From positions 153,285 to 217,284 of the forward strand of contig SDOX01000014.1 in the NCBI GenBank assembly GCA_004565275.1: a stretch of DNA of 64,000 bases, given 5' to 3'. A program made the position numbers and the translations under genes. The notes under the pieces are model-generated. The model ran no database searches. It was not told where the DNA came from and worked only from the letters and a program-made list of their open reading frames with translations. Below, one piece after another: positions 1-64,000 of the stretch; the first letter of the stretch is position 1; the number at the start of each line of letters is the position of its first letter. The stretch comes from Nannochloropsis salina CCMP1776 (taxonomy: Eukaryota > Sar > Eustigmatophyceae > Eustigmatales > Monodopsidaceae).

Positions 1-55
1 TGGAAACTACATCGATGGCTCCCTCCTTGACCTTCTCCCGTCCCTCCCTCACCCC

Positions 56-3000
56 TCACCGTATCACCCCACTTTCTCCCGTCAGTCGTATGCGCGTGCT
101 CCCCTCCAAGCCTTTCCACTGCCCTCTTCCTCCTGGCCCTCCCTCCCGCCCTCCTTCCCGCCCCCCCCCTGGCGCCCCCGGGCCATTGCCAAAAGGGAAA
201 AGCCGGCGACCCGAGGAGGGGACGCGAAAGAGGCCGTCCGGGCCCCGAACGGCAAAGCGGTCCTCTCCAAGCCCTCCCCCTCCTCCTCCTTGCCCTCGGC
301 GCTCGCCTCCCTCCCCCAGGGCCTCCAAGACGGGCGAGGGAAGGACGGAGGGAGACGAGGAGAAGGGGGCCTCCGCGCTCCGACTCAACGCCTTCAAACG
401 GAGCACTGAGGCTTCCTCCTCCGCATCCAAATACTCGAATTCATCCCCTTCTTCCAGCTCATCTTCGTACACGTATTCCCACATTTCCTCCTCCTCCTCC
501 TCCTCCTCCCCCCGGTCCCTCAACGCACCCTTGTCCTCCTCCCCCTCCTCCCCCTCTTCCCCCCCTTCCTCCTGCTCCTCCTGCTCCTCCTCCCCGTCCG
601 CCTCGCTCCCTCCCTCCTCCTCGACAGTCTGCTCCTTTTCCCTTTCCCACGCCCGGCCAAACAAAGAGGAAGGAGGGAGGGTCCCCGGCATGGCTGATGC
701 CCGTTGCCCTCCCTGATGCCCTCCCTGATGCCCTCCCTGAAGCCCTCCCTCGCTTCCCCCCTCCAGCGCTTCCTTCAAAATAGACAAGTCCGCCGCCATC
801 AACCGCCGTGGCTCATCCTCCCCCTCCCTCCCTCCCTCCCTCCCTCTTACCCTCCCTCCCAGTCTGAACGTGGGCAGCATCGCGTCTCCTTCCTCTCCTG
901 CCCGCCACATGAACACCCTTGCCTCCGGATCCTCCTCTTCCTCTTCCTCCTCCTCCTCGCCCTCCCCCTCCTCCTCCTCGCCCTCCTCCTCCTCCTTCCC
1001 GCCCTCCTCTCCTCCCTCCTCCCGGAAGGCCAGGGCTTCGAGCCGTGCTGGGTCCTCCAGGCCCCCCATGGGGAGGGGGGAGGAGCTGGTGGAGGGCGGG
1101 GCCGAGGGCGGGTAGGCATCATCGAGGTAAGGATCCTCCTCCTCCACCACCTCCTCCTCGTCTTCCCATTCCAGGCTACGCTCGTGCAGCACCTGTATAA
1201 GACAATGTATGGCGTCGATGATTCAGAAGGACGCATGCGCCACACGAGAAACACAAGCAGGGGACAAAATCCCCCTCTCCCCGCCCCCCTCCCTTCCCTC
1301 CCTCCCCCACACCTGGTCTGCAGCCCTGATCGATCCCCTCTCCCAGTCCCCCACCCCCTCCCCTCCCTCCCCTCTCGTATCGTCCTTCAGCCTTCCCCCC
1401 CAACACCGCAGCCATTGCCACCTCCCCCTCCCCCCCCGCCTCCGCATCTCTTGCGCCTCCTCCTCCCTCCACTCCCGGAGCGACCGCGGTCGGCCCCTCC
1501 CCCGCCCCTTCCTCCTCCTCGAGGGCGGGTGCCGGGCCTGGTAGGTCCGATCGGCCTCCCTCCAGTACTGGGACACCCAGGCGTCGATCCAGGTCTCGAG
1601 GGAGGGCGGGGGGGGAGGGGGGGGGGGGGAGAGGGAGGAGGCCGGAGGCGTCCAGCCAGGGGCACGTCCTCGAGGGAGGGGGGCGCCGCCCGGAGGAACC
1701 AGCTGCATTTGCCTGATCGGGTCCTGAAAGACTGCCTCGGAGGAGGGGAGGACGGGGGGGAGGTTCTGAGACGAAGGTGGAGGGGCAAGGGAGGGAGGGG
1801 CTGGGGGGAGGGAGGGTCCTTGGGAGCGGCTGTCCCGACCTGTGTCGGTGCCTCCTCCTCCCGGGCCGCCAGGCCCTCCTCCACGGCCCGCCTGGCACCC
1901 TCTTGTCGCAATCTATGCATTCTCTCCTCCCAAGCCGCCCGGGCGTCCCTCCACGCCGCCTCTCCCACCCTTCCTCCCTTCCTCCCTCCCTCCCTCCCTC
2001 CCTTCCTCCACGCGTCCCCCCGCCGCCACTCGGGGGCCAGAAGCCCGTCCACGACCCGGAGCAGGACGGCAGCCTTCTCCCGCGGGTCAACGCAGGGGGG
2101 TGAGGGAGGGGGGGAGGGAGCGTAAGGCGTGGTGCGGTTGGCCCGCCCAACCGAGTCGGGAAGGAAGGGGAAAGTAGGGCCGTTGGGCGGGAGGGAGGAA
2201 GGGGGGGAGGGCGGGCGAGGGGGCTCGCAGGAGGCGGGAGAAGGGGAGGAAAAACGAAGAGGAGATAGAGGGGGACGGCCCAGGCGAGGAGGGAGGAGAA
2301 GGGCTGAAGGAAGCTTCGGAGGGAGGGAGAGAGGGATCGGGCTTGGGGGGGAAGGGAGAGGGGGGGCTATCACTTTTAATGAAAAGACTGTGCAGAATAC
2401 GAGCCATTCATTTGCACTCAAATGCACATTCAGGTTCCCCTCCCTCTCCTCTTTCCTTCTTCCCCTTCTCTTCCTCCCTCCCTCCCTCCCTCCCTCCCTC
2501 CCTCCCTCCCCTCCTACCCAAGCACCCCGGCCCTCGGCCCGGGAGGAGGAGGCTCAGCGGCGCCACCACGGCGAGGAGCGCCCGCCACTGATGGAAGGCA
2601 AAGCGGAGGGGGAAAGATGCCTGAAAAGATCGGATCGAAGAAGGGCAGGCAGGCAGGCAGGAGGGAGGGAGGGAGGGAGGGAGGGAGAGGTGAATCTCCA
2701 GAAGAGGACGGTGGCTTGGCGAGGGTCCAACGGTTTCCTCCCTCCTTTCTCCCCCTCCCCCCCCTCTCCCTCACCTCCGCCTCCATCGCTGCCATTTGAG
2801 AAGGCCACTGCCACAGGCACCAGCCGACAGTTAGCTTAAGCAGGAAGGACCAGAGCGGGAGCAAAGGGGAGGAGGGAAGGGAGGGAGGAGAGGAGGGCGG
2901 GGAAGGCAGCGGAGGGGCTGCAGACAGGACCAGGAGGAGCAGAGGGAGGACGCTGAAGGCGTAATGAAAGAGGAGAAGGAAGGGGCCGTGGCGTCTGTGC

Positions 3001-3525
3001 CGCCGAGTGAGATGTAGAGAGAGTGATCGTGAAATGTGGGGAATGGGGGGGGGAAGGTAGAGGTGCGGGGGCCGATGCGCAAGCACAGCCGACCTTTAGG
3101 CAGACATGCAAGATCCTAAATGTACCGCCAAACAGGTGTGAAGAAGCACGGCCCATATGCAATATACAGACTGTCTCTTACCTTCGCCGCCGCCCCTGCA
3201 TCCATCCCCACGCATGCTCCAGGCCGGACCAGAGCGCGAGGCCCAGGGGGATCCCCGCGAGGAGAAAAGGGGAGAAAAAGAGACGAGAAGGCCAGGAGGC
3301 GGCCTCGGGCAGGATGTAGAACATCAGATGATGTAGACCGGTGCCGATGCGGAGGCGGGTGTGGGTGAAGGCCCGTTGCCCGAGGGGATGCGCCGTGGGG
3401 AGGAGGTGTGGGAGGGTAGAAGGGAGGGATGAAGGAGCTGCCAAAAGAAGGGACTGACGCGAACGAGCCACGTGCATGACTCGGAAAGGAAGAAAAGAAG
3501 TGCGTGGCAAGGGACAAAAGGCCAT
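56..3525 (-). CDS. Multi-exon membrane protein with long acidic low-complexity tail (unrecognised)
   Basis: I do not recognise the family. Three 5' exons close in phase: 3525-3182, 2952-2775 and 2622-2518. They encode hydrophobic stretches such as LFFSPFLLAGIPLGLALW, VLPLLLLVLSAA and LLAVVAPLSLLL, so this looks like a multi-pass membrane protein. A fourth long exon (about 2450 to 1690) has one more hydrophobic stretch (EWLVFCTVFSLKVIA), then a charged Arg/Ala/Glu-rich helix. A further exon around 1600-1390 carries ETWIDAWVSQYWREADRTYQ. The last exon starts at 1192 after a clear acceptor and runs to a stop at 56. It is dominated by Glu and Gly runs. ATG at 3525 is chosen conservatively; in-frame ATGs at 3594 and 3648 are possible. 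Exon borders between 2518 and 1192 are uncertain because the DNA is nearly pure CCCT/GGGA low complexity. Confidence 0.5.
2471..2511. repeat. (CCCT)n simple tract inside intron
   Basis: About ten tandem CCCT units, read as GGGA on the coding strand, lie in the intron after the third exon of the minus-strand membrane protein gene. Shorter CCCT/GGGA tracts recur throughout 1-3000 and in introns of the PWP1 gene. Such pyrimidine-rich tracts on one strand explain the many long spurious reading frames on the opposite strand. Confidence 0.85.
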
Positions 3526-3648
3526 GCTTGACGTCGAAACCAAGGGACTTGGATGACACGCGCGGAGGGCGGAAAATTCCACTTGACGGACCATGAATGC
3601 TAGCTTAAAGGGTCTTGTATGTGAAGTGCAAGGCGCTCGTCTGCTCAA

Positions 3649-4119
3649 TTAGCCTGCCGCTCGTCGTCACACATCTTTGAAAAACTCCTCAAAATGCTTA
3701 TCAGCTCTTCCAATCCTTCAAAATATGATCCCTATCTCATGAACAGAAAGGAAGGAAAAGCGAAGCCCCATCCTCCCGCTGCGGCCAGGCAAGAGCAAAG
3801 GAATCGAGCGTGATGATGCGAACCCCTCTGCCAGAAAACACGCCGCCAAAACGCCTGTATAATCCCTGGCGCGTGGAATGAAAAAAGGAAAACATTTGCT
3901 GCATGAATTAATGCGAGGCATCGACCATAAGAAATGCTCTCAGTGGCTCGACGTATGGTATGCTCCTGGGAACAAGCGAAAAGCGAGTCGTCGCTGCAGG
4001 CGGTATCTTGCCTTAAAAAATAGGTCATTTTTCGAATGAACAACGCGCACCCACACTCGCATTACAAGCAGGGATACATCGGATCGCGTTCATCCTTGTC
4101 ATATAAAGATAGGAGCAGA
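3649..4119. promoter_or_regulatory. Divergent intergenic region
   Basis: About 470 bases separate the minus-strand membrane protein start from the PWP1 start. The two genes diverge, so both promoters should lie here. No TATA box or other motif is distinctive enough to call. Confidence 0.4.
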
Positions 4120-7100
4120 ATGATCTCTTCCATTACATGGGTAAGTCTTGACTGCATTTTTCACCTCTTGCAATTCAAGGCAATTCTCACCACCCCTCTT
4201 GTCTACCATCCTTTTGTCCTCTTTCGAAAGGTACCTCGGGGCGCCGCGAACCCCAATCCCCCTCGTTTTCAAGCGTGCAAAGAAGAAGTCGAGTGAGTGA
4301 ATGGGAGGAACAATATACGCTACGCAAAAAGAGAAAGGGAAAACACGGCAAGCAGGAATGGTGGTCAAGGGGGGAGGTTAGAGGTCGGTGTTTTTATGAT
4401 CTCCTCTATAAACAGGGCCCTACTTCGTGAGCATGGAGGTGGTGATAACGAGCTGGAAAGGCAAGATTTCGAAGAGGAGGATGGAGAAGAAGGGCAAAAT
4501 GGCGAGTTGGACCGGCATGGTTTGCCTGTTGAGCTTCATATGGACGATTACGATGACGAGGATGAAGCCGCGGGAGGGGCGCAGAAGGCCGCTTTCATCC
4601 ACGCAGACGCCAGTGAGGAGGAAGAAGGCGTCGAGAATGGGGAGGATGAGGATGATTTGGATGATGAGGAAGGGGGCATAATGGAGGAGGAAGAGGAGGA
4701 CGAGGGAGAGGAGGAAGACGAAGGGGAGGAAGAGGAGGAAGAGGAGGAAGAGAAAGAGGATGAGGAAAGTGGAAGAGGAAAGGAGGATCAGCAGAGAAAT
4801 GAGCTTGCAGGCGCCTTGCCAGAAAGTGCGTTTCTGCGGGGCATGGATGATAATGACGAGGAGGACGACGACAGCGAGGACATGGAGGACCACATGATTA
4901 AGTCGACAGACGCGGTCGTTCTGGTGGCGAATACCGAGGGTAGGGCAGCAAAGAGGGGGCGAAGGGGGGGATGAGGGAGAAGATGATATCTTAAATATGT
5001 TCTTGTGCCGAACCGAAGGAGGTACGGCGCGAGCCATGGAATAGGCGGGGCGCGATCTCGTCGAGAACGATGCCGGATAAGGCAGCGCACGCTTTGCCTC
5101 ACTTGCCTTCCCTCCCCCTCTCTCCCCGCCCCATCCTCCTTGCCTTCCCCTCTTTCCTGGACGACAAGACGAGGAGCACTCGGCCCTGGAGGTCCACGTC
5201 TACGAGGAGGACACGGGCTCACTCTACATCCACCACGATATCTCCCTCCCCGCCTTCCCCCTCTGTGTAGCCTGGGGCCACTGCCCGCCCGAGCCGGGAC
5301 GGGAGGTAAGGAAGGGCGAGGGGTGAGGTGCAACGAGGTGAAATAAAGGATGTCAGCCATGACAGGATTCGTGAGCTCTTTTATCAATCTTTCCTCCCCA
5401 CACCGCATGACGACTTTTGGTGCCCCACAGAGCGAGCGCGGCTCCTTTGCGGCCGTGGGAACATTCAAACCGGGGATTGAGATATGGGACGTGGACATCA
5501 TCGATCCGCTTGAGCCAGTCCGCATACTGGGCGGTGAAAAGGCGCTGCAGGGGTACGGGTGGAGGGGTCGAGAGGGAGGGAGGGAGAAAGGCGGGGAGGG
5601 AGAGGGTCGTGCTACCTTGCCCCTAACCCTAACATTGGTCTGTGGTCTCCTTCCCATTTCTCTTCCTGCCTATCCTCTCCAGCACCACCTCTTCTTGGAG
5701 CAAAGCCGGCAAGAAGGGCGGGAAGAAAAAGAAGAAACGGCGCCAAAATGAAGACGAACTCGTGGAGGGCAGTCATGAGGGCCCCGTCATGACGCTCGCT
5801 TGGAACCAATTCCACAGACAGGTCCCTCCCCCCCTCCCTCCCTCCCTCCTTCCCTCCCATCCTCGTGCCCCGATTCCTGATGTCGTCGTCGGGCGAACTC
5901 GCCTTGCGCACCCTCCCCTACCCCCCTTCTTCTGTCGCACGACATTGCCTAAGGAAAATTGAGTACCAGCGGGACACCCCACGCTTTTCCCCTGCCCTTC
6001 CTCCCTTCCTCTTTCCCTTCCTTGCCCTTCAGGTCCTGGCCTCCGGCTCGGCCGACAGTACTGTAAAGCTCTGGGACGTGACGACGGGCGAGTGCTCCGC
6101 CACGCTCGCGCACCACACCGACAAGGTTTCCTCTCTGAGCTGGCACCCTGTGGAAGGTAGGGTCCCCTCCCCCCCATCTGTCCTGGCTATCGCACGCGCC
6201 GCGCCCAAACCTATTCGCTGCCACCCTCCCACTGTCGTATCCTTCCCTCCTTTCTCCCTGCTTCCGCCAGGCACTGTCCTCGCCTCCGCCGGCTTTGATC
6301 GGGGCATCTACGTCCTGGACGCGCGGGGCGGGAGCGCGAGCAGCCACGTTCAAATGCAGGGGGCGGGAGGGAAGGTAGGGAACGAGGGCGGAGGAGGCCT
6401 CCCCCAAACAAACATGCCTCCAGGCATATTCCTCGCTTCCAAGTCTCATTTCTCCTCTCCTGGGCTACAGGCTGACCCCGAGTGCGTGGGCTGGTGTCCC
6501 CACGCTCCCTCCACCCTCCTGTGTACCACCGAAGACGGCAGCCTGGTCGCCTGGGACGTCAGGTAGGGTGCTAGCCTGTGTACCCAAGGCGTCAGCTTCT
6601 CTGCGAGGTTTCCTTCCTCTCGGGCTGTTTTGTTTTTGTTGTGGTTTGGGAACGAGGACGGCAAAGCGGGGGGGGAGGCAAGCTGCCTCCAGTATCTGAT
6701 TCTTTCCTCGATCGCATTTCTCGCAGGGCTCCCTCGGCCCCCCTGTGGAAAGCCAAGGTACACACAAAGACTTGCTCCTCCTTCTCTTTCTCCGCCCTCG
6801 CCCCGGGCCTGATGGCCACGTGCGGCATGGACAAGACGGTCAAGCTCTGGGTGAGTAGGTGCCCGGTCTCTTCCTCCTTGCTCCGGTGTTCTGGGGCCAG
6901 CCCACCTCTTGCCGTCCCTCTCCTCTCCTTCCCGTCTCTTCCAATGCCTCTCTCTCTGACGGTTGAACCACCCCATTTCCGTAGGATTATTCGGGCGATC
7001 CCGGCGTCCCCCCGCGACAGCTGGGAGAGAAAGCGATGTCCGTCGGAAAACTCTTCTCCATCTCCTTCTATCCCAGGTGGGTACATTGCGGCCGGCGCTT

Positions 7101-7516
7101 TCTTCTCTTCAATGTCTTTTGTCCTTTTTTTTGTCGGATACATGTAGTCTTTTCGGGTACTGGATGGGTTTTGTGGGTTTTCCAACCGGCCTTCCATCGT
7201 GTATCTCGGCACCGCCTCCAGCTCGCCCTTCCTGTTGGCCACGGGGGGAGACAAGGGGCTGCTGGCTTTGTGGAATCTGCACGAATGCGAGGGCGTGATG
7301 CGGCGTTTCGGGGAAGGAGGAGGGAAAGGCGAGAAGGAGGGTTTGCAGGCGGCGAGCATGATGGAGGGGATGAGCCTGGAGGGGACTGGGGACGGAGAGA
7401 AGGAGAGGGGGGAGCAGAAGGACAAAAAGAAGGACAAGGGCGGTAAGGGGAAAGGGCCGAGTGGAAAAGCAAGATCACAGACGGGAACGAGTGGAAGAGG
7501 AAGCCGAAAGAAATAG
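4120..7516 (+). CDS. PWP1: PWP1-like WD40 protein (periodic tryptophan protein 1 homologue)
   Basis: WD40-repeat protein of the PWP1 family, whose members act in the nucleolus in rRNA transcription and ribosome biogenesis. Twelve exons close in phase: 4120-4140, 4231-4292, 4416-4939, 5169-5305, 5431-5552, 5683-5821, 6033-6156, 6271-6374, 6471-6562, 6727-6850, 6985-7076 and 7222-7516, giving about 611 residues (human PWP1 is about 500). The start MISSITWV matches the family N-terminus. A long Asp/Glu-rich region follows, then the family block LEVHVYEEDTGSLYIHHDIS. WD repeats include VLASGSADSTVKLWDV, TVLASAGFDRGIYVLD, LMATCGMDKTVKLW and LLATGGDKGLLALWNL. A Lys-rich insert sits between repeats near 5700-5760, and the C-terminal tail is Lys/Gly-rich. 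The last acceptor (before 7222) was chosen because it alone keeps frame and joins the repeat properly. Confidence 0.93.
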
Positions 7517-8236
7517 GGAAGATGCCGAGACACTTGTCTGTTGTCACGCATGAGGGCGGGGCGAAGGCCTAGGAGGGGGAAGTAACCTCACGTGCTTGGG
7601 GAGAGGACTGGGTGGTGCCCACAAAGAATAACGACACAGATGAAATGCATCTTTCGTTTGAGGCATTGTGAGTTGGTGAGGGCGCACACAGGTATTTAAT
7701 GTGTGCGAGACGAGAGCAACAGGTGATGATGGTCGGCCCGACACTGGTGATGATATCATCTCTCATTTCAACCGAGACTAGCAGCGGCCAATCACATGCG
7801 TAACTGAGCTGATAATGATTACATTCTCCACAGGATGCTATGCTTGTGGCATATGCTGGCCTGCACTGTCGGATTCGAGTTTGCTTTTTACTAATAAAGA
7901 TGACATTAAAATGAAGGGGGAGGAGGTTAACGAAAGTTGCTTTTACCGATCGAGGTGGTAGATAGGTCACATCACACATTTCAATCCCTCACACCAATAT
8001 TGACGAAGTGTTTACTTCAATCCAATCGCTCTCTGGTTTTCAAAAGATGATGGGCCGGCTACGTCGTGCATAATAATGACTGTGTTTTCCGCGATATCTC
8101 TGAAGGAGCTTCGGCTGCATGTTCCTGCCAGCAACAGAAACGGCGCCAGGAGCGTTGTGCAAACGATAAAATTTCTATTCGCTCATTCCCATACCTCTCT
8201 ACACGTAGTGACGCAAGCATCTGCATTACATCTGCT
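7517..8236. other. Intergenic, no gene seen
   Basis: Between PWP1 and CSN8, both on the plus strand. Contains only short unsupported frames. The CSN8 frame is open upstream to 8066, so a longer CSN8 N-terminus cannot be excluded. Confidence 0.6.
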
Positions 8237-9865
8237 ATGCAATCCGACCCACAGCAAATTCAGGGTACGCCTTCGTTGGCTTCCTCTACAGCAGTGCCTC
8301 CCCCCTCGCCGCAACCCCTAACGCAACAAATGCGAAACTACATTGCTCAGCAAGACTACACAAAAGCCCTTCGCGTCGCAAATGACGTTGAAATATTGAC
8401 TCTGGTAAAAGAATGAGGAAGGAAAAGCTACACCAATCGAACGTTAACCCTGACGACACTCAACCCTGATTTCGCTTGTAGACTCAGCTGACTTTGCCCG
8501 GCCACCACCTTCACATCTCACAGACCAACAAACTATGCCCTGGTGACGGAAATCCTCAACTCCTACTTGCTATTCAGCTTCTTTTACACCTTATCCTGGA
8601 CGATCTGTACGTTATTTCCCTCTTTCTCTCCACCTCGAGCCCATCCCTGAAGCCACAGCTCTCCCTCCTTCCTCCTCCCACTGCTTCTTAGGGCCAACGC
8701 CCGGCGTTTATGGCAGCGCATCCCCAACGAGCTGAAGGACGTGTCAACTCTTGAGGGGAGACAGCTGTCAAAGGCGTGGGACGTGGGAAAGTCGTTGTGG
8801 GCGCGGTAAGCGACACCGGGCCTGAGAGGGACAGGCAGACATCGAAGTTTCCGTAGACACGTTACGACGCCTAGCTGGAACCTTATCGCCACGCTTCTCA
8901 CATTTCCATTTCCCTGTTCTCCAGAGAGATCCCTACTGCTCATGTCGCCATACGGGACGTACAATGGACGCCGGAGCTCGTGCCTTTGGTGGATGCGTTA
9001 CGTGGTGCGTCGAGAGGAATGCTGCCTTCGAGGGCGGGGGGGGACGATCCTGATGACCATGAGAATGATGGGTGATAACGGCGACGTTAACGATAAAATT
9101 GAGGGAGGGAGGAAATACGGAAGAAAGGTGGGAAAGAGCGCTCGGGCTGAGTCCCAAAGATGAGCTTGTTGACAACGGTGGACGGAATGGCGGGACTTTC
9201 GACACGATACTGGCATGGTAGCCTCCCTGTGGACCGTCGCATCTCATCATCCCTTTTTACCGCTTCTTATCCCTTCCGGGCTGCCTTCTTCCCTTGCTGT
9301 GCGGGTTCCGCGATTCTTTTTCCGGCAGAGCGCATCTTTCGGGACGAGTTTGCCCTCTTGAGTCGTGCTTTTCGACGCTTGAGGATCTCGTCCATGGCAA
9401 ATAAGCTGGGCGTGACTGAATCGGACGCTGTCGCAGGTAACCTTCCCCCACACTACCCTTTTCTCGTTTTCTTTCTTGTTTGGCACACAAGACCTGTCAT
9501 CAAACCCGCGCTCCCCTCCCTTCCCGTGACCTCTCTCCTTCCCTCGTATCTCTTGCGTCAAGCGGCGAGGCAGGCAGGATGGAAAGTGGATGAGGGCAAG
9601 GGGGAAGTGGAACCCTTACCTTCGCTACCCTCGTCAGGCGAATCCATCGGTAAAGACAGAAAGGGGCTACCTTTTCTTGGGGGGAGAATGGCCCTGCTTA
9701 GAGAGGATAACGATGCCCGTTATGTCATTTTCAGGAAGCCTTATCTCACGTTTCCTCCCATTATCTCACTTTTCCTCACTCCCCACAGGTTTGCCCCAGC
9801 TGGAGCAACTTACGAAGTATATCTCTTTCTTAGAGGCAGAGAGTGTCACCTCCTCTGTGGCCTGA
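8237..9865 (+). CDS. CSN8: COP9 signalosome subunit 8
   Basis: CSN8 is the smallest PCI-type subunit of the COP9 signalosome, which removes NEDD8 from cullins and so controls SCF ubiquitin ligases. Seven exons close in phase: 8237-8404, 8482-8606, 8692-8805, 8925-9004, 9329-9436, 9563-9649 and 9789-9865, about 252 residues (human about 209). The CSN8/PSMD8/eIF3K-type core is clear: LLLAIQLLLHLILDDL runs into ANARRLWQRIPNELK, equivalent to the human [22 protein letters not shown] segment. Later come KAWDVGKSLWAR and the winged-helix part FALLSRAFRRLRISSMANKL with LGVTESDAVA. The end LPQLEQLTKYISFLEAE matches the family terminal helix. A variable Pro/Ser-rich N-terminus (about 30 residues) precedes the core. 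Confidence 0.9.
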
Positions 9866-10052
9866 GGGTAGGATAAGAGGAAGGAGAAGAGGGGACGAGA
9901 GAGGGGCGGAGGCAGGGCATGCAAATGTACAAAAAGAAAGGAAAAGAAACGCGTTCTGACCCGGGAAGGCGCTCTAGCTACATCCTCAATCGTTACTTTT
10001 GATTCTCATTTTATAGTCAATCTCTTTCCTTCCGTGCGCTGGAAGTCGTCTT

Positions 10053-13000
10053 TCACAACTTGACTAATTGCAGGAAGCCCTGCATAGGCCTTTCCCGAGC
10101 CACCTCCCGCCCTGCTTCCTCGCAAAACTCTTCCTCTTCCACATCCACCTTGACGCTCAACACCCCCCCAGGGGGTAAAGAAACATATTGGCACAGCGAT
10201 AGAGATGGGACGACGTCTCCGTACGGGGTTAAAGAGACTTCGACGGGAAGGGGGGGGGGGATTGACTGGGACGGGGCGCTTATCGTGAAGAGGAGGCTTT
10301 CATTCAAGTAGACCTGTAAGAGGGGTACCTGTGCCAAGGTGTACCGTGCAATCGAAGTCAGTGACAAAGACACACGGGATGCACGACGAGAAGCATCTTC
10401 GGCAAGCTTAGAGCTCGTCCTTCCTCGCCCATGCTTCTGGTATTCCTTACCCTTTGCGATGTGAAGAGGCCGACGACCAGATGGTAGAGCCCGCCCAGTG
10501 GCACACCCACCCCGCTCTCTCTTGGCTTCCAAAGGAAGGGCTGCGCCTCGAATGAGCCCACTTTCGCCTTCAGGGAAAGAGGGAAGCTAGGATTCGTGGC
10601 TTGCTTCTATGGAGATGATGGAGATATAGAAGGGGGGAGATAGAGGCTAGTTGGGCATTTTCAAACACAAATTTGCGCCGACATGCGCTGTACTGCCATG
10701 GATGATGAGTCCGTCCCATCCCTTCATTAACTTCTCATCTAATACTAATTTCCTCAATGTTCCGGTCCTCCTTTCCTCCTTCCCTCCGAATCTCACCTCC
10801 CACAAGACCCAGCCTCCACGTCGCGTCACCATCCTCCGTGCCCCGCTTTTCCAAAGCCAGCGTCCCGCCAATCGTAACGGGGCATCCAACGGAAGCTTTA
10901 CATACTCTTCGTCTTTCTGCCTACTCCTTTTCTCCGTCGCCTTCTCCTTACCCAACTTTTTTCCCTCCATTTTTTCCTTGGTCAGTGTATGGAGGTCATG
11001 CGTCAGCCGTGCGACTTCTCTCTTCAAAAGGAGAAGTTCCTCTCGTTCTTTTTCCCTTTCCATGTCCCAAGCATGCTAAAATTATCGAAGATTGCGGAGA
11101 AAGGAAAGAGATCACGTCACGGTGGTGAGATAAAAGTACGTTTTTGGAAAAGAAGGTGCTTCTTTTGCCTGTACCGTCTCCATTAAATTCAAGCCACAGA
11201 CATTCATGCACAAATGGCGCCTTGTCCCTCCTCTCTCTGAAACTTCCACCTTGATGGACGCCACGGCAGAGGCCGAGGCTAGATCCCGAGCAAAGGCAAC
11301 TTCTTCCAGCCGCCTTCGCAGCCTATTGGACGAGGAGCGCGTTGGGATGAAGAATCTGTGAGCACTTGGATGGTGGAGCGTCAAAGCGCCTATCTTCCCT
11401 CCACCTGCCACACTCTTTCGGTCTTACTCGTCCACTTCTTCTCTTCCTGCCTTGTGAGACAGGGCATCCAATAGCTCGGCCTCCCTGTCCATTCGCCGGT
11501 GGGCCTCCTGAGGAAATGTGATGAGCGGAGCGGTGATTCATTTCTCATTGAGTATGCCTGAAAGCCTCGAGCTTCCTGAGCGGTTTCCCCCATGGATTTC
11601 ACCCTTCTTGAAACTTTCGAACTTTTTCACAAAACCAGTCGTCCTTACTTGAGCCGTACCTGTGAAGCGGGTGGAGTCATGTGTCCTGCCCCCTCAACAC
11701 GCGTCATTGGGGCAGTCCCGCCTTCGTTTGAGGAGGCCTAGAGATGATGGGGAAGGGGAGTCAAGGACGCGGAGGAAGGAAACAAGGGAAGTGGAGTGAT
11801 GATTCACGTCTTTGTCGACGAGACCTTCGCTGCTACCCGAGAGTGAGAGTCGAGCCTCACTCAGCCACGGCGCGAAAAAGATCAAGCAATATTAATGAGA
11901 GTCATTCCAACGGGCCTACCTCCGGCTCTCGCATTCCTTCAGGTAACACGGCAACCGTCTTTCTTTCAACCGTATTTCTTTCGAAAGAAGCCCCTGCTTG
12001 TGCCTCCTCGTCCGCCCGCTCCACAACACGTGCGTGCTCTTGCTGCAAGACCGACAGGGTAAGCTCCATGTCCGCTTGATGGGCCTCCAGGCTTTGCGTC
12101 TGGTGGAAAGATAAACAACGACGAACAGAGATTTATCAATGAAGGGATGCTGAACCCGTGTGGCCGCAGAGACAAGAGCGAATGGAGAGGCCGGTCGTAT
12201 CGAGTACCTTGACATGCACAGCGCGCCATACGCCCGCCTCCTCGCCCACTTGCCTTCGAAGCTGTCAATCGAAGAGGTGCAAGTTGGTATCGTGCCTTTT
12301 GATTCTCTACAATACCCGAATCCCTCTTACCTGCTGAAGTCCCCTCTCCGCCGCCGTCTCATTCTCTTTCATACGGGTACGCAGGGCCGCTAGACCCACG
12401 AGTACGTCGCCATTCTGCAGGTATTAGGAAATGCACGATACGCGTGGAGCGTTCGCAAACTACTGGCTAAGATTTATTTAGACGACGCATGGCCTATTCT
12501 TTCCCTCCTGCCCTCTGTTCGCGCTCGTGACCTGGTTTTGAGCCTCTTGCACCGCCTGCGTCATTGCGGCCACCCTCCTCTCTAATTGCGGCACAATATT
12601 CGATACTTCCTTTCTCTGTGCATTGAAGGAACGGGCCATAGAACCATGATTTTTATGCTAGTACTTAAAGCAACAGTCATATCGTCATCGCTCCATGAGA
12701 ACGCACGGGGCTCGGGAGTCTGGCACCGGATGTTGTGATGTTGTCCTCGATCCCTCACCTTATCCATCTCACCTGAATATCTGTGAGATGCCTCTGAAGA
12801 GCAACTATCTCGTCATGCTGCTCTTGCAAAGCACGGGCGCAAAAAAAAAGCGCGTCTTTCACTGTGTCCTAGAGAAGTATGAAGATAAAAGCTTAGACGT
12901 AGAACAAACGTACCAGTCGCAGCGCCCGAAAAGTCTCACGAATTGACAGGATTGTCAGTTGACTTGTCTTTCTGACCTGCACATTCGCCCAGTCCTTATG

Positions 13001-13171
13001 TTGGAGGAAACCATCCAGGTGACGTGTGTACGGAAATGCCATCAGTGAGGCCGCAGGTACGGGGGGGGGATGTGGTAGGTAGTCGAACGCAGGCTTCATT
13101 TGACGAGGCGAAGGATAATATTGGTGCGTAGAGGAATACAAAGAAGGGGCTGATGCCGTCGAAAAATCCAT
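10053..13171 (-). CDS. Coiled-coil protein with conserved beta-rich C-terminal domain
   Basis: Multi-exon gene convergent with CSN8. The first exon, 13171-12977, encodes MDFSTASAPSLYSS and a Pro-rich start. It is followed by several short exons of heptad-like helix: RALQEQHDEIVALQRHL near 12840-12780, MELTLSVLQQEHARVVERAD near 12070-12010, then REKEREELLLLKREVARL before 11000. The C-terminus is beta-rich: RRGGWVLWEVRFGGK, then PLGGLYHLVVGLFTSQR (exon ending 10451), then the last exon 10328-10053 beginning VPLLQVYLNESLLFTI and ending MQGFLQLVKL. A repeated pattern of Gly-Leu-Tyr, a strand, and a final GFLxLxKL resembles C1q/TNF-like C-terminal modules I recall from protist coiled-coil proteins; that match is from memory only. 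A stop at 10647 would end the protein early unless a donor near 10690 is used, so the join to the last two exons is inferred from domain continuity. Confidence 0.6.
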
Positions 13172-13519
13172 TTATCCACGTTTGTCAGGATAAGCCTGTG
13201 TGTCAGTTGAGGAGAGTCGAGCATGTGGGGCTATCATTGTTGACGTTGTTGTGCATCTCTTGCTTCATCGACTGAGTTTCACTTATCAGTTTAAGCGATA
13301 GACAGGCGATATACGACGATCGCGAGAGTGAGCTGACTCCTACTCCCCCCAAAGCGTGTATAAGCGGGCACGACAAACGACTGTCGTCATGTGGCAGATC
13401 TCATGGACATGCACTTGCCCTATTTTCTCCCGCACATGCATAGGGTGTACGACTCATCATTTTTGCAAAGTCTTTGGAGCGGTCTTGTCCCACGGCGCTA
13501 GCCTCGCCGCGGCTTTGAC
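13172..13519. promoter_or_regulatory. Divergent intergenic region
   Basis: About 350 bases between the divergent starts of the coiled-coil gene and the IF-3 gene. It should contain both promoters. No specific element recognised. Confidence 0.45.
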
Positions 13520-15181
13520 ATGCTGCCTCTTTTACCGCGGATGGGACCCTTACTTCCCACAATTATCAAGGACATGCGTAAGGTCTCGCTAAGAAGCACG
13601 AGGGAGATCCATGCCATCGCTATTGCCGGGGCTATGGTCACCAGGAGAAGGACACGACCACAACCTTCGCTACCTCCTCTACCCTTTGCATTGAGTGGGG
13701 CGAGCTGCCGAGGTGCTATGGCGACATTACCCGCAGGGCGGGCTGCTTCCACGAACGCCAGCGGCAGCGAAGACAACATTTCGACTATCAATCCACCCAA
13801 GAAGGGGTAAGAACGTTGTAGCGAGAAAAAAAAGGGCGGCAGTAAGACTCATCTGTATCAAGCAGAGACAGTGTTTTCCCTTCCCCTATTCAGCAACTCC
13901 ATTTTACCTTTTCAACGACTATTCAGAGACCTGGTTGTTAATAAAGCCATTCAAGCGCGCACCGTACGTTTGGTTGTAAAGAATGATGCGGGCGGACCCG
14001 CCTCCTCGAGCATCCTGTCACGTGACGAGGCGTTGGCCAAGGCTCAGTTGGCGGGCTTGGACTTGGTGTTGGGTAAGGAAAGGCGAAGAGGGTGAAAAAA
14101 GAGAAAAATCGCCCACACATCAAATCATGGGTGGAGAATAGTGCAGACGTCATGTGGAAAGCACGCTGAGGATCTGGTTGGGTTTTTTTCTCTTTCCCTT
14201 TCTTCTTCTTCTTTCAATCGTCTAGTAACAGCCGCCTCCGACCCCTGGGTCTGCAAGCTTGCCGACGCAAAGCGAGAAAAGTATCAACGAGTGAAAAAAG
14301 AGAAGAAAACGAAAAACATTGGCAGCGTCCTGAAAGAAATCAGCATTCGGGTAAAACGAGATAAATTGGAGGGAAATAGAAGAGGAGGGGGAAGTATTTA
14401 GAGGAAGGGAGGGAGCTGAAGCAGGGACACGGCGCAGAAAAGAAAGAGATGGCAAATATAAAGGGTCCACATTGGTCCCCCTCTTCTTAATTTCGTTCAC
14501 AGGGCAATATATCCGACCACGACCTTTTGATCAAGCTGCGTCGGGTGATGGGATTCTTCGAGCACGGCTACTCTGTCCGCATCATAATCGTACCAACAGG
14601 CCATCAGGTACCTATCTCTCTTGTCCTTCATCCATGTGCCTTGAGGGTATTTATGTCTGCAAGAGGGTTTGCGTCCTCATTTGATGTGCGATGCAGAGTC
14701 ATCTCCACGTTTGGCATGCCCTCCACTTGACAGTTGTCTCTCCGTCCGGGCCGGCTACAAGAGATTTACGATTTCATCCTGAAAGACTATTTAGTGGATA
14801 AGTATAAGGTAAGTAATTGAGTGAGTAGGCATGTAAGGGTAAGGGAATCCAAGTGTTGTGTGAGGAAGAAAGACTGGAAAGCAGGACTTCAAAACCGGAA
14901 ATGTTTCTGTCTTCACAAATATCGAGGTGCCTAGTGCGCTCTCATCATGTTGCCTCACACATGTTCCCTTCATTCAGAGCTTCGTGGAGATTAAACCTTC
15001 TCCTGGGTCGCTGAGGAGGGAGATGATTGTCCACCCGAAGCGTAATGCCAGCGGGGGAGGCGGAGGGGGTGGAGGTGCGAGCAAGGGGGCACCAAAAAGA
15101 ACAGGAAATCAAAAAAGAGACCGCAAGGTTGAAATAAACAAGGAAAGTAGGCGTGAGAATGAAAATGGCGCGGAAGACTGA
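13520..15181 (+). CDS. Organellar translation initiation factor IF-3
   Basis: IF-3 binds the small ribosomal subunit and enforces correct start-codon and initiator tRNA choice in plastid or mitochondrial translation. Six exons close in phase: 13520-13806, 13927-14072, 14226-14350, 14503-14607, 14734-14808 and 14978-15181, about 313 residues. An in-frame stop at 13499 makes ATG 13520 the first start. The first exon encodes about 95 Arg/Ser/Ala-rich, acid-poor residues typical of an organelle transit peptide. The N-domain reads DLVVNKAIQARTVRLVVKND, SRDEALAKAQLAGLDLVLV and DPWVCKLADAKREKYQ. The C-domain reads ISDHDLLIKLRRVMGFFEHG. The final 68 residues add a Gly-run and a Lys/Arg/Glu-rich tail not found in bacterial IF-3. 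Plastid versus mitochondrial targeting is not settled. Confidence 0.92.
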
Positions 15182-15439
15182 AGGTACAATCGAAAGTGAG
15201 GAAAGAAGGAAGCATGATCTTCTTTAGCTGCAATAACAACAACCGTCTCGAAATACGGATGGAACTCGTTAACCACGCTATACTATCTGTCACCTACGTT
15301 GCTTTCGTAAAACTCAATGAACTGCGTCACGTTTTCGTTCCAAGCTACAAGGAGGCCTGATCCCTCCCTCAACCCTGAAAACTCACTTTGTCGTCAACAG
15401 AAGACTCTTCTCTGCAGCTCGCAGTACCCTATAGAAAGC

Positions 15440-18400
15440 CTAGGGGTTGTCGTCCTTAGGCTCCTGTCCTCGGGCCCGTTTTTCCTGCCAGGCCGCACGC
15501 GCCATCTCTTTCAGCGAAGCCGCAGAGTCCGGACCCGTCTCCATCACCATCGACAGGAAGCCACCCTTGGACTCCGGCAGACCTGTGAGACAAAGCACGT
15601 GAGGGATAGACAGATCACCGGAACGCTCTTTCACACCTCTCCATGTTCTACATATCTTTGTCTCATATTGGTTGCCTTCTTTTCCACCCACCTTTTGACG
15701 TGTTCAAGAGCTCGTGCGGATGGCCCATCTCCAGTACCTCACCGGCCTGCAGCACCAGAAGGATATCAGAGTCGATGATGGTGTTCAACCTAAATTGTCA
15801 AATATAATGCTGGTGGGGTGAGTGAGGATGCTCTTCAGCCTACTGCTTTCCTTTATCCTTCCTATTTACCTATGCGCGACCATCAGAACTGTAGCTGAGC
15901 CAAAACGCGAGCGAATCGCTCTTTGGATCTGTCAGGGGTGCAAAGGAAAGTAGCGTTTAACACAAAGTGATCCCTTAGCTTCTTTGCAGCTCAATTAGAC
16001 ACTTCCTACCTTGTGATCCGTCTCCACGTCCACATTGGCAGTGGCCTCGTCACAGACCAGGATGCGGGTCGAGCTGAGGATAGCCCTTGCCAGGCACAAA
16101 AGCTGTCGCTCTCCAATTGAGAAGTTGCCTCCATTCTCGGTCACATACATGTCTAGCCCTGGCCCGCCTGGATCACCGACATGAAAGAGTATACCAGCAA
16201 GAAAGATAAGAAAGCACGACATTTTTGAAACCTCGTGTCGCTCAGTTCCCATAACCCTATCAATGTACCCTTTCTTCCTGTATCAGCTTACATGAAATTA
16301 CGGCGATAGAATCTGCGCGAATACCAGCCTTAGCAGGCGGCATAAATGACATTGCTGAACTCCTTCTCCGGAATAAAGGGGGCTTGGCCCTTGGACTTAG
16401 GATGTCGAGGTGAGACTCTACTTCCTCACATTCTCCACCCATTGCTCGGACCTGGAAAAGCCATGAAACGAATCAGGAGAAAGCCAAAAAAGTCGTTTCT
16501 GACAAGCAGCATTCGAGCCACTGGATTCTATTACTTACTTGGTCCTCCATCTGAACCGCTCGCAAAGCTGACCAGATTGTGGCGTCATCATTCAACTGTG
16601 CAAGTAATGAAACATAGCCTCTTTGAGCGATAGTCGGGTGCCTTAAATTATGCAATTTCCTACTCACCCCTAACGGATCCAAGTTTTCTCGCAGTGTGCC
16701 ACTGAGCAAAAAGGGATTCTGAGGGATAACAGAGAGGCGGCGTCGCAGATCGTGAAGGCCCATGCCGGAGACATCAATGCCATCAATGCACAAAGATCCG
16801 CCGGAGGGCTCCATCAGTCGAAAGAGGACCTGAAGTGATGAGAAGCACATATATAAATATTGTCGGACACGAAAGGGGAAGTCTTGTGTTTACATCTGAT
16901 TCGTCCCCCGTAGCTTGCTCATTACCTGGATGAGCGATGATTTTCCGCATCCAGTCCGTCCCGCGATGCCCACGCGAGTACCGCCAGGGATAGAGAATGT
17001 CATGCCTTTGATCACAAGCGGTAAGCCCTGGAAAAAGAGGCACAAAAGGTGTAATAGAATGAGGTGATATATACATGGTTGATCAAGAAGAAGTTCCAAG
17101 AGCACTTTAGATAAAAGTTTTCTGTTGCCTTCGGTAGAAAACAAGCAGGATAGCTTGTCGCTGAACGTCATCCCACCTCTGAGACAGAAATGAAAATTTA
17201 CCGGTCTGTATCCTGCTTGTAGGTTGGTGGCAACTATTGCACCTTTTTCAGGCCAAGCGGAGGGTGGAGCTTTTCCGGGAAGAGAATCAAGCGCGGCCTC
17301 TGTAGATAATTGACAATACTACGCAGGTAGGAAAGCGGTCAATGGTAGTTAGACGTGTCAACAAGCGCATCCGAGAGAAGACCACGTTTAAGATAGGAAA
17401 ATTACCTCAACAATGCGTTCCACGGAAACAATCTGATTTTCCACTTCTGAGCTCTGGCGTGTTGCCCACTGAAAGACCGATGCAAGCTGCAACACGTACA
17501 TGAGGGATACTCCAATAAGCCTGAAAGAAATCGGGGGACAAAATATAAATTAGGAGTAATACAACATTTGCAGTTATCCACCATCCGGATACTGACCAGG
17601 TGGACACACCGCTTGCGCCGGTAGCCGCACCTAAAGAGGAAAACGCTGTCGCGGTCACCATCAGCCAGCAGAGAAAGTCCTGTGGAATATCTTTAAAGTC
17701 AATTCTATTATTCCCAATACGTCCCGCTCTATCTTGGACTTTACGTAAATCATGGCCTTTGCCTCTTTTCTCTGAGTTTCTCTTCCGTTCGTGTTCTTTT
17801 TTCTTACTAGTCGAAGAGCCAAATGCCGCCCTGCGGAGAAAAAAATGAAATACGGCCTTCCAAAATCGTCCAAACGCTTGGAAAATTCGTTCTGTAACAA
17901 AAGTAGAAAAAGCATGAGCAATTCTGCTGACAATCGACTGGCATCGAAAGGCCAAGTCTACCTGGAAGAGGGAGCCAGCGACGAGAGATCGGATGGTGGG
18001 TAAGCCGTCCATAACTTCCGATAACAAGGCGTAGATGGGAGAGCGAGCCATGGCCTCCAAACGACGGGCCGCACTAAAGAGGAAAATAATGTTTGTCAGT
18101 CATATAGTGAGTCGAGAGCATTCATCTCCACAAATTTCCCAGACCTCCAAAAAACGAAGGGGGAAAGAACATGAGTACTTACCGCGACGTGTTGAGAAAT
18201 TGTCGCCGGAGTGGAACAAACGAACCAACGAGCGGGATCAGTATAATTATGAGCCTGGTGATGTTTGCAAGTAAGTGGATCATAAGGGCGTGTCGACCAA
18301 AACTGGAGATCCCTTCAACTTCCGTACTATATTGTCATCCTTGTTTCCCTCTTTAGCTTTGCTTTATGCGCTTGCTTACCATGGATTGACAGAAATTACA

Positions 18401-21400
18401 ACTGCAATTGTTCCCAGGCACATCAACATGGTCTTCATGAATGAGTACAGGCTAATGGGGAGGAAGACATCGCAAACGAGGACGTCCTAGAAAAAAGGGT
18501 GAGGATGACCAGCTGGTTGGAAAACGGATCATTTAACGATCAACTAAAAAATGGTGAAGGCTTGTTAAGCGTACCTTGCTAGTTCGGTTTATTATTCTGC
18601 CTGTGGGGTTGGTGTCGAAAAAGCTGCCGACGAAAAGAATACAAGCAATTAGATTTAGGTAATCCTAGTCCTACCCCCTATCTAATTCATTCTCTTCTCT
18701 TACCTAATCGGAGCCCGAAGCACTGAGTGAACCATGTCATCGTGCAGGACGTGACTGGCTTCTAGCATCCGGTCGAACGCTATCATACCCCGAGCAACAG
18801 GCAGGACTCCAACCGCAACAACTGTGATCAGCGAAAGAACAATAAACGAGTGCATGCAATAGCCAAATGTAGAGGATTTGAAAAACGCGCATTGTAGCAC
18901 TGGGCGGAAATAGTCAAACACTACCAACTACTGTGAAGAGCCACGTACAATCTGTATGCTTTTCGGACAATCCCATATGAATTGAATGATCTACCAAAAA
19001 CTTACCAAAGGCGACATAGATCAAGGCAAACTTCTTTTCCCTCTGTTTTTCAGAGCTTTGGTGGACCCAGTACGATAGGAACATATTGGTGAGAATGGCC
19101 GCAACCTACGGTAAGAAACAGGACGTTGTTTGAGAATATAAGCCGTTCCTAAACCCGAAGACAATCTTTCCTTTGAAACCAACCTGCCCAGCAATGAGGA
19201 GGAGGAGCACCGCTACAGTCACAATCGGGCCCCCCATGCCTCGTACGTAGGCTGCAAGAACCCCAGCACCGAGATTTCCCGACTGTTGCTTCTCTTGAGA
19301 AATGATGGAAGCCTGTAGTATGAATTGAAGAGAGTGAGAAAATGGAAAGATCCCCTAAAGAGGTCCACAAAACCAAAAAAATGGGATGAGCCCTATCTCA
19401 TAATCTAACAGACCCGAAGTGCAGCGTCCTTCTTGACTTTCTCTTCATCCACACATGGCATATTCGCTTCTATCTCTTGTTTATTTGGTTTCTCTTTGTC
19501 TACTTGAAGGAATCTTGCTCCACCGGTGCCTTCCAATTCGGTTATTTTCACTCCGTGAGCATACGTGGTCCCTGAGCCGTGCACCTTGGCGTCAAGAGGA
19601 ATCTCTTTCTCGTCCGTTCCATCTTCTTCCTGTGTAACATAGAGCATGAAGGTCGACATTATTAATTGTAGTGATCTGTATCTTGTCTATGCAATACTTA
19701 ATCTTTATGTCTCCCCGTACCTCGCTCGATTCTCTTTCTCGCGAGATGCTAAGCTCTTGCTGGAGGCGTGCCACTTGCGCCCTCTCCAATACACTCAGCA
19801 TCGTGGACTGAGATTTCCCGGACAGCAGCTGTGGGCGAGGATTATTAAATTCGTCCTCCTCCGCATCCTCGACGTCAAAGTCCTCTTCCGTCCTATGAGT
19901 ACAAACCCCCCAAAAATAACGAATGAGAGGCGTGAGATGTCTATTCTTGATTATGATGTCATTAAAATAGCTTATTTCAATACACATCAGTAACCAGTTT
20001 TCCATCTCCTCTATTTTCTCACAATATTTCTTGCATTCCTGCAGGCTGGAATAAATCCATGTCAGGAATCGATACATTCAAGTATGAAGACGCTTCGCGT
20101 GCGAGAGAGAGGTTGCTAGGTGACCTCCCCAAGACAGGCAGTTGTGTCGAGGATTTCGCCCGTAGGACTGATAAACTTTTGCTTGGGCCATGCAAACGAG
20201 GCGGATCCTCCGATATTGAATGAGGAGAAGAACGGATCCTCATAAGACTTTTGGAGAAGCGCTTGACCAGTGTGGGAATCTTCGGGGGAAGCATTTCAAC
20301 ATCTGTGCGAAAGCAGTCAAAAATTAAGTCTAGCCAGGGTCAAAGCACATTTGCTGTTGCAATACCTTGTCTGCGTACCGATTAAGTTTAAATTTAATGT
20401 ATGCCCATATTAGTCCCTACGTTTTTCCCATTCTTACCTTCTTCTTCCATGTCAAGGGACTCCGTGTCGCTATTGTCTCCACTTTCCTGAATATTGCTCA
20501 TCGTCCGCGTAGGCAAGAAGGGAGGGAGCTTGTGGAGGTGACTTGCTTGTCTCTTCAGCGCTAAAGTGGGCGACAACTAGGCACAGTATGAGAAAGGGAA
20601 GAGCGATTCGGCGAATAAACTTCGCTAGAAGCTACCAAAGTCCATCTAGAGGAGAAAATTTTAACATTCATACATACGTGTCTCATTGTCTTACCGTCGT
20701 TTCTATATCTGATGCCTCTGGTTGGGCTTCAGTAGCTGTCTCCGTCAATTTTACAGTGCTCTCTGAGGCGTTCATCTCCACCATGGCGTCAGGGAAAAAA
20801 CCTCTGACCTAGAGAGACGAGAGATTTAATCAAACTCCTTCCGCGACAAAAAGCAAAAGGTGATTTCAAGCTTACCAGGAGCTCCTGCATGGTGCCTTGT
20901 CCACGAACTTTCCCTCGGTTGATGAACAGAACCTTGGGCACTTCTTCCTCCTCCTGAAGAAATAGAAAACCCTCATGAGAACCCATGAAATATTTCCACT
21001 GCCCTGGCTCTTCCTCTCCTTACCAGCAGGTATTGGAGCTGATGCGTGGCGAGAATACGGGTACTTCCCTTCAGCAGGCCACAAATGAGACGGGAGAAGA
21101 CTCGGCGGCCCACCTTAAGGTCATGGAAAACACGAAAACCGATACCGTCGATTAATTGCCAAACAACATGATTTCATTGCCAAGTGGGGCTAGCAGGGCT
21201 AACTCTTCACTTCAGAGGTCGATACGGTACCTTAGGATCCAGGGCAGAGAGTGCATCGTCGATCAAGTAAAGGGAGGCGGCGCCGTAGGCCATCCGGGCA
21301 AGACCGATGCGAGCACGTTGTCCGCCAGACATGTTGAGCTGTCCAGAAAGCATGCGACAAGGGAATGAGATGTGCCAGAAAATCGGTGGTCAGAATATGC

Positions 21401-24400
21401 GACATCCGGAACCCCCTAACAGAGAATTAACCTACCCCGCGGTCGCCAATCACAGTGTAGTCTGCGTGCTCCCATTGCGTCAGGTCCGTCTCGAGACAAG
21501 CAGCCTTCAGTACAGCGATATACCTACGAGGAACAGTGAATATGTTAGATTTCTTTTTTCTCTCTTTTTACATTTTCTATCCCTCCGAGACCTACTTTTC
21601 ATTTTCATAAGGTCGACCCATCAAGATGTTTTCACGGACAGAGCCCGTCAAGATCCAAGGCTGTGGGTATATGTAGCATGAGTAGCTCAGTCATAATTAG
21701 GAAGAAAGTCTAAGTTGGTTTAGCTCCTTCCATTCAGCCTAAGTCTCTATTCGTACCTCTTGCGACGCATAGGCGATAGACCCATGACCAACGTCAATAA
21801 TGTCAGACTCAAAGTGACCAAGCTCACCCAGCAGGGCCAGAAGAAGAGTACTCTTCCCTTTTGTAGCAAAGGTGGTTAAAGTGAGGTATCGGGCACACGA
21901 CAGACAGGCCAGGGGAAAACAAAATGGACAGCAGGAGAAGCAAATCACAATGGTTCCCGTACCGCATCCTACAGGTCCAGCTAGACCCAGAATCTTGCCG
22001 GGCGGAGCCGCTAATGAGACCTATGCGCGCCGAGAAATTGTCAAGGGAAAATGAACCTGGTCCCTTCCCATTGGGCAGACATCTTTCAGCCACCCTAAAA
22101 TCCCCTTTCTTGCCTCCTTCTCACTTTCTATCCTTACATTTCGCAAAGTCGAACGGCTCTTGCTGTGAGATCCGCTCCAGTTGAAGGACAAGCCATTCAC
22201 ATGGACAGGGGTGGGGGGAGGAAGGGATGTAGGCAGGGGGGAGAAAGGGCTCAGGGAGGAATCTGAGGACGGAGGCTTGGAGACCTGCACGAAGGATTTG
22301 AGGGATAACACACGTGTTTGGTATTCATAAGAGCATGACATCGAAAATAGATGAGCGATACCTCGAGGCGGTAGGAAGGAAGCTCAGGCATGCGCAGAAG
22401 ATGCTCCAATCGTCCAAGCGAGACCCACACCTCCCCTAAGCTCTGCATGGCCTTGCCGCCAAAATTGACCACGTCCCACTAAGAGTAAGAAGAAAATAAG
22501 ACGAACAATACCATGTGAGACGAGAGTATGAGATACTGCTTGCGGTTCATTTGCTTCGCTTTCTCCCCTACAAAGCTAGCCTTACCTGGAGAATGTTGAA
22601 CAAGGTAAGCGCGGAGAAGACTTGGCCAGCTCTTAACTGCCTACCTAGGCTCCAGTAGGTCAAAAAGGTAACGGCGCCGACAAGAACAGGGGAGAAGAAG
22701 GAGATTCCCTCGTGGATTCCTCTCAACAACCCGGCGGCGTTGAGGACGCGCATCTCCACTGCGCGCGCCTAAAAATACATATTTAAAAATATTGAGCATT
22801 CACAAGCTCTGGGGTTGTGGGGCGACTTCACCTTACCTCTTTGATCCGTTTCTCAAGCAACACCTCCCACCCGCTCATCTTGATCGTACGCGCGCCCTGG
22901 ATGGCTTGCTTAGTCAGGCGCACCCGCTGGTCTGCGTGGCGGGTAAGAGGCAAGTCCTTATTCATGGGCTCTTCGAAGCACAGAGAAGATACGAAAGAAG
23001 AAAATACAAACCTGTGAGCTGGCTGGCGTGCTTGCTAGCCTGCTGAAGAAGCTTGGCTATTTTGGCCTGGTAAAGATACAAATAAGAAAAAGGAAGCTTT
23101 ACGTGGGTTACCCTTATCAAGAAACCAAGTCTCTGTGATCCATCTCTTCACGCTTGATATTATTCTCAAGCTTCTTATCTGTCCTATACCTGCACGGGAA
23201 TCAGCATCAGTAGCGCCACTATGCCGATGAGAAAGGGGAAACCTGTTTGCTGCATACCACACCATGCAATGGCTGCGATCTCGAAGGGCGCCATGACGAG
23301 GTAGTGGGAGGTAGTGGAGACGGGTTGGAAGCTAAAAGAAGGGGAGGGAAGAAAAAATAGATTAAGGCGGTGCTTAAAGCAATGAAACTTTTATCAGCGA
23401 GGGACGCCTCATTTTCCTGGACACGTTTCTCTCCTGACATAAACTCACCGCTCAACATCTGTGGTCACCAGATTCAGAATCGTGGCCACCGTCATGGTCT
23501 TTTTGTAGGCATCGGCATCTTCTTCCCCCGGAGCTCCGCCCTCCACTGCGCCTTCTGACGAGAAGGCAGAGAGCGGCATGCGCAAAATCTTGCGAAAAAT
23601 GGCAGATTCTATAGATGTGCGCATGTCTAAACCAAGACGCCAGGCCATAAATTGAACCTGCAAAGTCGAAATAAAACGAGGCAGGGAATAGGGACTAGAG
23701 ATAAATATGCGAAGAATAAAAATACAAATAAAGTGACAAAAATCATACCTGGTGGTAGAGCATGAGTACAATGAAGCCCATAAGAGCTATCACACTGGCG
23801 TACACGACTCCCTGTCATAAAATAAAGAGAGGTCAAGTCACTACAGATTCGTGGCTAATCTGAGCATCGTATCAATCTCCCCTCACCTTCTTTAATCCTC
23901 TGTCGTAAATCAGCACATCGATGAGTCCCGTAATGCCCACATGCGCCTGCACTATTTTGGCGGCCGTCACGATGGCGAAAGGCACGTACAGGGGCAGCTG
24001 TATGGGAAAGTAGGCTTTGAAGGCGGCTCTCCAGAGTTGTGGATTCTTTGAGTGAAGCTTCATCTCAGCGTCCCAGGAGGACTGATGGAATGGCAAAAAA
24101 ACCGTGAATGGTGGTCCGTGAGCCGAGGTATGAGACGTGGAGAGGCGCCGTTTGAAAATATCGCCTGTGCTACCGCTTCCATTGATCATGAAGCGCACTT
24201 GATTTCTCTCTTCGTACCTGAAGAAGTCCCTTCAAGCTGACTGCTTTATCTCTTTTCGTTAGCTCGGGCATGTCTTTTTCGGTAAGCATGCGACGGTTTC
24301 CTTCATTGATCACTGGGTTCATCCAGCTAAGTCGAAATAGAAAACCAAAAAATACGACTGAGGATAAGGTTTTTCAAAGTCGATGACTCACACGTGCTCC

Positions 24401-24548
24401 TACTTCCTTACCCGAAAGTCAGAATGCTGCACAAAGAAGCAGTCTCAAGGTATGCGGGAGGGCGTGTCCTGTCATCGCTATCTTCAATTGCAGGGTCTGA
24501 CATCTTGGGTTGCTCAGCAACGCCGGTCGAATCCCCGTCCGCAGCCAT
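15440..24548 (-). CDS. ABCC (MRP-type) full transporter, copy 1
   Basis: ATP-driven exporter of the ABCC family (two membrane domains, two nucleotide-binding domains), typically moving organic anions or glutathione conjugates. More than 25 small exons. Translation starts at 24548 with [15 protein letters not shown], with no room for a TMD0 domain, so it is a short ABCC4-like form. NBD1 has a Walker A GPVGCGKST split by an intron (near 21970 and 21850), signature [17 protein letters not shown] and Walker [13 protein letters not shown] near 21300-21220. NBD2 has [12 protein letters not shown] (near 16950), signature [16 protein letters not shown], and [14 protein letters not shown] with the catalytic Glu (near 16150-16030). 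A Ser/charged linker (about 20580-19800) joins the halves. A 50-residue insert near 16430-16260 precedes the NBD2 signature. Substrate cannot be read from sequence. Confidence 0.9.
15450..15789 (-). repeat. Near-identical 3' segment shared with ABCC copy 2
   Basis: Matches 25997-26336 with about six substitutions by eye and no indels, although the segment includes an intron of about 110 bases. Such intron identity contrasts with flanking introns that do not align. Confidence 0.85.
20871..21350 (-). repeat. Near-identical NBD1 segment shared with ABCC copy 2
   Basis: Matches 31624-32103 at a constant offset of 10753 with only two substitutions seen (21122 C/T and 21336 G/C) over about 480 bases. 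It spans exons for the NBD1 signature, Walker B and H-loop (ATHQLQYLL) and two complete introns. The next intron upstream of the gene shows no similarity. Confidence 0.9.
22582..22935 (-). repeat. Near-identical TMD1 segment shared with ABCC copy 2
   Basis: Matches 33406-33759 at constant offset 10824 without indels, including an intron around 22770-22836. The intron and the downstream exon portion are the most similar; the exon at 22590-22690 carries more substitutions. Confidence 0.85.
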
Positions 24549-25985
24549 CTTTTACAATCCTGCCCTTGCTAGCCAGATAACTTGTCACGTATGGGGCCTA
24601 TCTTGGATGGCGTCTGATGGCATCCAATTACGAATTGAGACGACAAAAGAGGTCAACAATAAGACCTTAAAACGGTAATTTAGTCCCCACCACTCCTCAG
24701 GCCTTTTGAGCTTGACAAGTTCAACTTCTATTTCGCCTGTTGACAGATAGAAGAGATGAAATGGCAGGAACAGAGGCTGATCAAGCAGAAAACGGGACCT
24801 CCATAACACACATGAAGAGAAGAAGGCATTCCGTCAGGTGTTTGTGCGATGCAACTATCAGACAGGAGGTCGACAGGAACGTGTTTGTTCTATACATATG
24901 GGCAACCTATGCCACAAAGTGAATGCTTCCTCTCGCATTTGGAAACGTGAACAGGTAATAATCCAAATAAAAAAAGGCTGCAAATGTCTTGTTATTGGAG
25001 AGGAAGCAAGGGTAAGTTTGACGATCCACGGAATTCACGTCAAACCTCGCTTAGCAGCATTTCAACGGCCAAGGCGAGTGGGTGAATAACACGTAGAATG
25101 CACGCAAACTATACCCTCATAAGTCGCTACGCGACGCCAAGCGTAACCTCATAATATGCCCGTCGAATAAGAAATTGGCCTCTGGAGAAAAAGTTTTTTT
25201 CCATCCCCAGAGCCCAAGTGAGTGCATCGGTGGTTTCCGGAATCGGTCGGGAAGTCTCTCATGTTTGTTCACGGGTTACTCGCATATCATCTGGTCCGTA
25301 ATAGTGGTGTTGAGACACTGAATGCTCAGGCATGATGTACCACGTACTTCATCAGGGATATCACGCGCATTACTCATTTGACGAGATAATAGTGCCCAAA
25401 CAACGTGGCGAAGCAGCAAATGTAGACAAGCCTGACTTTCAATGTCCAGGCATCATCAGCAATCGAAGGAAAAAATAGAAAATGTCGGGAGATGTATGTG
25501 CTCACGACCACCTTAGTCCAGGTGAAGCGTCACCCGGGCTTTCGCAGAGAAAAAGTTGTTGGTACGCTTGTAGGCACATGACACGCTCCTCACTCCTCCC
25601 CAAGTCGTAAGATACGCAAACAACATTAGAGCAATGTATCCTTACAATAGTATTAAGGTTGCGATGCTTTTCCCTTTCTCTCTTCAACATTTTCTTGGCG
25701 GGGGGATGTATTCTAAGTCAGACTTTGGCTCAGGTCGGGTAATATCTAAGCTGTAACTTAAAGGTCTATCCGTCAAATTTTTGTCGAAACACGTACGAGT
25801 ACAAGTCGACCGTGACCCCATGTAGATAACCTAACTCTAACCTCCATTTTGCCGTACACTTATCACGTAATGTACCTCTTGTAAGGTTTATGCACAAAAT
25901 TTGACAAGCCCTTACATCTCACTGGAAAAACCCAATAAGCCGCCCACAGACTGCTCATTCGCAATCTCTATAGAAAAGCTAAAGG
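24549..25985. other. Intergenic between the two ABCC genes
   Basis: About 1.4 kb upstream of copy 1 and downstream of copy 2. It should hold the copy 1 promoter. I see no gene and no repeat linking it to the region upstream of copy 2. Confidence 0.6.
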
Positions 25986-35635
<9,650 letters not shown>

Positions 35636-36907
35636 TATGGTACAAAGTCGACTTTATACCACTGATGTTCGCCTCTTGATTGCACCACTGGAAATATTGA
35701 AGTCGAATGATGTCTGTTTTTTAAAAAATTCTTTGGTGCTTTCGTACAAGGCCCTCAGTGGTGCTTTGCACAGGTCACGACGGTGCAGCTTCGACCGTGA
35801 CGACTCCTGTAGAGGCAAGATATGTAGAGGTTTGCGTGACTGAAAGCAGGAGTTGTTGGCACAGAAACGCTAGTGTCCAGAGTTGATGTGACTCCATGCC
35901 CCGTAGACCCTGCTGCGAGAATTCGAAGCCATGCTAAGAATTCCATGGGGAGGGGGTTATGGGACATGCGAACGAGTTGTCGCAGACCCGGGGGCAGGAG
36001 CGGCTCGAAAGAGAACTTTCACGCGCCGAGATTCCCAGGGCCATATATTTCTCACACGACGCGGACATTGGAGGCGTGGGGGCACGGAAATGTGCAACTG
36101 CGGTCCTGTTTATGGCTGGCGGTGATTTGGTCCGTGCGGCACGAGTACCAACCATGTTGTGTAAGGCGCGTGCTTAAAGTGCACTGCGCCTGAAAACCTA
36201 TCCGTTGCACCATCGACATGTCCTACAGAACAGGAAAAGGCAGGACTGGATTTTTCACTCGCCGCCCGTGCTCAGGCGGCTTTTTATAAGTTGTACGGTT
36301 TTTGTTTGGTACGTCGTGCGATGCATTGTCAAACGCAACGGTAACACTCCACAAAATTGTTATACGAACAGCCATGTGTCTTCTTGCAAAGCGAGCGGCC
36401 GCTTTTCACAAAATAAGTATACATGTGTAGCATAGCATCCGCAGCCTATACACCGGATGTTTCCTTAGCGGTCAGCGTCCTTGCTGTCGTATGTAAAATA
36501 AAAGTTATACCAGCAAACACACTTCAGTGGAATGTACTACCGTGACTTTCAAATTCTACCTATTCGGTAGATACATGTTTTCATTCAAAGCTATACAGCT
36601 ACTTAGAGAAAGTATTGCGCTCAGAATAAAGAAAAACAAAGTTACAGCACATCTTAAGTTTATTTACTTCTTCGTGGTCGTACACATGAATTTGCTCCAA
36701 ATTTTCATCATTAACATGCATAGGCTTTCATTTCATCGAGATTTAAGTTAGTGGAATAATCTTTCTTCACCAAAAGTTAGATGAATGATCTTTCTTCACC
36801 AAAGGCCCAACTACCAGAATAGCGAGAGCATCTTTTGGGGTTTATTTCTCCTTCCTTGCAAGGCTCTTTTTTATACAAATTGAACATGCACATCCAGCTA
36901 AGAGAAA
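35636..36907. other. Intergenic, no gene seen
   Basis: About 1.27 kb between the start of ABCC copy 2 and the end of the hydrolase gene. The ABCC promoter should lie at the left. From about 36300 the DNA turns AT-rich. No supported reading frame or RNA gene. Confidence 0.6.
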
Positions 36908-38585
36908 CTACGCTGCTGTCACCCTGCTCCTCCTCAAATTCTTTTGTCCGCTATTCTTGATGTCTTCGGCTCTTGTCGCCAACCCCGACTCCACAGCCTG
37001 CTTACAAATGGCTGCGATTAATCTGTCCTGCGCTTTTAATGACACCAGCATTTGTCCATGCCCAATGCCCCTCCAATATATCAGGCGTCCACTCCCGCTT
37101 GCATTACTCTGGTCCGTCATCTCACCAGCATCGTCCTCCTTCTCATGTTTGACCGCTTCTTGCATTCTGTAATGCCGCTGCACATAATAGTGGATGGCAG
37201 TGGAAGGAACAATGTCATCCTCGGATGAAAGAGCCACGACTAGGGGACACGACACATCCTGCAACCAACATATATTCTGATACCACCAGAAATGCCGCCT
37301 CAAGGCATGGGAGACCGTGATCTCGCTGGAAGGATCAATAAAGTCTTTCAGTGTCCGGTGGAAGAGATTCGTGGGGGGGGACCGATACAGAAAATTGACG
37401 GCCACGTCAGGAAGGCAGAGGAGGAGACAGACTGGGTCGATGAGTACCAGCTGCTTGACGTGTTGGGGAAAGGCGGTGGCGGCCCATCCAGCGATGATGG
37501 AGCCGAAAGAATGGCCGGCGACGGCGCATTTCGAGATGGAATGCAGAGCAAAGATCTCTGCAAGGGACTGCACGGTTTCAATCCGGTCAGGGGCTTCAAA
37601 CGACAGCTGCGTGACTATGTGGGGGACTTCCAGCAAGATGATTTCCCGGCCTCTACCCAGCCGCGTGAGAAAGGGAATGTAGAACCATATGCCTGTAATG
37701 GAGCGAAAATTCGTTGTTGGAGGGAAATTAATGCGAATGTTAGAACGGCCTTTCTGACAACCATCGAGATAGCGGTAAAAAATAAAGGTCCCGTCTAAAG
37801 TTTTTATACTAAATAGACTGTGCATACTGTACACAAGCAAGAAAATGTGAGGAACATCAATCATCGATTGCGCTACACGACTACAAAGCAGGCCTACCTG
37901 GGCTGATACCGTGAAAGAAGAGAAGGGGCGGTTGCTTAATTGACCCCTCCTCTTGCTGGCAAGGCCGATGCCAGTAAGTTAGGTTGTGAGTAGGTGTTAC
38001 ATACCGCCGATGCCCCGCCAAGAGCAGAAAGCCGTGCCCCATGAGCTGAGCACATTTGACGACCACGTAAAAAATGAGCAAGCGATGGGCAAAGTAGAGG
38101 GGCTCCCGGGTAAAGGCAACATGTTCAACCTCTGGATTATAGCCAGCCGGGAAAGGTTTTCCCTGTAGTCGCTCCATTAGTACAACTGTCTTTTCCAAAG
38201 CTAGCACATCCGATTTCGCCAAATCCTCGGAGGACTTCACGTGCCAAATCGCCCAGCACAGAAACTCTTTTACATTATTTCGCCGGATATTCTCATGCAT
38301 CGCTCCCTTGAACCATCCTGACCAGAATGATTCAGGGCTATAGGCCCCTCGTAAGCGGTGTAGCGCGTCTGTCAATCGAGCAAGACATTCGAGAGGAGAT
38401 TTTTCCGGGGGATGAGAAGGAGCGGCCCGCAGCTGCTTTATGCGTGGATATATTAGACGGTTTATGACGAAGTAAAACAGGACCTCCAAGGAACACCACA
38501 GCAAAAAAGCTTTAGAGGCGTTTTCTGCACTCAGCAGGAAAGAAAATAGAAAGGCAGGAGTATCAGAAGTGTTCGAGCTGTCCAT
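36908..38585 (-). CDS. Membrane-anchored alpha/beta hydrolase
   Basis: Serine hydrolase of the alpha/beta fold. Two exons, 38585-37898 and 37692-36908, join in phase and give about 490 residues. The join completes the motif LLFFHGISPGIWFYIPFL, an oxyanion-region pattern with the His-Gly pair. The nucleophile elbow is AGHSFGSIIAG. The likely acid is in SSEDDIVPS and the catalytic His in GIGHGQML, so the triad is complete. Residues about 24-45 (AFLLWCSLEVLFYFVI) form a probable N-terminal membrane anchor, and a second hydrophobic stretch (LLIFYVVVKCAQLMGHGFLL) precedes the catalytic domain. The overall plan, a long N-terminal region followed by FFHGI and the catalytic domain, recalls uncharacterised hydrolases of fungi and algae. 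Substrate (lipid or ester) unknown. Confidence 0.88.
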
Positions 38586-39872
38586 CGGAACGGTATCTTG
38601 TCGCCTTTTGTTAAATCAGTCTGTGTGATGATTGAATAAAGAGATATTCTTAAATGTAGTGGAGCTAGTATCGCTTGTATTCCCTATGATTCACAAAAAA
38701 AATCTTTTAAATTGCTCTAAGAAGACTTCGTATAATATTTTAAAACTATAGTGAACGCACTTTTTTACGTATTAAATTGGACAGACAGCAGTACATCCCG
38801 TATAGAGATATCTAAAAGTCGACACGCACGTCTGATTAAGATAGTACTTACGGAGAGCTATTACGCCAACGCGACGTATCCACCAAAAAAAAACTGACCA
38901 AGGTAAGATTTTGGAAAGGACGACAGGAAGAAGGCAACCCCGTAGAAAACTTTACAGTCCGACGAATGTCTCGGATTTGTCTGCGTGAAATATATCACTA
39001 GATCGTTAGTGACAAATTAATAAAGGGAACGCATTATTTGGGATCACCGACAGTGCGCAACTGCTTAATAGGGAACGTGTGGGTGTCAACAAGGGAAACA
39101 TCACATGAAATATATTCTTGCCCATTTGTTTCAAACTGGTATGCTGTCCCCTAAAGCTACTTCGGCTTTCCGTGTATTGAGTGGAGAAATAAAACTGGGC
39201 AAGAAAATGTTTTCAGTGGAAACCGGATCCTAGCACGCATAAAGCATGTCGGCATGGGCCTGCGCCTTCGTAATTTGATAACGCATGTCAAGCTTACCAA
39301 GTAAATAAATTGTATTTAAAAAATTGAGACGTGATTTAATGACATAATGAAATAGTGATATTATTGCGTATGACTTCTTTGGCTAAACAATTCGGGATTG
39401 AAATGAAAGCGCTGTCTAATCAAGCTAGGAGTACCACACGGATGCCTTCCGTGCCATTTGAAAATTTGAATTCCCGTTGGTGGCAGGTTGCACCGATTCG
39501 GCGAAATCCCGGAAGCCATGAGGAAGGAAGCAGCAGGTCAGGGATGCACTTCTAATGCTTACCACAACTTTTAATCATTTACTTTGAAACATGATAATAA
39601 TTAATTACGAAGCTCTGACACCCTTGACTATTTAACGTGGTATATCGTTCTCATGTCATGTGGAATGGAAGGAATTTTTCTGATAACAAAAAGTATCACA
39701 GCGACAGACACGGCTTCTGGTCGATATCAAGTTTTCACGAATATATGACTCACATAAATTTTCATTTCTCATATATTCACATAACTTTTCCATTCCTTGT
39801 CCTTTTCTGTGTCTCGCTGTTCGGGAAGTTACTTTCAGGCCTTTTTTTGCGGCGCTTTTTAGGAGGCACATC
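38586..39872. other. AT-rich intergenic, no gene seen
   Basis: About 1.3 kb, clearly more AT-rich than the gene regions. Lies between the divergent starts of the hydrolase and PEBP genes, so it should hold both promoters. Only short unsupported frames. Confidence 0.6.
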
Positions 39873-40728
39873 ATGAACTTCCTCAGACCTTTAGCTTTGA
39901 CTTTATTAATGGGTAAGATTCACCAGGCCAATTTATATGGACAATATTGGTTTATAAAGAATCATAAACTCTGTAAGCTCTCACCCTAGTCTCACATTAT
40001 TGCATTGTCATTCCTTCCTCACGTCTGTACAGTCCCGAGTGCCTTAGCAGCTCCTGCCACTCCCGCTGCCGCATCCTTGGAATCACTTAAGACAGCGCAT
40101 ATAATTCCGGATGTAATCAGCAACTTCGACCCTACAGCTACGCTGAGGGTGCAATACGGCAAGCAGGCCCCCTTGGAAATGGGGGAGCAGATCCTTCCCT
40201 CCGAGGCCGCTGATCCTCCCTCGGTCACCTTCATGGGCACTGATCCTCAAAAGGTAAGACCGAGGAACCTGAGTCATGACGCGAAGGGTCTCACATGGCA
40301 AGAAGCCGCTCAAAGGGAGTTTTTGTCGTGACAGATGAACAATCAGGTGTACTCTCCTTAAAATTGCTTCTCATATTCCTTTACAACAGCTCTATACCCT
40401 AGTGATGACGGATCCCGGTGTCCTTGACATCAAGACCTTGCGAGGCCCCCAGCAAAGTGCATGGCAATGGCTCCACTGGATTGTCGTAAACGTGCCTGGC
40501 GAGAAGGCAGTCCCCGCCGCAGGTCAAGTCCTTCAGCCGTACGGGCAACCCGCTCCTCCTGCTGGCAATCACCGTTACACCTTCATCCTCTTCGAGCAAA
40601 AGGCGGAGATCAACCCCGCGGTCCCCAAAGGTCGTGACGCATTCGACACTCGAGCCTTTGCCATTGCAAATGGTCTCACTCCTATCGGCGGCTTCTATTT
40701 CCTGGCGGGGCCCGAAACAGCGCAGTAA
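39873..40728 (+). CDS. Secreted phosphatidylethanolamine-binding protein (PEBP) family
   Basis: PEBP/RKIP/TFL1-like fold protein that may bind phospholipid head groups or act as an inhibitor. Three exons close in phase: 39873-39912, 40033-40253 and 40390-40728, giving 199 residues. The first exon plus the start of the second encode a signal peptide (MNFLRPLALTLLMVPSALAA), so the mature protein should enter the secretory pathway. Family landmarks are PDVISNFDPTATLRVQYG, LYTLVMTDP, WLHWIVVNVPG, the ligand-pocket GNHRYTFILFEQ (canonical GxHRY) and a C-terminal GFYFLAG. The pocket loop is unusual: canonical DPDxP reads DPGVL here, and the following segment (DIKTLRGPQQSAWQW) is longer than normal. 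Likely function is uncertain because of this. Confidence 0.9.
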
Positions 40729-41740
40729 ACTGCCCGGATAAAGAGAGACCGAGGGGGACAAAAGGTCTGTAGTAATAAGGAAATGGAGTGATATAGCTTT
40801 GAGTTTGACTAAGAGAATGGAAAGCCGTACTTTTGGATATTCATGCTTTGACACATATAGACACGCTCATGCAATGAGAATACTCCATAATGCCCTCTCA
40901 TTTGTGTACTGTATATAATTTACGACGTAAGAGATCATGATATCGGTGGTCTTGAAAGTCAGATAAGCGATAGAAATATTAATTAGAAAACGATCACAGT
41001 TTGAGGTTACTCGTCACTTGATTTTTAGTGCTTGAATTAAAAAAATCTTAGTATGGTGGAACGCGCGCATGCAACGATGCCTTCAACTACTAGTAGTCGG
41101 AGCACACGCTTTGCTTGGGAAGCTCGGCGGCTCCAATGCATTTCTACCTCAAGTTGTTCGGCTGATGCGTACAATCTCGATGACCTAGAATGTCGGAGAG
41201 AGGCCCCTATAAAGAGTAAAGGCATGCTGGGATAAAACGAAGAAATAAAATCGAGGAGAGAGGCGGACGCAAGACAAGCTTCTCGCGAGTCCTTGGCGAG
41301 AGGACTGAATATGCCCTTCCTAGATACCGGATATGTGCATGTCCGCGGTCTGCGTGGTTTCTTCTTGCGCGTTGCAAGTTGGGAGGTATTTTCTCCCTCT
41401 TTCGTGTCTGGGGTTTCCTTTGTGTCGTCAACTGCCAGCAACACAGAGCGTCGCGGACGTGTGGTGATGATGGATAACTCGTTCCAGAGGAGTGCACGTC
41501 GACGTTGCTTTATTTTTTAATGCCTTGGCTACTTCTACTATGTGGCGTTCATCGCCCCATCTCTGAAAATTCTATTTTAACCTTGCCATTTTCTGAGTAT
41601 ATAGATGATCTTTTCTTTGATTTTGGGTCTGTAGCTCTCATACATGAGATGGTGCGGGAAATACCTGTAATGCGTGTCTATGCGTACCTAATACTTGAGT
41701 TAAGGGCGGCATTGATGCTGCGTCGCAAACTACATGAAAT
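40729..41740. other. Intergenic, no gene seen
   Basis: About 1 kb between PEBP and the large intronless gene. Upstream in-frame sequence could hold an extra 5' exon of the latter, but no convincing splice signal was found. Confidence 0.5.
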
Positions 41741-44700
41741 ATGCAGCAGTACAGATTGATACTGCTTTCTGGACGAACACTTATTGCCATGATTCGTATG
41801 CTTACGCGGCAGGCCATGGAGGGCATTCTCCCCCTTGCCAATGAGGACCGTCGGGCCGTTGATAGTGGCGCCGGCACTGCTGGAATTCGACTAGCAGGAA
41901 GGGAAGCTCACAGTGACGGCCAGTGTGACAACGTTTCTGTCCATCAGCCTCCCCATGCCCTCCTCCATCTCCAGCACCTCCACCATTCCAGCCACCCCAA
42001 CCTCCTTATGCACCAGTCCCGCCTTCTCGGCGACGAAGGAGCGGAGGAGGGGCTGGACGTGAGTTGCATGGTCGTGATGGACCCTCCGGACGGATGCCGA
42101 GAGGATGGGGCTAACCAGGCAGGAGGCGGCGGTGCGGGAAGGCATGCGGGCATGTACACGCAGGAACCCAACCATCACGACGACATGGAGGGCCCGGTCG
42201 AAGACGATGCCCACCTGGCGATGCTCCTCTTGGCGCCCTTGGAGGACGAACAGGAGCGCGAGCCGGATGGTCATACACGAGACCAGCACCAATTAATGCA
42301 TCCTCCCTCTTCGTTCCAGGCGCCCGTGGGGCTGTCCCCGCCATGCCCGCCCTTCCTCTCGCCCCCAGGACACACTTCGCACTTCGTCTTCCACGCTAGT
42401 TCGCGTGGGCTGACCGCGGGAGGGGTCGTAGCGATCGGGGAAATGGATCACGAGACCAGTAGAGCGCAAGGGGAGGGGGGAGAAGACGCGGCGCCGGTGG
42501 AGTGGTCGGGGAGGCTGGGGAAGAGCGAAGACCCTCCAGCCTCCGGGGTTTCGGCCCCCCTGACGGAGTGGTCTTACAGCCCTCCCATGGCATCTCGTGC
42601 TAAGTTTACAGCACGTCCTCCAACACAGATATTTGCGCCGGGCCTGCGCGATGAGGGAGTGAGCGTGGCTCCCCTGCCGGCGGTCCCGCCGCTGCAGGAT
42701 AGGGTCCTCGGTCTCAGGGCAGGTTCAAGCCAGCGCGAGGACGGACAGGCGGGCCCGTCGCCCAGGGAGGAGGCAGCGGGTGAAAAAGAAAGGAAAGGAG
42801 CGGGGAGAGAGGGAGGGGCGAAGGCGGTAAAGCAGGGCTGGAGCTCACGCTCGCATGCTACCCTGAAGGGGGTGAGCTCAGAGAGAGAAGGGGAGTCCGA
42901 CGTGGCTCCTCGTCTGGTCCGGGGAGCCGAGCCGGCGAGAGTGGAAGGTGGTCTGGGGAGTGCAGAGTGTGGCGGGCGGGGGCCTGAGTCGATAGATCTT
43001 GCCCCGGCGGGAAGGGGGAGGAGGACGCCACCCGGTGGAGAAGACGAGGGGGCTGCCAAAACGGGCCCGACCGATGGAGGCGGGGCACTTGTGTCGGAAA
43101 GCCTCGGTTCCTCCCCCCCTTCTTCCCCTCCCTCCTCTGGCACCTCCCCCGATCCCTCCCCAAGGCCGCCCAGGCACACCCCGTCCACCCGCAAGGCCTA
43201 CGCACGGAGGCGACAGCTGGTCGCGCCCAATTTCTTCACATGGCAAGAGCAGTCGGACAAGAACTTTTACAAGGACGCCGTTTACGTGTTCTACAAGAAG
43301 GTGTTGCCTTTCGCCGAGCGCCTCCGGTCCACTGGCCGACGGGCGGGCGAGTGGCTGGCGCTCCTTAAGGAGGCAAACCCCGACGTGGAGGAGGGGCAGT
43401 ACGCGCTCTTGGAGGGGATGTGGGACTTCTACATGGACAAGTTCTTCGTTCCATTGGGAGGGGAAGAGGGAGAAAAAACCGGTCGGGCAAAGACCGCGAA
43501 GGAGCGGAGGAAGGAGAGAGGCGAGGGGGCGGAGAAGGCGTCGCGTACAGATCAGGCGCTGGCCTCCACGTCCCCCGCCTTGGAGGAGCTTGCCCGGGGC
43601 CCCACCCCGTGGGCACCGAGCAGTCGGGAGATGAACAGCTCTTCCTCGGTTTCTCAGACTGGGAAGGATCCGCCGACCGTTGCCGAAGACCCAGCTCTGT
43701 CCGGAGACAGGGCTCTCGGAGGGATGGGGGTGGAGGTTGGGGAGATGATTTTCGAGGGGGAAGAGGCTGGAAGAGGGGGACCGAGGGGCGGTGCGCGGGA
43801 AAAAGAGGAAAAGGACAGACTCTATGCGATCAAAATCTGCTCGAGCCGCAACAACGACAGCCTGGCCCTTCGCATCTTTCGCGAGGCGACTTGGTCCAAT
43901 GGCATGCTCCAGCTCTTCCTCCACCTCTGCTACAGGTACTTGGAGGAGGACGCGGAGAGGGGGGGAGGGAGGCTGGCGGTGCGTCGGGAGGACTACGTGG
44001 CCCGGCCCCAGGCAGAGGAGGTCTACGCAGCGAGGGAGGAGCACTACATGCGCAAGTTCATCAAAGGGTGTCTGAGGGACGGAGTCTTCGCGGGCGACCC
44101 GGAGGGGAAGGCGGCCGGGGGGCGGGGGGCAAGAGAGAAAGGAGACGTGGGAGCTGTGGTGTGGGAGGATGCGGGCCAGGGCGAAGAGGACGGGGGAGAG
44201 AGCGAGACGTGGAGACAGCAGTGCGAGGAGATGGTGGCGCGAGGCGTCTTGATCAAGACTCGGGTGCCAGGCTGGGAGATGTCCGTCAAGTCGGAAGGGG
44301 AACTTGATGGAGGAGAGGCCGGTAAGGTCGAGAATCTGGACCGCGCTCCTCCAACCACGCCCCCCCTGGAAAGCCCCGGCTTCTGCCACGGCTCCTTCCC
44401 GTCGCAAGGATCTCCCGCAGAGACACCTCTCGGGGTGGGAGACTGGCGTTTAGCGCGAAAGATGGAGAGGTCATCTGCCTCCCCCTTCTCAGCCCACGCG
44501 ACACGCCAGCCTTCCTCCATGTCTCGTCTCCCTTGCGCTCGCCCTCCCTGTACTTCCTTGAAACGAATGAGCTGCACCCGCTACAGCCTGCATCTTCCGA
44601 GCACGCTCAAAGATATAGACTTCTGGGATTTCTCGCACCCCTGCCTGTCTCTTCTCCTCCGATACATCGATCGACTCGGTCCCCCTATCCCTGAGACCTC

Positions 44701-46078
44701 TGTCTTCTCAGGAGAGCCTTCTCCTTCCCCTGCTTCTCCTTCTCCCGGGGCTTTGTCCTCCCCTCCTCTCTCCCACCCCCGGCGCCTTTTCAACTCTGCC
44801 CTCAGCCTTTATACGGCTCTTGTCATGGAGAAACACGCCAAGGACGCTGAGCTGAAGCCGGAGCACTCGCGCCGGGGTCGCTTCGACCGTCTCTTGTCCC
44901 ACCGGTCGGACTTCTCCCTCGCTTGCGCCCAGGCCATCGCCGCCTCTCCCTCCGCCCTTCAAACCCGGCAACGGATTCTGGTGCCTGAGAAGGCTGGGAA
45001 GACCCCTCGGGAGCAGCAGAGCCAGCAACGGTGTAATTGTGACCCCCAGGGGGGGGAGGCCGTGACAGGGGATAGGGGGGTGGGCGCATGGTCGGCAGCC
45101 AAGGTCGGGGGAGAAGCGGGAAGCTGGAGGCATGGAGCCGCAGCCGCTGGTCGGGTCACGGACCCAGAGAAGACCGCGTCACAGCGCAATAGAGACAGGC
45201 CAGAGGCAGGGGGCCAGGGGGAGGCGAGGGAGGGAGCGGCGAGCGTGGAGGACGGCATGAGGTTCCTGCCCGTCGCGGTGACGCAGGAGGGAGGCAAGTC
45301 GCGCCAAGCAAGGCACAAGGGGACCCTGAGAGGGAAGACTGAGCTGTTCATCGTGGATAAAAGCTGCTCCGGCCCTTTTGCCTCCCTGCCCAAGCCCTCC
45401 CATGGGAGTGCGGGCATCGCCTGTGACCCCGAGGGGGGGGCGGAGGGCGCAGCTGAGGCGACCGACAGCCAGGAGACCCGGGCAGACGAGTCAATTATCA
45501 CACATGACATCCTAATCAATGAAGACAAGACTAGAAAAGATGGCAGCAGCACAGGTAGCTGCGGCAGTATCGGGGCAGTGACGCAAGGCAATGGCGGCAA
45601 GGGCAAGCGCGCAAGGACATTGTCCAAGGCCAAGAGAAAAAAAAAGGAGCCTGGAGCAAACAAGGGAATTGTATGGCGTGCGCTGCTTGATCCAAATCTG
45701 TCGCTATTGCCCGCCGTCGCCGTCCCTTTCCTCTCGCCCCTTCAAATTCGCGGCTCCCAGCATACCCGGGATGCCAGTGAGCTCCCTCAACTCGTCAGCG
45801 GGCCTCCCTCAAGAAGTACTGAAATGGACTATGCCACAGACAGAGTCCTTGACACTCATGGATTTTCAATACCAGAGCATACGCATACCGTGGAGGCCTC
45901 CCTGGAACAGGAGCAGCGTCAGTGTACAAGGAGAAAATTGGCGAATGAAGAAGGGGACAAGAAGGTGCTGAGCATGAGCTTTCAAACCGATTCGAATCAG
46001 GACAAACGCATCGATGTGGTCAGCGCTCAAAACGACAAAGCTCTGAATAAGACTGTTAGCATCATATTTGCTGTATGA
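41741..46078 (+). CDS. Large intronless protein, 1445 residues (unrecognised)
   Basis: Uninterrupted frame of 4338 bases in a region where nearly every other gene is split. Most of it is predicted to be disordered (Gly/Glu/Ser/Pro-rich), but ordered islands stand out. A first lies near residues 490-570: NFFTWQEQSDKNFYKDAVYV, FYKKVLPFAERLRS, WLALLKEANPDVEEGQYALL and MWDFYMDKFFVPLG. A second, near 690-780, reads IFREATWSNGMLQLFLHLCY and HYMRKFIKGCLRDGVF. A third, near 950-1070, reads LHLPSTLKDIDFWDFSHP, then LLLRYIDRLG and ALSLYTALVMEKHAKDAELK. A Lys/Arg cluster (KRARTLSKAKRKKKEP) near 1300 could be a nuclear localisation signal. The aromatic-rich islands argue for a real protein against the GC-rich antisense frames. 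The start is the first ATG of the frame and could be too early. No function proposed. Confidence 0.7.
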   Translation: MQQYRLILLSGRTLIAMIRMLTRQAMEGILPLANEDRRAVDSGAGTAGIRLAGREAHSDGQCDNVSVHQPPHALLHLQHLHHSSHPNLLMHQSRLLGDEGAEEGLDVSCMVVMDPPDGCREDGANQAGGGGAGRHAGMYTQEPNHHDDMEGPVEDDAHLAMLLLAPLEDEQEREPDGHTRDQHQLMHPPSSFQAPVGLSPPCPPFLSPPGHTSHFVFHASSRGLTAGGVVAIGEMDHETSRAQGEGGEDAAPVEWSGRLGKSEDPPASGVSAPLTEWSYSPPMASRAKFTARPPTQIFAPGLRDEGVSVAPLPAVPPLQDRVLGLRAGSSQREDGQAGPSPREEAAGEKERKGAGREGGAKAVKQGWSSRSHATLKGVSSEREGESDVAPRLVRGAEPARVEGGLGSAECGGRGPESIDLAPAGRGRRTPPGGEDEGAAKTGPTDGGGALVSESLGSSPPSSPPSSGTSPDPSPRPPRHTPSTRKAYARRRQLVAPNFFTWQEQSDKNFYKDAVYVFYKKVLPFAERLRSTGRRAGEWLALLKEANPDVEEGQYALLEGMWDFYMDKFFVPLGGEEGEKTGRAKTAKERRKERGEGAEKASRTDQALASTSPALEELARGPTPWAPSSREMNSSSSVSQTGKDPPTVAEDPALSGDRALGGMGVEVGEMIFEGEEAGRGGPRGGAREKEEKDRLYAIKICSSRNNDSLALRIFREATWSNGMLQLFLHLCYRYLEEDAERGGGRLAVRREDYVARPQAEEVYAAREEHYMRKFIKGCLRDGVFAGDPEGKAAGGRGAREKGDVGAVVWEDAGQGEEDGGESETWRQQCEEMVARGVLIKTRVPGWEMSVKSEGELDGGEAGKVENLDRAPPTTPPLESPGFCHGSFPSQGSPAETPLGVGDWRLARKMERSSASPFSAHATRQPSSMSRLPCARPPCTSLKRMSCTRYSLHLPSTLKDIDFWDFSHPCLSLLLRYIDRLGPPIPETSVFSGEPSPSPASPSPGALSSPPLSHPRRLFNSALSLYTALVMEKHAKDAELKPEHSRRGRFDRLLSHRSDFSLACAQAIAASPSALQTRQRILVPEKAGKTPREQQSQQRCNCDPQGGEAVTGDRGVGAWSAAKVGGEAGSWRHGAAAAGRVTDPEKTASQRNRDRPEAGGQGEAREGAASVEDGMRFLPVAVTQEGGKSRQARHKGTLRGKTELFIVDKSCSGPFASLPKPSHGSAGIACDPEGGAEGAAEATDSQETRADESIITHDILINEDKTRKDGSSTGSCGSIGAVTQGNGGKGKRARTLSKAKRKKKEPGANKGIVWRALLDPNLSLLPAVAVPFLSPLQIRGSQHTRDASELPQLVSGPPSRSTEMDYATDRVLDTHGFSIPEHTHTVEASLEQEQRQCTRRKLANEEGDKKVLSMSFQTDSNQDKRIDVVSAQNDKALNKTVSIIFAV

Positions 46079-46592
46079 AGGTAGAGCTTTAGCCTGCACT
46101 GCCAGAGTGGAGATAGAGTCGTAATTTTAGACTTGACGGCAATAACGGACCCGCACACTGGCTGCAGTGCAGCCTGCAGAAGATGTATATTCGTGCACAG
46201 GTAGTGCACACGCCTGTATTTTTTAATCAATAAGCAACCACGCCGAAAATCAAGCTATGAAACAAAGGCACCGAGAAAACGCTGTTGCCCGCTTATTTCT
46301 TTGGGGGGAAAGATCGTGACGGAAGGCAATCCCACCCTGCCTGGCTGGCACTCGGACTCTTCGGTCGCCCCCTGGCCGTGGGAGCTTGATGTTGCTTTCA
46401 ACCCTCTTCAAAGGTGTGCATGACCTCGAATTTCCAAGCGATCATACCGTCGGCTGTTTCATAGCCAGTGATGATGACCGCCATTACTGAAGGGCGGGGA
46501 GCCCAAGGCCGTGCTCGTACGTTTCCTTCACCCGCCCTCTTTTAACGCATGCATCCTTGCCCCCGAAATCGTGCACAAGCCAGAGCGAAGCT
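46079..46592. other. Intergenic, no gene seen
   Basis: About 510 bases holding the 3' end of the large gene and the promoter of the AMPK beta gene. No element recognised. Confidence 0.5.
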
Positions 46593-47876
46593 ATGGGAAA
46601 TTTCGCAGGCAAGGATGATAGCGGCGAGATGCGGGATGGACGGGGAGGGAGCGGTTTGGACGAAAGCCAAGCAAAGATTCCACCGCCCACCGAATTTCAC
46701 CATCGCCGGGAACCAGGGGGGCGTCCCGGAGGACGAGAAGGTGGATATGGTGGGGAGGAAGGAGGTTCTGGGATGGGAGGAGCGCACACACCGACGAGCG
46801 GAGGTCCTGGACCGCCATCTTCAGGGGCGCTGGTACTGACGGGGGCGGAGAGGGGCGCTGAGGGGGCCGGCGACGAGATGGCAGTGGACGGAGACGATAG
46901 AGAGGACGATGTAGTGCCCACTGTCTTCCGGTGGGAGCATGGGGGCCGCCAGGTGCGTTGGATGATAGAAGAAGAAACCTAGGACAAGGATGGGCTTAAA
47001 ACTGTACAACCAGGAAGGGGGAGGCGCATGCATCGAGGAGAAGTAAGACGTTTCCATCTTTCCTTTACTTGGTAGGTATATATTCAAGGGACATTTAACA
47101 ACTGGGAGCGGCAGATTCCCATGCATCGGAGCGGAAATGACTTCATGTACATCCATAACCTGAAGCGCGGCAAGCATGTAGGTTGGAGCGCTTTGATGGG
47201 AGGAAGAGATTGGGGTTCTGAGTGAGAGCGTGAAAGGGGAGCTGCCGGAGAAATAGGAGCCCATGCAACGTCCCGCAGTCCTCATAAGAACGGTTAACCC
47301 CCGTCACTCAGGCCTTCAAGTTCATTGTCGACGATGAGTGGCGCTTCGCCCCCGATCAGCTCACGGTGGCTGACGTGGAGGGTCGCATCAACAACTTCAT
47401 CGACGTCACGCACTTTAAGCCCTTCAACGAGGACTCCTCTACCCTCGACATCGCACGCAAAGAGGAGGAGCTCTACGGCACAAGCTATCCGGATATAGAG
47501 GAGTACAGTGTGAAACGAGCCCCCTCCACTGCCGCCCCACCTGCGCCACATCATCCTCAACAAGGTACGGAGAGAAAAGAAACGTCGCAGTCCTACTGCC
47601 CGATTTCACTTCCCGCTTGTTTTGCAGGGGTGAAGACGATTTATAAGTTCTGGACATGATCACTTATTCATTAATCTTCTCTGCGGGTGATTCGTCCTAA
47701 TTTTTTCCCATTAGGTGCCAAATGAGAAGCATCCGCTTATCCTCCCTGTGCCGCAGCACGTCGCCGTTGACCATCTTTACTGTACTGCCATCAAGGACGG
47801 GATGATGGTTTTGGGGGTCACGCAGCGTTTTCGCATGAAGTTTGTCACAACTGTCTATTATTCGATGATGCCTTGA
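46593..47876 (+). CDS. AMPK/SNF1/SnRK1 beta subunit, with apparent 1-base frameshift
   Basis: Regulatory scaffold of the AMP-activated/SNF1 kinase, linking the catalytic alpha and gamma subunits in energy sensing. Exons are 46593-46952, 47076-47177, 47312-47564 and 47715-47876. The N-terminus MGNFAGKDD has Gly2 in a context fit for N-myristoylation, as in animal beta subunits. A glycogen-binding CBM48 domain follows: HGGRQVYIQGTFNNWERQIP, MHRSGNDFMYIHNLKRGKH and AFKFIVDDEWRFAPDQ. The C-terminal ASC domain reads PPPLPPHLRHIILNK, VPNEKHPLILPVPQHVAVDH, then LYCTAIKDGMMVLGVTQRF and KFVTTVYYS. Exon 3 is 253 bases where its neighbours require 252: the conserved PPPLPPHL block is in the next frame from the DIEEYSV block before it. 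The extra base is most likely one A in the run 47513-47515. Whether it is a sequencing error or a real lesion cannot be told here. Without it the protein would be about 291 residues. Confidence 0.9.
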
Positions 47877-48578
47877 GAAGAAATTTTGTCTAGAGCACAG
47901 TAACAAACCACCACATAGCAACTTCGAATGCATGTCTCTTTGCCGCCTTTCCTTCACTGGCACCATCGCTTCCGATCAGCAGATCCATTTACTTTCCGGC
48001 CTCACTCTTAGTTATATGTTTAAAAGCTTCACGGTGCATTGCAAGAGAGAAAGGGCAGCTTGTCCGGCCCTCGCCAAGTCACGAAGTCGCAACCGTTGAC
48101 GGCGTCCTTCTCTCTTCTGATTCAAGTATGACGACCTGTTTTGCTTCTATGCCTTCTTGATCACAAGCACCCAAGTATGCAGCTCTAACTTTCTCTTTCC
48201 GTCGATGTACATCCTATGGCTTTCGCGGGCATCATCATAAATTTGTCCTCGTCGCTGTCTTGGAAGAGGCGCATGCAGCGAGCAAGGAGGCGAGCGACGA
48301 GGATGGTGACACGTCTTTTTGCTGTCTGAATCGATGCACAAATTCTTAGATTCCCCATAAACTAAGGCATATAGTGACGAACTTATTAGATATTTTGTCA
48401 AAGAAGTCTCCGTGCTTGTCTTTCGCGGGTATGGTGCTTTGTGGCGCCCGGGGCCTTTGTTATAGTAACGGTCTCCCCGTTCTGGGTTCAAGACTTGATA
48501 TCACTCTCAATTTCCTTTTTTCTCGCAGTGCTCCACACAGAGTGAAATATCTAGACTGTGGCGCTTTCTCCGCCGCAT
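47877..48578. other. Intergenic, no gene seen
   Basis: About 700 bases between the AMPK beta and BET1 genes. Contains the BET1 promoter by position. No supported frame. Confidence 0.5.
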
Positions 48579-49654
48579 ATGAGAAGACGGCCGGAAGACA
48601 ACTTTAGCAGCAGCAGCTACATGCCAAGCAACAGTAACAGCAGGGGGGCATATGGTGGCGGGATGCCTCAAGCGGGTCCTGGGAGACAGGTAGGGAGCTG
48701 GTGCATTTAGAAGACAAATTAAAATATTGCATTCCTTTCTTTAATGTCTATGGGAAAGGTTGTAGAAATATGGCGGGTCGAGCATGGAAAGTTACAGTGC
48801 TTTGCCACTGAAGGAGAATTTCCAAGCGGTCTTACATAGCTTGGACACGCACAAGGCGTCCTTGAGTCACTCTCACACAACTTATGATCCATTTGGGTGT
48901 TAAACGCGTTCATTATAATTGCTTATGCGATCCACTCCCCTGATATCACTCGACCTGAAGTCGAACTACTACTCAACGCCTGAAGACCGGGTGCGCGAGT
49001 CGAGCCGGAACATGTTCGAGGAGGAAAACAACAGGCGAATTGGTGACTTAGCGGGGCAGGTTTCCATGCTGAAAGAGGTAGGTGATGTAGGTTGCGAGTG
49101 TAGGCCCTAATTTTAGGGGGGTGAATAGGCTTTAAGGTGGCGATCGCTAGAAATCACGAACATCGGTGGGGAGGAGGCAGTGTCGCGCGTCCGACATGAT
49201 TTGAAGAAGGCATGTCTTGATTACTTTTTTTTAAATGCGGAAAATCTGGTCCTCATCACCATGCTTACTCTACCCTGCTATTCCAGCTGACAATCGACAT
49301 TGGGACTGAGGTCCGCTCTCAAAATCACCTCCTTGATGACATGGTGGGTGGAAAAACAAGAGGATAAAGGAGGAAGAGGATGGGTTGCATTTTTCGTTCT
49401 GTGTTCTGATTTCAAGCCTCGTCACTGCTCCAACGCGGTCCCTATTACACTTTCAAACGCTCTCGCTTCCTCGCTAAATTGAATTTCTACAACAGGGCAG
49501 CGGTTTCTTACGGACGGATGGATTGATGGGATCGACTATGCGGCGCCTGAACAAGATGCTGACTACCTCGTCGAGCCGGCACATGCTCTGGCTGGTGGCC
49601 TTTGTGGTCTTCGTTTTCATTTTTGTCTACTACATCATCCGGCACAAAGGGTGA
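48579..49654 (+). CDS. BET1: BET1-type Qc SNARE
   Basis: Tail-anchored Qc SNARE of ER-to-Golgi vesicle fusion. Four exons close in phase: 48579-48689, 48961-49077, 49287-49343 and 49496-49654, giving 147 residues (BET1 proteins are about 115-145). The N-terminus is short and Ser/Gly-rich (MRRRPEDNFSSSSYMPS). The SNARE motif begins in exon 2 (MFEEENNRRIGDLAGQVSML) and runs through LTIDIGTEVRSQNHLLDDM, which contains the zero-layer Gln (SQNHLLD). GSGFLRTDGLMGSTMRRLNK follows, a BET1 hallmark, then the C-terminal membrane anchor WLVAFVVFVFIFVYYIIR ending just before the stop. The intron after the ATG-containing exon is about 270 bases. Confidence 0.93.
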
Positions 49655-50395
49655 AAAGTGTGATTTGGTTACCTCGACACCGACTTGAAGAACGTGCGTA
49701 TCTCTGCATGCACCGTTGTCATCAATTAAGCAAGCAGAGAGTGTGTATAAGCGGAGGAAGAAACAACGGGACAAGGATTAAAAAATGGGCGATTTGTCGT
49801 GTACGATGTACCGAACCCAAATAATTGCTTTTACATTTCTTTTAATTTCTTGAAATACTTTGCATGTGGAGATAGCTTTGTATGTAGTGACACAAAGGGA
49901 CCCATTGCGTACTGCGAGTTTGTCCCCTCCACCTCCCCGGATGCAGCTGATGCAAGATTAAATTGCTACTAGCTACTTCCCACTTTCGTCGCGACATGTT
50001 GAGTCCCAGTTCTCGCTACTATATGTGGTACACTCTTGAGTATAGCTTATAATCAAATTGTTGCTTTTGAACGCCTCGAGTGTTCGTGTCAGATTTCTGA
50101 GAATCAGACATGTGAAACTAGAAAGAAGGAAGCATGGACATGTAACGGAGAAAAAAAATCGAGCGAACCAAGTTGACATAAGTGTCTTTTTCCTTCCCCC
50201 GTTATGCCTTCAGTTATTAACGGGTACTCGATATCTCGTCGCGTAATATTTCACACAGGCGAAAGCTCATGAAAGCCAAGGCGCGGTCGACAATCTATTT
50301 CGTACTCTTGCTTCTTTGCTTCGCGCCCAAGACCTCTGCCGCAATTCGTCTGGCCTTGCAAAAAAGTGCCCCTGGCGGACTCATCACAAAATATA
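49655..50395. other. Intergenic, no firm gene
   Basis: About 740 bases. A short frame at 50269-50484 begins MKAKARSTIYFVLLLLCFAP and looks like a signal peptide, but it is out of frame with the coiled-coil protein it overlaps and stops after 71 codons. It is not called as a gene. Confidence 0.5.
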
Positions 50396-52107
50396 ATGCT
50401 TCGCCAGTCCCCCAACACTACCTCAATCTTTTCTGGAAAACATCCTCTTGCAAGCTTGCGTCGAGAACGCCCTGCGTCGAATAAGCCTTCTACCTCGGGA
50501 TCCCCACGTTACCACAATCTCCTCAGCCGTCTAGTGGACCTTGAAGCTGCGCTAGAGGTTGCCGCCCGAGAGCGTGCACGGGAAGAGAGCAGCTATAGCT
50601 CCCTGAAAGAAAAATATGCCTCGACAAAAGCCGCTCTTGCGGAGCTTAAGGCAGAGAAAATGGAGCTGGAAAAGCAGTCTGAGGCCACGATGGCGAAATG
50701 GCGAGCACATCATGATCGACAAGTGAAGGAGCTTGCCATTTTCCAGGTGATACACATATTGGTTTAGAATCTGGTGCAACTTGATAAGTGTATTTCAGCG
50801 TGAAGATTTGGCGTGTCATGCCCCTCCCATTTCCCCCCTACTCTCTTCTACCCGCACATCCTTCCCGAACGCAGCAACAAGCCGAAGAGTTTGCCAAGCT
50901 CTCCTCTCTCCGCACGCAATGGGCTCAAGAGGCTGAAGCCTTGAAGGCTGAATGCGAGACATTCCGTTCCCTCTACGACTCAGCGCGTGCAGAGGCTGAA
51001 AAAAGCAAGGAGGAGTTCATCGCCGTCGTGGAGGACCAGGCCAGGAGCCAGAAGGAAATGACTAATATTGCCCGCGTAGAGGCTGAGCAGATGCAGGCGC
51101 GTGTCCGAGAGCTTGAAGAGGAAGTAGAGCAAGGTCGAAGCCGTGAGGAGGTCCGTCGCCAGCTGGAAAGAGACCTGGACGTGGCGCATGCCGCCCTTCG
51201 CCAGAGCGAGGCGGTGGTACAAGCCACCGAAGAAGCACGAGAGCGCGTAGAAGTACAGTCGCAGCGGGAAGGTGTGATTCATGAGGCGCAGCTGGCAGAG
51301 TGGATGGCCAAGGCCGCAGCAGTGACGAGTGAGCGGAAGGGCCTGGAGGCACGCATCGAGGGCTTGGAAAAGGAACTGGCTCAGGCGGTGGAAGAGCGGC
51401 GCGGGAAAAGAGTAGAGCTGGAAGAGGCAGCAGAGGAAATTGGCCGGCTGCGAGAAGCATTGGAGATATCAGAACGTGCAGTGGAAGAGGGGCGGAGGAA
51501 AGCAACGCGGGAGGGGGAAGAGTTACGCCGGGCTTGGCGAGAGGAAAAATCTGAGTGGGATGAGAAAATTGAAAGGCTAGAGCGGCAAGTGCAGAGAACA
51601 GAGACGGAAATAAAGGAATTGAGACGAGAGAGGCTTGTGGCGGACGAGTGTCTCGCCGCGAGTGAGGAAAACTTTCGACACGGGGCCGGGGAGGAGGCAC
51701 GGCGCCTGCGAGAGCGGGTTGCTGATTTGGAGGAAGCATTAGAGGCAGAGCGCGTGCGAGGCATCAAAGTCGAGAACGACTGGAAATTTGTGGTCAGGGA
51801 TCTGCACAGACAGCTTCGGGGACCGACACCACCTGAAAGGTGCCCGCATGCGGACTCGATGGCGCCGGGCATAGGTGCAGAAGCAGAAGAGATGGAAGCG
51901 ACTGCGCGCGACCAGAGTTTACGGCGGGAGAAAAGGCAAGAGGAGGATCTACGGGCGATGACCTTATTGACAGAAGAGTTGGAAAAGGTTAAATTGAGGA
52001 GCATGCTGGCGATTCAAAAGGCAGAGCGGCGCGCCGATGCATACAAGAGCAAATGCCTGGAGTTGCATGAGCGATGGAAGGAGGGCAGGTTGGTCGGAGG
52101 GTTGTAG
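50396..52107 (+). CDS. Long coiled-coil protein (unrecognised)
   Basis: Two exons, 50396-50746 and 50875-52107, join in phase to give 527 residues. ATG 50396 (MLRQSPNTTSIFSG) is the first in frame after an upstream stop at 50270. After about 40 Ser/Pro-rich residues, almost the entire protein is heptad-repeat helix rich in Glu, Ala, Arg and Lys, for example SRLVDLEAALEVAARERARE, ALKAECETFRSLYDSARAEA and EAAEEIGRLREALEISERAV. A short break (RGPTPPERCPHADSMAPG) near residue 430 separates the last helix. There is no motor, kinase or membrane segment. Likely a structural, cytoskeletal or tethering protein, but helical coiled coils give no specific family by eye. Confidence 0.85.
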
Positions 52108-53066
52108 GAGGGCTGTAAATATGAAGAAGAGAGAAATCGTATAGATAAATGCTGGTAAACTCAAGCAATACCAGGCGACACCCATTTCTTTCCTTCTCGA
52201 GTGAGGCATTAAGAACGATACGAACTACCTCACTTTCTTTTTATTCTACGGGTGGACTGTTAGCGTGATCCCATAGAGTACTGCCATATTGCTGATACTA
52301 GTGGATCGCACAGATATCGAACTTAAAGATAAGAAGAAATGCGACTATTCATCCTCTGCGACTGGGGTCATACGGAGAAAGCTTTGTTGTCTTCGGCGTC
52401 GCATGCATGTGCATTCCTGGCCCGGACGCCAATTCTGTTCGCATGTTAGCTTGAGCGGGAGAAGCACGTTGGCCACAGCCTGGGCATGAAGAAGAGGAGC
52501 CAGTCTTCTCCATTTTAGGCAGGGAAACCACTTCAACGGTAGGTTCGGGGGGATTAAGTTGATGAGGTTTACGGCTCGGCCTAGCATTCGGATCCAGCGA
52601 TAGTACCGTAGTAATTGCTCTAACTCTCACCAGCGAAATGAGATATTTCACTATCCCCGCTTTAAATTTTTTCTCTTAAATGGCCACGTCCCTGGTACTC
52701 TAAAATGTCCAAGGGCCTGCCATCTCGGCCCCTCCCACACCTTGTAGCTTACGCAATGCAACGTACCTTGAACTCGACGACGGCCGGTGCTGCGGCAGGC
52801 GCCATACAACTACTCCGTTATCCATTTCCCTTTGCTAGAGCGAAGTGTATTTCGTTTAAAGGCTCAGGCATGTGTTCCCAATACAGCCTTGCCTGTTGAG
52901 ATCAGTAATGGGCCCCAGGCGACTCGCCCTCTCCAGCCCTTTGACCGTGCCCGAGCGAGTCCCGGGCCCCCTGGGCGCCGTGGTAAAATCTGATTGGCCG
53001 CACATTTTTCTTATACCATATACACACGCCATTTCCTCTCTTTGGATCGATCGTTAGGTCCCCAAG
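52108..53066. other. Intergenic with one weak minus-strand frame
   Basis: About 960 bases. A minus-strand frame at 52349-52651 (100 codons) has a mixed composition and a CPGCGQ pair, and could be an exon of a small gene, but I see no matching partner exons or family. The ZnF-UBP promoter should lie at the right end. Confidence 0.35.
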
Positions 53067-54032
53067 ATGCGGAGGCACGACGTTTTTGACTTCCTCGACG
53101 CTGGAGGGGAGGTAGAGCCCAAACAGACTTGCCCTCACATTCACAGCTCAAGTCATTTGAGCCTGACACCTGATAATCTACTCTACTCCATCCAAGCTGG
53201 TCAATGTGGTGTCTGCAAGAGTAGGATGGAGCCATGGGTTTGTCTCGGCTGCAACGCTGTGCATTGCTCTCGCTACGTGAACGCTGATGCTGAGGCGCAC
53301 TTTTTTGCTTCCCTCACAGCAACGTCAGAAAAGAGAAGCCTTCATTTTGAGCGTGGAGAGCAGTCGACTGGTTTTGTGGATTCATCAACCTCACACCACG
53401 AGGACTTGACAAATCGAAAAGCAGAGGTGGGCGACGTCAAAGCGGAAGTGATGGAGAACGTAGAAAGCGAGATGGCGAGTGAGGGTCATGGGTTAGCTTT
53501 GTCGCTGAGTGACTTGTCTGTCTGGTGTTACATTTGTAGAAGCTACGTCAAACACGACAGACTCTTGCCCCTCCTTGTGCGAGCAGAAGCCCTCAAATTT
53601 TCGACGCCAGAGAAAGTCATGCTTCTGGAGGGTGCTCAGACGCGGTTTAGGACGGGGATCGTCTTTCCGCAAAGCCTGACCGAAGATATTCCCGGCTCAA
53701 AGTCGACACCAATTCAAGAGCTCTTCGATCATCTCAAGAGTAGAAGTCTGCTGGCGAAAATGATCCCGTTCCGCGACCTAGATCAGGCCCGAGCTTGGAA
53801 AGGTTTGCAGAGCGTACTCGTATTGGAGAGTGAACATCAAGCAAGTGACTCCATCTCAGATGTGACAGAGGCTAGGAGTAATAACTCCTTCACCCCTACA
53901 ATGCAAGATCGAATTCACAAGGCTATTTTGGAAAAAGACGTATTGGTGGTCGTTCGTGTAGGAAGAAAGGAGGTCGAGGAAGGTTTTGAAAGATTGAAGT
54001 CCTGTTTAAGGCTCATGCTTTCTTCTTCTTGA
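53067..54032 (+). CDS. Stand-alone ZnF-UBP (ubiquitin C-terminus-binding) protein
   Basis: 321 residues with a UBP-type zinc finger like that of HDAC6, USP5 and BRAP, which grips the free C-terminal Gly-Gly of ubiquitin. Ligand pattern: Cys22-Pro-His24, Cys47/Cys50 (CGVCKSRMEPWVCLGC), Cys59/Cys62, Cys67 (HCSRYVN), His78, His141 and Cys154/Cys157 (LSDLSVWCYICRSYV). The ubiquitin-tail pocket residues Arg69, Trp153 and the Tyr of RSYV are present. Two oddities stand out. The His expected seven residues after Cys67 is Asp74, and about 60 extra acidic residues sit between His78 and His141, where HDAC6 has about five. No deubiquitinase or deacetylase domain is encoded here. The remaining C-terminus (about 165-321) is unrecognised. 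ATG 53067 fits the family spacing; a 5' exon is not excluded. Confidence 0.85.
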   Translation: MRRHDVFDFLDAGGEVEPKQTCPHIHSSSHLSLTPDNLLYSIQAGQCGVCKSRMEPWVCLGCNAVHCSRYVNADAEAHFFASLTATSEKRSLHFERGEQSTGFVDSSTSHHEDLTNRKAEVGDVKAEVMENVESEMASEGHGLALSLSDLSVWCYICRSYVKHDRLLPLLVRAEALKFSTPEKVMLLEGAQTRFRTGIVFPQSLTEDIPGSKSTPIQELFDHLKSRSLLAKMIPFRDLDQARAWKGLQSVLVLESEHQASDSISDVTEARSNNSFTPTMQDRIHKAILEKDVLVVVRVGRKEVEEGFERLKSCLRLMLSSS

Positions 54033-57000
54033 TACTGATGCTGCCTCTGCTAGGTAGGATCATAATCTACTATCTATACCCATGATTAAGGTTGAGAATA
54101 CCTCTCAAGCACTACAAAGCTACCCAGTGTTAATGTGGGGATTAGTTTCGGTGGATTGAGTGACATCGATAGCAAAAGTCCACCCAACGTACTGGGGTAG
54201 GCACAAAAATAAAATTAAGATGTTTCCTAATCATATTGTTGTGCTTGGCGCAATGCTACAGGCTACAGTAATGATAAGGATATGGTAAGAATTTAAAAGA
54301 TAAAAATACATGTAGCGGCACACGTTATGGTGAATGTGAGGATAAATGCAAGCTTGGGATAACGGTGTAGGCTAAGGGTGTACGTGAGCCGCATTTTATA
54401 AGAATGTTGGGCCGCTTTTCATAAGGTGATAGCCTGCGTGCGGATGGACATGTTCATGAGTGTTAGGATGACGGTACGTATAAAGATGAAAGGACAGAGG
54501 CGTTGGGTAAGCGGTATTGAGTGTGAGAGGGGACGTGAAATTGGGTATGATTGCGATCATTCAAGCACAGAAGATGTGCACGTGCAGAAGATGCATAGTG
54601 GGGTGTCAAGGTGCAGAAGTGAGGATATAAACATTGATGGACGAAACTGATCGGTCCTCCCTGTCGATAACACATCCCACTAGACTATCGAGACAAATAA
54701 CCCCAAGGAGAGTTGGACCAGTTGATCTTAAGCTTTAGTGACCGTGAAAACCCGAGCCAGCGCTGCGAGACAGGAGACCATTGAGCAAGTGACGGAAGAT
54801 GAAGACCTCATCACCACCGCGATCAATGTCGGAAGGCTCTCGGCGCCGATTTTGGGATTTTATATCCGTTTCGTGTCTATCTTCAGTTCTCCTGGTAGTG
54901 CTCTCTACAAACGGTGCAACATCCTCATACTTTAATATTCATAGAGAATCCTGTACAGTCAAATGAATAATAAACACTGTAAGCCTCCAGCTCTTAACTT
55001 GTTGCAAGTAAGGTTTGTGAGTGAATTGCGAGGAAATTTGCTCTCCTCGATCCATATTGTGGAAGACGAACTTCCACCACTACATATGCCAGCTTTCACT
55101 GTTGCTTGTTAAATAGACTTTAAAAGCGTTTGAAATATATTTTCGGGTCTGTTTCTCGCACGGCATGATTCAATGACTTGCGTGTTGAAATACACATCGT
55201 GTTAATATCTCGCGTCCTATTTCTCAGCTCCCGATTTCTTTTCGCGTTGCCGACAGGAAAATGATCTGATCTATATGAGTGCTTTCATGCATCTGCAGCT
55301 TCGCGCAAGTCTTGGACGATAAAACCAATGGACCAGAACCCCTGTACCAAGCCTGAGCGGAGTCCTCACGCATTTTACAATACGACCGCCTTACACGCTC
55401 TGAGAAGGGATCGCGCAGAAGCATTTTAATCGTCCTTCAATCAATTCTGATATGATGGCATCTACGTTGGTATTGGTAATATATGTCTGCATGAGTATGC
55501 TGTGAGTTTTTCCACAGACCACACTTTGCTGGTGTCGAACTGGATAGAACATAATTTCTCAGCTCTGGAGATCGATGGCAGTAGAACTTTCAAAAGCACC
55601 TACTCAATGCCGAATGCGAGCCTATCTTACGAAATTGATGACTATACTGTGTGGGAGGACTGAAAATTTTACTTTGTACAGCCTCCGTACCACTAGAAAC
55701 TCTTTGGTCTTCAGAGTCTATCCAAACGTTAGCTTAAAGACCGATCCCTTTTCGAGGGTTTCATTGTGGATTGCAGGAATCGTTTACAATGGAGCAGGTC
55801 ATCTGTCCAGCTTTTCATGGATGGAACTACTCCTGCAGGTCAGTGGTTTTGCGAAAAGGCAGAAGATATAATCGATGAGTTGCCTCATCACCTGAAATCG
55901 GCAGAGATGTCTAATAAATTGATGTTCTCTGGTGAATCTATTGCGCTCTACGTCATGTTACCTCTATATTTATAGGCTACTGCGTCCTGTGCGGGTATGA
56001 ATCTAGGCCATGACGCAAGGGGCACGACGCCACTGTCCTCAATGGTGGTCCCATCTTGTATGCATGTATGGTCAATGCTCGCCATGCGATGCTCGATCTG
56101 ATACATACTGGTCGACTCCCCATCCCATCATGCGCAGAACCTTGCCGCCGTGATGAATGGAAGCTCCATCTGGACCTTCGGATAGGTGTGTGCATGTGTC
56201 TCGGGGAGAGTTAGGGAACCAAGTACTTTCACACCTCTCCCCGTCTAGCCCTAGTCTTGCTGAAAGGTCAGATAAGTAAGATTATCGAATCGTTCTTAAA
56301 CCTCCAGGCGGCGTCCAACTCTGGCAAAGGACGCTCTACATCATGTCACTTCTATATTTATAGGTTACTGCGTCCTGTGCTCCCGCTTTCATCGTCGATT
56401 AGCGTTAGGGTCAGAATTAAAGAACCAACTACTTTCACATCTCTCAAAAAAAGAATTGAAGAATTGAGAGAATACCATCAGATTCAAAGGAACTTTGAAT
56501 GAAGAAGCAAGGAATTTTCATGGACGAGGATCAAAGAGTAGGACCTTTCAAGCACTTTTCAGGGAAAGGTGGTACTACGGACAAATTATTTGGGGACACT
56601 TCCTCTGTAGCAAGATGAAGGGAGTGGGCCCTTCTATGCTTTAGAAAGAGAGACTACTATTATTATCACACTATACGGGGAATCTGGCTCAGCAATAAAT
56701 GCGATGCGCTTCTTGTCTGCTTTGAGGAGATAGACTGATGTAATGGTCGAAGTCTTCTGGGATTCTAAATGTTATGGGCAAATCGAAAGCATATTTACCG
56801 TTTTTCCTTTATGAGTATGAAAAGTTGATTTTTTCAAGAAGCTTTGAATGAGGACGGTTTTCTACAGGGGATGCCATTGCCTTTTTCCAAAGATAGTAAC
56901 ATGCGAAGATACGTGCTGGACTTCTTCCTTAATCATGTTCTGAAATGGCCTTTCAACAAAGTATTGAGGTAATTGAGTAGTTAGATATCAAGTTGGCCTG

Positions 57001-57166
57001 GGACGACCAAAAGAAAAATAAGGGTTTACATATCCCTTCATTCAGGCAAACATCTCGTCCATATTGCTTCCATATTCTTTGTCTCCATGCTACGGGAGGT
57101 CATGTCCTCTCTTCATTGTGAGCAATGCACAATACTTCGACTTTCATCACTTTTTAATCCCTGCTA
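54033..57166. other. Gene-poor AT-rich region with relic frames
   Basis: About 3.1 kb. At 55575-55975 two overlapping frames (ending 55871 and 55975) together read like a decayed coding segment, with QWFCEKAEDIIDELPHHL as its most protein-like stretch, but no family is recognised. Short direct similarities occur, such as TATTTATAGGCTACTGCGTC near 55970 and a near copy near 56360, and a shared segment around 56215 and 56425. These suggest old local duplication. Nothing else is supported. Confidence 0.5.
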
Positions 57167-57970
57167 GCGTCCGACCAGGAGCTCTCGAAGCACGAAGCCG
57201 ACGCCAGCGCCGTGGACAAGAACGGACTCATACCTCTTCATCGGGCCACCTACCGGTGAGGACTCAGGGCAGGGAAGGCAGGTAATGCGAGCAGCCTTCC
57301 TCCTCTCATGACGGTGACATGCCGTGGGTTAAACCAAATGGCGAGAGGCGTCTTTCGTTGAGATGCCAGTCCATCGTGGTGGCTCCTTTCCTTCGTCTTC
57401 CCTTTGACAGATGCGGCCCCAAGGAAGAGCGCAAGCAGCGTCTCATGACGTACTGACTCCTCCGTGTCCCTCCACATGCTCGCACCACCCATCCTCCAGG
57501 AATCAAACAGCGTGTATCAAGAAGCTGCTCTACAAGGGGGAGGCGGATCCGAATGCCCAGGACCACTTGCAGCACACGCCATTCATGATGGCGGCCTCAT
57601 TTGGGAAGATCAACAGCGCGCGCGAGATTCTTCGAGGAGGTGGGAGCGTTTTGCGGGGGGGGGAGACGCGTGCGCTAGCCGGCACTGTGGGCGATACAGA
57701 GGACATGTTGGTGGCAGTTCTTGCGTAGTTTATCTCCCTCTCACATTCCCACAGATGAAAACGAATAACATCAGGCTTTCTAACGTATGGGGCCTCACTC
57801 CTGTAGAGTGGGCGAGGTAGAGCAATAGGTCTGAGGTGGCAGCTTTTATCGAACGGCGGTATAGAAAGCTGGGCCTGCCGACCGAGCGGTAAGAAGAAAG
57901 GCCGGGGGATGCCTTTTTAACTTCTTTTTCCTTTCTTAGCTCTCCGGTGACATCAATCTGGCCTACCAAA
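57167..57970 (+). pseudogene. Ankyrin-repeat gene relic with in-frame stop
   Basis: Ankyrin-repeat coding exons are clear. The exon ending at about 57258 reads ADASAVDKNGLIPLHRATYR, then a GTGAGG donor. The next exon after CTCCAG (about 57500-57640) reads NQTACIKKLLYKGEADPNAQ followed by HTPFMMAASFGKINSAREIL. The third begins after CCCACAG near 57754 and reads NIRLSNVWGLTPVEWAR. There the frame meets TAG at 57818-57820, yet the same frame continues with SNRSEVAAFIERRYRKLGLP, a normal ankyrin-type ending, up to a GTAAGA donor near 57890. No convincing start exon was found. Either the gene is broken by this nonsense change or a short spliced segment removes it. A later fragment (DINLAYQTLVCGRADLLVKH) may belong to it. 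Confidence 0.6.
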
Positions 57971-59499
57971 CTCTCGTGTGCGGAAGGGCCGACCTCTTAG
58001 TCAAACATCTCTCTTCCTTTTCCCTCGCTCCGCATCTCCCACTCGCCTGACCCTTAGCCTTTGTGTAACTTGCACCTTCTCAGTCTCTACCGTTTCCCTC
58101 GCCACCAACAATCCAGAGATCAACCTGGCCCAAGCAATCGGTCCTCCGTCCCGCCCTCCCCTTCCCCTTCGCATTCGTTTGGTCCAGCACTCCGACAACA
58201 ACGGCGCTCGGCGGTGCCTCTAGCCAAGGAGAAGGCGGACGCGCGTCGTCGCCGTCAGGACAGCCGGCTCCGCAACCTCCTGTGGTACTGGACGGAACAT
58301 CCAAGCCGCCTTCTTTCCCGCCTTAATGGGCACCTTGCAGGAGATTTGCTCCCTCTTTGATGCCAGAGTGAGAAATTGTGCGAGCGATATGTAGCCTGCC
58401 CTACACTACTCTTGACAGAATCGGCATTGCAGGGATAATACGGTTAGGCTATCTCTGTTCTTTCAACGTACAACACAGACATGTTAATTTGCACAGCTTT
58501 GGGAGATCAAATTTCTCATCGAAGCCAAGCTTAAGCGTTCAAGACTTTGATTCAGAGGATAGGGCTGCAGCGATCCATATCTAGGACGAGCTAGGGTATA
58601 GCTGTAAGGGATTTTGTCGTCGGATGCAGGTGACTTGTATTCCTAGCGTGTGACTCTTCAGAAAAATTATTATTCCAACACCGTTTGCCCTATCATCCGA
58701 AAGCAGTGCCATGTGGAAATAATCGTCCTGTATCTAACCAATCATAGAAGTCGCTAAAAACTCACGTTTCGAAGATGTCGAAAAATACAGTACAAACATA
58801 GCCTTAACAAAATTAATGAGAAACTGAGGGAAACGGACTTATGGACATCTACTTTGCATCCGTATGGTGCAGTCTTCCTATATGCGTCGGCTTTGAGCGG
58901 GAACTATATGTAAGCGTATATTTCGGGTAAGTGAAGGAGACAAAATAAATGGTGCCGTAGCACTTCATCCTCCGTAAGTTGTTGACGAGCCTTTCTATAC
59001 CCTGGACATGGGACTTACGACATAACAGGCATAGTCGTGAAGATGTCTATCTAGTTCTCAAATTCAGAGCTGACCTCGTGATGCAAGTGGCGATCACCTC
59101 AACGCGAGTGCCGGGTGCAACTTATGTGTGGGCTCAAATTGCGAATCGCGAGAAGTGATAGGATTCTTTTTTGCCTCACAAGAGAAATTGATAGTTTTGT
59201 CCATTAACATGCAAATTGTTGTCCAGCATCAGTAAGAAGTGATCGGCCTCTTATAGGCCTTTTGAAAAATATCTGATATAGTTGACCGCATCACTGTCTA
59301 AAGGCAAATTGCGCGTGCTTCAGTCTTCCTTCCGAGCGATCAGCGTGATGTGCTCGGACATAAAATGATGCAATGCTCGATGATGTTTTCTTAAGGTTCT
59401 TCTCAAGATTTCCAAGTTCCCTGCAAAGAAGATATGATGACGAAGCTTCGGAATTCCTTGCGTAGAAGATATTCCTACGAGCCTCAAAGGAGTAGTCAG
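57971..59499. other. No firm gene
   Basis: About 1.5 kb. 58080-58360 has GC-rich, Pro/Arg-rich frames that may be 3' exons of the ankyrin relic (for example NNPEINLAQAIGPPSRPP), but frames disagree. From 58600 the DNA is AT-rich with nothing supported. Confidence 0.5.
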
Positions 59500-59825
59500 T
59501 GAAAATTGCTGGAAATAGAGCAAAAGTAGCTTGACGCTCACACAAGCTCACACGACCCCTAAAGAGAGAACGAGACTTGTGCTCATACAGAGACCTGGCC
59601 CCATCAACACGGGCTTGGTGACGAGATTTCTACACTCGTGGATGATCTGTACTTTGCAGGTACGCCTGTCCAGCTTCGTTTGTATGGCACATGTTACTGA
59701 TTTACAGGGAGCCTACAATTTGGTGAGAGATTTTCCCCCTTTATTTATCTCATTCTATAATTCTATAAGTTTTGAGATATGTTGCAATATATTATGGAGG
59801 AACTGAAAACAAGGAGCTTTCCAGC
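59500..59825. repeat. Duplicated segment, copy A
   Basis: Matches 60220-60545 at an offset of 720 bases. The right two-thirds (59630-59825) is nearly identical; the left part carries scattered substitutions. Both copies keep a 91-codon open frame without a usable ATG start, and both contain a splice-like unit TTTGCAG/GTACG...TTTG/GTGAGA. Confidence 0.85.
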
Positions 59826-60000
59826 TTGTAAGTATAGACACAGAGGCTGATTTTGAAATGACGGCGATAATTGCAAATTAGAATGGTTTTCTGGAAAAGT
59901 CACAAGTCAAATTTGTAGCATTTATTTCAGGATCCCAATCATATCAACATATTGTATTTTTGATGATTAATTATGTTTGGGGACCTACATGAGGCCCCAC

Positions 60001-60059
60001 TGGTAAAAAGGGGGGCTGCAAAGCATTCGATGTGAGTTCCACGTGTTTATTTTTAAACA
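60001..60059. repeat. Short duplicated segment, copy A
   Basis: About 59 bases (from TGGTAAAAAG to TTTTTAAAC) recur at 60581-60639 with only one or two differences. This second copy lies just after duplicated copy B, so the region has been rearranged, not simply duplicated once. Confidence 0.8.
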
Positions 60060-60219
60060 TAGTATCGGAGATTATACAATAATGATTCAAAGTATTTACA
60101 AAATAATCATCTGACTTATGCATGTTAGCGCTGTTGGTCCATCGTTTTCTTTGAATACTTGACGTGTGATCTCTGTCGCTCTCTTGTTGTTCACGCCATC
60201 ACCAACATGATTCTTACCA

Positions 60220-60545
60220 AGTGAAACTTGCTGGAAATAGAGCATAAGTTGTGACGTGCACACAAGCTCACCTGACCCCTAAAGAGAGAACGAGAATTAT
60301 GCTCATACGGAGAACTATTCCCATCAATACAGCACTGATGACGAGATTTCTACACTCGTGGATGATCTGTACTTTGCAGGTACGCCTGTCCAGCTTCGTT
60401 TGTATGGCACATGTTACCGATTTACAGGGAGCCTACAATTTGGTGAGAGATTTTCCCCCTTTATTTATCTCATTCTATAATTCTATAAGTTTTGAGATAT
60501 GTTGCAATATATTATGGAGGAACTGAAAACAAGGAGCTTTCCAGC
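60220..60545. repeat. Duplicated segment, copy B
   Basis: Partner of 59500-59825. The 91-codon frame is kept intact in both copies. Confidence 0.85.
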
Positions 60546-60580
60546 CTGTTGGGATAATTAGACAGAGGCTGAGGCTCCCT

Positions 60581-60639
60581 TGGTAAAAAGAGGGGCTGCA
60601 AAGCATTCGATCTGAGTTCCACGTGTTTATTTTTAAACG
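60581..60639. repeat. Short duplicated segment, copy B
   Basis: Partner of 60001-60059. Confidence 0.8.
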
Positions 60640-60797
60640 GTCGCTTTCCACCGGACGCTTTAAACCACGGCTTCTGATCGAAAAGTAAAACCGCTGTTAA
60701 GATGCTCCCTGGCACTTGGGCATGCTTCTCAATTACTTCTTTTTGCAACTTTCCATACCCGCAAACATCTGTGCACTTCTTATGTCTTCTTTTCTCG

Positions 60798-60955
60798 CTT
60801 GCTTGCCACATTGTCTGCTGAGGTCAACCCACGAAATCGTAGCAGTAGCACCTTGGTTCGGAATGAGGTCCTGGCCTGAATCTCGTGGACGTCAAGAAAC
60901 AAGCAATTCAGACATTCTTTAAATGCTTTTGTCTGTCATCTATCAGACCTAGAAA
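60798..60955. repeat. Diverged duplicate pair, left copy
   Basis: From GCTTGCCACATTGTCTG onwards this resembles 61152-61320. Shared blocks are GCACCTTGGTT, TGGCCTGAATC, GTGGACGT, CAGACATTCTT and TCATCTATCAGACCTA, separated by substitutions and small indels. No gene seen. Confidence 0.7.
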
Positions 60956-61151
60956 ATTCTAAAAATTATTTGAGGATTCTCAATTATGCACCTACATGGT
61001 AATGGATTCTCCTTGATTTTCATGTGATTAGCTGTCACTTTAAATTGGGTTTTTGTTGTGAAACGACCATATGGCACGTGCCTATCCTTCGAAGGATGGG
61101 AGCTTCCCTTGTGGGGAAATGTCTCTGTACTGCTGCTGCATTAGTTTCTCA

Positions 61152-61320
61152 CTTGCTTGCCACATTGTCTGTTGAGGTCTGCCCACGAGGTTGTATCAAC
61201 AGCACCTTGGTTTTGTGGCACGTGAAAGAGATCTTGGCCTGAATCCCGTGGACGTAAACGGAGCTAAGGGATACAGACATTCTTGACATGGTTTAGTCAT
61301 CTATCAGACCTACAAAGTCT
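61152..61320. repeat. Diverged duplicate pair, right copy
   Basis: Partner of 60798-60955, immediately upstream of the secreted repeat-protein gene. Confidence 0.7.
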
Positions 61321-61451
61321 AAATGAGACATTGCAGATAGCTGTATCCCGTTTGATTAATGTACAATGGGGTGATGGTCGCACACTTTCTTACAGGTCGA
61401 CCTGTCAATCTGTACGCGCCCATATTCAAGCGTAAATACACACATCAAACA

Positions 61452-64000
61452 ATGAAACATTTCTCTTGCCTTTTCCTCTTCGCTCTCCTGGGCTTTGGAA
61501 GCATTCTCACCACCATCTCTCAAGAGTGTCCGCAGCTTTCTCTGACGGCTAATGTGAGGCCAAATCCTCGGCGTGGGATCGTAGCGGGCAAGGGAATGGC
61601 TAGGATCACCGTCACGCTGAGGAGCAAAGATCCCGTGGACAACGTGGAGTTTCAGTTGAGCCTGCCGGACGGGCTATCGGTCGAGCAAACAGCAATGCGT
61701 CCGTCCTCGAAGCCCTATACACCGCCGCAAATTGTTGAGGATGCGGATGGAGTGACAGCTATTTCCTGGCAGGGTCTCGCTTTCACCAAACGCAAGGGGG
61801 GCAAACGCCGCTTTCGTGTCAAGGTGAAGGCCGACCAGTGTGCCCCTGAGACGCTCGTGGTGAACGCTCTCGCTTACCTAATGAATGCTACAGACATCTC
61901 GTGCAGAACGCCGCTGGCCAACCCCGCCATCATAAAAGTGCGATACTTGAAACGCAACAAAGACGCGACGTGCGCGCCCACTCCAGCTCCTACTGTCAAT
62001 CCCACGCAACCTTTTGTGCTCCTTGGTGAGGGCCTGCGGTTCTCTCAAGGGGAGCGACTGGCCCCCTTCGAGGACCGTCGTCTTTCGCAACATACTGGAA
62101 TCGGTAGGTATGAAGGCATCGTCGCCCGCTACCATCCTAAAGATCGACTGCTGCAATCGATCAACACCCCTGAGGCATGCTATGAATACTGCTCGTCAAA
62201 CGGGGGCGAGGAAGTACCATTCCTCTTCAGCTGGAATACCGTGACGAGCCAGTGCTTCTGCTGCGCCGGGGTGTGCACACCCCTCATCGTCGATCCTGAT
62301 TACAACGTGTACGAAGCGATCTTACCCAGAACGCTTCCTCCGACCTCCATCCCTACTGCTACAGCGCCTCCAACGGCTTCCCCAACACTGACACCTACAG
62401 CATCGCCTACTCCAGGACCGACTCGTACCCCTACCCAAGCACCTTCAACGACTCCAACGGCTCTCCCAACGCCGAGACCTACAGCATCGCCTACTCCAGG
62501 ACCGACTCGTACCCCTACCCAAGCACCCTCAACGACTTCAACGGCTCTCCCAACGCCGACACCTACAGCATCGCCTACTCCAGGACCGACTCGTACCCCT
62601 ACCCAAGCACCCTCAACGACTTCAACGGCTCTCCCAACGCCGACACCTACAGCATCGCCTACTCCAGGACCGACTTGTACCCCTACCCAAGCACCTTCAA
62701 CGACTCCAACGGCTCTCCCAACGCAGACACCTACAGCATCGCCTTCTCCAGGACCGACTCGTACCCCTACCCAAGCACCTTCAACGACTCCAACGGCTCC
62801 CCCAACGCCGACACCTACAGCATCGCCTACTCCAGCACCCACTCATACCCCTACCCAAGCACCTTCTTGGGCTATGAGCTTCGGAGGAACCAGTACTGAC
62901 GAGGGAAGAGGCATTGCTGTGGATGCATCAGGCAGCTCCTACACTACCGGTTATTTCCGAGGGAACATGACAGTAGGCAGCACCACCCTCACGTCTGCTG
63001 GTGATTCTGACATTTTCATCATCAGCCTGGACTCCAGCGGCAGTCCTGTCTGGGCTATGAGCTTCGGAGGAACCAGTGGTGACATTGGATATGCCATTGC
63101 TGTGGATGCATTAGGCAGCTCCTACACTACCGGTAGATTCCAAGGGAACATGACAGTAGGCAGCACCACCCTCACGTCTGCTGGTGACTCTGACATTTTC
63201 ATCATCAAGCTGGACTCCAGCGGCAGTCCTGTCTGGGCTATGAGCTTCGGAGGAACCAGTGGTGACATTGGATATGCCATTGCTGTGGATGCATCAGGCA
63301 GCTCCTACACTACCGGTGAATTCCAAGGGAGCATGACAGTAGGCAGCACCACCCTCACGTCTGCTGGTGGCGCTGACATATACATCATCAAGCTGGACTC
63401 CAGCGGCAGTCCTGTCTGGGCTATGAGCTTCGGAGGAACCGATTTTGACATTGGAAATGCCATTGCTGTGGATGCATCAGGCAGCTCCTACACTACCGGT
63501 AGATTCCAAGGGAGCATGACAGTAGGCAGCACCACCCTAACGTCTGCTGGTGCCGCTGACATTTTCATCATCAACCTGGACTCCAGCGGCAGTCCTGTCT
63601 GGGCTATGAGCTTCGGAGGAACCAAAGATGACATTGGAAATGCCATTGCTGTGGATGCATCAGGCAGCTCCTACACTACCGGTTATTTCCAAGGGAACAT
63701 GACAGTAGGCAGCACCACCCTAACGTCTGCTGGTGCCGCTGACATTTTCATCATCAACCTGGACTCCAGCGGCAGTCCTGTCTGGGCTATGAGCTTCGGA
63801 GGAACCAGTGGTGACTTTGGATTTGCCATTGCTGTGGATGCATCAGGCAGCTCCTACACTACCGGTTATTTCCAAAAGAGCATGACAGTAGGCAGCACCA
63901 CCCTCACGTCTGCTGGTGGCGCTGACATATTCATCATCAACCTGGACTCCAGCGGCAGTCCTGTCTGGGCTACGAGCGTCGGAGGAACAGATAATGACAT
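61452..64000 (+). CDS. Secreted SBBP-type beta-propeller repeat protein (partial, runs off window)
   Basis: Open, intronless frame from ATG 61452 to the window edge (849 codons seen, no stop). The signal peptide is MKHFSCLFLFALLGFGSILT. Residues about 25-165 form a beta-type domain (TVTLRSKDPVDNVEFQLSLP) similar in style to extracellular repeat-type domains. Residues about 242-278 are Cys-rich (EACYEYCSS, SQCFCCAGVC), suggesting a PAN/WSC-like carbohydrate- or protein-binding module. Residues about 293-472 are a Pro/Thr/Ala/Ser linker, probably O-glycosylated. From Trp473 a 61-residue unit repeats: WAMSFGGTSGDIGYAIAVDA, SGSSYTTGYFQGNMTVGSTT and LTSAGDSDIFIINLDSSGSP. This fits the SBBP repeat (Pfam PF06739 type) of extracellular beta-propellers. 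Six full units and the start of a seventh are present. Likely a cell-surface or wall adhesin-like protein; binding partner unknown. Confidence 0.85.
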   Translation, partial: MKHFSCLFLFALLGFGSILTTISQECPQLSLTANVRPNPRRGIVAGKGMARITVTLRSKDPVDNVEFQLSLPDGLSVEQTAMRPSSKPYTPPQIVEDADGVTAISWQGLAFTKRKGGKRRFRVKVKADQCAPETLVVNALAYLMNATDISCRTPLANPAIIKVRYLKRNKDATCAPTPAPTVNPTQPFVLLGEGLRFSQGERLAPFEDRRLSQHTGIGRYEGIVARYHPKDRLLQSINTPEACYEYCSSNGGEEVPFLFSWNTVTSQCFCCAGVCTPLIVDPDYNVYEAILPRTLPPTSIPTATAPPTASPTLTPTASPTPGPTRTPTQAPSTTPTALPTPRPTASPTPGPTRTPTQAPSTTSTALPTPTPTASPTPGPTRTPTQAPSTTSTALPTPTPTASPTPGPTCTPTQAPSTTPTALPTQTPTASPSPGPTRTPTQAPSTTPTAPPTPTPTASPTPAPTHTPTQAPSWAMSFGGTSTDEGRGIAVDASGSSYTTGYFRGNMTVGSTTLTSAGDSDIFIISLDSSGSPVWAMSFGGTSGDIGYAIAVDALGSSYTTGRFQGNMTVGSTTLTSAGDSDIFIIKLDSSGSPVWAMSFGGTSGDIGYAIAVDASGSSYTTGEFQGSMTVGSTTLTSAGGADIYIIKLDSSGSPVWAMSFGGTDFDIGNAIAVDASGSSYTTGRFQGSMTVGSTTLTSAGAADIFIINLDSSGSPVWAMSFGGTKDDIGNAIAVDASGSSYTTGYFQGNMTVGSTTLTSAGAADIFIINLDSSGSPVWAMSFGGTSGDFGFAIAVDASGSSYTTGYFQKSMTVGSTTLTSAGGADIFIINLDSSGSPVWATSVGGTDND
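62387..62860 (+). repeat. 84-base coding minisatellite (Pro/Thr linker)
   Basis: The block GGACCGACT(C/T)GTACCCCTACC recurs every 84 bases (62415, 62499, 62583, 62667, 62751 and a variant near 62835), encoding a 28-residue unit with PTPGPTRTPTQAPSTT. Units differ by few bases. The frame is kept throughout. Confidence 0.95.
62868..64000 (+). repeat. 183-base tandem coding repeats (SBBP-like units)
   Basis: The unit starts TGGGCTATGAGC(T)TCGGAGG at 62868, 63051, 63234, 63417, 63600, 63783 and 63966, exactly 183 bases apart each time. Differences cluster in two spots per unit: the codons after GGT/ACC (about position 25-40) and after ACTACCGGT. No indels among the seven starts. The array continues past the window. 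Confidence 0.97.

Follow-up and report, generated by a model that had tools for sequence, protein, structure and literature searches.

Within the window (the whole stretch of DNA analysed, 64 kb in length), an ATG at 61452 on the plus strand opens a reading frame of 849 amino acids that is still open at the window end (64000). Because the gene runs past this edge, its C-terminus and any further units lie outside what was read. All of its features are on the plus strand. The frame begins with a putative signal peptide of 24 amino acids (61452-61523), with a basic start and a hydrophobic core, whose cleavage site was placed by eye on the translation; it is this signal-peptide-like start, read by eye, that makes the protein probably secreted. 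The N-terminal region that follows (61524-61987) was beta-rich in a low-confidence structure model, which had been built without relatives, reached a pLDDT of 43 and was discarded, and profile searches with the N-terminal parts 61452-61970 and 61971-62366 gave no match above a Pfam cut-off. Next come a Cys-rich module, with six cysteines at residues 243-275 (62178-62276; translation and family search), and an in-frame Pro/Thr minisatellite with an 84-base period and 5.9 copies, found by TRF, which forms a linker (62368-62866). The initial annotation had described this arrangement as adhesin-like, a label behind which we found nothing specific. The rest of the frame is made up of SBBP units of 61 amino acids. 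Unit 1 (62868-63050) was defined by Pfam and unit alignment, and unit alignment also delimits units 2 (63051-63233), 3 (63234-63416), 4 (63417-63599), 5 (63600-63782) and 6 (63783-63965), together with the first 35 bases of unit 7 (63966-64000), which is cut by the window end.

Several other signals were set aside. A reverse-strand ORF of 180 amino acids over the Pro/Thr linker was taken as a by-product of the repeat, and Pfam matches to PqqD, DUF5122, Cupredoxin_1 and CoV_E all fell below their own cut-offs and were ignored, as were PHROG matches, of which the N-terminal region had a single weak one (E 0.0019) and the propeller eleven. In the search of solved proteins, circumsporozoite and other non-CylK chains matched the low-complexity Pro/Thr linker and were therefore read as composition.

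The genomic setting is eukaryotic, as had been proposed: near 5.8-7.1 kb, a WD40/THOC3-like coding region lies in pieces in different frames, bordered by GT and AG as judged by eye within 5780-6800. Across the 64 kb, ARAGORN with the bacterial code reported no tRNA and no Rfam family was found. Elsewhere in the window, a 1446-codon open frame in a G+C-rich stretch (41738-46075) has no Pfam match at E 0.01, and a 49-base direct repeat, 92% identical, occupies 55944-55992 and 56332-56380. Just upstream of the propeller gene lie direct duplications without a recognised gene (59498-60551 and 60763-61316), with a 300-base block repeated at 93% with a spacing of 720 bases and diverged blocks at a spacing of 354-365 bases; the locus seems prone to duplication.

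A homogeneous array of SBBP blades

From 62868 onwards, a new unit begins every 183 bases exactly, seven times in all, so that six units are complete and the seventh is present with 35 bases. TRF also detects the array (period 183, 6.1 copies, 93% matches, score 1878). The full units share 89.1-95.6% DNA identity in pairwise comparisons, with a mean pS of 0.036 across the six, which is lower than the array-wide pS of all 96 other arrays compared among the matches listed (lowest value 0.184). Both the exact 183-base spacing and the recent amplification or homogenisation with little synonymous drift that had been noted from the sequence are therefore borne out: given that the units are near-identical at synonymous sites, either a single blade has recently been multiplied or some process keeps the array uniform. 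Furthermore, the four-gamete test fails for 19 of the 36 pairs of informative sites in the window units. The units are therefore mosaics, of the kind that gene conversion or unequal exchange would produce; repeated changes at a given site could contribute to these failures.

A profile search confirmed the proposed membership of the SBBP family, with PF06739 matching five stretches (E = 6.5e-14) at 52 bits, above its gathering cut-off of 20.5. The LipL53 family (NF047494) also matched, at E 3.4e-36, but its 124.9 bits against a curated cut-off of 400 leave the array outside that family. By sequence, the closest solved protein is CylK (E = 1.1e-36). We modelled the six units plus 11 residues with AlphaFold2, using an alignment with 53 bacterial rows; these derive from 78 seven-unit ORFs, of which 54 passed spacing and strand filters and one, a plasmid-collection row, was then dropped. 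The resulting model of the window units has a pLDDT of 97.2 and a pTM of 0.94. When it was submitted to Foldseek, five CylK entries ranked first (TM over the query 0.79-0.85, rmsd 2.8-4.3), the best being 7fh6 (TM 0.85 over the query, rmsd 2.8), and non-CylK rows reached a TM of at most 0.52 among the best 50 of 534. In line with what the initial annotation had anticipated, the predicted fold is thus propeller-like.

In view are six blades and the start of a seventh, and the curvature of the model fits the seven-bladed CylK, but the model was itself built with seven-unit relatives. Among the matches listed, 78 of the 99 related ORFs (loci L001-L087) have exactly seven units, with fourteen in four ORFs, eighteen in one and other numbers in 16; loci L008-L087 are the best 80 of at least 556 confirmed relatives, and since these were ranked against a query of just over six units, shorter arrays are under-sampled. 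On the strength of the seven-unit majority among the matches listed, the window propeller probably forms one ring of seven blades, completed a short way beyond the window edge. If it is a single closed propeller, its unit number may be held at seven rather than free to vary between strains in the way that the initial annotation had thought likely.

Searches of viral contigs returned no close relatives of the propeller or of the N-terminal region. A degenerate alignment finds SBBP-like repeats in 75 viral-contig loci (L088-L162), at 25-36% best-segment identity, and three phage records also encode such repeats at low identity, which places the scaffold in phage-type records as well.

Positions at which the units differ

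Among the six full units, 14 of the 61 residues vary, and these fall into clusters at codons 9-15, 29-33 and 46-47, with codons 21, 50 and 53 in addition. The initial annotation had seen variable loops on a constant scaffold, with the differences in two short stretches. Variation is indeed limited to few positions, whereas the two stretches are really three clusters together with codons 21, 50 and 53. The truncated seventh unit has further differences, at codons 3 and 5 and, without a residue change, at codon 8; all selection tests were run on the six full units, with this one left out. At unit position 53, where Lys is at least 90% conserved at unit 1 of the bacterial rows, window units 1-6 carry Ser, Lys, Lys, Asn, Asn and Asn, respectively.

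To avoid a post hoc choice of positions, we ranked unit positions by their residue variability within related arrays, with the window excluded. The ranking drew on 97 arrays among the matches listed, nearly all of them bacterial, with those of at least three units counting, and covered every unit position except 61. The eight highest-ranked positions were 9, 10, 12, 14, 29, 31, 46 and 47, each of which is variable in the window (hypergeometric p = 1e-6). When all positions are taken together, those with more states in the window array also tend to have higher entropy in related units (Spearman 0.41, p = 9e-4). In unit 1, these hypervariable codons lie in codons 9-14 (9, 10, 12 and 14; 62892-62909), codons 29-31 (29 and 31; 62952-62960) and codons 46-47 (63003-63008), and each group recurs every 183 bases. 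The eight-residue combinations differ among all six window units.

DSSP assignments on the model (unit 2) place strand A at 12-18, strand B at 24-30, a hairpin at 33-36 and 39-42, strand C at 47-54 and strand D at 60-61 plus residues 1-5 of the next unit; in the other units these ends are displaced by one or two residues. On this assignment, positions 9 and 10 lie in the D-A loop, 12 and 14 at the start of strand A and 29 and 31 at the end of strand B, and 46 and 47, at the end of the B-C loop, lead into strand C. The turns at the opposite end of the blade (19-23 and 55-59) hold one of the 14 variable positions, position 21. Placed by these strand ends and by published propeller topology rather than by coordinates, the eight positions appear to sit on the top face of the ring. 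The B-C hairpin also carries an N-glycosylation sequon, Asn-Met-Thr, at unit positions 33-35 (first copy 62964-62972), which is present in units 1, 2 and 5 and missing from units 3, 4 and 6 owing to a single Asn/Ser change.

Counted by distinct states, the base changes among the six units comprise 32 replacement and 3 synonymous changes. The per-site comparison of replacement and synonymous change that the initial annotation had proposed reveals an excess at the eight positions: replacements there number 1.25 per site, compared with 0.069 synonymous changes per site over the unit. In raw counts this is 24 replacement changes at the eight positions against 3 synonymous changes in the whole unit (binomial p = 4e-10); the evidence comes from one haplotype and six units, with small counts, and exchange between units may break the independence of changes on which the test relies, so that this and the following p-values serve as guides. 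Taking the top 10, 12 or 15 positions instead gives p = 8e-9, 8e-8 and 7e-7, respectively, and with the most divergent unit (unit 1) left out the counts fall to 16 and 2 (p = 5e-7). Expressed differently, pN in the window is 0.457 at the eight positions and 0.026 elsewhere, slightly below the pS of 0.036. In addition, 20,000 random scatters never produced a clustering over codons as strong as that of the observed changes. For the whole unit, a random scatter of the 35 changes leads one to expect 9.3 synonymous changes, and three or fewer arose in 0.9% of 3000 runs (P = 0.009), a modest result when taken alone. The Pro/Thr linker, which has no such surface, provides an internal comparison: over its five complete units pN (0.058) exceeds pS (0.037), and part of the excess could thus be general to the gene.

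We then asked the same of related arrays of four or more units among the matches listed, with positions chosen by leaving out one locus at a time. Of the 12 arrays with pS < 0.45, ten have dN8/dS > 1, an excess weaker than that of the window, and two (L072 and L026) lack it. At pS < 0.60, dN8/dS exceeds 1 in 25 of 30 arrays among the matches listed, with a median of 1.86 over finite ratios, and the remaining five show no excess. Before correction for saturation, pN8 > pS held in 53 of the 97 arrays among the matches listed, the window included. One related array includes four unit pairs with pS < 0.1 that are alike at all eight positions. As a separate observation, the bacterial arrays L013, L028 and L010 contain adjoining units that are up to 87-88% DNA-identical and vary at the same eight positions.

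Interpretation and rival explanations

We consider it rather likely that the gene encodes a probably secreted protein with a C-terminal SBBP propeller, the top face of which has been shaped by diversifying selection for binding. In such a protein, exchange between units would homogenise the scaffold, and selection would keep or create the differences on the top face, presumably for the sake of ligand binding. The Pro/Thr linker may display the ring away from the cell or wall, and candidate ligands include a marker of self or non-self and a glycan or protein on a microbial surface. Both the binder role and ongoing selection are what we infer from the pattern of change.

The same pattern might arise without positive selection, if an SBBP blade was recently amplified in the ordinary way and constraint was relaxed at its exposed loops. 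New propellers often arise by amplification of a single blade, as the available text of PMC9218822 describes, the positions concerned are the most variable ones in related arrays, and the linker too has pN > pS. Relaxed constraint predicts, however, that replacements accumulate at the synonymous rate, in conflict with the 1.25 against 0.069 changes per site at the eight positions, and we regard this explanation as unlikely. Alternatively, a single episode of positive selection after amplification may have shaped one asymmetric binding site for an unchanging ligand, in which case neither an arms race nor polymorphism would persist. This is a sub-case of the diversifying-selection reading, with which its odds overlap, and it seems to us possible, if somewhat short of probable: a single haplotype cannot separate it from ongoing diversification and the six units display six different eight-residue combinations, whereas the mosaic sharing of states (19 of 36 four-gamete failures) suggests continuing exchange.

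That the ring is a catalytic propeller like that of CylK, and not a binder, would fit with CylK being its closest solved relative and with the CylK active site, which lies at the interface of the propeller top face with the N-terminal domain (PMC8916777, in its accessible part). However, the best stretch of each CylK match lies inside the propeller, a CylK-like N-terminal domain was not reported, and catalytic residues are expected to be conserved, not hypervariable, which makes catalysis highly improbable. We give equally little credence to an assembly artefact in the number or sequence of the units. Near-identical tandem repeats are hard to assemble, but the differences seen here keep the frame and fall on the positions predicted from related arrays (p = 1e-6), unlike random errors; this argues for the sequence, with the unit number itself unproven.

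With diversifying selection on the top face as the preferred reading, a broader and more tentative proposal is that SBBP propellers are a recognition scaffold common to bacteria and at least one eukaryote, with blades repeatedly homogenised and eight top-face positions diversified. The window gene would then be a secreted eukaryotic self or non-self recognition molecule, an independently evolved extracellular counterpart of the fungal HET propellers. If this were true, it would point to an unrecognised recognition family, with the same eight positions also diversified in bacteria, and population sequencing or binding studies could be aimed directly at the eight named positions. Two things appear to be new within the literature searched: that SBBP blades diversify at specific positions, and that a probably secreted example exists in a eukaryote. 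This literature covers few subscription journals, and we found in it neither an SBBP in a eukaryote nor position-specific selection in SBBP.

Comparison with known systems

The nearest relatives are the bacterial and archaeal SBBP propellers (PF06739), including Leptospira LipL53-like proteins (NF047494) and T9SS-secreted proteins of Bacteroidota. They resemble the window array in blade sequence (best segment up to 53% identity) and, among the matches listed, in the same eight variable positions and probably in their usual seven units; a T9SS sorting domain scored above its cut-off in three of six relatives scanned. The window gene differs from them in being eukaryotic, with a Pro/Thr linker and an N-terminus that matches no Pfam family above cut-off.

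CylK, which a published structure shows to be a propeller of seven blades, is alike in sequence and in fold. According to the accessible part of PMC8916777, its blade-connecting and inner loops lie on the top face and calcium sites lie between its blades, with the blade-connecting loops binding the calcium; Asp 11, in the corresponding CylK-like loop, is kept in all window units and is a candidate calcium ligand by analogy. CylK itself is an enzyme with an N-terminal calcium-binding domain, and it aligns to the window model at 26-27% identity. No such domain fused to the propeller was found here: the CylK matches lie in the propeller, and the N-terminal region has no Pfam family above cut-off.

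LRRs are one scaffold on which diversified repeat receptors are built. Others, in fungi, are WD40, ANK and TPR scaffolds, as described in the available portion of PMC4986451. Recently amplified propellers are known in many lineages, and WRAP and others among them share with the window array single-blade amplification and few synonymous changes (Pereira and Lupas 2022, PMC9218822, available text); the term SBBP is absent from the main text of that survey.

The closest parallel in mode of evolution is the HET-D/HET-E family of Podospora nwd NLRs. Like the window array, it has near-identical blades, concerted evolution and paired positions in the D-A and B-C loops at which replacements are in excess, and the positively selected WD40 codons, 7 and 9 (D-A loop) and 25 and 27 (B-C turn), lie on the top face (Paoletti and others, PMC1805685, accessible part). 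Concerted evolution with diversification of Podospora WD40 repeats is also reported in the accessible parts of PMC2873952 and PMC4986451, the latter giving WD40 units of 42-43 residues. HET-D/HET-E belong to the WD40 lineage and are NACHT receptors with a shown role in allorecognition, whereas the window protein is probably secreted and is built of 61-residue SBBP blades, with no WD40 or NACHT match in the scanned part of the gene (its C-terminus lies outside the window), and is thus not a member of that family. The same mode of work is nonetheless seen, in one haplotype and with the face assigned from strand ends, in that top-face codons carry a replacement excess within homogenised repeats. 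In the window, the pairs 12/14 and 29/31 each flank a residue that is invariant among its units, a striking parallel to HET-D/HET-E in another lineage.
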